The notes below the pieces were generated by a model, which worked only from the letters and a program-made list of their open reading frames with translations, ran no database searches and was not told the DNA's origin. A program made the position numbers and the translations under genes. Source: Saprospira grandis DSM 2844 (lineage in GTDB: Bacteria > Bacteroidota > Bacteroidia > Chitinophagales > Saprospiraceae). Taken from it: DNA of 43,863 nt. Shown here one piece after another: positions 1 to 43,863 of this stretch (the first letter of the stretch is position 1; each line of letters begins with the position of its first letter). The stretch is from contig CAMDAB010000014.1 in assembly GCA_945888475.1 (NCBI GenBank), positions 1-43,863 of the forward strand, written 5' to 3'.

Positions 1-158
1 CTGATTTTTCTTTCAGTAATTTTTTTGTCATCGGAATACTCCCAACTTCCATAAAGACTTTTCTCTATTTTCTGAAGACCAAGATTTTCCATTTCTCTGC
101 TGCAGGAACTGAATCCCAAGAGGCAAAACAGGCTGAGGGTTAAAAATAATGTTTTCAT
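1..158 (-). CDS. Lipoprotein, N-terminal fragment (runs off the left edge)
   Basis: A reading frame starts at ATG 158 on the minus strand and stays open for 52 codons to the window edge. It begins MKTLFLTLSLFCLLGFSSC, a hydrophobic signal peptide followed by a lipobox-like GFSSC, so the product is probably a lipid-anchored envelope protein. The next visible residues include GSWEYSDD, reminiscent of the small lipocalin-like lipoproteins common in Bacteroidota, but too little is present to assign a family. It lies 16 bp downstream of the T9SS protein gene on the same strand and may be co-transcribed with it. The frame is clear; the function is unknown. Confidence 0.7.
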   Translation of the reverse strand, partial: MKTLFLTLSLFCLLGFSSCSREMENLGLQKIEKSLYGSWEYSDDKKITERKI

Positions 159-174
159 GATTGGGGGGGTAAAT

Positions 175-2043
175 TTATTGTTTTATGATTTTCTTTGAAA
201 TCGGATTTTCACTATCTGATTTTATACTTAAATAATAAATACCGCTTGACAAATCTGAAATATCGAAGTCAAGAACCTGTGCCTCTGAAAATTGTTTCTG
301 TAGTAATACTCGCCCATTTATATCGGTAATAATAGTATTTATAGAACCTTTTTTTATCCCTAAATCAATGGTTACAGGCCCATTACTTGGATTTGGATAT
401 ACCAATAAATTTGTTTCAATTGCTGATAATGTTTCAGTAGACGAAACAGTGCCCATTTTTGCCAAATGCGGAAGCGGTTGACCAAAATAGCAGCTGTCGA
501 AACTTCCACCAATAACCAGTTCACCATTCAAAACCAAAACAGATTCAACAGGCTTACTAAAAAGTCCCAGAGGCTCAATTGTATTATCCAAAAGATTATA
601 TTTTGCTAAATTGTTGCCGTAAAGGCCTATCATTGCTGCACTTGTAAAAGTCCCGCTTAAAATGAGCCTTTCATCAAATAATTCCATAGCATTGATAGTT
701 GCTGAACTGTCAGTAAAAACTGCTGCCGGAATCAATCCGCCAAGTTGTGCATTGGCCAAACGGGAGACTGCAAAGCTTTCTCCACGGGCTGTTCCTGAAA
801 AATAGACAGCATTGCCGATTGTTTTGATATTGCGGACAGTATCGCAAATCTCATTGCCAAAAGTTTTCCAATTTCCTGTGTAGGCATCTCTTGCAATTAT
901 GTTTTTTGCAAAAATAGTACTATCGGGAAGGCTATTACGGTGTATTTTTACCGAGTCGAAACTGCCACCATAGAAGTATAAGTATTCATTACTTGACCCA
1001 TCATAAAAATTTTCCATATCCAGCACGATGCCGTAAACAGTTGCCTTCTTTTCCCAAGTGCCATTGCCGAGCAAATACCATATTTCCTGAACTCCAGGTA
1101 TAGAACTGTGACTGATAGCCAATTCCAATTTATGATTGCTGGAAAAACCCTGTCCGATTGCAGTTCCAACTGCAGCTGTACGACTGGGAATGTTATAATA
1201 GGTCCAAACTGTATCAAAATGTGCAGCAGGGTAAAGATTGCCGCCGTTTTCTATACTTCCTGCCACATTGACGCCATTATAATTGCTGTAGAGGCTTGAT
1301 AGTTCACCCAAAAGTCCTCCGCCTAAACATTGCATAGCGCCGTTTTCATAATAAGCAATATTGCTGCAGGGCTGATTGTCCGCATTGTTAAAATCGCCGA
1401 TGAAAATCATTTTGCCACTGCCGGAAACTTTTTCACAGATGGCATAAACAGGACCGTCAGTTCCATTAAGAACAGGAGCGTAATTGTTGCTTGGGAGATA
1501 ACCCGGTTGTATCCAAGCCAGTTCTTCTACTTTGAAACCATTTTCAGCAGCCCATTCTGCAACGCCTGCTGTTTTTATATCATGCAGATAATCGAAATTA
1601 TGTTCTTTTTGAATTTGAAGCGCGAGACCGCCATAACCGGAAGCCAGCATCAGATATCCGACAGCACAGTGTGTACCTTTATGATCAATAAAATAAGGAC
1701 GACGCTCAGAATGGCCGATATTTTGAGGGAATTGTACTGCTTTTGCATATTGCTGCAAAGTATCGAGCAGGGCCATTCTTTTCTGAATTGCTTTGCGCTC
1801 CAAGCCTTCAGTAGAGCACATTCTCAGTGCTTTTTCCACAAAATGCAAATGTGCAGAAATGCGCTCAATGTCATTATTAAAACTGAGTTGTACATTGGGA
1901 GCAGCCTCAGGGTAATGCTTCCATTCCTGATTTACTTCGTAAAAATGCTCAAAGGCCGGACGTTTTAGCTCCGGTTTCAACGCAAAAAGTGAAGAAATGG
2001 ATATAAGAAAAAATAAAAAGATAAATGTGTAATTATATCGCAT
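175..2043 (-). CDS. T9SS type A sorting-domain exoprotein with uncharacterised HCAVGYLM domain and propeller-like repeats
   Basis: 622 residues. Residues 1-21 are a signal peptide. Residues about 25-185 form a globular region containing RRPYFID, GTHCAVGYLM and ELAWIQPGY, a pattern I recall from uncharacterised secreted proteins in several phyla, with one conserved Cys and neighbouring His. The middle (about 190-530) has repeats of the type NG.VYAI....IGDFN.....IAYYENG, typical of beta-propeller blades in cell-surface proteins. The last 75 residues (from about LLVYPNPSNG to ISKKIIKQ) are a canonical T9SS type A C-terminal domain, so the protein should cross the outer membrane by T9SS and be released or surface-attached. 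A -7-like element lies 67 bp upstream. The substrate or partner is not predictable from sequence. Confidence 0.85.
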   Translation of the reverse strand: MRYNYTFIFLFFLISISSLFALKPELKRPAFEHFYEVNQEWKHYPEAAPNVQLSFNNDIERISAHLHFVEKALRMCSTEGLERKAIQKRMALLDTLQQYAKAVQFPQNIGHSERRPYFIDHKGTHCAVGYLMLASGYGGLALQIQKEHNFDYLHDIKTAGVAEWAAENGFKVEELAWIQPGYLPSNNYAPVLNGTDGPVYAICEKVSGSGKMIFIGDFNNADNQPCSNIAYYENGAMQCLGGGLLGELSSLYSNYNGVNVAGSIENGGNLYPAAHFDTVWTYYNIPSRTAAVGTAIGQGFSSNHKLELAISHSSIPGVQEIWYLLGNGTWEKKATVYGIVLDMENFYDGSSNEYLYFYGGSFDSVKIHRNSLPDSTIFAKNIIARDAYTGNWKTFGNEICDTVRNIKTIGNAVYFSGTARGESFAVSRLANAQLGGLIPAAVFTDSSATINAMELFDERLILSGTFTSAAMIGLYGNNLAKYNLLDNTIEPLGLFSKPVESVLVLNGELVIGGSFDSCYFGQPLPHLAKMGTVSSTETLSAIETNLLVYPNPSNGPVTIDLGIKKGSINTIITDINGRVLLQKQFSEAQVLDFDISDLSSGIYYLSIKSDSENPISKKIIKQ

Positions 2044-2109
2044 AGCATCAGATTTTTAGATTGTTGATATTTTTTATGAGAATAACGTATGAAACGGAAT
2101 AATTGTAAT

Positions 2110-2117
2110 CAAAGATA
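2110..2117 (-). promoter_or_regulatory. -7 element (TATCTTTG) for the T9SS exoprotein gene
   Basis: Read on the minus strand this octamer matches the Bacteroidota -7 consensus TAnnTTTG. It lies 66 bp before the ATG at 2043. No good TTTG is found about 20 bp upstream, so the promoter call is tentative. Confidence 0.35.
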
Positions 2118-2151
2118 TAATTTTTCTAACTTTAATAATTTGCTAAATATG

Positions 2152-3537
2152 TTAATTCAGGTTTTTTATCAATTCTATTAGTTGCTCAAAATCTGGTTTT
2201 AGGTCGTAAAAAAGTTCTTCATTCCTTTTTCTCATTTCCCGAAACACTGATTCTTCCGTTTCCGGAAAATTTCTCAGTACTTCATACAATTCCGATTGGC
2301 AATGATAATTGTCAGGGTTTTTTTCTACCGCTTCCTTTGCATACATTAAGGCCTGATCGAGATGTTTATAAACCCTGTTTCTATTGGCCAGCATCAGTGG
2401 AATTTTATAGCTCTGACTGCCCCGATTGTGCGCCTTTTCCAGCAGCGGATCCATCTGTTCCGATAGGATGTCTTCTCTAGTCCGACTTCCTTGCCAGCCA
2501 ATTTTAAAATAATAAATTGCTTTGGCAATTAGCAGTTCTGGATTGTCGGAAGACTTTTGCAGGAAAAAGTCCAAATCCTTCAGCAGTTCCTGTTCGTCAA
2601 GCAACCAACTTTGTGGCTCATCAACTGCCTGTATGATATATTCCAACGCCTTATCATAATCATCAATTGCCGGCTCCCGATATATTTTCGACAGCAGGTG
2701 TTTGCATTGTAGGATTACATTGTTCGGCATCGCTTGGTCTGCCTTGTTTTTTGGAGCAGCATCAATACAGATTTTCAGAATTTTAATGGCAGTTTCGAAG
2801 TTTTTGTTGCGGCTATAGTAAATTGCAGCTTCGTGTAAATAGCTCAGTGCTTGCAGGAAATTATCATCAAAGCGATAGCGTTTAATGTTATTGTCATCTC
2901 TGCAAGCTTCAAGATTTAAGATGGCCAAAGATTTGTAATAATTGTGGAGCTCTGCTTCTTTTTTGGCCAACTGAAGAAAGTAGATTTTATCTCTGGCAAA
3001 AGGTTCCTTGCTGGCATCAGAGGCCAAATTGGCCGAATCGATATAAGCCAGCGATTTATCCATATCAAATTGCTCATTATCGATATCGATATGATAATGA
3101 CAGAGGCTCAGTTTGTGAAAGACATTGATGCGGAATGAATTATCAGTACTCAGTTGCAGCGCCTTTTCAAAATCTTCGACTGTTTTGTTAGCATTGCTAT
3201 AAAAAAAATGAAAATTGCCACGCAGAAAATAGAGTTGCGCATTATTGGGTTGCAGGGCAATGAGCTCATCGAGCTGAGCCGCAGTCTCGCTCATCTCTGC
3301 GCTCACTAAGGTTTCATTATCATTGTTTACTGACCTGTAAATTTCAATATTCAGTGTTCTGAGATCCTGATAAACTTTTTCATAAAGCAGCGATGGATTA
3401 TGGGGATCCTTCTCCAGCTTTTGTTTCAGTTCCAGTTTGCGTCTATTTTCCGCAAGTCTCAACATTTCTGGGTCGCCTGGTTGTGCATGGCATAAAGTGA
3501 TACAAAATAAATACAAGTACGATAAAATATATTTCAT
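2152..3537 (-). CDS. Secreted TPR-repeat protein
   Basis: 461 residues with a signal peptide (MKYILSYLYLFCITLCHA, cleavage likely before QPGD). The rest is mostly helical with tetratricopeptide-like repeats: one around residues 95-130 (QLYFLRGNFHFFYSNANKTV then DFEKALQLS) and a clear one near 395-425 (ALMYAKEAVEKNPDNYHCQS). Such periplasmic TPR proteins act as protein-binding scaffolds, but no enzymatic domain is visible and the partner is unknown. It stands alone: about 200 bp of non-coding DNA separate it from ndk on the opposite strand, and 108 bp separate it from the next minus-strand gene. Confidence 0.75.
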   Translation of the reverse strand: MKYILSYLYLFCITLCHAQPGDPEMLRLAENRRKLELKQKLEKDPHNPSLLYEKVYQDLRTLNIEIYRSVNNDNETLVSAEMSETAAQLDELIALQPNNAQLYFLRGNFHFFYSNANKTVEDFEKALQLSTDNSFRINVFHKLSLCHYHIDIDNEQFDMDKSLAYIDSANLASDASKEPFARDKIYFLQLAKKEAELHNYYKSLAILNLEACRDDNNIKRYRFDDNFLQALSYLHEAAIYYSRNKNFETAIKILKICIDAAPKNKADQAMPNNVILQCKHLLSKIYREPAIDDYDKALEYIIQAVDEPQSWLLDEQELLKDLDFFLQKSSDNPELLIAKAIYYFKIGWQGSRTREDILSEQMDPLLEKAHNRGSQSYKIPLMLANRNRVYKHLDQALMYAKEAVEKNPDNYHCQSELYEVLRNFPETEESVFREMRKRNEELFYDLKPDFEQLIELIKNLN

Positions 3538-3699
3538 GTGTTTCTAAAGCAAGTATGTTGATACTAATTGTTTTGCTGTCAGATGCTAATAATTGCTATT
3601 TTGGCGTTTTGGTATAATTTAAAGAAACACTTTACATTGTCAACATTCATTTTTGACTAATTCTTTTAAACTTATGTAGCATTTTCAAAATAGTTTGAG

Positions 3700-3707
3700 T
3701 AATTTTG
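3700..3707 (+). promoter_or_regulatory. -7 element (TAATTTTG) for ndk
   Basis: Exact match to TAnnTTTG, 38 bp upstream of the ndk ATG. The expected -33 TTTG is not recognisable at the usual distance, which lowers confidence. Confidence 0.35.
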
Positions 3708-3744
3708 CGGCGACAAAAATTATCATTACAATAAAACAAAAGAA

Positions 3745-4164
3745 ATGGCTACCAACAGAACCTTCACAATGATTAAACCCGACGCAGTACGTGACGGACA
3801 TATCGGTGCAATCCTGAATCAAATTACAGAAAATGGTTTCAGAATTGTTGCAATGAAAATGACTCAGCTTTCAAAAGCCTCTGCTGAAAAATTTTACGCA
3901 ATTCACAATGAAAGACCATTTTTTGGCGAGTTGGTAGAATTTATGACATCGGGTCCAATTGTAGCTGCTATCCTTGAAAAAGATAACGCAGTTGAAGATT
4001 TTCGCAAACTAATTGGTGCTACAAATCCTGCACAAGCCGAGCCAGGAACCATCCGCGCCCGTTTTGCTAAAAGCATTGGCGAAAATGCTGTTCATGGATC
4101 AGATTCCGATGCTAATGCACAGATTGAAGGCAATCAGCATTTCAGCGGTTTCGAGCAGTTTTAA
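3745..4164 (+). CDS. ndk: Nucleoside diphosphate kinase
   Basis: 139 residues, the full length for bacterial Ndk. It transfers the gamma phosphate between nucleoside triphosphates and diphosphates through a phosphohistidine and balances cytoplasmic NTP pools. The N-terminus [12 protein letters not shown] and the active-site loop NAVHGSDS are both present, with the catalytic His at residue 117. The gene is monocistronic, with its own -7 element upstream and a strong hairpin terminator 19 bp after the stop codon. Nothing unusual was seen. Confidence 0.98.
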
Positions 4165-4182
4165 TGCATAAGTAAATCAATC

Positions 4183-4220
4183 AAAAACCTCCTTTCATTC
4201 ATTTTGAGAGGAGGTTTTTT
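4183..4220 (+). terminator. Rho-independent terminator after ndk
   Basis: An 11-bp perfect stem AAAAACCTCCT (4183-4193) pairs with AGGAGGTTTTT (4209-4219), extended inward by a few weaker pairs, and is followed by a T run. The A run on the left makes it potentially bidirectional. Confidence 0.9.
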
Positions 4221-4224
4221 GATT

Positions 4225-4356
4225 TTATGCTGTGAAGAGAAAATCAATCAACAAATCCTTATTAACTTCCTCCCCAAACAATTTTTTGAATCCGAAATCG
4301 GTAAGAGGATTAATATATTTTTCTTCAAAATGCATATTATTTTCTATTAGTATCAT
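4225..4356 (-). pseudogene. Truncated N-terminus of an Rpn-family nuclease/transposase (PD-(D/E)XK)
   Basis: A short minus-strand frame, ATG 4356 (or 4335) to TAA 4225, encodes 43 (or 36) residues including KYINPLTDFGFKKLFG and NKDLLIDFL. This is the highly characteristic N-terminus of the Rpn family of recombination-promoting nucleases/putative transposases, normally about 300 residues. The frame stops a few residues after DLLIDFL, right beside the ndk terminator, so only the first tenth of the gene remains. It fills most of the 301-bp gap between ndk and tgt. It is probably not functional; identification rests on motif recognition without a search. Confidence 0.75.
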
Positions 4357-4465
4357 GCAAAAATAAGGATTTTCTACGGCAAGTGCAATTGTTTTTTTGG
4401 ACTAGATGTCAGTAATATTTTTTAGATGACAGAGTCTGATTATCTTTACATCGAAAAAAAAGAGG

Positions 4466-5596
4466 ATGAAATTTACACTTGAACATACAGATAGCAAATC
4501 CAGCGCAAGGATTGGAACCTTGGAAACTGCACACGGAAATATTCCAACGCCAATTTTTATGCCCGTTGGTACTGTTGGAACTGTTAAGGCAGTACATCAG
4601 CACGAATTGGTGAATGAGATTGAAGCCAAAATTATATTGGGAAATACTTATCACCTCTATCTAAGACCTGGGACTGAAACCCTTGAAAAAGCCGGAGGAT
4701 TACATAATTTTATGGGTTGGAAAGGCCCGATACTGACCGATAGCGGTGGGTTTCAGGTGTTTTCGCTTGCCCATCGCCGTAAAATTAAAGAGGAGGGTGC
4801 TACATTTGCATCTCATATCGACGGGAGTAAACATCTTTTTAGTCCCGAATCGGTCATGGATATTCAAAGAAGTATCGGTGCTGATATTATCATGGCATTT
4901 GACGAGTGCACGCCTTATCCATGCGATTATAAATATGCCAAAAATTCGATGGAATTGACTCATCGTTGGCTTGCACGTTGTTATAAGCGTTATAAGGAAA
5001 CCGAGCCGCTTTACGGATACCAACAAACACTTTTTCCTATTGTACAGGGCTCGACATACAAGGATTTAAGAGTTCAATCGGCTGAAACTGTAGCTAATTT
5101 TGCCGATATAGGTATCGCTATCGGTGGCTTATCGGTAGGTGAACCAGCAGCGGAAATGTATGAGATGACAGAACTTGTCTGTGGCGTTTTACCTCAGGAT
5201 AAACCGCGTTATTTAATGGGTGTTGGCACTCCAGCCAATATACTGGAAGCTATTTCGCTGGGTATCGACATGTTCGACTGTGTAATGCCTACACGCAATG
5301 CACGTCACGGTCTGCTTTTTACAAAGGAAGGAAAAATTAATATTAAAAACCTGAAGTGGAAAGACGATTTTTCACCAATCGATGCCGATGCTCCAAATCA
5401 TAGCTCTCGTTATCATACAAAGGCTTATCTTCGGCACCTCTTTGTAGCTAATGAGATTTTGGGTATGCAGATTGCAACTTTACACAATTTGAGTTTTTAT
5501 CTTTGGCTGGTAACTGAAGCCCGAAAGCGTATCAAAGATGGTAGTTTCAGCGAATGGAAAAATATTATGATGCCTAAATTGGAACAAAAGCTTTAG
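4466..5596 (+). CDS. tgt: Queuine/preQ1 tRNA-ribosyltransferase (tRNA-guanine transglycosylase)
   Basis: 376 residues. Bacterial Tgt exchanges guanine 34 of GUN-anticodon tRNAs for the queuosine precursor preQ1. The TIM-barrel motifs are present: GNTYHLYLRPG (59-69), LTDSGGFQVFSL (90-101, with the general acid/base Asp92), GGLSVGEP (220-227), YLMGVGTP (249-256) and GIDMFDCVMPTRN (266-278, holding the nucleophilic Asp). The usual C-terminal CxCxxC...H zinc site before AYLRHL is absent: residues 304-320 read PIDADAPNHSSRYHTKA with no cysteine. I recall the same loss in other Bacteroidota Tgt proteins, so it is probably a lineage trait. Monocistronic, with a weak -7-like TATCTTTA at 4441. Confidence 0.97.
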   Translation: MKFTLEHTDSKSSARIGTLETAHGNIPTPIFMPVGTVGTVKAVHQHELVNEIEAKIILGNTYHLYLRPGTETLEKAGGLHNFMGWKGPILTDSGGFQVFSLAHRRKIKEEGATFASHIDGSKHLFSPESVMDIQRSIGADIIMAFDECTPYPCDYKYAKNSMELTHRWLARCYKRYKETEPLYGYQQTLFPIVQGSTYKDLRVQSAETVANFADIGIAIGGLSVGEPAAEMYEMTELVCGVLPQDKPRYLMGVGTPANILEAISLGIDMFDCVMPTRNARHGLLFTKEGKINIKNLKWKDDFSPIDADAPNHSSRYHTKAYLRHLFVANEILGMQIATLHNLSFYLWLVTEARKRIKDGSFSEWKNIMMPKLEQKL

Positions 5597-5892
5597 AAGT
5601 CTGAAGGTAGAAGTCAGAAATTAGAAGGTAGAAATTAGAAGTCTGAATTTAGAAGTCTGAAAACACCTAGCACTCCGCACTAATTCACTGTTCACTTCGC
5701 ACAATTTACTTCGCACGCTTCACTTTAAAAGTACTAGTCCCTAGTACCTAGCCACTCCGCACTAGTCCCTAGTACCTAGCCACTCCGCACTAGTCATTAG
5801 TACCTAGCCACTCCGCACTAATTCACTGTTCACTTCGCGCTGTTTTAATAATATCTTTCCTCTTTCACCCTTTCATCTTTCACCCTTTCACC
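5597..5892 (+). repeat. Extragenic minisatellite and low-complexity repeats between tgt and the convergent lipoprotein gene
   Basis: The 291-bp gap is almost entirely repeats. 5597-5660 is built from purine-rich words such as AGAAGTCTGAA and AGAAGTCAGA. A 28-bp unit occurs three times in tandem (5733-5760, 5761-5788, 5789-5816; the third has two changes), and the first two units carry the small palindrome CTAG-TCC-CTAG. A 30-bp segment occurs at 5671-5700 and again at 5809-5838. A 15-bp unit CTTTCACCCTTTCA(T/C) occurs at 5862-5876 and 5877-5891, overlapping the stop codon of the convergent gene at 5888. No gene is visible. Confidence 0.9.
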
Positions 5893-6598
5893 TAAGTACA
5901 TTAAACCTGATATTAACCCCAATACTACCATATCCAGAAATAACTGGGCGCTGTAGCGCATGACGTGGAGTGACTGGCCAAATTAGTCCGGTTTGTGCCG
6001 TTAGCTTAAAGTTTTTGAATCCCTTTCGGTAAGTGACTGCCGGTTCCAGATAGGCTAGAGGATTATAGGTTACATTTTTGACCAGTTGGTTATAATGATC
6101 TGTAAAATTGCTGTGGTGAATAACCACTGCGCGCATACTGATGGCAAAATCAGTGTCATCAAAGTTGAAACCAAGGCTTGGCTGAATGTACCAGCGATGA
6201 TAAAATGAGGATACATTGAAACGAACCTGCATGGGGATTGTCTGCACTAAATAGTGATAATCAAGATTTCCAGGGCCATAACCAAGCGCCACATCAAGTT
6301 TAATAGATTGTTCTTCATCTAGCCAGCTGTAATAGCCTGCCGCAATATCAAAACTTTTATAATTGCTTAAACTATCTTCCTTAGTTTTTTTAAGTAGAAA
6401 CTGGGCATTGGTACTAACATAAAAATTATCAGTCAATGCATAGGACAACTGCAGCTCAGCACCCGAAACGCCCCATCCACCGGCAATCTGAGCATCACCT
6501 GCTTCTTCGTGTAAGGGCACATTCAAAGTTGTAGGTTTATACAGACTGTTGCATGAAGAAAAAAGAATAATGATGCTCAGGTAATACAAGTGTTTCAT
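5888..6598 (-). CDS. Lipoprotein-like outer-membrane beta-barrel protein, unknown function
   Basis: 236 residues. It starts MKHLYYLSIIILFSSC, a short signal with a lipobox-like FSSC, and continues with alternating amphipathic strands (for example AELQLSYALTDNFYVSTNAQF, in part, and YIQPSLGFNF) expected of an outer-membrane barrel-like protein. I do not recognise a named family. It is the last gene of the murI-S41-S41 operon, 6 bp after the preceding peptidase gene, so it may act with those periplasmic proteases at the envelope. Its stop codon lies inside the 15-bp tandem repeat that ends the extragenic array. Confidence 0.7.
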   Translation of the reverse strand: MKHLYYLSIIILFSSCNSLYKPTTLNVPLHEEAGDAQIAGGWGVSGAELQLSYALTDNFYVSTNAQFLLKKTKEDSLSNYKSFDIAAGYYSWLDEEQSIKLDVALGYGPGNLDYHYLVQTIPMQVRFNVSSFYHRWYIQPSLGFNFDDTDFAISMRAVVIHHSNFTDHYNQLVKNVTYNPLAYLEPAVTYRKGFKNFKLTAQTGLIWPVTPRHALQRPVISGYGSIGVNIRFNVLR

Positions 6599-6604
6599 TG
6601 CTTT

Positions 6605-8230
6605 CTAAGGTTTTAATATTTTTTTGTAGCCATCCAAATCCGATAAGATTTCAAGGGATTTAATAATATCCGGATCGTTTTTGATACTGTTTTGTATTGA
6701 TCCAATTTTCAAGTGAGCCTGTAGTGAAATTTCCTTTTGTAATTCAAACAGAATCAGATTTTTAAATTTAGATAGGCTATTCATTTTTTCTTTTCTCAAT
6801 TCAGTTCTAATCGCATCTATTTCTGTATTCAAATCTGTTGAACTGCCTTCGGTTTTGGCTTTCTTGGCTAATAAATTGAGTGATTTTTCTGTTTCGCTGA
6901 CAAAATTAAAATTATTTTTTTCGAGATAAGCACTAAACTTATCAAAAACCGTAGGCTCGAGCATAAATTCATCCGGACCTCCAATTTTGTTATTTCTAAG
7001 GTAATCGACCGCAAAATAGAAAAACTGTTTGTCAGACCTGATTTTTTTGAATAATTCTTCAACATTCGCATCTGTGCTTTTAATATCTGGGAAGATACCT
7101 GCACCATCTAAAACCTTACGCCCATTTTTAGTTTTGAAAAATGCTCTTTCTGAATCTGGTACTGATATTGCCTTGCCATCTTTGTAAACTAATGACTGAA
7201 TACAGCGACCGCTAGGTAAATAATATCTGGAAGTGGTTATTTTTAATTTTCCGCCATATGGTAAATCTTTGGTGCTTTGTACCAAACCCTTGCCAAAAGA
7301 TTTTTGACCCACTATAACAGCTCTGTCCAAATCCTGCAATGCGCCCGCAATAATTTCGGATGCTGAGGCAGTACTTTCATCGACTAAAATTATAAGTGGT
7401 ATTGCTGCATCAACAGCCTGATTTGAGGTTTGGTAACTGGTTTGGTTATCCTTATCTCGCCCTCTGATTGAAACAACATTGCTGCCTTTTGGAAGAAAAA
7501 CATTGGCCACACTTACTGCTTCATTCAATAATCCGCCGGTATTTCCGCGTAAATCAAAAACAAGTGCCGACAATTGATTTTTTTGTTTCAGCGTACTCAA
7601 AGCCTTGGCAACATTTTTTCCGGCATCTTCGCTGAAAGTACTCAACGCAATGTATCCGACATTATTTTTGAGCATACCGAAATATGGAACATTGTTGATA
7701 TAAACTTCTTCTCGGGTTAGTTCAATGGTTTTGTTAACTCCCGCACGCTGATATTCCAATTTAACCTTAGACCCTGCACGTCCCCTCAAAATATTACTTA
7801 CAGCATTTATGCTCAGCGATTTTAATGATTTTCCATCGGCTGCAAACAGAATATCTCCAGGGCGAAGTCCGGCTTTATAAGCCGGTGCATTTTCAAAAAC
7901 TTCTGTAATAACATTGTAATCATTATCAAGAATAACACTCGTGCCAATTCCTGCATAATGACCAGCCATGTTAGACAAGAATTTCTCTGTTTCACTAGCC
8001 GGAATATAGACTGAGTATGGATCGAGCGATTGCAGCATGCCTACCAAACATGCTTCCATCATTTTTTCAGGATCGGTTTCGTCTACATAATTAGTATTTA
8101 CATCTCTGAAGATATTGGAAAACAACTCAAGATTTTTAGTTATTTCAAAATCGTTCGTCAGTGTAGTGGCAAGGCCTAAAAATCCAGAGATTAAAACAGC
8201 AAAAAGGAGTAATTTTTTATTTTTTCTCAT
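6605..8230 (-). CDS. S41 family C-terminal processing peptidase (second of a tandem pair)
   Basis: 541 residues, with an N-terminal hydrophobic anchor (about 7-24) and then the Ctp order: N-terminal helices with NYVDETDPEKMM, a PDZ domain about 85-170 (GIGTSV...GLRPGDILFAADG), and the protease core with FDLRGNTGG (225-233). The catalytic dyad is Ser289 in STASASEI and Lys314 in SFGKGLVQ. A long helical C-terminal tail follows. These enzymes cleave periplasmic proteins near exposed C-termini. It lies 11 bp after a 548-residue paralogue of the same architecture and 6 bp before a lipoprotein gene. Both dyads are intact, so neither copy appears dead. Confidence 0.93.
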   Translation of the reverse strand: MRKNKKLLLFAVLISGFLGLATTLTNDFEITKNLELFSNIFRDVNTNYVDETDPEKMMEACLVGMLQSLDPYSVYIPASETEKFLSNMAGHYAGIGTSVILDNDYNVITEVFENAPAYKAGLRPGDILFAADGKSLKSLSINAVSNILRGRAGSKVKLEYQRAGVNKTIELTREEVYINNVPYFGMLKNNVGYIALSTFSEDAGKNVAKALSTLKQKNQLSALVFDLRGNTGGLLNEAVSVANVFLPKGSNVVSIRGRDKDNQTSYQTSNQAVDAAIPLIILVDESTASASEIIAGALQDLDRAVIVGQKSFGKGLVQSTKDLPYGGKLKITTSRYYLPSGRCIQSLVYKDGKAISVPDSERAFFKTKNGRKVLDGAGIFPDIKSTDANVEELFKKIRSDKQFFYFAVDYLRNNKIGGPDEFMLEPTVFDKFSAYLEKNNFNFVSETEKSLNLLAKKAKTEGSSTDLNTEIDAIRTELRKEKMNSLSKFKNLILFELQKEISLQAHLKIGSIQNSIKNDPDIIKSLEILSDLDGYKKILKP

Positions 8231-8241
8231 TGTTTTTCAAT

Positions 8242-9888
8242 TTATTTTGTTCCGGCCGACAGCAATGATTTGAATTTCTTTTCATCTGCAAAAAGCTTAA
8301 TGGCTTCCTGTACATCTCTATCTCTTTTGAGTCTTAGCTGAATCTTTCCTTTTTCGTAATAATATCGAGAAACGATTTCTTCTTCCAGTGCCTCTCTTAT
8401 GATTTTGAGATTTTTTTCGAGATCAGCTTTTTTTTCTGATTGAATCTTATTGTATAATTTGTCAAAACCATTTTTCAACTGATTGTAAATTCCTTCTTTT
8501 TTAGCTGTTGTAATGCAGGAATCCAATTCTTTTTCAGCATCGAGTGGATATTTGACCTCGGCTCTGTTGATATAATTTAAAAAATCGTTAAACTCCGCAT
8601 CCGTTAGCTGGAATTTTTCAGCTGAAATAATAGAATCGTGTTCGGCCTGGTAAAGATTGGCATAATCGAAGATGACTTTGTTATTTTGAAGGCTTTTCAA
8701 TACTGCGCTGTTATCATTCGAAAGTACAAACAAATCGGGCGATAAGCCACCTCCATCATTTACTTTACGGCCATTTTTTGTGAAAAACATTTTTGAAGAA
8801 GTATCTAATTTTTGGACTCCTTTACCATCGAGATAATCCAGTGCCTGTATGCAGCGGCCGCTCGGTATATAATACCTAGCTGTTGTGAGTTTTACCTTCG
8901 AATTGTACCCAATGTCATAAACATTTTGAACCAAACCTTTCCCAAATGATTTACGGCCCAAAAGCAATCCACGATCAAGGTCCTGAATAGCTCCTGCAAC
9001 AATTTCTGATGCTGATGCAGAACGTTCATTGATAAGTACAATAAGTGGAATTTTTAAATCGAGCGCTTCTGATTGAGTACCAAAGGGTTTGTCCCATTCA
9101 GCAATCTTCGATTTGATAGATACGATTTCTTTACCTTTGTCGACAAAAATATTACAGATTTTAACTGCTTCAATCAAGAGTCCACCGCCATTATCCCTGA
9201 GGTCGATAATCAGTTGTATGGGTTTGTGTTTTTTCTGCAGCTCTTTCAGCGCATCGGCAATATTTTCTCCGGCACGTTCGGTGAAGGTTGTAAGAACGAT
9301 ATAAGCTGTATTTTCATCGATCATATCGTAGTAAGGAACATTCTTGCGCTCTATTTTACTCCTGGTCAGATTTAATTCTTTTTCTTTACCATTTTCTCTG
9401 CTTCTTAATGTTACGGAAACCTGTGTACCTTCTTTGCCATGCAATGATTGTTCAATGTCTTCAAGGGCTTTGCCCTTAACTTTTGTGCCATCGATGGCAA
9501 TGAGTTCATCTCCGGTAAATACGCCCGAAGAGCTGGCTGCCGACTCTTCAAAAACTTCCGATACCACAATTTTGCCATTATGTTCTATGATACTGAAACC
9601 AACACCGTCCCAAAATCCTTTGAAATTGATTCTGGCTTTTTCCATCTGATATTCTGAAAAATAATTGGTGTAAGGGTCGATAGCTGCCAACATAGAATCT
9701 ATACCGTTGCGCATCAACAGATTTGGATCTGTTTCATCTACATAATGTTCATTTATAGCTCTGTAAGCTGCTGAGAATATCTCCATACTCTGTGCCAGTT
9801 TTACAAAACGGTTCCCGTCGGTAGCCATCCAGACAACAGCCATCAACAGAAGTCCAAAAATGATAAACTTAGGTTTTATTTTTTTCAT
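8242..9888 (-). CDS. S41 family C-terminal processing peptidase (first of a tandem pair)
   Basis: 548 residues. Hydrophobic N-terminal segment (about 6-22), helical region with HYVDETDPNLLMRNG, PDZ domain about 90-175 (GVGFSII...GDELIAIDG), core motif IDLRDNGGGLL (228-238), and catalytic Ser292 in RSASASEI with Lys317 in SFGKGLVQ. The tail is rich in charged helix. The enzyme is expected to sit at the periplasmic face of the inner membrane. It begins 26 bp after murI and is followed 11 bp later by its paralogue, indicating co-transcription. Linkage with glutamate racemase hints at a role in envelope or peptidoglycan turnover; that is inference only. Confidence 0.93.
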   Translation of the reverse strand: MKKIKPKFIIFGLLLMAVVWMATDGNRFVKLAQSMEIFSAAYRAINEHYVDETDPNLLMRNGIDSMLAAIDPYTNYFSEYQMEKARINFKGFWDGVGFSIIEHNGKIVVSEVFEESAASSSGVFTGDELIAIDGTKVKGKALEDIEQSLHGKEGTQVSVTLRSRENGKEKELNLTRSKIERKNVPYYDMIDENTAYIVLTTFTERAGENIADALKELQKKHKPIQLIIDLRDNGGGLLIEAVKICNIFVDKGKEIVSIKSKIAEWDKPFGTQSEALDLKIPLIVLINERSASASEIVAGAIQDLDRGLLLGRKSFGKGLVQNVYDIGYNSKVKLTTARYYIPSGRCIQALDYLDGKGVQKLDTSSKMFFTKNGRKVNDGGGLSPDLFVLSNDNSAVLKSLQNNKVIFDYANLYQAEHDSIISAEKFQLTDAEFNDFLNYINRAEVKYPLDAEKELDSCITTAKKEGIYNQLKNGFDKLYNKIQSEKKADLEKNLKIIREALEEEIVSRYYYEKGKIQLRLKRDRDVQEAIKLFADEKKFKSLLSAGTK

Positions 9889-9913
9889 TGATCAGTTATT
9901 ACAAATTATTAGA

Positions 9914-10711
9914 TTACAACGATGCAACCTCCAAATTTACTTTATTTTTATAGAATATCCTTGTCGTTTGTTCAAAAGATTCGGTATAGTCCGATACAAA
10001 AAATCTTTTGGTTGGTTCTTCATCCGATTCATTACGCAGGTTCTTTAATTTTAGCAGGCGGCCTATTTTCTCTGTCACAGAGTCAACTGAATCATAAACA
10101 GCAACGCGGCCTTTATAAAAAGATTCAATTTCGGGTCTCAGCAGCGGATAATGTGTGCAGGCAAGCAATAGTGCTTCTATGTCTTCAAAGTCAGGATAAG
10201 TCAAATATTTGTGCAGCACGGCATTGCTGATGTCATTGTTAAAAAATCCCTCTTCAATCATTGTCACCAAAAGACCTGCAGCCAAGTTAACCACCTCAAT
10301 TCCAGGTTTTAGTTCCATAAGCTTTTTGCTATACACATCCGATCTGACCGTAGCTTTGGTAGCCATTACACCTACTTTTGCATAAGATTTCGATGAAATA
10401 AGCTCAACCAAGGGGCTGATTACATCAACAACCGGAACCCTGTTGCCGTATTTCTCCGATAAAAGTTCGTAAGCTGCAGCCGATGCAGAATTACAGGCAA
10501 TTACAATCATTTTGCAGCCCTTTTCCAACAAAAACTCAGTAATTTCGATGGCATATTTCTGAATAGAATCAATCGATTTTTCACCATAAGGCAGATGCGC
10601 AGTATCGCCAAAATAAAGAATCGATTCCTTTGGAAAGACTTTGCTCACAGATGAAGCCACTGTTAGTCCCCCAATGCCTGAGTCGAAAATGCCAATAGGT
10701 GCTTTGCTCAT
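9914..10711 (-). CDS. murI: Glutamate racemase
   Basis: 265 residues from the ATG at 10711. The frame is open further upstream to 10750, but the conserved N-terminus MSKAPIGIFDSGIGGLTV starts here, and the longer version would add residues not found in the family. It converts L- to D-glutamate for peptidoglycan. The active-site cysteines are Cys73 in ACNSASA and Cys185 in ACTHYPLL, with Asp10 in FDSG. It heads a minus-strand operon with two S41 peptidases and a lipoprotein. A TATCTTTG -7 element (10793-10786) lies about 75 bp upstream. Confidence 0.97.
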   Translation of the reverse strand: MSKAPIGIFDSGIGGLTVASSVSKVFPKESILYFGDTAHLPYGEKSIDSIQKYAIEITEFLLEKGCKMIVIACNSASAAAYELLSEKYGNRVPVVDVISPLVELISSKSYAKVGVMATKATVRSDVYSKKLMELKPGIEVVNLAAGLLVTMIEEGFFNNDISNAVLHKYLTYPDFEDIEALLLACTHYPLLRPEIESFYKGRVAVYDSVDSVTEKIGRLLKLKNLRNESDEEPTKRFFVSDYTESFEQTTRIFYKNKVNLEVASL

Positions 10712-10785
10712 AAAAATTAATATAAAATTCAAGTCTCTACTTCCGTTCAATTTCTGTAAATATACATATTTGTGGAAATATTCTT

Positions 10786-10793
10786 CAAAGATA
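10786..10793 (-). promoter_or_regulatory. -7 element (TATCTTTG) for the murI operon
   Basis: Minus-strand match to TAnnTTTG, 74 bp before the murI ATG. The -33 region is poor, so the leader length is uncertain. Confidence 0.4.
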
Positions 10794-10834
10794 GTTTTAG
10801 ATTAATAATCTTTAACATGCTTGAATCTTTTTTG

Positions 10835-10842
10835 TAACTTTG
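10835..10842 (+). promoter_or_regulatory. -7 element (TAACTTTG) for the PhoD-to-PKS operon
   Basis: Exact TAnnTTTG with TTTA about 20 bp upstream (10811-10814). It places the transcription start near 10849, which excludes an in-frame start at 10840 and supports ATG 10873 for the first gene. Confidence 0.55.
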
Positions 10843-10872
10843 AAAATTAAGAAAAAACAAAAACGCAAAACT

Positions 10873-12684
10873 ATGAAAACAGCCTTCGGATTTTTATTGT
10901 TATGCTGGACTTCCTGCATATTTGCTCAACAAATTACGCACGGACCTGTAATGGGCGCAATGAGTGACAGTGGTTTGCGTATGTATTTACGCAGCGATTC
11001 TGTACGCAGTTTTACCATCGAAATCGATACGGATAGTTTTTTTACAGCGCCTTTACAGTTTCAAAATACTACCCTGGCAAGTCTAGATAGTTCCGTGATA
11101 ACAGACATCAGTGGCTTGGCTGCCGATACAAAATATTACTACCGCGTTTTATTCAATTCGGTTCCAGATATAAAAAAAGGCAGTTTTAAAACCTTTCCAA
11201 CAGAGGGGCAGCCAGCAAATTTTAGCTTTGTTACTGGCTCTTGTCAGGAAACAGCCAACATGAAGGTTTATGATGCGATACCTACGCACAATCCTTTGTT
11301 TATGGTTCATACAGGCGATTTTACCTATCCTAGCTATCAGTTGCCCAGTGCATATCCTTCGCAGTGGTATACTATTCCCTGGTCTTATCGCAAAAGATAT
11401 GAGGAGCAGGTGATGAAAGAAAAACTGATTCCCAATGTGCCTCTAGTTTATATGCCCGATGATGACGATAATTTTGGAAATAACCGTACCCATCATGTAC
11501 GTACTGCGCATACAGGAAGTGGATCTACTGCAGTCAGTTACTTTATTACTGACAGTATATATCCAATCGAAATAGAAAATTGTTTGCGTGGCTACAGGCT
11601 TTTCTTTCCAGGCTACCCAACAGTGGACACAACTGAGGGGCATTATCATAGTTTTAAAGTCGGAAATGCAGAGTTTTTTGTACTCGATTGTCGCTCGATG
11701 GCTGATGCAACCTTCAAAGCATACCGAATTGATTCTGTAACGAACCGTTGGGTTTACGATCCGGCACCTACACACAGTATCATAGGTGTCAATCAGCGCA
11801 ATTGGTTATTGAACGGACTTTCTAATTCAACAGCCGATTGGAAATTTATCGTAAGTGGCGTGCCTTTTAATCCCAAAATCAGAAGAATTATTGAAGCCGG
11901 ACTTACTGTTCAAAATATTGTGTTCAGTATTGCCGGTGAAAGCGGTACCGGTCTTAGACTATCTGCATCCTTTGCAGGATATTGGGGTGGTTATCCAAAT
12001 GATGTGGAGGCACTGACTTCCCATATTAGTTCAAATGACATTAGCGGCGTTCTTGTGGTGAGCGGAGATACGCATCACAATGTCATGGACGATGGAACTA
12101 ACTCGGTTTACCCCGAAATTAATGCCAGTGGTTTGAGTGTCACAACAACTGAATTGGCTTATCAGATTGCTCAATTTGCTCCGATTTTGGGACAACCTCC
12201 TGTACGCGATTCGCTCTGGAATGGCGGTGGAAATGGATTGAACAATACCAATTTCTTGAATGGTTTTGGCAAAGTGGAAGTTTTTGGCAGTGATTCGGTT
12301 CGTTATTGTATCATCGATGAAGACAATGTAGCTTTGAGTTGTATGACAATTTATGCTGATGGTTCTGTGTACAATCCCACTTCAATTAATCAGGCCGGGC
12401 CGCTTTCTGCAGCCGAAATGTCGGAAATGAATATATTTCCTAATCCTAATAATGGTGAGTTTAATGTTGAAGTAAAAAGTCGTTACAGCGATGATGCAGC
12501 TGAGCTGATTTTGACAGATATTGGTGGCAAAGTACTGCAACAGGAAAAAATTGAGCTAGTGGAAAACCAATCGCAGACTTTTTCCTTTAAAATAGGCTCC
12601 GATATCGCAAAAGGTACCTATTTTGCTGCCATCCGAAATCGTCAGGGCGCTGTAACTGCCGTAAAAAGTTTCCAGAAAATATAA
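10873..12684 (+). CDS. PhoD-like metallophosphatase with T9SS sorting domain
   Basis: 603 residues from ATG 10873, where a good signal peptide begins (MKTAFGFLLLCWTSCIFAQ). Residues 20-110 resemble the beta-sandwich N-domain of PhoD alkaline phosphatases (YYYRVLFN). The metallophosphatase core follows with SFVTGSCQE (118-126), VHTGDFTYP (145-153), MPDDDDNFGNN (194-204) and VSGDTHHNV (396-404). The last about 75 residues (NIFPNPNNGEF onward) are a T9SS type A domain, so this is an exported phosphodiesterase/monoesterase. The family usually has DDH(D/E) where this protein has DDDD, a replaced metal-site His if the alignment is right. First gene of a seven-gene run; the next starts 2 bp later. 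Confidence 0.88.
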   Translation: MKTAFGFLLLCWTSCIFAQQITHGPVMGAMSDSGLRMYLRSDSVRSFTIEIDTDSFFTAPLQFQNTTLASLDSSVITDISGLAADTKYYYRVLFNSVPDIKKGSFKTFPTEGQPANFSFVTGSCQETANMKVYDAIPTHNPLFMVHTGDFTYPSYQLPSAYPSQWYTIPWSYRKRYEEQVMKEKLIPNVPLVYMPDDDDNFGNNRTHHVRTAHTGSGSTAVSYFITDSIYPIEIENCLRGYRLFFPGYPTVDTTEGHYHSFKVGNAEFFVLDCRSMADATFKAYRIDSVTNRWVYDPAPTHSIIGVNQRNWLLNGLSNSTADWKFIVSGVPFNPKIRRIIEAGLTVQNIVFSIAGESGTGLRLSASFAGYWGGYPNDVEALTSHISSNDISGVLVVSGDTHHNVMDDGTNSVYPEINASGLSVTTTELAYQIAQFAPILGQPPVRDSLWNGGGNGLNNTNFLNGFGKVEVFGSDSVRYCIIDEDNVALSCMTIYADGSVYNPTSINQAGPLSAAEMSEMNIFPNPNNGEFNVEVKSRYSDDAAELILTDIGGKVLQQEKIELVENQSQTFSFKIGSDIAKGTYFAAIRNRQGAVTAVKSFQKI

Positions 12685-12686
12685 GA

Positions 12687-13340
12687 ATGAAGGATTTTGA
12701 ATCATATCTCAGCCCCGGATTCTATACAGACAGTGATCATCCTGCTGTGATTGATTATGTTAACAAAAAAACAATTGGTCTTGAAAGTATTGAGGATAAG
12801 ATTGTTGCTTTGTACAAAGCGGTAAGAGATGACTTTAGATATTATCCTTATCATTTGATTCTAAAACCTGCTGCGCTAAAAGCAAGTCATCTACTGACCA
12901 AGGATTACGGATACTGTGTTGAAAAGTCAAATCTATTTGCTGCCTGTATGCGAGTGCTTTCTATTCCATCAAAACTTTGTTTTGCCAATGTTAGAAACCA
13001 TTTGGCAACCGAAAGGGTAGAGGCATATCTGAAAACAGACCTAATGGTTTTTCATGGATATGTTGAGATTTATTTGAACGAAAAATGGCTAAAAGTTACC
13101 CCTGTATTTGATACGTTGATTTGTGAACGATTGGGCGTAGCTGTTTTGGACTTTGACGGCGAAAATGATTCGATTTTTCAGGAATCGGACAAGTCCGGAA
13201 ATCCTTTTATGCATTATGTGCATTATTATGGCAGTTTTAGTGATTTGCCCTTCGATTTGTTTGTCAGTGAGTTGAAAAAGCATTATCCTCACTTGTTTGA
13301 AAAGAAAATACATACTGAAAAAATAATCATAGATTTTTGA
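12687..13340 (+). CDS. Transglutaminase-like cysteine protease-fold protein
   Basis: 217 residues with no signal peptide, so probably cytoplasmic. The transglutaminase-like core is visible: Cys77 in YGYCVEKSNLFAA, then LSIPSKLCFANVRNH, His123 in FHGYVEIYL and Asp142 in TPVFD, a plausible Cys-His-Asp triad in the usual order. Members of this superfamily act as peptidases or amidases, and some transfer acyl groups. Substrate unknown. It starts 2 bp after the phosphatase gene, and its TGA overlaps the xseA ATG by one base (TGATG), so translation is probably coupled. Confidence 0.85.
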   Translation: MKDFESYLSPGFYTDSDHPAVIDYVNKKTIGLESIEDKIVALYKAVRDDFRYYPYHLILKPAALKASHLLTKDYGYCVEKSNLFAACMRVLSIPSKLCFANVRNHLATERVEAYLKTDLMVFHGYVEIYLNEKWLKVTPVFDTLICERLGVAVLDFDGENDSIFQESDKSGNPFMHYVHYYGSFSDLPFDLFVSELKKHYPHLFEKKIHTEKIIIDF

Positions 13341-14506
13341 TGAAACAGAGTTTCAGCCTTTACGAATTGAATCAGCATTTGCGAAGGGTCATTTCATTTA
13401 ACATGAATGAACCCCTATGGATTCGTTGCGAAATTTCAGACCTGAATCTGAACAGAGGATTTGTATATCTTTCATTGGTCGACCGTGATGAGCAGAAAAT
13501 TCGGGCAAAATCGAATGGGATGATTCGGCCTCGCGATCTCGAACAGATAAAAAAGACCTTGGGCGACGCTGTTTGGTCGATTCTGAAAGCAGGGCAACAA
13601 GTTATGCTTCAGGTTTTTGTGGAATATACCGAGTTGTACGGAATTACACTTTCGGTAAGAGATATCGAAACCTCATTTAGCATCGGTCAGTTGGAACTGC
13701 AACGTATGCAAACCTACAAAAGGCTTCAGGATGAACAGTTTATCGATTTGAACCGACAACTCGATCTTTCGCCGGCGCCTCAAAGGATTGCCGTCATATC
13801 AAGCAAAGAAGCCGCCGGTCTACAGGACTTTTTACAGCATCTGCACAATAATCCGCATCGTTTTGCATTCAAAACTGAACTTTTTCAGGCAGCTATGCAG
13901 GGTGTTAATTTATCACATGAAGTTGTGATGCAAATTGAATCTATCGAAGCTCAGGCCAAGGATTTCGATTGCATAGTTATTGTAAGAGGCGGTGGTGCTA
14001 AGTTGGATCTGATGGGTTTTGATGATTTCGAGGTCTGCAAAGCAATTGCAACCTGTGAATTGCCCGTACTTACGGGGATAGGACACGATGTGGATGAAAC
14101 TTTATCAGACCTTGTTGCGCACAGTTCTATGAAAACGCCAACTGCCGTAGCGGATTTTTTGGTGCAATCCTTGCTCAATTTTGAATCTGTTTTGAATAGA
14201 ACAGCCATTGAATTACAACAAATTGTTCAAAAAAGATTGATGAATGAGACCCTGAAGTTGGATAATCTTTTTAATCGCTTTAATTTTGCTATTTCATCAG
14301 CCATCAAGTTTGAGCAGCGAAATCTCGATATTTTGGAAAATAAATTAGAACTTCTTTTACCCGAGCATACGCTCAAAAGAGGTTTTGCAATGATTTATGA
14401 TGAATCGGGCATGCCGCTGAGGTCAATTTCAGAAATTAGTGAAAATCAACAGCTGATACTAAAACTTAGCGATGGTGAAATTGTTGTAAGAGTTGAAAGA
14501 ATATAA
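13340..14506 (+). CDS. xseA: Exodeoxyribonuclease VII large subunit
   Basis: 388 residues from ATG 13340; an in-frame TTG one codon earlier is unlikely to be used. N-terminal OB-fold domain about 1-115 (LWIRCEISDLN, RGFVYLSLVD), catalytic core with VRGGGAKLDL (215-224), GIGHDVDETLSD (246-257) and KTPTAVADFL (265-274), then a coiled-coil region, and a C-terminal end with LKRGFAMIYD. ExoVII degrades single-stranded DNA in repair and needs many XseB subunits. No xseB-like gene is adjacent, although it commonly follows xseA; the next gene starts 2 bp downstream and is unrelated. Somewhat shorter than the E. coli protein. Confidence 0.95.
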   Translation: MKQSFSLYELNQHLRRVISFNMNEPLWIRCEISDLNLNRGFVYLSLVDRDEQKIRAKSNGMIRPRDLEQIKKTLGDAVWSILKAGQQVMLQVFVEYTELYGITLSVRDIETSFSIGQLELQRMQTYKRLQDEQFIDLNRQLDLSPAPQRIAVISSKEAAGLQDFLQHLHNNPHRFAFKTELFQAAMQGVNLSHEVVMQIESIEAQAKDFDCIVIVRGGGAKLDLMGFDDFEVCKAIATCELPVLTGIGHDVDETLSDLVAHSSMKTPTAVADFLVQSLLNFESVLNRTAIELQQIVQKRLMNETLKLDNLFNRFNFAISSAIKFEQRNLDILENKLELLLPEHTLKRGFAMIYDESGMPLRSISEISENQQLILKLSDGEIVVRVERI

Positions 14507-14508
14507 AA

Positions 14509-15522
14509 ATGAATAAAGTTTTGCTCACAGGAGCCAGTGGTTTTTTGGGTTCTTATATGTTGCGACTGCTTTTAAAAAAAGGCTATGATGTAAGCGCTGT
14601 TCGTCGCAAAGATAGTTCTATGGCTATTTTAAATGATGTTAGCGACGCCGTTGAATGGATGGAGGGCGATATTACAGACCTGTCTTTTCTTGAAGAGGCC
14701 GTTCAAGGCGTCGATTATGTGTATCATGCTGCTGCAGCAGTTTCATTCAACAGTAAGGATAAGGATAAAATGATGTTCGTGAATGGAACAGGTACCGAAA
14801 ATATAGTAAACGTCTGTCTCGACAATGGAGTGAAAAAACTCTTACACGTAAGCAGTATCGCTGCTTTGGGACGCAAAGAGAATATTACAAAAATTGATGA
14901 AAATGCGCAATGGGAAAATAGCCCGCTTAATTCCGATTATGCCATCAGTAAATTTAAGGCTGAATGTGAGGTCTGGCGGGGTATTCAAGAGGGACTCAAT
15001 GCTGTAATTATAAATCCCACACTCATCATGGGTGCAGGTTACTGGCATTTGGGAACCTGCAAAATGTTTAAACAGGCCGACAAAGGACTTAAGTTTTATC
15101 CAAAAGGTGGAAATGGATTTGTAGATGTACGCGATGTAGCAGAAGTTTCGGTAAAATTAATGGAATCTGAAATTAGCGGAGAGCGATTTATCGTTAATTC
15201 CGACAATCATTTATTCAAAGATGCATTTAGCATGATGGCTAAAGCTTTGGGCAGAAAGGCTCCATTTATTAAAGCGCCCGACTGGTCAATTGAACTGATG
15301 TGGAGAGCCGACAGTATAAAATCGACACTTTTAGGTGTAGAGCCATTGATAACCAAAGAATTGGCACGAGGCCTTCAAACTTTTTTTCAATACGATAATG
15401 CTAAACTTTTGAAACATATAACACATAATTACAGAAGTTTACAGTCAACTATTGATGAAACTGCTGCGCTATATTCAGAAAATAAAAAAAATACTCACCC
15501 ATTTGGTGTTTTAGAATTTTAA
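14509..15522 (+). CDS. Extended-type SDR (NAD(P)-dependent epimerase/dehydratase or ketoreductase)
   Basis: 337 residues. The Rossmann fingerprint TGASGFLG (7-14) starts the protein. The catalytic set is Ser115/Ser116 in LLHVSSIAALG and Tyr144-x3-Lys148 in DYAISKF. HAAAAVSF and INPTLIMG fit the dihydroflavonol-reductase-like/3-beta-HSD branch, which reduces carbonyls on hydrophobic substrates rather than sugars. It sits 2 bp after xseA and 9 bp before the GbsR-type regulator, methyltransferase and type III PKS genes. I infer that it may tailor the polyketide, but a separate role is equally possible. Confidence 0.9.
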   Translation: MNKVLLTGASGFLGSYMLRLLLKKGYDVSAVRRKDSSMAILNDVSDAVEWMEGDITDLSFLEEAVQGVDYVYHAAAAVSFNSKDKDKMMFVNGTGTENIVNVCLDNGVKKLLHVSSIAALGRKENITKIDENAQWENSPLNSDYAISKFKAECEVWRGIQEGLNAVIINPTLIMGAGYWHLGTCKMFKQADKGLKFYPKGGNGFVDVRDVAEVSVKLMESEISGERFIVNSDNHLFKDAFSMMAKALGRKAPFIKAPDWSIELMWRADSIKSTLLGVEPLITKELARGLQTFFQYDNAKLLKHITHNYRSLQSTIDETAALYSENKKNTHPFGVLEF

Positions 15523-15531
15523 TTCAAAACA

Positions 15532-16029
15532 ATGCAATTACAAGAAGCTAAAGATAAATTTGTACAAGCCTGGGGCAATTTCAGCTCTAGTTGGGGTATA
15601 AACCGTACAATGGCGCAGGTACACGCCCTGCTTTTGGTTTCACCCAAGGCCCTTAGCGCCGATGATATCATGGAAAGTCTCGGAATTTCAAGGGGCAATG
15701 CCAACATGAATGTTAGAGCACTCATAGAATGGGGGTTGGTCAATAAAGAAAATAGAAATGGCGAGCGTCGCGAGTATTTTATGGCTGAAAAAGATATGTG
15801 GACAGTGATTCGTCAGATAATCATTCACCGTAAGAAAAAAGAATTGGAACCGGCACTGAACCTTTTAGAGGAAGTACAAAACGTAGCTGAAGAAAGTAAA
15901 GAAAAAGAAGATTTTGTTAAAATTATAAGTGAAATAGAAATGTTTAGCCGCAAAGCTGACATTCTGCTCGAAAAACTAATTGAAGCAGAGGCCGAATGGC
16001 TGATGGGAACTTTTATCAAAATGATCTGA
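15532..16029 (+). CDS. GbsR/MarR-type winged-helix transcriptional regulator
   Basis: 165 residues. The N-terminal winged helix reads GINRTMAQVHALLLVSPKAL, then ADDIMESLGISRGNANMNVR (recognition helix about residues 52-65), then ALIEWGLV and NGERREYFMAEKD (the wing). This matches the GbsR (YvaV/OpcR) group, many of which repress a linked operon. The C-terminal half is a charged helical dimerisation region. The gene ends 1 bp before the methyltransferase gene and is most simply a local regulator of the SDR-methyltransferase-PKS cassette. The ligand is unknown. Confidence 0.88.
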   Translation: MQLQEAKDKFVQAWGNFSSSWGINRTMAQVHALLLVSPKALSADDIMESLGISRGNANMNVRALIEWGLVNKENRNGERREYFMAEKDMWTVIRQIIIHRKKKELEPALNLLEEVQNVAEESKEKEDFVKIISEIEMFSRKADILLEKLIEAEAEWLMGTFIKMI

Positions 16030-16030
16030 C

Positions 16031-16741
16031 ATGCCAGATTTTAGCAAACGAAGTAATGAGCCTGAGATGATGGATGATCTGAATATGGAAGGCGAGGTTC
16101 TTGCTTCGACCCTTCACCAGATAGCTAATGTAAACAGATGGTTGGGTGGCACTGCTTTAATTCTGGATGGAATTAAAAAGATTCTCAAAAGAGGCAAAAA
16201 ATCCGAAACTTTAAAAATAGCAGATTTTGGCTGCGGTGGTGGCGAAATACTTCGCGAAATAGCAATTTGGGCCAGGAAAAATCAGATTAAAATAGAATTA
16301 ACTGGCTTCGATGCCAATGCTTATACAATAGCATACGCCAAAGCGCAATCGGCAGCCTTTTCCGAAATTAAATATGAACAATTAGATATTTTTGAATTCG
16401 ATGCTATTCAAAATCATTTTGATATTTCACTATGTAGTTTATTTTTACATCATTTCGGGAACGAAGAAATCGAAAATATTCTAAAAAAACTATACATTGC
16501 ATCATCCAAGGCTGTTTTAGTAAATGATTTACAACGTTCAGCAATGGCCTATAACTTGTTTGCTTTGGTGACTTTTTTATTAAATGCATCAAAAATGGTT
16601 CGTCACGACGGACTTTTATCTATTCGGAAATCCTTCAGGAAAAATGAACTGAAATCATTTGCCGATACTGTTTTGGTAAAAAATTACTCCATAAGATGGA
16701 AATGGGCATTTCGATATGAAATGCTGCTCCTGAAAAACTAG
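16031..16741 (+). CDS. SAM-dependent methyltransferase
   Basis: 236 residues, class I Rossmann methyltransferase. Motif I is IADFGCGGGE (63-72), the acidic end of strand 2 is in LTGFDANAYTIAYAK, and the post-motif SLCSLFLHHF (about 134-143) lies where the HH-type catalytic region is expected. The N-terminus ANVNRWLGGT and the C-terminal WKWAFRYEM resemble small-molecule O- or C-methyltransferases found beside type III polyketide synthases. The gene starts 1 bp after the regulator and stops 7 bp before the PKS gene. I infer that it methylates the PKS product. Confidence 0.88.
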   Translation: MPDFSKRSNEPEMMDDLNMEGEVLASTLHQIANVNRWLGGTALILDGIKKILKRGKKSETLKIADFGCGGGEILREIAIWARKNQIKIELTGFDANAYTIAYAKAQSAAFSEIKYEQLDIFEFDAIQNHFDISLCSLFLHHFGNEEIENILKKLYIASSKAVLVNDLQRSAMAYNLFALVTFLLNASKMVRHDGLLSIRKSFRKNELKSFADTVLVKNYSIRWKWAFRYEMLLLKN

Positions 16742-16748
16742 AAAAACA

Positions 16749-17807
16749 ATGTTCCCAAAAATTCTTGCTACAAATATAGCCTTACCACCCTACACCAGAA
16801 GCACTGAAGATTCCATGCCCTTTGTCGATGCCTGGCTGAGTCAGCACCCCGATGATAGATTTCGCGAAAAGGTGAGAAGACTTTTTAAATATGCCCAGGT
16901 CGACCGCCGCTACTCCATTATGGATATCGATGAAGTTTTCAAAGAAACCAGCTTTGAAGAAAAAAATACTTTTTTCAGCAATGCTTTTATCGACCTCACG
17001 CATGAGGCGCTGAAAGGTGCGCTCGAAAAGGCGAATCTGCTACCAACGGACATTGATTATATTATCACTGTCAGTTGTACAGGTATTATGATTCCGTCAA
17101 TTGATGCCTATCTCATCAACCTGCTAAAAATGCGTCAGGACATTGTTCGAATGCCTATCACAGAAATGGGTTGCGCTGGTGGAACATCTGCGCTCATTTA
17201 CGCATACAATATCCTCAAAAATAATCCTGGCAAAAAAGCTGCTATCATTGCTTTTGAGTCGCCCACAAGTACCTTTCAACATCAGGACTGGGATATGGCA
17301 AACATGGTCAGTGCTGCCATATTTGGCGATGGTGCTGTTTGTGCCATTTTGGGTGAAAGCGACGAGCTAAAACCTGCAATTCTCGATGGAGAAATGTACC
17401 ATTTTTACGACGAAATCGGAATGATGGGATTTCATGTATGTAACACTGGTCTGAAAATGATTTTGGATAAATCAGTTCCGGAGAAGATTGAAACTCATTT
17501 TCACGATGTTTTATTCTCTTTTTTAAATAAAAACAATCTAACCATTGAAGAGGTAGAACATCTAATTTTTCACCCCGGAGGCAAAAAAATTGTACAGATT
17601 GTCGAAGGTCTTTTTCATGAACTTGGCAAGAATATCGATGAAACAAAAAATGTTTTGCGAGAATATGGCAATATGTCCAGCGCGACAGTACTTTATGTCC
17701 TCGATCGTTATTTGCAAAAAGACATTCCAGCAGGTGATTATGGCATGATGCTCAGTTTTGGACCGGGTTTCTCGGCTCAAAGGTTGTTGTTGCAATGGAG
17801 AAAATAA
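16749..17807 (+). CDS. Type III polyketide synthase (chalcone/stilbene synthase family)
   Basis: 352 residues, the normal length. The thiolase-fold catalytic triad is complete: Cys142 in TEMGCAGG, His275 in IFHPGGKK and Asn308 in YGNMSSATVL. SCTGIMIPSID (109-119) and GPGFSAQRLLL near the C-terminus are also family signatures. These homodimeric enzymes extend a CoA starter with malonyl-CoA and cyclise the chain, giving alkylpyrones, resorcinols or phloroglucinols. Starter and chain length cannot be read from sequence alone. Last gene of the run beginning at 10873, preceded by methyltransferase, regulator and SDR genes; a convergent dapB follows after 96 bp. No oxidoreductase or lipid acyltransferase lies beside it. 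Confidence 0.95.
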   Translation: MFPKILATNIALPPYTRSTEDSMPFVDAWLSQHPDDRFREKVRRLFKYAQVDRRYSIMDIDEVFKETSFEEKNTFFSNAFIDLTHEALKGALEKANLLPTDIDYIITVSCTGIMIPSIDAYLINLLKMRQDIVRMPITEMGCAGGTSALIYAYNILKNNPGKKAAIIAFESPTSTFQHQDWDMANMVSAAIFGDGAVCAILGESDELKPAILDGEMYHFYDEIGMMGFHVCNTGLKMILDKSVPEKIETHFHDVLFSFLNKNNLTIEEVEHLIFHPGGKKIVQIVEGLFHELGKNIDETKNVLREYGNMSSATVLYVLDRYLQKDIPAGDYGMMLSFGPGFSAQRLLLQWRK

Positions 17808-17903
17808 ATTTTAGGAATAACTTTTAAGCCTTTTAATTTAAGTTAGTTATTGGTATTACAAAGCAAATAAAACAGTCCTTTGAAAGCTTGATTTTAAATG
17901 GGA

Positions 17904-18629
17904 TTATAGCTTCATCAAATCTCTCATACCAAAAATGCCTTTTCTGACAATAAGCCATTCAGCAGCTAAGATAGCTCCAGATGCAAAACCCTCGCGACCT
18001 TTGGCGATATGGCTTATCTCGATATCATCGATGGTAGAGTGGTAGCGGATAATGTGGGTGCCGGGTACTTCGCCGATTCTTTTGGCAATGATGGGCAGTT
18101 TGTCGGCTGGAATTTCATTGGAATCTTCCAAAGTCCATTCCTTATAGCCCTGATGATTTTTTAAAATTCCTTCTGCAAGTGTAATGCCCGTACCGCTGGG
18201 AGCGTCGAGCTTGTGAATATGGTGAATTTCTTCGATTTCTGCTTTATATTCCGGAAAGGCATTCATGAGCTGCGCCAGTCGCTCATTGATTTCGAAGAAA
18301 ATATTCACGCCAATACTATAATTGGAAGCATAAAAAAAACTGCCATTATTCAATTCGCAACAATTTGCAACTGCTTCCCAATGATTTTTTAACCATCCTG
18401 TTGAGCCAGATACTACCGGAATTCCGCCAATGATACAAGCTTTGATATTTTCGGATGCCGACTCTGGTCCGGTAAATTCTATGGCAACATCAGCTCCGTT
18501 TATCTGTCCTTTTTTGAGCAGTTCTGTGCAATTTTCATCGCTTTTAAAAACGATTTCATGTCCTTTTGCAGTGGCCAGTCTTTCTATGGTTTTACCCATT
18601 TTTCCGTAGCCGAGGAGGGCGATTTTCAT
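17904..18629 (-). CDS. dapB: 4-hydroxy-tetrahydrodipicolinate reductase
   Basis: 241 residues from ATG 18629. The frame is open to 18701, but the extra residues are TSDNL repeats encoded by an extragenic tandem repeat, and the NAD(P)-binding start MKIALLGYGKMG is the conserved N-terminus. The active site EIHHIHKLDAPSGTG (134-148) has the paired His136/His137, Lys140 and the substrate-binding SGTG. The enzyme reduces HTPA to tetrahydrodipicolinate in the lysine/diaminopimelate pathway. Convergent with the PKS operon; it lies about 290 bp from the bioB stop. Confidence 0.96.
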   Translation of the reverse strand: MKIALLGYGKMGKTIERLATAKGHEIVFKSDENCTELLKKGQINGADVAIEFTGPESASENIKACIIGGIPVVSGSTGWLKNHWEAVANCCELNNGSFFYASNYSIGVNIFFEINERLAQLMNAFPEYKAEIEEIHHIHKLDAPSGTGITLAEGILKNHQGYKEWTLEDSNEIPADKLPIIAKRIGEVPGTHIIRYHSTIDDIEISHIAKGREGFASGAILAAEWLIVRKGIFGMRDLMKL

Positions 18630-18642
18630 AAAGTCAGATTTT

Positions 18643-18687
18643 AGATTATCAGAAGTCAGATTATCAGAAGTCAGATTATCAGAAGTT
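18643..18687 (+). repeat. Three tandem 15-bp units just upstream of dapB
   Basis: The unit AGATTATCAGAAGTC is repeated at 18643-18657, 18658-18672 and 18673-18687 (last base T in the third). Because 15 is a multiple of three and no stop arises, the array is in frame with dapB and would encode TSDNL repeats if translated. It shares the word AGAAGTCAGA with the array downstream of tgt. Confidence 0.9.
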
Positions 18688-18694
18688 GTATCAG

Positions 18695-18907
18695 GTATCA
18701 AGTATCAAGTATCAAGAACCGATCTCGTTCCTCAGACTAGAGAGCTCTTTAAACGAAGCTCCGAGAAGCGAATCAGGATTTTTGATAAGGATTCTCAAGG
18801 CTATTGTTCAAAAAAAAGCGCAGTCATTCTATGCTGCGCTAATATGTTCAAAAATTAACGGTTTCGCAAGGTATAAGTCTTGCTACCTGCTACTTGATAC
18901 TTGATAC
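18695..18907. repeat. Inverted 7-bp-unit repeats flanking the dapB-bioB gap
   Basis: GTATCAAGTATCAAGTA at 18695-18711 has its perfect 17-bp reverse complement at 18891-18907. The left arm is a 22-bp run of the 7-mer GTATCAA. Between the arms lie the bioB terminator and unassigned sequence. It may be a MITE-like or extragenic palindromic element, or replication-slippage repeats. Confidence 0.85.
18810..18840 (-). terminator. Rho-independent terminator after bioB
   Basis: On the minus strand AGCGCAG (18840-18834) pairs with CTGCGCT (18823-18817) around a 10-nt loop and is followed by a run of seven T (18816 down). It lies about 75 bp past the bioB stop. Confidence 0.85.
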
Positions 18908-18915
18908 TGAGAGAA

Positions 18916-19908
18916 CTACACAAACTTCCCTGCCTCCATTTCCTGCTCCTGACCTTTGAATGCCGCTCTGGGTTTTAGTCCAAGCAATTGGAACATCATA
19001 CGGTCCTGATCAATATCGGGATTTGGCGTAGTAAGTAGTTTTTCTCCGGCAAAGATAGAGCTTGCTCCGGCAAGGAAACAGAAAGCCTGTTCAGTTACAG
19101 ACATTTCTTCACGACCAGCCGATAGGCGAACCTGTGAAGTTGGCATCAAAATTCTGGCAGTTGCAATCATGCGCAGCATTTCCCAAATGGCAACGCGCTC
19201 CTGATTTTCGAGTGGAGTGCCTTTTACACGAACCAATGCGTTTACCGGTACAGACTCGGGATGACGTGGCATCGTTGCAAGTGTATGTAACATCGAGATT
19301 CTGTCCTCGTCAGTTTCGCCAAGGCCTATGATACCACCGCTGCAAACCGAAAGTCCGGAATTTCTTACATTTTCCAGTGTATTCAAACGGTCGTCGTAAG
19401 TACGGGTAGTAATAATTTCGTTGTAGTGTTCAGCTGAAGTGTCGAGATTGTGGTTATAAGCATATAAACCGGCTTCTTTCAGTCTTTGTGCCTGTTCCTC
19501 TGTGAGCATGCCCAGGGTACAGCAAACCTCCATTCCGATAGAATTGACACCATGTACCATTTCAATTACACGGTCGAACTGTTTGTTGTCTTTAACATTG
19601 CGCCATGCAGCACCCATACAAAAACGAGTTGCTCCGTTGCCTTTGGCGATACTGGCTTTGGTGAATACTTCATCTACCGAAAGTAAGGATTGATGATCGA
19701 CATCGGTATTATATCTTGCTGCCTGCGGACAATAAGCGCAATCCTCCGGACAACCGCCTGTTTTGATGGAGAGCAGGGTGCAAACCTGAACTTCGTTGGC
19801 ATCGTGCAATTCGCGGTGAACAGAAGCAGCCTTATAAATCAGATCTAAAATGGGCATGTTGTAAATCGCTTCTACCTCAGATTTTGTCCAGTTGTTTCTC
19901 GATTCCAT
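18916..19908 (-). CDS. bioB: Biotin synthase
   Basis: 330 residues, radical SAM enzyme inserting sulfur into dethiobiotin. The 4Fe-4S/SAM motif is [12 protein letters not shown] with Cys53, Cys57 and Cys60. The [17 protein letters not shown] and VRLSAGRE signatures bind SAM and the auxiliary 2Fe-2S cluster, as in the family. No other bio gene is adjacent. It has a good promoter 47 bp upstream and its own terminator, so it is transcribed alone. No BirA operator was recognised. Confidence 0.98.
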
Positions 19909-19954
19909 AAATTTGGGTGTATTTTGACTAAGTATATTTTTAATATTTGCTGCT

Positions 19955-19985
19955 CAAAAGTATATTTTTTAAGGCGTATTTCAAA
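19955..19985 (-). promoter_or_regulatory. Bacteroidota-type promoter for bioB
   Basis: On the minus strand TTTG (19985-19982) is followed after 19 bp by TACTTTTG (19962-19955), matching -33 TTTG and -7 TAnnTTTG. The predicted start is about 40 nt before the ATG at 19908. Confidence 0.65.
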
Positions 19986-20028
19986 AATTAAAACTGAATT
20001 ATGTTGTCAGTATAATTTGGTTGAGATA

Positions 20029-20601
20029 CTATTTTTTTATTTGTCGACTTCTAGGATTTGTATTTACAGGTTTTTCTTCCAAAATAAGACCAATTTCGGG
20101 TGGAAAAAAAACTGAATCGCTGTCGGGGTCATACAATCCGCTTATGTCACTGTTAATCGGAAAATTACTGTGCAGTTCAGAAAAAGCAGCATCAAATTTT
20201 GTCTGCAACTGTTTACCTTTAAATTCATAGGCTACTGTCAAAGCATAATTTCTACTGATTTTCCAGCTGACAAATGATCTTGAGTGTCTTATGACTTTTG
20301 CTTTGATGGTGAATCCATTGCCAAGGGCTCTTAAACGGCGCAGGTAATTTTTATTGGCATAGTTTAAATAAAGAAAAGCAGCAATTTCGGCAAGTATAAA
20401 TATAAACAAAAGCGGTAACCAGCCTAAATTAGAAATCATACCGTTCACAGCGAGCGTTATTGCAGGGATGAATGGAATGACCAGGGCAAATACTCCGAAG
20501 AAATAATAGGCAGTAAGACCTCTGTGCATCGGGGTTTTCTTTTTCAACTGCAGGGCATCTCTTGGTCTTTTATCAGGTAAACTGATGCTTTGAAATTTCA
20601 T
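20029..20601 (-). CDS. Membrane protein, DUF3592-like
   Basis: 190 residues with two hydrophobic segments (about 29-55, YYFFGVFALVIPFIPAITLAV, in part, and 60-82, LPLLFIFILAEIAAFLYL). A soluble C-terminal part with KAKVIRHS...YALTVAYEFKGKQ and SGLYDPDSDSVFF recalls the DUF3592 layout (short beta domain reporting a Y.Y.V..G pattern), but I am not certain of the family. Last gene of the folD-to-fbp operon, 5 bp after fbp. Its role is unknown. Confidence 0.65.
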   Translation of the reverse strand: MKFQSISLPDKRPRDALQLKKKTPMHRGLTAYYFFGVFALVIPFIPAITLAVNGMISNLGWLPLLFIFILAEIAAFLYLNYANKNYLRRLRALGNGFTIKAKVIRHSRSFVSWKISRNYALTVAYEFKGKQLQTKFDAAFSELHSNFPINSDISGLYDPDSDSVFFPPEIGLILEEKPVNTNPRSRQIKK

Positions 20602-20606
20602 AAGTA

Positions 20607-21596
20607 TCAGTTGTTTCCTTTGGTTTCTTGTATCAATTTTTCAACTTTTTCAACAAGTTGGCTGCTGCCAATATACACGGGTGTACGCTGATGTAATTTT
20701 TCGGCTTTCTGTTCCAGAATTCGTGATCTGCCATCACTGGCTTTGCCGCCGGCTTGTTCTACAATAAAAGACAAAGGATTGCATTCATAAAGCAGCCTTA
20801 GTTTGCCATTTGTAGCTTTTTCGGTACCTGGATACATGAAAATACCTCCTTTAAGGAGGGTGCGATGAACATCGGCCACCATTGAACCGATATATCTGAA
20901 TTTGAAAGCATCCTCAATACAATCGTCGATAAATTTTTTCACGCCGGGTTCAAATTCGCGGTAAGCACTGTGGTTTACCGAGTAAATATCGGCCTTTTCG
21001 GGTAATTTTATATCAGGATGCGAGAGGCAAAATTCTCCAATTGATGGATCTAAGGTAAAACCGTTAACCCCTTTGCCTGTGGTATAAACCAGCATCGTTG
21101 AAGACCCGTACAATACATAGCCTGCAGCCACCTGTTCGGTACCACTTTGTAAAAAGTCCTCCAACTGAACTTCCGCACTTGTTGATTTTCTGCGATAAAT
21201 GGCAAAAATTGTTCCGATAGAAACATTTACATCAATATTCGAAGAGCCATCGAGCGGGTCGAAAATAACGACATATTTGGCATTGCCACTGCTGTGAATT
21301 GGTACAAAGGTGTCATTTTCTTCAGATGCAATCCCACAGCATTCCCCACTGTTTTTGAGGCAGGAAATAAGCAGATTGTCTGCCATTACATCCAGTTTTT
21401 GCTGTGCTTCACCCGATGAGTTTTCATTGCCGGCTATGCCTGTTATATCAGCTAGACCAGCCTTATTGACTTCTCTGCTGATTATTTTTGAAGCGAGTCC
21501 AATATCTCTTAAAAGTCCGGATAATTCTCCGCTGGCAAATGGAAAATCTTTTTGACGGCGGATGATGAATTCATCCAAAGTGATTAAATTATTCAT
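20607..21596 (-). CDS. fbp: Fructose-1,6-bisphosphatase, class I
   Basis: 329 residues. The metal/phosphate motif FDPLDGSSNID occupies residues 112-122, with acidic metal ligands in ASEEND (90-95), and the sugar-binding GIFMYPGTEKATNGKLRLLYE region (in part, GIFMYPGTEK) lies near residue 255. The enzyme removes the C1 phosphate in gluconeogenesis. It starts 11 bp after a small membrane protein gene and is followed 5 bp later by another, within the five-gene minus-strand operon headed by folD. Confidence 0.97.
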   Translation of the reverse strand: MNNLITLDEFIIRRQKDFPFASGELSGLLRDIGLASKIISREVNKAGLADITGIAGNENSSGEAQQKLDVMADNLLISCLKNSGECCGIASEENDTFVPIHSSGNAKYVVIFDPLDGSSNIDVNVSIGTIFAIYRRKSTSAEVQLEDFLQSGTEQVAAGYVLYGSSTMLVYTTGKGVNGFTLDPSIGEFCLSHPDIKLPEKADIYSVNHSAYREFEPGVKKFIDDCIEDAFKFRYIGSMVADVHRTLLKGGIFMYPGTEKATNGKLRLLYECNPLSFIVEQAGGKASDGRSRILEQKAEKLHQRTPVYIGSSQLVEKVEKLIQETKGNN

Positions 21597-21607
21597 GATG
21601 GTTAATA

Positions 21608-22003
21608 CTATTTATATTTGCCTCTGTTTTTTGATTTAGGAGCTACTAGCGGACCACTGACAATATCTCTCAGGTACTTTGCCGATAACATGGAAAGTCC
21701 TCCCAACAAGCCTCCAATAATGCCAACAAATAGTAAAGTTGTTGAGGGTGAACCAAAGGGTAGGATAGTGGACATTTTTTCAAGAAGTATTCCTCCATTC
21801 AGCGAATTTGACCAAAAAGCCATGAGGTACCAAAAAAGGCCCACCGAAAGCAATCCGCATAAAAAACTCAGATAAGCCTTCATCTGAAGGCCGAAACCAA
21901 GTAATATTGCTGGTACAATGGCCGACCACCACCACCATGGCATAAAATAATGTAGTGGAAAGGCCAAAATTAAAATGAGTATAAAACCGATTAAAAATCT
22001 CAT
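21608..22003 (-). CDS. Small four-helix membrane protein, unknown
   Basis: 131 residues, strongly hydrophobic, with about four membrane segments (3-20, 27-40, 46-65 and 87-108). FMPWWWWSAIVP near the N-terminus and a basic C-terminus (KSKNRGKYK) stand out. I recognise no characterised family; similar short Bacteroidota membrane proteins are annotated hypothetical. It lies 17 bp after the penicillin acylase gene and 11 bp before fbp, so it is co-transcribed with both. Confidence 0.7.
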   Translation of the reverse strand: MRFLIGFILILILAFPLHYFMPWWWWSAIVPAILLGFGLQMKAYLSFLCGLLSVGLFWYLMAFWSNSLNGGILLEKMSTILPFGSPSTTLLFVGIIGGLLGGLSMLSAKYLRDIVSGPLVAPKSKNRGKYK

Positions 22004-22020
22004 CTTGTTAATTTTATAGA

Positions 22021-24528
22021 TTATTTGCTCATGCGCTGTTTCTCCAAAATCATTGCGCTCCCTTTATTATCTTTTAAAAATTGCGCATTGTAATATTTGC
22101 CGGCAGCCCAGTCGCCAACCATGTTGCTGTAAAAATGACTACCCGGATTGCCAGACTGACCGCCTGGATAAATTGTTTTGGCTGTAATGTTCTGCCCAAG
22201 TTCAACCATCATTTTCCAGGATGGTCCACTACTGGAGCGTTCTTTATAAACCGCTTTTCCCTCTTTTCTCGACGCTTCGTAATTGTAACGATTGCTCACT
22301 GCATTGAGTGAATGATAGGATCCGTCAACATCAACGTTAAAAATCGAGAATTCAGGAATGCGAGCGAGGTGCATCAGCGCTGTCGATTTCATTTCTGCCC
22401 AGCTCATTACTTTTTTATCTGTATTTCTGGGAACAGTTTTGAATGTTTTTTTGAAAGAAGCGGTGACTACATCGCCTATATTTTCTTTTTGCTCAGTTGA
22501 AATGATGTCAATTACAAAGCTGCTGCTGTCTCTTTTGAGGATACCAAGTAAATGCCATTCATCGGGATAAATCATTGATAAACCTTTCTTTTGGGCAGCA
22601 TTTATCTCGTCATAAATCATCTCATTAAAATTATAAAACCAGTCCTCAAATATTGTAGGAACCTGACTTTTTGCCAGATACGCATAATCCCAGTTTTTGA
22701 ACAATGCTAAAAGTTCCAGTTCGTCTTTGCTCAAATCGCCACGATTTAATTCCTTGAGCATCAAAGGTAGGAAATCGGCTGCTTTTTGTCCAAAATTGCT
22801 TTTTTGAAGATTAAGCATATCTTCCTGACTGATTTTCTTCATTTTGGAAAGTTTTCCGTTCAGAAAGCGACCGCGGTATTCCTCGAAATAACCATAAGTA
22901 TAATATGGATAGTTAGGACTTACCGAATGCTGATTTGCCGAGGCCACAAAACCTTTGGCCGGATTATGCTCATGCGGTATGTGATCCTGAGGTATAAAGC
23001 CCTGGTACTGATTGAAAGAAACAGCGCCGTCCATTACAAATTTTCCCTGATTTTTTTTCCTCAAAGGCAATTTTCCCTGTGTCCACAATGCTATGTCGCC
23101 ATCCTTGCAGGCAAAAACTAGGTTTTGAGCAGGGCAGCTGAAATGTTTGATGGCGTCGAGATAATCATTGTAGTTTTTACCCTTCATCAGTTTCAGAAAA
23201 GTCAAGGGTTCGTCTCCAACATCATTGGCAATCCAACGCAAAGCATAATCTGTTCCTTTAACATTTTTGACAATTGGACCAATATGTGTATAAATCAAAG
23301 TATCTATTATCGCCTTTTGTCCTTTTTGCCTGATGGTATCCATTATGAAAGTTGAAGGCATTTTTTTACCGTCAAAATAGTAGGCTTTCTTAGAAGCATC
23401 GGCCCATTTTATGGCATACCAGTCTTTTACATCATGCGCTACATTGGTGACGCCCCAGGCTATACTGCCATTAAAACCAGATATCACACCCGGTGCGCCT
23501 GGAAGGGAGGCTCCATAAGCATTGAATTCAGGGCAAGCCATTTGAATTTCGAACCAGATAGAAGGCAGATTCAACCCAAGGTGTGGGTCGTTGCAAAGCA
23601 TCGTGTTTCCGCTTGCGGTTTTTTTGCCGGAGACCGCCCAGTTATTACTTCCTATTCCCTTTGGTGATTTTTCTTCAGAAAAGTCTGCATTGCTCAATAA
23701 AGGTTCCGAAAAGCTGTCACTAACGGCTATTGGAGTAAATTTGTAGGCGCTGCTGTCGAGAATTACAGGTGACTGTTCGGGAAAATACTCCGGATAAAGC
23801 TGTTTGAATTTATCCTTACCGAAATAACTGTAGGCATTGCTCATTTCGAAATCTTGGTCCTTACTTACCAGATCTTCGGCCATTGCCTTGAGCAAGAGTG
23901 CCGATTTGTAAACCGACCATGCTTCGGGTTTATAATCCAGCATTTTATATTCAAGTGGCAGCTCATCATAACTTAAGGAACTGATATAAGCATTGACACC
24001 CGCTGTATAACTTTCGAGCAGGGCATAATTTTCGGGATTTCTCTTCCAATGTGCCACTGTTTTTTGGGCCGCAATCTGCAATCCCTGTTTGCGCTTACTT
24101 CTGTCAAATTCAAGGAGTTTTTGTCTTCTTTCAGCGGTACTGCCCAGAAATTCGGTCAAACGACCCGAAACGGCATGCGTCTGAAACTCCATTTGCCAAA
24201 GTCTGAGTGCGGCAGTGACATAGCCTTGAGCAAAAAAAGCATCTTTGGCATTTTCGGCAAAAATATGCGGAACCATTCTTGTATCGTAGAGTACATCAAC
24301 TTTTCCGCTGAGGGCTTTGTTTCTTACATTTGCAAAATTCGGCCCTTTTTTCGATTCGGCATTTTTCCAGAAACCGCTGGCAGGGCTTAACAATCTTCCT
24401 AAAGCAGGGATAAAGGTTTCTTTGCCCTTGATTTTTGTCATCAGCCATGACCCTCGTGCCGATGAGTCAAGAATCATCAGTAAAAAAACGAGCAGAGCGG
24501 TCGATAAAATAAATCCTATATAGCGCAT
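22021..24528 (-). CDS. Penicillin acylase family (Ntn hydrolase) protein
   Basis: 835 residues, with an N-terminal signal or anchor (4-22). It has the two-subunit layout: alpha-chain region with PHIFAENAKDAFFAQGYV and RLWQMEFQ, a linker, then GIGSNNWAVSG, where autocleavage before Ser294 would expose the catalytic N-terminal serine of the beta chain. NDPHLGLNLPSIWFE and GVTNVAHDVKDWY are further family motifs. Relatives hydrolyse side-chain amides of beta-lactams or acyl-homoserine lactones, but the physiological substrate cannot be told here. Probably periplasmic. It lies 16 bp after folD and 17 bp before the next gene. Confidence 0.94.
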   Translation of the reverse strand: MRYIGFILSTALLVFLLMILDSSARGSWLMTKIKGKETFIPALGRLLSPASGFWKNAESKKGPNFANVRNKALSGKVDVLYDTRMVPHIFAENAKDAFFAQGYVTAALRLWQMEFQTHAVSGRLTEFLGSTAERRQKLLEFDRSKRKQGLQIAAQKTVAHWKRNPENYALLESYTAGVNAYISSLSYDELPLEYKMLDYKPEAWSVYKSALLLKAMAEDLVSKDQDFEMSNAYSYFGKDKFKQLYPEYFPEQSPVILDSSAYKFTPIAVSDSFSEPLLSNADFSEEKSPKGIGSNNWAVSGKKTASGNTMLCNDPHLGLNLPSIWFEIQMACPEFNAYGASLPGAPGVISGFNGSIAWGVTNVAHDVKDWYAIKWADASKKAYYFDGKKMPSTFIMDTIRQKGQKAIIDTLIYTHIGPIVKNVKGTDYALRWIANDVGDEPLTFLKLMKGKNYNDYLDAIKHFSCPAQNLVFACKDGDIALWTQGKLPLRKKNQGKFVMDGAVSFNQYQGFIPQDHIPHEHNPAKGFVASANQHSVSPNYPYYTYGYFEEYRGRFLNGKLSKMKKISQEDMLNLQKSNFGQKAADFLPLMLKELNRGDLSKDELELLALFKNWDYAYLAKSQVPTIFEDWFYNFNEMIYDEINAAQKKGLSMIYPDEWHLLGILKRDSSSFVIDIISTEQKENIGDVVTASFKKTFKTVPRNTDKKVMSWAEMKSTALMHLARIPEFSIFNVDVDGSYHSLNAVSNRYNYEASRKEGKAVYKERSSSGPSWKMMVELGQNITAKTIYPGGQSGNPGSHFYSNMVGDWAAGKYYNAQFLKDNKGSAMILEKQRMSK

Positions 24529-24544
24529 GGTTTTGTTTTCGGTT

Positions 24545-25423
24545 TTATTTTGAATAGAGTTCGTAAGCTTTTAAGGTATTCATGAGCAATCCGGTCACAG
24601 TCATTGGTCCAACACCGCCGGGAACAGGCGTTATAAAACTGCATTTGGGTGCTACAAGTTCAAAATCGACATCGCCCACCAATCTTTGTCCGCTTTTAGT
24701 GTTTGCATCCGGAATAGAGTTGATACCTACGTCAATCACCACGGCTCCTTCTTTGACCATATCAGCAGTTAAAAAATTTGCTTTTCCAATGGCTACAATT
24801 AGAATATCGGCTCTGAGTGTTTCTTCCTTCAAATCTCTGGTTCTGCTATGGACCAAGGTTACAGTTGCATTGCCCACCTTAGTATTTCTCGACATCAGTA
24901 CACTCATAGGAGTGCCCACGATATTGCTTCGACCTACAACCACGCAGTGTTTACCACTGGTTTCAATGCCGTATCTTTCCAGCATCATAAGAATGCCAAA
25001 AGGCGTAGCTGGCAGATATTGTGGCTTTCCAATGGTCATTAGACCAACATTATAGGGGTGAAAGCCGTCAACATCTTTTGCAGGGTCAATTGCCAAGGTT
25101 ACCTTTTCTTCTGATATGTGTGCCGGAAGTGGTAATTGTACAATGTAACCATCGAGCAGATTGTCATTGTTCATATCATCAATCAACTGCAGAAGTTCAG
25201 TTTCAGAAATTTCGGCCGGTCTTTTTATTAGTGTTGATTTGAAACCACAACGTTCGCAGGCTTTTATTTTGTTTCTCACATAAGCTGCTGATGCAGGATT
25301 TTCACCGACCAAAACAGCCGCAAGGTGCGGAGCTCTCTTTCCCTTAGCCAAAATTTGTACTACCTGTTCTCTTAATTCTTCCTGTATGGTCTCGGATAGG
25401 GCTTTGCCGTTGATAAGCTGCAT
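24545..25423 (-). CDS. folD: Bifunctional methylenetetrahydrofolate dehydrogenase/cyclohydrolase
   Basis: 292 residues. It interconverts 5,10-methylene-, methenyl- and 10-formyl-THF. The active-site Tyr48-x3-Lys52 in SAAYVRNKIK, YIVQLPLPAH, VVGRSNIVGTPMS (nucleotide binding) and PVPGGVGPMTV are all present. The usual PCTP loop reads PATP, so the non-catalytic cysteine is absent. First gene of an operon with penicillin acylase, membrane protein, fbp and DUF3592-like genes; it has a strong promoter facing away from udk. Confidence 0.97.
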   Translation of the reverse strand: MQLINGKALSETIQEELREQVVQILAKGKRAPHLAAVLVGENPASAAYVRNKIKACERCGFKSTLIKRPAEISETELLQLIDDMNNDNLLDGYIVQLPLPAHISEEKVTLAIDPAKDVDGFHPYNVGLMTIGKPQYLPATPFGILMMLERYGIETSGKHCVVVGRSNIVGTPMSVLMSRNTKVGNATVTLVHSRTRDLKEETLRADILIVAIGKANFLTADMVKEGAVVIDVGINSIPDANTKSGQRLVGDVDFELVAPKCSFITPVPGGVGPMTVTGLLMNTLKAYELYSK

Positions 25424-25494
25424 GCTGTATTTTGATTTTTGATAAACTCGAAAATTAAGCGGCTATGTTTTTTAACAAAACCACTAATTGAACC

Positions 25495-25526
25495 CAAAAA
25501 TACAGCATTTTTTCCCTAATTTCAAA
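25495..25526 (-). promoter_or_regulatory. Promoter for the folD operon
   Basis: Minus strand: TTTG (25526-25523), a 20-bp spacer, then TATTTTTG (25502-25495). Both elements match the Bacteroidota sigma consensus. The predicted leader is about 65 nt. Confidence 0.7.
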
Positions 25527-25531
25527 TCTCA

Positions 25532-25563
25532 TTTGTAAATAAGAATCTATCTTATCATCTTTG
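25532..25563 (+). promoter_or_regulatory. Promoter for udk
   Basis: TTTG (25532-25535), a 20-bp spacer, then CATCTTTG (25556-25563), one mismatch from TAnnTTTG. Its -33 element is 5 bp from that of the divergent folD promoter, and together they form CAAATCTCATTTG. Confidence 0.65.
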
Positions 25564-25610
25564 CATAGCGTCAACTGTTCAAATTTCTGAAAAATAACAA
25601 GTAGAATCAA

Positions 25611-26234
25611 ATGAAAAAGCCCTATATAATTGGTATCACTGGTGGAAGCGGTTCAGGTAAAACTTCTTTTCTGCATCAACTTCAGAAAATGTTTCAGGAA
25701 GATGAAATCTGTGTACTTTCTTCCGATAATTACTATAAACCTGTTGAAGAGCAAGAGCTTGATGAAATGGGTATTGCAAATTACGATTTGCCAGGTTCAA
25801 TTCACCGTGATGAGCTGGAAAGGGATGTTAAAAAACTAATTGCGGGAGAAACAGTTTACAGACAAGAATATACCTTCAATAATCCTAACCGAGTGCCGGA
25901 AAATCTGGTTTTTAAACCTGCGCCAATCCTTATTCTGGAGGGAATCTTTGTATTTCATTTCGAAGAGATTTCTAAACTGATCGATCTCAGGATTTTTCTG
26001 TACACCAGTGAGTCCACCGCCTTGTCAAGAAGGATTAGACGCGATAAGATTGAACGCAATTATCCGCTCGAAGATGTTTTGTACCGCTACGAAAATCATG
26101 TACTGCCTACCTTTAGAAAATACATTGAGCCCATCAAAGAAAAGTCTGATATCATCATCAACAACAACCACAATTTCGAGAAAGGGCTGGATGTAATGAA
26201 TGGGTTTTTGAGGACTGTGTTGGGGAGGGGCTGA
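25611..26234 (+). CDS. udk: Uridine kinase
   Basis: 207 residues. It phosphorylates uridine/cytidine in pyrimidine salvage. P-loop GGSGSGKTSF (11-20), SSDNYYKP with the substrate-binding Asp, NPNRVPENLVF near the base-binding loop, ILEGIFVFHF and SRRIRRDKIERN (lid) are all in place. The C-terminus DIIINNNHNFEKGLDVMNGF is intact, but a diverged second copy of this 3' end lies 1.2 kb downstream, on the far side of a RhuM gene, suggesting that foreign DNA entered here. Expressed divergently from folD. Confidence 0.96.
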   Translation: MKKPYIIGITGGSGSGKTSFLHQLQKMFQEDEICVLSSDNYYKPVEEQELDEMGIANYDLPGSIHRDELERDVKKLIAGETVYRQEYTFNNPNRVPENLVFKPAPILILEGIFVFHFEEISKLIDLRIFLYTSESTALSRRIRRDKIERNYPLEDVLYRYENHVLPTFRKYIEPIKEKSDIIINNNHNFEKGLDVMNGFLRTVLGRG

Positions 26235-26292
26235 GTAGGTAGAATATTGTTGACAATTTTTTCCGTATCTTGTATTTGCCTAAGTTCTAATC

Positions 26293-27324
26293 TTATTTGC
26301 TAGCTGGGGGTAAATTTTTAATAATTCTATCAAAATCGCTTTCAAATAAGCGGTCTTGTGTTATTCTATATTTTTCAAATTCACTTTCGGCATGTGCTCT
26401 GGCAATTTCTGCACTTACTTTTCCTGCGTCTTGAAGTACTGATCTGTCGGTTGCCTCAATAAACCTATTGAGTCGGCTTTCCCAGTCTTCCATAGTCATT
26501 GGAATTTGCCGTATAGCCATATCTTCTGCTATATCTAAATAAGCAGAAACCAAACGTTGCAGCTGTTGCATCTCGATTTCGGTTAGATAGTTTTTAGCCA
26601 CACTCACATCAAATTTTTGGATTTTACCATTTGGAGCATCCTTCCAGGTGGACAAGCCCATTTTTTCTTTTTGGTGGTCGGCACGTTTTACAATGATTTC
26701 TGCCGCTGTATGACCATGTATAGCCCAATGTAGTTTATTCTGAACAGTTGAAAAAAATCGCTGTGTAGCAGATGACTTTACGTCATAATCAATGGAAGTG
26801 GAATATATATCTGTTATTTTCTGATAGAATTTCCGCTCACTCAAGCGTATTTCTCTTACTCGTTGTAACTGTTCTTCAAAATATTTTTTACCAAGAATAC
26901 TGCCATCATTTTTTAAGCGTTCATCGTCCATCGCAAAACCTTTGATGGTAAATTCTTGAACTATCTGAGTTGCCCATTTTCTAAACTGCACAGCACGTTC
27001 CGAATTTACTTTATATCCTACCGCAATAATTGCAGAAAGGTTATAATGCTGAGTATGATAGTTTTTTCCATCTGAAGCAGTTATTCGAAATTTTCGAATA
27101 ACTGAATCTTCATTCAATTCATTATCTGCAAAAATAGTTTTAAGGTGATAGTTTATAGTATGCTTTTCAATATTGTAAAGCGTCGCCATCATTTTTTGAG
27201 ATAGCCATATATTTTCGTCAGCATATACTGCTTCAACCGCTCCTTCACCAGAAGCAGCAATAAAGGTAAGATACTCAGCAGCAGATGATCTGACCATATC
27301 TTTATTTTCTTTCTTTTTGGCCAT
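26293..27324 (-). CDS. RhuM-family protein (virulence-associated, defence-island linked), copy 1
   Basis: 343 residues. The RhuM pattern is clear: ENIWLSQKMMATLYNIEKHT (a helix-turn-helix-like start), DSVIRKFRITASDGKNYHTQ, YNLSAIIAVGYKVNS, FRKWATQIVQEFTIKGFAMD, DERLKN, and the RAD/YLTEIEMQQLQRLVSAYLD region. RhuM proteins are named from a Salmonella pathogenicity island and are often found inside type I restriction-modification loci; their biochemical activity is not established. This copy has a longer N-terminus and differs considerably from copy 2 at 27518, so the two are not a recent duplication. It lies between udk and a second udk 3' end. Confidence 0.88.
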   Translation of the reverse strand: MAKKKENKDMVRSSAAEYLTFIAASGEGAVEAVYADENIWLSQKMMATLYNIEKHTINYHLKTIFADNELNEDSVIRKFRITASDGKNYHTQHYNLSAIIAVGYKVNSERAVQFRKWATQIVQEFTIKGFAMDDERLKNDGSILGKKYFEEQLQRVREIRLSERKFYQKITDIYSTSIDYDVKSSATQRFFSTVQNKLHWAIHGHTAAEIIVKRADHQKEKMGLSTWKDAPNGKIQKFDVSVAKNYLTEIEMQQLQRLVSAYLDIAEDMAIRQIPMTMEDWESRLNRFIEATDRSVLQDAGKVSAEIARAHAESEFEKYRITQDRLFESDFDRIIKNLPPASK

Positions 27325-27428
27325 GTTTTAGTTTTTGTACTACTTGTAATTTTTTTCTAATGCTTAGGGGTTATGAAAAGTTCAAAATATTCCCTCTTCT
27401 TTTCCAATAGTTATTTTTCCGAATATTA

Positions 27429-27509
27429 GACATCAACATCATCAAGCGCAATTATAAAAAAGGGGTCGAGCTGATGAAGGGGTTTTTGAGAAGTGTATTG
27501 GGGAGTTGA
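27429..27509 (+). pseudogene. Orphan 3' end of a udk-like gene
   Basis: Frame GAC 27429 to TGA 27507-27509 encodes 26 residues ending ELMKGFLRSVLGS, which aligns with the udk C-terminus ending DVMNGFLRTVLGRG (codons 26148-26234). The two DNA segments are clearly homologous but diverged, with an 11-bp identical core GGGTTTTTGAG. An in-frame stop precedes it, so no complete gene is present. This is a fragment from a related udk or an imperfect attachment-site duplication. Confidence 0.75.
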
Positions 27510-27517
27510 TTACCCGA

Positions 27518-28492
27518 TCATTTCTTCGTTTTATGTTCAATTGCTTTTAAGCTCTCCAAGTAGTTTTTTTCCGCTTCGCTAAGTGTTTTTTGCTGATATT
27601 TTTTATATTCATCGGTCGCTTTTTCTATGGCTTTCTCGTGGGTTACACTTCCTGCATTTTGTAATAATTTTTCTCCGCTCATTGTCAAAATTCGGTCTAG
27701 ATGTGCCGCCCAATCTTTCATCGTCATTGTTTCTTCACGTTCGGCTTGTCGCTCGGCAAAGTCCAAATAACCAGAAACAATCTGCCCTAATGCTCGTAGT
27801 TCTTTTTCGTTTAAGTAATTTTTTGCAATCACAATATCTTTTAAATGTGGCTCCGAGCCCGAAAAGGTCATCAAACCCATAAACTCTTTTTCGGCATCGG
27901 CGCGGCTAAAAATTACTTCGGCTGCGGTTTGTCCGTGTACGGCAAAGTGAATTTTATTTTGTACTTTTTTAAAAAATGCAACGGAAACATCAGCTTTATG
28001 GTCGTAATCAATGCTTGTGGCATAAATGTCGAGTACTTGCCGGTAAAACACTTTTTCAGATGCTCGAATATCTCTAATGCGTTGCAACAGTTCTTTCCAA
28101 TAACCGCCTCCGCCCAAATTTCTCAGGCGTTCATCGTCCATCGTGAATCCTTTTACAATGTATTCTTTTAGACGTTGTGTTGCCCACTGACGAAAACGGG
28201 TGCCTTGTACAGATTTGACACGGTAACCCACTGAAATGATGACATCTAAGTTAAAATGATTTACTTCATAGTTTTTGCCATCTTTGGCAGTTGTTCGGAA
28301 TTTCCGAACAGCTGATTTTTCTTCCAATTCTCCTTCTTCAAAAATGTGTTTAATGTGTTCGCTAATCGTTGATTTTGCTTTGTCAAATAACAATGCAATT
28401 TGGTCTTGTGTGAGCCAGACTGTTTCATTTTCGAGTTGGACATTTATTTTGGTCTGACCATCATCTGTTGTGTACAATATTATTTCGCTCAT
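27518..28492 (-). CDS. RhuM-family protein, copy 2
   Basis: 324 residues. Same pattern as copy 1: ETVWLTQDQIALLFDKAKST, SAVRKFRTTAKDGKNYEVNH, LDVIISVGYRVKS, FRQWATQRLKEYIVKGFTMD, DERLRNLGG, SIDYDHK and YLNEKELRALGQIVSGYLD. Its ATG overlaps the TGA of the hsdM remnant (GCATGAGC), the arrangement expected when rhuM is translationally coupled to hsdM in a type I restriction locus. The frame is intact although its partner is destroyed. A strong promoter lies at 28836-28805. Confidence 0.9.
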   Translation of the reverse strand: MSEIILYTTDDGQTKINVQLENETVWLTQDQIALLFDKAKSTISEHIKHIFEEGELEEKSAVRKFRTTAKDGKNYEVNHFNLDVIISVGYRVKSVQGTRFRQWATQRLKEYIVKGFTMDDERLRNLGGGGYWKELLQRIRDIRASEKVFYRQVLDIYATSIDYDHKADVSVAFFKKVQNKIHFAVHGQTAAEVIFSRADAEKEFMGLMTFSGSEPHLKDIVIAKNYLNEKELRALGQIVSGYLDFAERQAEREETMTMKDWAAHLDRILTMSGEKLLQNAGSVTHEKAIEKATDEYKKYQQKTLSEAEKNYLESLKAIEHKTKK

Positions 28493-28720
28493 GCTTCAAT
28501 TTCGTTAATGATACTATCAATGTCTGTACGGAGTTTGTTGATTTTCTCTACGCTGAAAGAAATCTCATGATTGTTGCTTAAAGTTTTCACTGATAAAGCG
28601 GTAAAACAGCGTGCCTAAAACAAAATGCTTAAAGTCCCATCCATCCACTGAGCCACGAACATCGTTGGCTATTTTCCAAATTTTGGCCTGTAATTCTTGT
28701 CTTTGTGCTATGCTGTTCAT
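28489..28720 (-). pseudogene. hsdM: hsdM remnant: N- and C-terminal ends of a type I restriction methylase subunit joined by an internal deletion
   Basis: ATG 28720 opens a 51-codon frame (stop 28565-28567) containing RQELQAKIWKIANDVRGSVD and GWDFKHFVLGTLFYRFISEN, the characteristic N-terminus of HsdM. About 20 bp before that stop the +1 frame takes over and reads EISFSVEKINKLRTDIDSII, then NEIEA and a TGA overlapping the rhuM ATG, which resembles HsdM C-termini. Roughly 400 or more codons, including the SAM and NPPF motifs, are missing. The two ends are out of frame, so no methylase can be made. The short N-terminal peptide could still be translated and coupled to rhuM. Confidence 0.85.
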
Positions 28721-28778
28721 ATGTTATTTTTTAGTAGTTGTGCTTGGATAAGGCATCGCAAAAGGGACCAGTAGACGC

Positions 28779-29074
28779 AAACCACAGCTATAAATTAATC
28801 CTTACAAATATAGGCTATTAGAATCATACATTCAAATTATCCAAAAAAGAAATTTTAAGAAGGTAAAACTCGGCGATTTTTACAAATCCGCCCAATTTTC
28901 CTGTATTAGATTTCCTTAAAATTATAAAAAATATGGGTAAAATAGCAAAAGAATGCTCTGAGAAAGAGCAAATTGTGGATTTAGTGTCAATTTATTTTAG
29001 AGGCTAAAAATCTTTTCTAAAAAAAGATATGAGGGTAGTAGGTACTATATTTTATAGCTGTGGTTTAAACCACA
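28779..29074. repeat. 16-bp inverted repeat (288 bp span) plus adjoining 16-bp palindrome
   Basis: AAACCACAGCTATAAA at 28779-28794 is perfectly inverted at 29051-29066. The right arm runs into the perfect palindrome TGTGGTTTAAACCACA (29059-29074), giving three copies of the AAACCACA half-site. Between the arms are the rhuM promoter and AT-rich DNA without a convincing gene (a 24-codon frame at about 28934 is not credible). The element could be a MITE, a terminal repeat left by a lost mobile element, or operator half-sites. With the hsdM remnant it accounts for most of the 688-bp gap 28493-29180; nothing else is visible in 29075-29180. Confidence 0.8.
28805..28836 (-). promoter_or_regulatory. 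Promoter for the hsdM remnant-rhuM transcript
   Basis: Minus strand: TTTG (28836-28833), 20-bp spacer, TATATTTG (28812-28805). Exact match to the Bacteroidota consensus. The leader would begin near 28798 and run through the left arm of the 16-bp inverted repeat. Confidence 0.7.
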
Positions 29075-29180
29075 TTACGCTAGGTTAGGTGCTTTTCAAA
29101 ATTCGACAGGCAGCTTTGGGGAGCAGCCCAGGGTACCAACGCAGCAGCAGCGCCAATAAAATCGATACCCTTAGGCATCT

Positions 29181-29420
29181 TTATTGATTGTCACGCCATT
29201 CGTGCACCCAGCGTGCCTGTATCTGCTCAAGGTGACCCTCGTTGCAGTCTTCTCTTTTACCGGCAAAGTTTTTGAGCTCCAGCACCCATTCTATCAATTC
29301 GGTAAAACGGATGCGGTAGATTTTAGATTCGTTAAAATCATCACCGAATTTTTCATAAAGCCCTATCGCAATGTCTTCATAGTCATTCCAACTGAAAGGT
29401 AAATCTAATTCAAAACTCAT
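29181..29420 (-). CDS. iscX: Fe-S cluster assembly protein IscX
   Basis: 79 residues, acidic. It contains FSWNDYEDIAIGLYEKFGDD, IYRIRFTELIEWVLELKNFA (in part), NEGHLEQIQARW and VHEW, matching the IscX pattern of a helix with SxEIAxxLyexxPdxdP, RFTdlxxWvxxLxdF and E.iLeaIq..W. E. coli IscX binds the desulfurase IscS and modulates cluster assembly. It follows the ferredoxin gene by 11 bp, as in proteobacterial isc operons, but no iscS, iscU or hscA is nearby. The N-terminus is slightly longer than in E. coli. Confidence 0.88.
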   Translation of the reverse strand: MSFELDLPFSWNDYEDIAIGLYEKFGDDFNESKIYRIRFTELIEWVLELKNFAGKREDCNEGHLEQIQARWVHEWRDNQ

Positions 29421-29431
29421 ATTTTATGTTT

Positions 29432-29776
29432 TTAATGTTCGTGTCCAATAATTCTCGACTGATCAGGGACGAGTACTTCAATAATTAGATCCTTGCTGTC
29501 TTCTGTCAATTCGCACTGACAGGAAAGTCGGGAATTGATTCTCGGGTTGGTAGCCCTGTCAATAAAATCTTCTTCGCGGTCGCTTATTTCAGCAAGATAT
29601 TCTTCGCCTTTTAAGATGTAAACATGACAGGTGCTGCAGGCGCAAACTCTACCGCAATTGTGGTTGATATGAATATCATTTTCGTCGGCAATCTCCGATA
29701 TATTATCTCCAATGCTAGCCTTAACTTCGACAGGAGCTAAATTTTTATTTTCAAAATTGAATTTTATGATGGCCAT
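29432..29776 (-). CDS. fdx: ISC-type 2Fe-2S ferredoxin
   Basis: 114 residues, adrenodoxin-type. The cluster ligands are Cys41, Cys47 and Cys50 in CGRVCACSTCHVY and Cys86 in LSCQCEL. GEEYLAEISDREEDFIDRA is the acidic partner-interaction helix region. The C-terminus VPDQSRIIGHEH is short. It supplies electrons for Fe-S assembly or to oxygenases; co-transcription with iscX supports the former. A promoter lies about 20 bp upstream. Confidence 0.93.
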   Translation of the reverse strand: MAIIKFNFENKNLAPVEVKASIGDNISEIADENDIHINHNCGRVCACSTCHVYILKGEEYLAEISDREEDFIDRATNPRINSRLSCQCELTEDSKDLIIEVLVPDQSRIIGHEH

Positions 29777-29796
29777 TTTTATTTCGTTTTACTCTG

Positions 29797-29828
29797 CAAA
29801 TATACATCAAAGCCAGCGTAAAAAACAA
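29797..29828 (-). promoter_or_regulatory. Promoter for fdx-iscX
   Basis: Minus strand: TTG (29828-29826), 21-bp spacer, TATATTTG (29804-29797). The -7 element is exact and the -33 is partial. The predicted leader is only about 15 nt. No Rrf2-type operator was recognised. Confidence 0.55.
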
Positions 29829-29845
29829 GCCTTCGTCAAAACTGT

Positions 29846-29989
29846 TTATAATAAGTCTAAATATTGTACTAATACTTCGTTGTAAGTTTCATTTAAGGTA
29901 AATAGTGGTACAGAAGCTTTACAAGTGTTTTCGCAGATTTCGACACTCAAAATATGGTCTTTTACTCCGTAATAAACTAACTGATTGAC
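29846..29989 (-). other. Open 47-codon stretch, possible decayed C-terminus
   Basis: Between folC and fdx, one minus-strand frame runs from a stop at 29990-29992 to a stop at 29846-29848 with no ATG. It encodes VNQLVYYGVKDHILSVEICE (first 20) and ends VLVQYLDLL, a composition that looks like protein rather than random translation. It could be the tail of a lost gene. No family was recognised, and chance remains possible in DNA this AT-rich. Confidence 0.25.
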
Positions 29990-30018
29990 TTAGTTGTAAT
30001 CTAGCAATGAAAAAATAA

Positions 30019-31308
30019 TCAAAGCACTTCGGCAACCACAAATATGCTACCCAAAACCAATATCAGGTCATTGTCCGAAGCTTGTTTTTTTGCCGATTCA
30101 TAGGCATTTTTTACGGAGGAGTAGGCTTCGCCGCTCAGCCCCAGATTTTCTGCGGCATCTTTTAGCTTTTCAGCATCGAGTGCACGGGGCAAATCGGCTT
30201 TGCAGAAATAATATTCAGCGTCTGCAGGCAACTCAGTCAAGAGTTTTTGATGTTCTTTATCACTCACCATTCCAAAAACGATGTGAAGTTTATGATAAGC
30301 GATGTTTTTTAGCGCTTTTTTTACATAGGCCAATCCATGGCTGTTGTGCGCCGAATCGGCAATTATCATTGGATTTTCTTTTTGCAGAATATCCCATCTG
30401 CCAATGATTTTTGTAAGAGACCTTACCGAAGCTAATGCCTTATAAACAATGTCTTTGGTTAAATTATAACCCAATTTATTCAGTACATCAACCGTACAGA
30501 GAACGGCACACAAATTTTTTTCCTGATAAGGTCCGCAGAGGTCAAGTTGTAGATTTTCGAAAACTAATTCTCCTGTCCTATAGATATCGAAACTGCTAAC
30601 AATGCCATCATTTGCTATCAATATACAATTGTAAATTTCCTTTGAGAAAAACAATTCGCTTGAACGGTCTTTCGCGATATTTTCAAAAACTGGTCTGGTT
30701 TCATCATTAAATTCACCTATGACTGTTGGAATATTATTTTTGATGATACCGGCTTTTTCTGCAGCGATTTTTGCCAATGTATTGCCCAAAAATTGTTCAT
30801 GATCGAAACCGATGTTGGTAATAAGTGAACATTCTGGTTGAATGATGTTTGTAGCATCTAAACGGCCACCCATACCAACTTCAACAACTGCAAAATCGAC
30901 CTTGTGTCGATTAAAATGTTCAAATGCCATGCCCACAGTCAGTTCAAAAAAAGAGGGTTGGTATTCAGTTACAAAGGGCTTTGTTTTTTCTACAAAATCA
31001 ACAACCTCGTTTTCGCTGATATATTCACCATTTATTTTAATTCTTTCTCTAAAGTCTTTGTAGTGAGGTGATGTGTACAGACCAACCTTATAACCCGCCT
31101 CTTGTAATATGGCTGCAAGCATATGCGCGCTAGAGCCTTTTCCATTCGTTCCTGCTATGTGAATGGATTTAAAGTTTTTTTCGGGTTGTCCCAAAAAAGC
31201 GGATAAGGCCAAACTATTCGATAAATCGGGCTTAAAAGCAGCAGGTCCAATGCGGTGAAACATCGGAATATTATCGTAAAGATATTGAAGTGCCGATTGA
31301 TAATCCAT
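30019..31308 (-). CDS. folC: Folylpolyglutamate synthase/dihydrofolate synthase
   Basis: 429 residues of the Mur-ligase superfamily. ATP-binding GTNGKGSS (53-60), GLYTSPHYKDFRERIKING (in part, TSPHYKDFRERI), VVEVGMGGRLDATN and NIGFDHEQFLG are typical of FolC, as is DSAHNSHG near the C-terminal domain. It adds glutamate to dihydropteroate and folates. It begins 5 bp after a lipoprotein gene on the same strand. It is unlinked to folD, although both act in one-carbon metabolism. Confidence 0.96.
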   Translation of the reverse strand: MDYQSALQYLYDNIPMFHRIGPAAFKPDLSNSLALSAFLGQPEKNFKSIHIAGTNGKGSSAHMLAAILQEAGYKVGLYTSPHYKDFRERIKINGEYISENEVVDFVEKTKPFVTEYQPSFFELTVGMAFEHFNRHKVDFAVVEVGMGGRLDATNIIQPECSLITNIGFDHEQFLGNTLAKIAAEKAGIIKNNIPTVIGEFNDETRPVFENIAKDRSSELFFSKEIYNCILIANDGIVSSFDIYRTGELVFENLQLDLCGPYQEKNLCAVLCTVDVLNKLGYNLTKDIVYKALASVRSLTKIIGRWDILQKENPMIIADSAHNSHGLAYVKKALKNIAYHKLHIVFGMVSDKEHQKLLTELPADAEYYFCKADLPRALDAEKLKDAAENLGLSGEAYSSVKNAYESAKKQASDNDLILVLGSIFVVAEVL

Positions 31309-31312
31309 TAGC

Positions 31313-31873
31313 TCAGGCTTGTTTGAAGATAACGGTCACAAGTGTAGATTCCGAACTGTGAATTTTATCTATTTGAAGACTAAATCCTTTTTGGAGTTTT
31401 ATAGCATTGCCATATTCAAACTCATTTATTTTATTAAAAATGGCCTTTCCTAATTCGCCTAAAGCGATTGCATTTGGACTGCTAACAGATAGTTTTCTGA
31501 ATATTTCAGCTACTAGATAAGCGCAATCGGGTGCAGGATAGTTTTTAGGCATCGGGTCAATTTTATCAAAAAATTCAATTCGGATTTCCTGTGTAATTTC
31601 CTCGCACCCGGATTGTAATATTGTTAATTCTAAAGGAATATATAATGTATTTCCATCCTTTTCAATAGCACTTGGAAAAATACTGTCAATCTTCATTTTT
31701 TCGATGGAGTTATATGCTTCTACCGTAAATGAGTGATCTTTTATACCAGCAGTTTTAGCAGAAAAAAGACTAACTGGATTCCCAAGTTTACAGGGTTTTT
31801 TCTTTTCTGTGCAGGAAGAAAATATCAATAAACTCAGCAGTAATATTGTCGTTTTAAATTTATTTAAAAACAT
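31313..31873 (-). CDS. Lipoprotein of unknown function
   Basis: 186 residues. N-terminus MFLNKFKTTILLLSLLIFSS followed by Cys gives a clear lipobox (LIFSSC), so the mature protein is lipid-anchored. The rest is a mix of beta strands with conserved-looking YIPLELTILQSGCEEITQEI (in part) and NYPAPDCAYLVAEIF; two further cysteines could form a disulfide. No family is recognised. It lies 5 bp upstream of folC and is probably co-transcribed with it. A bidirectional terminator separates it from the T9SS gene upstream. Confidence 0.75.
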   Translation of the reverse strand: MFLNKFKTTILLLSLLIFSSCTEKKKPCKLGNPVSLFSAKTAGIKDHSFTVEAYNSIEKMKIDSIFPSAIEKDGNTLYIPLELTILQSGCEEITQEIRIEFFDKIDPMPKNYPAPDCAYLVAEIFRKLSVSSPNAIALGELGKAIFNKINEFEYGNAIKLQKGFSLQIDKIHSSESTLVTVIFKQA

Positions 31874-31892
31874 ATTAGGAATTTTACACTAT

Positions 31893-31929
31893 AAAAAAAA
31901 GTGAACCCGAAACGGATTCACTTTTTTTT
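31893..31929. terminator. Bidirectional terminator after the PA-domain T9SS gene
   Basis: GTGAA-C-CCG (31901-31909) pairs with CGG-A-TTCAC around a short AAA loop. It is flanked by eight A on the left and eight T on the right, so it can stop transcription on either strand. It lies just past the T9SS gene at 31947. Confidence 0.85.
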
Positions 31930-31946
31930 ATACGATTCAAAAAGAA

Positions 31947-33614
31947 TTAGTTCTTGATAAATTCTTTAGTTTGTACACCATTCTCAGATTGGATACGTAC
32001 GAAGTAGAATCCGGCGCTAAGGTTAGCAACATTGAACTGGATATTTTGCTGTTTTACATTGCTGTAATTCAATTGCTCAATGATACGACCGTTGATGTCG
32101 AACATAGTTACTGTGGCATTTTCTGCAGTTTCAGACAGATTCAGGTCAACATTCAACAAATCTTTTGCAGGATTCGGGAACAAGTTAAACTGGCTTTGAG
32201 TAATAAGTGTTGGCGTAATGCTAACAGGATTTAGTACATCATTGGTATTAAGTCTGATTACAGCATTGATACCGCCAAAACCCCCAAGGTATAATTGGTC
32301 AGAGTTAACAACTGTACCATAGCTGATGAAGCTTTCATCACCAGAGAATGCAAAACGTGGAGCAGCTGAAAGCGTGTCACCTACTGCTCTTACATATTTA
32401 ACTAAAACAAGATACTGAGTGTTAGCATCGAGTGTAGTAGAATCTTCGAGTGTGTTAACATCAAGAAGGGTCTTAGTGTTAAGTGTGTAAGCAGTTGTAT
32501 CTGTTACATCAATAGTATCAACGCCAACAGCTACGATTGCGAATGAGTCGATGTTAAGAGTAGCTGTAGTCAATACATTTGGATATTTACGAATCTCAAG
32601 CACCAATTGTTTGCCAAGGAATCTTGAAAGATTGTCACCCATAGCATAAGTGATAGATTTTGCAACAGCTCCGTTAGCACCTGTAAGGTATGAAGAACCT
32701 AAAGATACTTTGAAACCAGCAGTAGAATAGTTAGCATCGGTGATTGTACCCCAGCTGTATTCGCTTTCTCTGTCAACTCTGAAACGGTTTGTTCCGATAT
32801 TGAATGTTTTAACGATAGTATCAGCAGCACTCAAAGAAGATTTGAATACCTGCGTATAAGTACCTGTATCGCTAGGTGAGTAACGGCTGTTGAAAGTAAC
32901 TGTATTTGTAGAGTCAACATTCAAAGCAGCTAAAGTTTCAGTCAATGTAACAACATTACCGCTTGGTTCAATGATGTCCAAAGTTACATTAATGTTCGTT
33001 GCATTTGAAGTACCTGCATTGGTAATATCAACACTCATCAAACTATCATGAGGATAGATTTGAGCCTGTGGAGTTTCTACGGCAAAGAAACCTAGACCTT
33101 CAGAAATGTAAGGCTTGCGGAAAGATGCAGTAACTGTACCAGCCTGAATTGCTGCAGCAATAGCAGCACAGTCATTTAAACCTAAGCTTACAGCAGGAAT
33201 AGTAACCTGCGCACCATTAGTACCAGCAGCCATGTTAATGATATCAACAGTACCTTGATTGTTACAAATTACGCAACCAACTGCTCCTGAAAGTTGAGCA
33301 TTGTAAATTTTGAGACTGAAGTTACATACACCACGACGGAGTACAACAATTTTACCTGTGTAATCGTTGGGAATTGTGTCGCATCCTAAAGAATCTGGAG
33401 TAATGTCATAACCCCAAACCAGTTCACCTGATACAGTTGGTGTTGGTAGTGCTGTAATACCCCAACCTGCACCAGATTGCGGACCGTAGTTGTAAGAACC
33501 AGCAACACCTGAAGGTGAGTTAATTTCGAACAACATTGGATGTGTGAACTGTGCCTGAGCTGCAAAAGCAAACAACATAGCGCAAAACATCATGAATTTT
33601 GTGTACAATTTCAT
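31947..33614 (-). CDS. T9SS exoprotein with a protease-associated (PA) domain
   Basis: 555 residues. Signal peptide MKLYTKFMMFCAMLFAFAAQ with cleavage near AQA/Q. A PA domain follows at about residues 60-170 (YTGKIVVLRRGVCNFSLKIY, AQLSGAVGCVICNNQG, IPAVSLGLNDCAAI), a fold that usually covers or binds substrates of proteases, although no protease domain is present. Next come Ig/CARDB-like strands (SVDITNAGTSNATNINVTL, in part), then a region of unknown fold, and a C-terminal T9SS type A domain (LFPNPAKDLLNVDLN to EFIKN). An adhesin or surface protein is likely. Confidence 0.85.
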   Translation of the reverse strand: MKLYTKFMMFCAMLFAFAAQAQFTHPMLFEINSPSGVAGSYNYGPQSGAGWGITALPTPTVSGELVWGYDITPDSLGCDTIPNDYTGKIVVLRRGVCNFSLKIYNAQLSGAVGCVICNNQGTVDIINMAAGTNGAQVTIPAVSLGLNDCAAIAAAIQAGTVTASFRKPYISEGLGFFAVETPQAQIYPHDSLMSVDITNAGTSNATNINVTLDIIEPSGNVVTLTETLAALNVDSTNTVTFNSRYSPSDTGTYTQVFKSSLSAADTIVKTFNIGTNRFRVDRESEYSWGTITDANYSTAGFKVSLGSSYLTGANGAVAKSITYAMGDNLSRFLGKQLVLEIRKYPNVLTTATLNIDSFAIVAVGVDTIDVTDTTAYTLNTKTLLDVNTLEDSTTLDANTQYLVLVKYVRAVGDTLSAAPRFAFSGDESFISYGTVVNSDQLYLGGFGGINAVIRLNTNDVLNPVSITPTLITQSQFNLFPNPAKDLLNVDLNLSETAENATVTMFDINGRIIEQLNYSNVKQQNIQFNVANLSAGFYFVRIQSENGVQTKEFIKN

Positions 33615-33635
33615 CAGAAATGTGTTTTTTAGTGA

Positions 33636-33946
33636 GATAATAAAATTTTGTAAACTTTGAGTTAGAATTCATTTAAACGTTGTAAAAATAAGCTTTTTGC
33701 TAATAAATTCTTAACGTTGGAACAAAATTCTTTAAAAAATTAACAAATTTCATCCTTTTCATGTTTTTGATTGGCATTCTTAAAATATTTGTGCGCATTT
33801 TTCCATTTTTTATTTCCACACATATTAAGTGTTGTCCATCCTGCCAAAGGCAAAAAATAAGCGATAATAATTGGATTTCTGAATAAGAAGAGAAAAATTG
33901 CTCCCCAGCTGTAGTAAACCTTAGTCTCTTTTCCTGTTTTTTACTT
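33636..33946 (-). repeat. Diverged direct repeat of the acyltransferase 3' end and its downstream DNA (partner 34667-34975)
   Basis: About 310 bp here matches 34667-34975 at roughly 75-80 percent by eye. The match covers the last 66 codons of the acyltransferase gene and the AT-rich stretch after its stop. The two copies flank the small secreted protein gene 34128-34568. The match ends abruptly near 33946. The remaining gap 33947-34127 holds nothing I can assign. Confidence 0.85.
33740..33940 (-). pseudogene. Acyltransferase C-terminal fragment
   Basis: Sixty-six in-frame codons plus TAA. The fragment ends QKHEKDEIC and contains WGAIFLFLFRNPIIIAYFLP, against QKHEKDEIF and WGAIFLFLFRNPITIAYFLP in the intact gene at 34767. 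About 50 of 66 residues are identical with no indels. The codon immediately 5' is TAA where the intact gene has CAA. The clean reading frame suggests a once-functional paralogue rather than random duplication of a dead tail. Confidence 0.88.
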
Positions 33947-34127
33947 TTAAATCGGGCAGCAGGCTCTTTCTGCTATGTTTATTTTGCATTTTGGAAAGGT
34001 TCTCTTTTCGGTCCAGTACTACCATGCTGTGTTCAGTTTTACTTAATTCACTTAAGCATCAAGTCATTGGCATAGTGCTGACCATACCTTGCAAAAAATG
34101 GAAACAACAAAAGTAATTAACGAAAGT

Positions 34128-34568
34128 TTACTTCATTTTGAAGAACAAGCTAAATTCCGGATTAACATCTTCATCCTTAGTGGCTAAACTCCCCGGAGTG
34201 AAAAAGTTTAAAATCAAGGCACCCTCGCTAAATATACTGCAAGTTAAATCGTAATAACTAAGGAATTTAATATGTTGATTATCTAATCCAGATCCGGCAA
34301 AAGAAATAAACAATTGTTCTGAACTGGCATCCCATTCATAATCATATATAAAACTTTTCTTATCTGCCAGGTATATTTCAAAAGTACCATCTTTGTCAAA
34401 AAATATTTTTGTGCCATGGAACAAATCATCTACCTGAGAGGTATAATCAGCGTTTTCACTTGTTAGTGAACTCACATTGGAATATATCCAGTATTTACCT
34501 GTAATTTTTTGAGCATTGGCAGTCAAAATTGAGAAGAGCAATGCAATGAGTATTAAACCTTTTTTCAT
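34128..34568 (-). CDS. Small secreted protein, lipocalin-like, unknown
   Basis: 146 residues with a signal peptide (MKKGLILIALLFSILTANA, cleavage before QKIT). The mature part is beta-rich: GKYWIYSNVS, TKIFFDKDGTFEIYLADKK, YDYEWDASSEQLFISF, LILNFFTPG. This resembles the small lipocalin-like/DUF proteins of Bacteroidota in which a KGxW-type opening is followed by F..DG.f, but the match is not strong enough to name a family. It is flanked by the two copies of the 310-bp repeat, so it may have arrived with, or been isolated by, that duplication. Confidence 0.7.
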   Translation of the reverse strand: MKKGLILIALLFSILTANAQKITGKYWIYSNVSSLTSENADYTSQVDDLFHGTKIFFDKDGTFEIYLADKKSFIYDYEWDASSEQLFISFAGSGLDNQHIKFLSYYDLTCSIFSEGALILNFFTPGSLATKDEDVNPEFSLFFKMK

Positions 34569-34766
34569 GATTTCTAAAATTTTTATTTGTAAATTAAAAA
34601 GTTTCTGTGTCTTTGCTAATACTGTTCGATATCTTTGCGAAAATATCTTGATTTACTTGTAATTTCAATGAAATTTATGTAAAATATAAGCTAGAATTTA
34701 TTTAATTGATATAAGAATAATCTTTTTGCGAATAAGTTCTTTTATGGGGAATAATTTTTTTAAAAA

Positions 34767-35972
34767 TTAAAAAATTTCATCCTTTTCATGTTTTTGACTT
34801 TCATTCGAAAAATATTTGTGCGCATTTTTCCATTTCATATTACCATAAATAATCAGTATTATCCAGCCTATTATTGGTAAAAAATAAGCGATAGTAATTG
34901 GATTTCTGAATAAGAAGAGAAAAATTGCTCCCCAGCCGCTGTAAACCTTAATCTCTTTTCCTGTTTTTTGCTTTCTGTGCCATTGTCTTTCAAATTCGTG
35001 AAACAAAAATGGCCAACCCAATGGAGTGTTGTAAGGAAATTTTCTAAAAATAACCTTTGTGAGGGTTTTGAGATTGTATGGACTTTTTCCATAAGTTTTA
35101 ACTGCATTGTCAAGGTCTTCTTGACATAGATCCTGAATTTTATCGCGAATTTCGAAGATTTCTTCCTCGCTCATTTCTTCAAAATTTTTGTCAGTCATCT
35201 CATGTGGTTTAAACCTTCTTCCTTTTACAAAATGCATATTTGCCGGGAATGAAAGATAAAAAGCAAAAGGGAAGAACAGCATCAATGTTAAAGGTCCAAG
35301 TGGAAGAAATGGAATGCCCAATTTATTGAATAATCTGTTTACGGTTTTGTTACTATACATGAGTGGCGCTACATATTCGGCATTCACAGTCGAAAACCAA
35401 AGGATGTCGCTTTTGTGTTTCAGGCTCATTCTGATAAAGGAACTCGCAAAATGCTGTAGCTTATACCTCCGGTCGAAACCCTTGCCGATTCCTGGCACAC
35501 CCTCTGGGTAAATAAGTAGATGTCCATGCTCATAGCGCATCATGGTTTCAAAATTCAAAAAAGTAGCATCAACGCCACCTGCCATTTTCCAGGCATGTAA
35601 CATGAAGTAGGGGTGCATGTATGGCATTCCCGATAGCATGGGTGCTGTAAGTACTCTAAATAATTTTTTTTGGTCATAATCAAATTTTCGGTACATCCCG
35701 CAGCCAAAGACCATCGCATCCCAAGGAAATGCCATGCCAGAATGATTGCTAGCCAAAATTAGTGGCGCTTCTTCAGATTTTCTCTCGGGCAAATCTTCAA
35801 AACCAATGAATTGAGGTCGGAAGTAATAGTTCTCGAGCAGGTAGAACATTTGCTCATTCATATTACGTACCATTTCAATATCGAAATATTCGGTATAAAT
35901 TTTCTTATTTGCCTCAATGTCGGCCTCGCTGTAATGCTTTAAATTTCGGAGTTTTATCTTTGATTTCGACAT
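34767..35972 (-). CDS. PlsC-type glycerolipid acyltransferase
   Basis: 401 residues. The acyltransferase signature appears as ASNHSGMAFPWD (74-85, a longer H-to-D spacing than the usual HX4D) and later LLIYPEGVPGIGKGFDRR, the substrate phosphate-binding block. Two hydrophobic regions (LPLGPLTLMLFFPFAFYLSF, in part, and ITIAYFLPIIGWIILIIYG near the C-terminus) suggest membrane attachment. It probably esterifies a lysophospholipid or related lipid; the substrate is not predicted. A degenerate copy of its 3' end lies 0.8 kb downstream. It begins 48 bp after the unknown 211-residue gene. Confidence 0.82.
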   Translation of the reverse strand: MSKSKIKLRNLKHYSEADIEANKKIYTEYFDIEMVRNMNEQMFYLLENYYFRPQFIGFEDLPERKSEEAPLILASNHSGMAFPWDAMVFGCGMYRKFDYDQKKLFRVLTAPMLSGMPYMHPYFMLHAWKMAGGVDATFLNFETMMRYEHGHLLIYPEGVPGIGKGFDRRYKLQHFASSFIRMSLKHKSDILWFSTVNAEYVAPLMYSNKTVNRLFNKLGIPFLPLGPLTLMLFFPFAFYLSFPANMHFVKGRRFKPHEMTDKNFEEMSEEEIFEIRDKIQDLCQEDLDNAVKTYGKSPYNLKTLTKVIFRKFPYNTPLGWPFLFHEFERQWHRKQKTGKEIKVYSGWGAIFLFLFRNPITIAYFLPIIGWIILIIYGNMKWKNAHKYFSNESQKHEKDEIF

Positions 35973-36020
35973 AATTATGGTTAATTTTCAAGTATTTTAA
36001 GCAATTTATAGAAGGATCAA

Positions 36021-36656
36021 TTATATACCTGGTTTTAGTATTCCGGCAAGGTCATAAAATTCGCCGATGTAAAAAGAGGGAATTCCTTTTTCTGTACCAA
36101 GTCTGTAAATGCCTATACCTTCGCTTTTTGAATGATTTGCAGCTTCCTGTAATTGTTTAGCTTTCCAAATTAGTTCAGCTAATTCAAAAAATGAATTATT
36201 GGCGGCATAGCTAACTGTAGCCTTCAAAAATCCTTTTTTAATGCCGTAAGGTATTAGAATTATTCTATCAGTCAACAGTATTTCCTCTGCTATAAAATTA
36301 TTGGATTGAGCGTGAAATTGTTTTTTAAAATCATGATAGTTGTCCGCCTTAAAATCGTTCCAATTGTATAGTTCCGTTCTTCCCAAACGCATAGGTAAAT
36401 CGGTTCTGAAAAATTTAATTTCTGCTTCACTCAATGCCAGAAAATCCAATTCTAATAGATTGTTTTTGAATGTTTTTAATGAAGTGCGGTAAAAATAACA
36501 TTTCTTTTTAAAGTTTCCTGAAAAAGTCCATTGTCCATCAGTCCACATACAATCGTAAAATACTTCATAGTCGTCAAATCCAATTAGCCTAAATGGTCTG
36601 TGATCCCATTCGGTTTTATATATTCCACCAATTTGAATTGCTGTTGAATTCGACAT
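36021..36656 (-). CDS. Hypothetical protein, 211 residues
   Basis: Not recognised. There is no signal peptide or membrane segment. The N-terminus GGIYKTEWDHRPFRLIGFDD followed by EVFYDCMW looks like a small beta-barrel opening, and CYFYRTSLKTF and IILIPYGIKKG are other hydrophobic strands. Probably cytoplasmic. It lies 10 bp after the DUF5686 gene and 48 bp before the acyltransferase gene on the same strand, and so is likely in the same transcript. Confidence 0.7.
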   Translation of the reverse strand: MSNSTAIQIGGIYKTEWDHRPFRLIGFDDYEVFYDCMWTDGQWTFSGNFKKKCYFYRTSLKTFKNNLLELDFLALSEAEIKFFRTDLPMRLGRTELYNWNDFKADNYHDFKKQFHAQSNNFIAEEILLTDRIILIPYGIKKGFLKATVSYAANNSFFELAELIWKAKQLQEAANHSKSEGIGIYRLGTEKGIPSFYIGEFYDLAGILKPGI

Positions 36657-36666
36657 TTTAGCTGTA

Positions 36667-39075
36667 TCAGAATGAAAAACTGAGATTTATATTCAAGGCA
36701 AAGTTATTTATCAGGTCTGGCTCTGAAAAATAGCCATATTTCATAAAAACACCGAGTCCAAAGCCGATGTAAAACATATTGGCCGTTTTATAACAGAGCA
36801 GATTGTCTATCAACAGTCCGCTCTCAAAATATCCTTTTTCCATCGTTTTGAAATCAATATTGATGTGTTGTAAAGGATTCGAGAGGCTGCCATAGCCAAT
36901 TGACTGGCAAATTTTAAATTCTGGTCTGAAAATTTCCGACTTAATCTTTAATCTTCCGAAATTATGAATCAGGAAGGCATAAACAAAACGATCTGATATG
37001 AATTCATTTACCTGCATCGTCTGAAAACTATTTCGGTTGTAAAGACCAATCCCGTCCTGACCACTTCCCCGACCATTAAAAAGCATGCTGTATGGAAGCG
37101 CTTGGTCGGTCATTCCGGCAAAAACATTTAATTCAGTTTTGCCAATTTTTCGAAGATGTTTTGTTAGTTCAAAGCCAATCAGTAATTTATTGTAATCGAA
37201 ATCTGAAATTCCGCTCAATGCAATGCCTCTGCTGTAACTTAGATAAAAAATCGGATAAGGGCTTTCAATTAAAGTTCTTTGGCCATTGAAATCGGCATAT
37301 TTTTCCTTGTAAGTCAAACGAAGTTGAACACCACTGTTAAAGTCTCTGAAATTATTGATAAAAAGATTGTCAGATTGATTGTACATGTAATCATAGCCGG
37401 GATTTATTTTACGGTATAGCGCAAAAGGCCTGACTTGCAAATTTCTGAACAGACGGAAATGAAATGCCAATTCAATTTTCTCACTATAATCTAATCGGGG
37501 TAAGAGGTACCTTCTTGAAAAACTCTCGGTGGGACTTACTTTTTGATTTAGATAGTTCGATTTTTCAAAAATCGGTGCAGGCTCTGCTACATCATTTTTG
37601 TAGTCGAGCTGAAATAGGATATCTTTTTTGTTTGAAATATTCCACTGAAAATCTCCTCCGTATTTCCAGGCCTTGTCGCCGAAACCATAGCCGAAATAAG
37701 CGCCCAGTTTTATTTTTTTTGAAAATTTACTGCTGGTGTAAAGTCCAAGGCCAAGTCGAAGTTTTTCGAAGGGATTATAGTCCATTATTTTGGCAATGTC
37801 GAGTGCTATTTTCCCTATTGGCAGCAGTCCCTGAGGCAGATCCTGAGAAAACTGACCCAAATTGTCAAAATTCAATATCCTTCCCAGACTATCAATTAGA
37901 AAGTAGGTATTTTCCTCTTTTTTTACTAAACTGTCTGTTCTTATACTGTTCCAATATGCGGATGATTTCGTCGTTGCATCGGGCATCATTTCAACGGAAA
38001 AGGAACTAAAGTCTCGGTTTTTTAAATTATCTGGATTTATTAATATTTCATTGATATAGCTTTTGCCTTGTAGTGTAAATTGGCCCTTGTTATATGGATT
38101 CATACTCAATTCAAAATTCAATTGAACCGGGAACCATAGTTTTTGGTCAGTAAGGGCATATTTTTGTTCAAAGCGAAGGTCAAGCAGTGTTTTAATAGCC
38201 GGTTCGGCCATAACATATTCAACTGCCCAGTTATTTGAGTTGATATAAATAACACCCTTGAGTAATTGAAAACTGTTTTCTTTTTTCGGAAAAAAACTGA
38301 TGACAAAACTGCTGTCTTTTTCATTGCTGTATAACGTATCTTCGAGCCTGAATTCGTAAGGACCTATACTGCCTGGACTTATTGGATTGATAAAATCTTT
38401 ATCCAAGACTGTAATCAGGTCACTGTAAAAAGTAAAAGGCTGAAAAGCAGTTGCCAAGGGGGCAAAAGCCGGATTTTGGAATCCTGATACCCGTGTCGCT
38501 AGTATTTTTTCAAAATCTTTGTCCGGTTTTTTATATGAACGCTCGCTATGCGATTCCATCAGCATGTAGTAGAAGTCGGCGCTTGAATTTTTATTAGGTT
38601 CTGTTATTTTGGGCGCATTTTTTTCGTCGAATACAATAACTTTATTGTAACTTTTGTATTTAAAAGCATTGTAGTTTTCCGGATTATTAGCTTTACGTTT
38701 TTTACTCGCTTTTCTGATGATTTCATAAGCCGGATTTTCGCCTGCAATAACCAAAACTGTTTCGGTACTAAAGCTACTTTGTGAAAGTTTTATGATATTA
38801 TCAGTTCCTTTTTTTAAAGTATCCGTTGAGGTAATAAGCGTTTCATATCCAACATAGGAGAATTTAATATGTTTTGTACTTTGCAAAACAGTGATACTGA
38901 AATTTCCATCAATATCTGAAACTGTACCGTTCTTTTCATAAGCAGTCTCGGCCGATATATGCACAAAGGGCAGTGCTGATTGGTCAGTCGAATCAATTAT
39001 TTTGCCGCTTATTGTTGTCTGGGCAGAAATATTATTGATTGCAAGTAAGCAAAGCAATTTGTACAATAGTTTCAT
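36667..39075 (-). CDS. DUF5686 outer-membrane protein with carboxypeptidase-regulatory-like domain
   Basis: 802 residues. Signal peptide about 1-18 (MKLLYKLLCLLAINNISA). A CarboxypepD_reg-like domain covers about 19-95 (ISGKIIDSTDQSALPFVHI, VSDIDGNFSI, FSYVGYET). The DUF5686 hallmark GENPAYEIIRKASKKRKANN starts at about residue 111. The rest is a predicted beta-barrel ending NFALNINLSFSF, with a terminal Phe for BAM recognition. The family is common in Bacteroidota outer membranes and its function is unsettled. It heads a short operon with the 211-residue protein and probably the acyltransferase, and is divergent from the K+ channel gene. Confidence 0.88.
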   Translation of the reverse strand: MKLLYKLLCLLAINNISAQTTISGKIIDSTDQSALPFVHISAETAYEKNGTVSDIDGNFSITVLQSTKHIKFSYVGYETLITSTDTLKKGTDNIIKLSQSSFSTETVLVIAGENPAYEIIRKASKKRKANNPENYNAFKYKSYNKVIVFDEKNAPKITEPNKNSSADFYYMLMESHSERSYKKPDKDFEKILATRVSGFQNPAFAPLATAFQPFTFYSDLITVLDKDFINPISPGSIGPYEFRLEDTLYSNEKDSSFVISFFPKKENSFQLLKGVIYINSNNWAVEYVMAEPAIKTLLDLRFEQKYALTDQKLWFPVQLNFELSMNPYNKGQFTLQGKSYINEILINPDNLKNRDFSSFSVEMMPDATTKSSAYWNSIRTDSLVKKEENTYFLIDSLGRILNFDNLGQFSQDLPQGLLPIGKIALDIAKIMDYNPFEKLRLGLGLYTSSKFSKKIKLGAYFGYGFGDKAWKYGGDFQWNISNKKDILFQLDYKNDVAEPAPIFEKSNYLNQKVSPTESFSRRYLLPRLDYSEKIELAFHFRLFRNLQVRPFALYRKINPGYDYMYNQSDNLFINNFRDFNSGVQLRLTYKEKYADFNGQRTLIESPYPIFYLSYSRGIALSGISDFDYNKLLIGFELTKHLRKIGKTELNVFAGMTDQALPYSMLFNGRGSGQDGIGLYNRNSFQTMQVNEFISDRFVYAFLIHNFGRLKIKSEIFRPEFKICQSIGYGSLSNPLQHINIDFKTMEKGYFESGLLIDNLLCYKTANMFYIGFGLGVFMKYGYFSEPDLINNFALNINLSFSF

Positions 39076-39151
39076 TCTGGTTTTGTTTGCATCAAAAATA
39101 TAGATTGTTTAGCTTTTTTTTAAGATTTTTTCAAAAACGGTCATTTATTTG

Positions 39152-39159
39152 TAAATTTG
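39152..39159 (+). promoter_or_regulatory. -7 element (TAAATTTG) for the K+ channel operon
   Basis: Exact TAnnTTTG, 18 bp before the ATG at 39177, implying a leader of about 10 nt. The -33 position holds TTTTT rather than TTTG. A minus-strand TATTTTTG at 39100-39093 may serve the divergent DUF5686 gene. Confidence 0.45.
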
Positions 39160-39176
39160 AGAAAATTTAAAAGAAA

Positions 39177-40154
39177 ATGTCAGTAACTGAGAAATTGAGT
39201 ATCAGAAAAAGAATTTATGTAATAATGGACACGGAGCAGGATAATCCCGATTGGGCTGCCTGGTGGTTTGAATTTTTCATTACGGCCCTTATTGTTTTTA
39301 GTGTTGTATCCATTATTGCTGAGTCTTTTATCGATAATCGCTATGCCGGTTCCATATCGGAATGGACAGAACGCATGTCGAGAAATAAAGATTATGAACG
39401 CTATTTTAATTATTTTGAGACATTTACCCTGGTAATTTTTACCATGGAATATTTTCTCAGACTCATTACAGCCGATTTTCTTTATCCCAAAGAAAAAAAT
39501 TGGTTCTGGGCAGTGTGGCGTTTTATGAAATCGGGTAGTGGGATCATCGATTTTATTGCAATTTCTCCCTTTGTCTTTCATCTGGTCCTTGTTGATTTTA
39601 GATTTCTAAGGGCATTGAAAATATCGAGATTGCTGCGAGTTTTCAAATTGAATGCGCTTACACGTTCAGTTGGAATAGTTGGTGATGTTTTTATTGAAAA
39701 AAGAAATGAATTGGGCGTAACCCTTTTTGTTACCTTTATTATGTTGCTGGTTTCGTCAACACTGATGTGGTATGTTGAAGGATCGGTGCAACCCAAGGCT
39801 TTTCCCAATATTGTAGCAACTTTTTGGTGGGCAATCGCCACGCTCACAACAGTAGGATATGGTGATGTCTTTCCAATAACGGCTTACGGAAAACTACTTT
39901 CGGGACTGATTGCAGTTTTAGGGATTGGTATAGTTGCACTACCAGCAGGTATTTTATCCTCTGCATTCATAGAAAAACTTGAAAAAGAAAAAGAAAAAAG
40001 ACTTGCAGCGCTTGCTGTCAAAAACGCTTCCCTTGTAGATGTCTCAAAAGAAAAGATATGTAGCGGTCACTTTGGTCATAAATTTTCTTTTTGCCCATAT
40101 TGTGGCGATAAACTGGACAATGAAGGCAAGCATACTCAGATAAATCAACCATAA
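39177..40154 (+). CDS. Voltage-gated-type potassium channel with C-terminal zinc-ribbon-like tail
   Basis: 325 residues. Six membrane segments: S1 about 31-50, S2 82-100, S3 122-140, S4 142-160 with Arg142, Arg145, Lys148, Arg151 and Arg154 spaced every third residue (FRFLRALKISRLLRVFK), S5 180-200 and S6 238-264. The pore helix and selectivity filter are WWAIATLTTVGYGDVFP (217-233), specifying K+. After S6 comes a charged helix (EKLEKEKEKRLAA), then CSGHFGHKFSFCPYCGDKL (295-313) with Cys295, His298 or His301, Cys306 and Cys309, which looks like a one-zinc ribbon. First gene of a three-gene operon; the next starts 3 bp later. Confidence 0.92.
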   Translation: MSVTEKLSIRKRIYVIMDTEQDNPDWAAWWFEFFITALIVFSVVSIIAESFIDNRYAGSISEWTERMSRNKDYERYFNYFETFTLVIFTMEYFLRLITADFLYPKEKNWFWAVWRFMKSGSGIIDFIAISPFVFHLVLVDFRFLRALKISRLLRVFKLNALTRSVGIVGDVFIEKRNELGVTLFVTFIMLLVSSTLMWYVEGSVQPKAFPNIVATFWWAIATLTTVGYGDVFPITAYGKLLSGLIAVLGIGIVALPAGILSSAFIEKLEKEKEKRLAALAVKNASLVDVSKEKICSGHFGHKFSFCPYCGDKLDNEGKHTQINQP

Positions 40155-40157
40155 AAA

Positions 40158-41213
40158 ATGAAGGTTATTGAATTGGCATCGGTATTGGCTGGCCCTTCTG
40201 TCGGAATGTTCTTTGCCGAACTAGGTGCAAGGGTCTTAAAAATTGAAAATAAAAAAACAGGCGGTGATGTTACCCGAAGTTGGAAACTATCGCTTGAAGA
40301 CCCTGATAATTCGATTTCCGCTTATTATGCTTCTGTGAATTATCACAAAGAAGTTATTTTTTTGGATTTGAACGAAAGAGCTGATAAAGAATGGCTTTAC
40401 AATGAAATAAAAGATGCTGACATTTTAATTGCCAATTACAGACAAAAATCAGCAATGAAGTTAGGTGTTGATTATCAAAGTTTAAAAGTTTTAAATCCAA
40501 AACTTATCTATGGAAATATCAGCGGATTTGGCGAGGATAGCGATCGGGTTGCTTTCGATGTGGTTTTGCAGGCAGAATCTGGTTTTATGTACATGAATGG
40601 ACAGCCCGATGGACCCGCGACCAAAATGCCGGTGGCCCTTATCGATGTATTGGCTGCGCATCAGCTCAAAGAGGGTTTGCTTTATGCGCTTTGGCAACGC
40701 GAAATAAGCGGGGAGGGAGCATACGTATCGGTTTCCTTAATAGAGGCAGCACTCTCGGCACTTTCCAATCAGGCTTCCAATTGGCTGATGGCTGGTCATT
40801 TACCAAAGCGTATGGGATCGAAACATCCAAATATTGCACCTTATGGAGAATTTTTTAGCACAAAAGACGGAAAACAAATCGTACTGGCAATTGGAAATGA
40901 TCATCAGTTTACAAAGCTTTGTAAAATGCTAAATGTATTTCATATTGCCGAAAATATTAAATTTGCAGACAATTTTTCCAGAAACAAGCATAGACACGAA
41001 TTGGAATTGGAACTTGAAATAGCATTTTTAAATTTTGACGCAAAATATTTACTCGAAGAAGCTGAAAAAATGGCCGTTCCACTTGGCCTCATCAGAAATA
41101 TGAAAGAAGTTTTCGACCTTCAAATTGCCGATGAACTCATTTTAGAGGAAACAATTGAAGGGCAAGAAACTAAAAGACTAAAATCACTTATTTTTAAATA
41201 CAATAAACAATAA
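40158..41213 (+). CDS. CaiB/BaiF-family CoA-transferase
   Basis: 351 residues, class III CoA-transferase. It opens VIELASVLAGPSVGMFFAEL and GARVLKIENKKTGGDVTR, the family N-terminus, and continues with NLNERADKEW-like and ADILIANYRQKSAMKLGVDY blocks. SGFGEDSDRVAFDVVLQAES and LIDVLAAHQLKEGLLYAL follow, containing the region of the catalytic Asp. The family moves CoA between carboxylic acids (formyl-, carnitinyl-, alpha-methylacyl-CoA). The substrate cannot be determined. It lies 3 bp after the K+ channel gene and 4 bp before the RDD gene, an unusual partnership. Confidence 0.92.
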   Translation: MKVIELASVLAGPSVGMFFAELGARVLKIENKKTGGDVTRSWKLSLEDPDNSISAYYASVNYHKEVIFLDLNERADKEWLYNEIKDADILIANYRQKSAMKLGVDYQSLKVLNPKLIYGNISGFGEDSDRVAFDVVLQAESGFMYMNGQPDGPATKMPVALIDVLAAHQLKEGLLYALWQREISGEGAYVSVSLIEAALSALSNQASNWLMAGHLPKRMGSKHPNIAPYGEFFSTKDGKQIVLAIGNDHQFTKLCKMLNVFHIAENIKFADNFSRNKHRHELELELEIAFLNFDAKYLLEEAEKMAVPLGLIRNMKEVFDLQIADELILEETIEGQETKRLKSLIFKYNKQ

Positions 41214-41217
41214 AACA

Positions 41218-41811
41218 ATGTCAGAAGATTTTACTTTGGATGATAGCAAGGAGAAAAAAGCGACTAAGCGAATTGGTTTTGGACCAAGGCTTCTTGTGTC
41301 CCTGATCGATGCAGCTATCATGTTGACAATTTTGCCCATTATTGCCTGGTTACTTATATCGACAAAAGCTGCAGATTTTATGATTCAAAAAGGATACGAA
41401 GCTTTAAAATCTGATGAAGAAGCAATTGAAATGATTGAAAAAACGATGGGGGAATATTTTAATTTTTACCTAATTCTCATTGCTTTGCTTACTACATTTG
41501 GCATTGTTTATAATCTTATTGAAGGATTCTTTGGAGCCTCACCAGGTAAGATGATCATGGGTTTGCAGGTAGCAAATGCTGATGGCAGCAAAGGAGATAT
41601 CAACCTATACATGAAACGTTGGTTCATCAAAAATGCTAATGCTGTGCTGGTAATTATCAATCTGTTAGTCGCGAATGCAGTGCTTGAAAACATTGCTTCT
41701 ATTATTGGTTTGGTAATTTTCTTCGGCTGTTTTGCCGCACTTGGCGATAAAAAACAGGCACTGCACGATATTATTGCTAATACTGCTGTGTACAAGAGAA
41801 AGGAACTTTAA
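41218..41811 (+). CDS. RDD-family membrane protein
   Basis: 197 residues. The RDD domain starts at RIGFGPRLLVSLIDAAIML (18-36, with the Arg and Asp that name the family). Further segments follow at about 79-97 and 136-175, and GASPGKMIMGLQVANADGSK (107-126) is the conserved GxTxGKxxxGlrVv block. About three or four membrane helices. RDD proteins are often of unknown function; some have been linked to Na+/H+ exchange. Ends the channel-CoA-transferase operon ahead of a strong terminator. Confidence 0.88.
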   Translation: MSEDFTLDDSKEKKATKRIGFGPRLLVSLIDAAIMLTILPIIAWLLISTKAADFMIQKGYEALKSDEEAIEMIEKTMGEYFNFYLILIALLTTFGIVYNLIEGFFGASPGKMIMGLQVANADGSKGDINLYMKRWFIKNANAVLVIINLLVANAVLENIASIIGLVIFFGCFAALGDKKQALHDIIANTAVYKRKEL

Positions 41812-41900
41812 TCTGTACAAATATACAATTGGGTTATTCCAAAAAGTAATTTTACAAGCCCTGAGATTTGATTACACACTACAGGCCTCCATCAGGAGTA

Positions 41901-41951
41901 TAAATAAAAAGGAGCCGTCCAGACTTTATGGACGGCCCCTTTTGTATTTAT
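41901..41951. terminator. Bidirectional terminator between convergent RDD and PLD genes
   Basis: AAAAGGAGCCGTCC (41907-41920) pairs with GGACGGCCCCTTTT (41930-41943) with one internal mismatch and a 9-nt loop. AT-rich arms extend it on both sides (TAAATAAAA / TTTTGTATTTA), so it can serve both strands. Confidence 0.9.
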
Positions 41952-41958
41952 TTTATTA

Positions 41959-43596
41959 CTATTTGATTATCAATAACTTTTCGCTCTTTTGCAGGTTCTT
42001 TGATTGAAAAATCAGATAGTATGAACCTGCCTGAAGAAATTCTGTACTGATTTCACTTATTTCAGCATTTAACTCATGAAAGCTGATTCTTTGTCCCAGG
42101 TTATTGAAGATGCTTAGTTGAATAAGATCTGAACCCATTGTTTGAATGCTGAATCTGTCAGAAGCAGGGTTAGGGAAGATATTTACAGTAAGGTTATTTG
42201 AATTCACTTTGTCTGTCGCGATAGGCGGATTGTAAATACAGCTGCTACCACCTTTCAGTTCGCAATAGCGCTGCGAAAATTCCTGCAAAAACCAGTTTGC
42301 GATTTCGGCATCGTGAATAATCAGGGTGTTCTCATCATTTACGGTTTCGGCAGCAGTTGACCAGTTGTGCGACCCTGTAATGACCATCGGATCTGAATTT
42401 GGCGTATTCGCATCTACAATGCCATATTTATGGTGAATATCGTAAGGTAAAGTATGTTGCATAGCGTCAACTCCTGCATTGGTTAGGTCAACAAATTCTG
42501 ATCCCTGATCGTTAATGTTTTCAATTATACAGGCCACAGTTTCTCCGCCCTGGTGTTTTGCGATAATACTGCTGCCCAAATCATTTTTTGTTAGGGTAAG
42601 CAAAGCCACTTGAAGATCACCGCCGGCACTTTGAAGGGCTTTATCTATCTGTTCAGTTGTTTTGTCGGATGGAGAAAAATAACATTCAATGCTTTTACCG
42701 CCAATATTAAAAAAGTGCGGGGTATTATCCGTTTTTAAATTTCCGGCTTTTGAAAGTGAAGCGTTTGGACTACTGCCTGTGGACCCCCACATCTCATCAA
42801 ATTCCAAAACATAGGCCTTTGCCAAAGCCTGGTCCTGAATAAGAATCACATTATTGTAATCGTCATTGATATTGTTACTTGTCCAATTCATAGAACCTGT
42901 CCAAACATAAGATTTGTTTACACTATCCACATCGGTTATCATGAATTTATTATGCATCAGATCGAGGCCGTTTATAAACAAAACCGGAAATTGAGCCGCG
43001 CTTAAAGCTGTGTTGGAAGTACCGTCATCGGCGATATATCGTACTCTTACACCGCGATTATGGGCACTATTGAGTGCCGTTACTATGGCGGAAGTGTTAT
43101 TATTGTAAACAGCGCAATCGATTTTGCTTCTTGCAGAGTCGATTCTTTTTATCATTTCGGCCTGTATTGCCGCAGGGCTGTTGCTCAGGTTTGGAAAAGT
43201 TCCGGATGAAACATCTGTATCGATTGAGCCATTAAAAAATACCTTAATTACTCCGCTTGAGTTAGAGGCAGTGCTGTACAAGTATGTTTTAGTAGACTGA
43301 ACTGTGTCAGCGCCATTTATAGCACAAGGTCGCACATAATAAAATGTTGCAGGATTTAGGCCGCTTAAGTTAATACTATGATTTGTTGTATTTTGTCCAT
43401 TAGCAATATAACCCAACTCCAAAGAATTAGTAGTTCCGTATTTTATGATAGACCCAGCCGAAATATTGGTTGTAAATCCAACTGTAAAACCGTTATTAAC
43501 GATGTTAGTCTGTCTTGGATTACCAAAGATTACGAATTGAGCCATCGTGTAATGGCAAATCATTGATAAAAAAAGAATTTGTATAAATCTGTTCAT
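41959..43596 (-). CDS. T9SS-exported phospholipase D-like protein
   Basis: 545 residues. Signal peptide MNRFIQILFLSMICHYTMAQ. Residues about 22-108 resemble a fibronectin III-like domain (NPATFYYVRPCAING). Two HKD motifs follow: His215-x-Lys217-x4-Asp222 in MHNKFMITD with GSMNW at 234-238, and His388-x-Lys390-x4-Asp395 in IHHKYGIVD with GSHNW at 408-412. The paired half-sites form one PLD active site. The T9SS type A domain runs from NIFPNPASDRF to LLIIK. Secreted PLD-fold enzymes act as phospholipases or non-specific nucleases; this sequence does not decide which. Confidence 0.9.
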   Translation of the reverse strand: MNRFIQILFLSMICHYTMAQFVIFGNPRQTNIVNNGFTVGFTTNISAGSIIKYGTTNSLELGYIANGQNTTNHSINLSGLNPATFYYVRPCAINGADTVQSTKTYLYSTASNSSGVIKVFFNGSIDTDVSSGTFPNLSNSPAAIQAEMIKRIDSARSKIDCAVYNNNTSAIVTALNSAHNRGVRVRYIADDGTSNTALSAAQFPVLFINGLDLMHNKFMITDVDSVNKSYVWTGSMNWTSNNINDDYNNVILIQDQALAKAYVLEFDEMWGSTGSSPNASLSKAGNLKTDNTPHFFNIGGKSIECYFSPSDKTTEQIDKALQSAGGDLQVALLTLTKNDLGSSIIAKHQGGETVACIIENINDQGSEFVDLTNAGVDAMQHTLPYDIHHKYGIVDANTPNSDPMVITGSHNWSTAAETVNDENTLIIHDAEIANWFLQEFSQRYCELKGGSSCIYNPPIATDKVNSNNLTVNIFPNPASDRFSIQTMGSDLIQLSIFNNLGQRISFHELNAEISEISTEFLQAGSYYLIFQSKNLQKSEKLLIIK

Positions 43597-43610
43597 AAAT
43601 CAATTAGTTG

Positions 43611-43646
43611 AAAAAAGCAGAATTCCGCTTATGTACGGAATCCTGC
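43611..43646 (-). terminator. Rho-independent terminator for the gene at the right edge
   Basis: On the minus strand GCAG-G-ATTCCG (43646-43636) pairs with CGGAAT-T-CTGC (43627-43617) around an 8-nt loop, with one mismatch, and is followed by six T (43616-43611). It ends the transcript of the truncated gene at 43750. Confidence 0.85.
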
Positions 43647-43749
43647 CGTAAAATTTTTGTTTCCTAAACAATTTGCAAAATAGGAATTTTATTCCATTTT
43701 ACAAATTTCATAAGCTTAACAAAGTAATATTTTGATTTAATACTAAAAA

Positions 43750-43863
43750 TTAAAATTTTAAATCTAAGCCAATCATGAAATTAATACCTGCCTGCGGAAA
43801 TAAACCTATTAGATGATACAAATCTCCATTTTCCTGTCCACTGTAGGGATCATCTTGTCTTGG
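43750..43863 (-). CDS. Probable outer-membrane beta-barrel protein, C-terminal fragment
   Basis: The last 37 codons and stop of a gene entering from the right edge. The end reads LIGLFPQAGINFMIGLDLKF followed by TAA. The alternating hydrophobic pattern and terminal Phe are the usual signal of outer-membrane barrels. PorP/SprF-like or OmpW-like families are possible, but too little is visible to choose. A clear terminator follows about 100 bp downstream. Confidence 0.6.
   Translation of the reverse strand, partial: PRQDDPYSGQENGDLYHLIGLFPQAGINFMIGLDLKF

Follow-up and report, generated by a model that had tools for sequence, protein, structure and literature searches.

The window, a 43.9-kb stretch of DNA (43,863 nucleotides) that makes up contig C14 in a draft genome assembly of 4.28 Mb, carries two rhuM genes and the remains of an hsdM gene in the order udk / rhuM2 / udk-end / rhuM1 / hsdM remnant (Table 1). 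The udk-end copy is closer to the tail of the udk gene of its own genome (score 66) than to those of 34 relatives (best score 50). The udk gene was also considered as an insertion hot spot, which was rejected since none of the 34 udk loci of relatives contained a RhuM or Hsd match.

Table 1. Coordinates of the features at the rhuM locus within the window.
Feature	Coordinates	Strand	Evidence
udk	25611..26234	+	
rhuM2, 343 aa, second orphan rhuM	26293..27324	-	47% identity to RhuM1
Diverged udk 3'-end copy between rhuM1 and rhuM2	27450..27509	+	11/18 residues identical to udk C-terminus, E 3e-5 (next best 0.5)
rhuM1, 324 aa, intact	27518..28492	-	Pfam PF13310, PADLOC PDC-S05
hsdM 3' end, 27 codons and a TGA stop that overlaps the rhuM1 ATG	28489..28572	-	59-74% identity over 26-27 aa
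7-nt junction placing the hsdM ends out of frame	28573..28579	-	Alignment with relatives
hsdM 5' end, 47 codons	28580..28720	-	83-94% identity over 47 aa with intact HsdM of seven loci
Promoter-like 37-bp element, ~86 nt before the hsdM start	28806..28842	-	6 places in the genome, including the window

Translation of the hsdM 5' end yields 47 residues with HsdM homology (MNSIAQRQ...FISENF), after which the same frame continues with KQQS and a stop codon. The tail lies in a different frame (28572-28489, minus strand), reads NHEISFSVEKINKLRTDIDSIINEIEA followed by a stop codon, and overlaps the rhuM ATG at 28492 with its TGA. In tblastn searches, both ends were found, in this order, in a single HsdM of approximately 515 aa encoded at seven loci (L042, L094, and L122-L126), with E-values from 6e-28 to 2e-24 for the N-terminal and from 3e-8 to 2e-6 for the C-terminal end. 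This collinear match to the two termini of a single HsdM protein makes the remnant an hsdM by descent. According to the alignment, approximately codons 48-488 of the homolog are missing (~441 codons, ~1.32 kb). The Pfam N6_Mtase domain, which comprises residues 171-481 of the intact homolog, lies wholly inside this missing stretch; therefore, no methylase can be made, and the remnant does not qualify as a functional methylase gene. The initial annotation had described an hsdM reduced to its two ends directly upstream of rhuM, and the minus-strand coordinates together with the match of both ends to one HsdM with a central gap bear this out. The start-bearing end is indeed joined out of frame to the tail, although 47 rather than the estimated 48 of its codons are homologous. 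The tail does resemble HsdM C-termini, and the alternative that the region represents a complete short gene family was ruled out, since the six best non-self matches of the N-terminal end among 148 genomes (83-94% identity) all lie in frames of 520-538 aa.

Intact operons with a same-family hsdM were identified in relatives. The gene order is hsdM-hsdS-rhuM-hsdR in L042, and hsdM-rhuM-hsdS followed by other genes and then hsdR in L094 and L178; the latter encodes a relative of RhuM2 (85% identity) directly after an intact hsdM. An hsdM-rhuM pair sharing this ATGA overlap is present in L182. The window shares with these type I operons the same-family hsdM directly upstream of rhuM, the ATGA overlap, and the same rhuM families, but differs from them in that hsdM is represented by its ends only, while hsdS and hsdR were not found. 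With queries from the related family and some other families, no match to HsdS or HsdR with E <= 1e-4 was obtained in the window, although the HsdS queries also missed an HsdS-looking frame in L343 and remote HsdS families could escape this search. The window thus does not hold the hsdS and hsdR of a functional type I restriction-modification operon, and the loss initially ascribed to hsdM appears to have been described correctly but too narrowly. Given the operons in relatives, we consider it quite probable that the locus is a fossil type I restriction-modification operon, in which an embedded passenger, rhuM, has survived the loss of the hsd genes.

Upstream of hsdM, L178 carries a short HTH_3 gene (3058-3468), as does L179 when judged by eye. 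In L042, L094, L180, and L182, the remains of this gene look eroded by eye, and the copy in L042 again consists of two ends only.

While the ~1.32 kb missing from hsdM agree with the one internal deletion of about 1.3 kb that had been proposed, a single event is not demonstrable, since no intact hsdM copy was found at the same site and none of 5 same-genus genomes contained a RhuM match. Intact operons thus exist in relatives, as had been anticipated, but none was found at the same position. The udk gene was present in 4 of the 5 same-genus genomes, with no folC, ferredoxin, RhuM, or Hsd match within the 18 kb examined; folC itself was present in 4 of the 5. An empty site could not be reconstructed from the comparison within the genus. 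Displaced copies of the missing parts were also searched for and rejected, as the best HsdM match elsewhere in the assembly was only about 33% identical and the best HsdR match 28% (a second one 40% over 57 aa); given such remote matches, the rest of the assembly showed no sign of the parts lost from this family.

Upstream of the remnant lies the promoter-like element, which we take to resemble the Bacteroidota promoter consensus. It was found at 5 further places in the genome (0 for the reversed pattern), but in none of the other-genome loci among the 225 loci scanned, so it is not the promoter of the operons in relatives. The other copies are located at L226 88, L227 4325, L228 834, L229 4071-4107 (minus strand), and L230 1516. 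By eye, the genes behind the copies include an HsdM-like gene (C247, N6_Mtase), a DNA-methylase cluster (C168), an ATPase gene (C30), and a metal-efflux cluster (C45), while the copy on C87 ends at the contig edge. Furthermore, an inverted repeat of 19 nt with 95% complementarity (28779-28797 / 29048-29066, 250 nt apart) is situated just upstream of the hsdM remnant; it was rejected as the boundary of a mobile element, since it gave nothing but short, dispersed matches within the genome.

The internal deletion would have removed the methylase and spared the upstream promoter as well as the stop/start overlap, so that production of rhuM could have continued, perhaps less well because the hsdM ends are out of frame. 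The promoter, start, and coupling to rhuM had all been described as left in place. The promoter-like element is present, whereas the coupling is retained in part: the tail frame has kept the ATGA overlap with rhuM but has no ATG of its own, and the frame that carries the start terminates 75 nt short of rhuM.

Eroded hsdM genes directly before rhuM are not confined to the window. We scanned 307 stretches upstream of rhuM, in which the window is represented as L169 and the genome of L041 as L347. These constitute a subset of the existing rhuM matches, from which duplicates and rhuM starts preceded by fewer than 150 bp had been removed, and the loci are thus neither exhaustive nor independent; as the scan began at rhuM, a dead rhuM behind a live hsdM falls outside the count. 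A same-strand HsdM match (E <= 0.01) was present in 51 of the 307 stretches, compared to 0 in the reversed scan. In 39 of the 307, hsdM was located within 120 bp of rhuM: 32 of these were classified as intact, defined as a match to at least 80% of the query or reaching the edge of the stretch and judged without stop-by-stop inspection, and 7 were fragments. The fragments comprise 5 erosions before an open rhuM (the window, L041, L101, L113, and L305), 1 rearrangement (L271), and 1 cut by a contig end (L108). In L041, about 20-23 residues from the C-terminal region of HsdM are left before an open rhuM, and in L113 the last ~52 codons. L101 and L305 resemble the window in having an eroded hsdM immediately upstream of an open rhuM. 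However, L101 differs in that the first 50 and last 62 hsdM codons are joined in frame, with Pfam still recognizing the ends of HsdM_N and N6_Mtase, and L305 in that only the first 19 codons are left, in a frame whose stop forms the ATGA overlap with rhuM. The flanks of the eroded loci yielded neither HsdS nor HsdR (with L305 examined as the 18-kb L344, L041 over 1 kb upstream, and L113 as a 6.2-kb contig), which is a weak result given the short flanks of L041 and L113 and the fact that the same HsdS queries missed the frame in L343.

L271 was rejected as an erosion because its wider contig, L343, contains an hsdM match further upstream that is cut by the contig end. In L343 (2404-5524), genes for a YhcG nuclease and a GmrSD-type protein separate this match from rhuM; they are followed by a 73-codon frame in which the hsdM 3' end is repeated and the ATGA overlap with rhuM is retained.

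Taken by itself, the locus is an ordinary pseudogene event with a moderately interesting recurrence, and the interest lies in the latter: the five loci with a ruined hsdM directly before an open rhuM suggest that rhuM is useful without its restriction partners. No description of hsdM erosion before rhuM appeared among the results listed in literature searches. Should rhuM persist intact in several lineages in which the hsd genes have decayed, it would be more than an accessory of type I restriction, and such loci would represent natural restriction knock-outs, in which RhuM could be studied without HsdM, HsdS, or HsdR.

The same loci raise the question of whether the hsdM remnants have been kept as leaders that bring ribosomes to rhuM, a stronger claim that is compatible with a fossil operon. 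Among the 32 adjacent pairs that look intact, 27 are tightly spaced, with an ATGA overlap in 13 and an hsdM stop codon starting 4-10 nt before the rhuM ATG in 14; the others are L094 and L378, in which the stop codon lies 46-51 nt before rhuM, and L084, L296, and L334, the spacing of which could not be used. Moreover, the in-frame stub of L101 has 112 codons and a stop codon beginning 14 nt before rhuM, the stub of L305 is held in a 39-codon frame that ends in the ATGA overlap, and a 33-codon frame does so in L041 (as L347). However, the two frames in the window are unjoined and that of the tail lacks an ATG, similar scraps would be expected from passive decay next to a gene that is kept, and 5 of the 13 ATGA pairs stem from one genus (L273, L275, L278, L279, and L286) and are therefore not independent. 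We thus regard the retention of leaders as unlikely.

Within the proposed fossil operon, rhuM1 itself might be decaying and merely be the last gene to go. Its restriction partners are gone, and it has a histidine at residue 165, where proline is conserved in 77 of 80 relatives. Still, the frame is open, as initially annotated, and RhuM1 keeps the common residue at 108 of the 111 columns that are conserved to at least 95% among 80 aligned relatives (L050, with 198 aa, left out and L178 added; L116, a range with a stop codon, was excluded from one alignment). RhuM2, which belongs to another clade, deviates at 24 of the same columns. Between RhuM1 and its nearest relative, L041, dN is 0.093 and dS 1.24, and the two lineages showed no rate difference in the Tajima test (chi2 from 0 to 0.57 with six outgroups). 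In pairs with computable dS, dN/dS is about 0.05-0.12, a rough value since dS is near saturation, which also makes selection before and after the loss of hsdM inseparable. Both proteins score far above the PF13310 cut-off of 33.7 bits (363.7 for RhuM1 and 366.9 for RhuM2). On these sequence comparisons, rhuM1 is an intact and conserved gene that has diverged under purifying selection, and its ongoing decay seems improbable. Finally, in a draft of 318 contigs and 90.7% completeness, a contig might have been joined across the core of an intact hsdM and the remaining operon genes, but such an assembly artifact is highly improbable in view of the only remote HsdM and HsdR matches elsewhere in the assembly, the distance of the junction from the contig ends, and the comparable erosions in four other assemblies.

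While the initial conclusion that rhuM outlived its restriction partner holds for this locus, the hsd genes are not its usual partners. In 73 of the 80 closest RhuM loci, neither HsdM nor HsdS nor HsdR was matched (E <= 1e-6) in the available flanks, which range from none to ~8 kb a side; this number includes L041, L101, L108, and L113, the scraps of which did not pass that threshold. The remaining loci comprise 2 with all three Hsd proteins, 1 with HsdM and HsdR, and 4 with HsdM only. It follows that rhuM rarely depends on an hsd gene. Nine upstream neighbors were scanned with Pfam, which revealed, among others, Eco57I-type methylases (L043 and L052), N6_N4 methylases (L047, L059, and L069), a DndE-domain protein (L054), and HsdM (L084), and these varied neighbors place rhuM in or beside many kinds of defense locus. 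This agrees with a previous report, in which RhuM was found beside restriction-modification and PrrC-like genes and a toxin role was proposed (PMC3710099), as well as with the PDC class of single-gene defense candidates found by guilt-by-embedding, most of which await validation (PMC12988326). Both RhuM1 (residues 2-323, E 6e-174) and RhuM2 (E 7e-152) match the PADLOC profile PDC-S05, a candidate class for which the tool displays no cut-off; the link between RhuM and PDC is made by this profile match, as the accessible text of PMC12988326 does not contain RhuM by name.

As a single-gene anti-phage candidate of the PDC-S05 class, RhuM is predicted to function by itself and to bind DNA through a winged-helix-like N-terminal part. 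The structural model of RhuM1 has a mean pLDDT of 79.8 and a pTM of 0.50. Its best structural neighbors are chains of the DNA-binding Deinococcus protein DdrC (Z 8.3 over 195 residues, 10% identity), with a poor whole-chain fit (rmsd 11.8). The N-terminal domain of DdrC alone gave a Z of 6.9 and an rmsd of 4.2 over 95 residues, where a Z under 8 may mean a common arrangement, and the Foldseek E-value against DdrC was no better than 1.8e-3. The likeness of the model to DdrC therefore hints at DNA binding by RhuM, and no more. Comparisons of the RhuM1 sequence with solved structures, PHROGs, and NCBIfam yielded nothing useful.

In a broader reading, which we put forward as possible yet doubtful, RhuM would be an autonomous defense gene, carried along in restriction operons through its stop/start coupling with hsdM and repeatedly freed at operon death, when both ends of hsdM and the junction escape the loss. 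What is left of hsdM would in this case have been retained as a leader, and operon death would provide one way for stand-alone defense genes to originate.

Besides rhuM1 and rhuM2, the same genome contains further RhuM-like genes, including G000:C94:1961-3796 (L233) as well as genes on G000:C4 and G000:C133. Several of these match only the N-terminal ~120-160 residues of RhuM1, and three lie in a row on C94.
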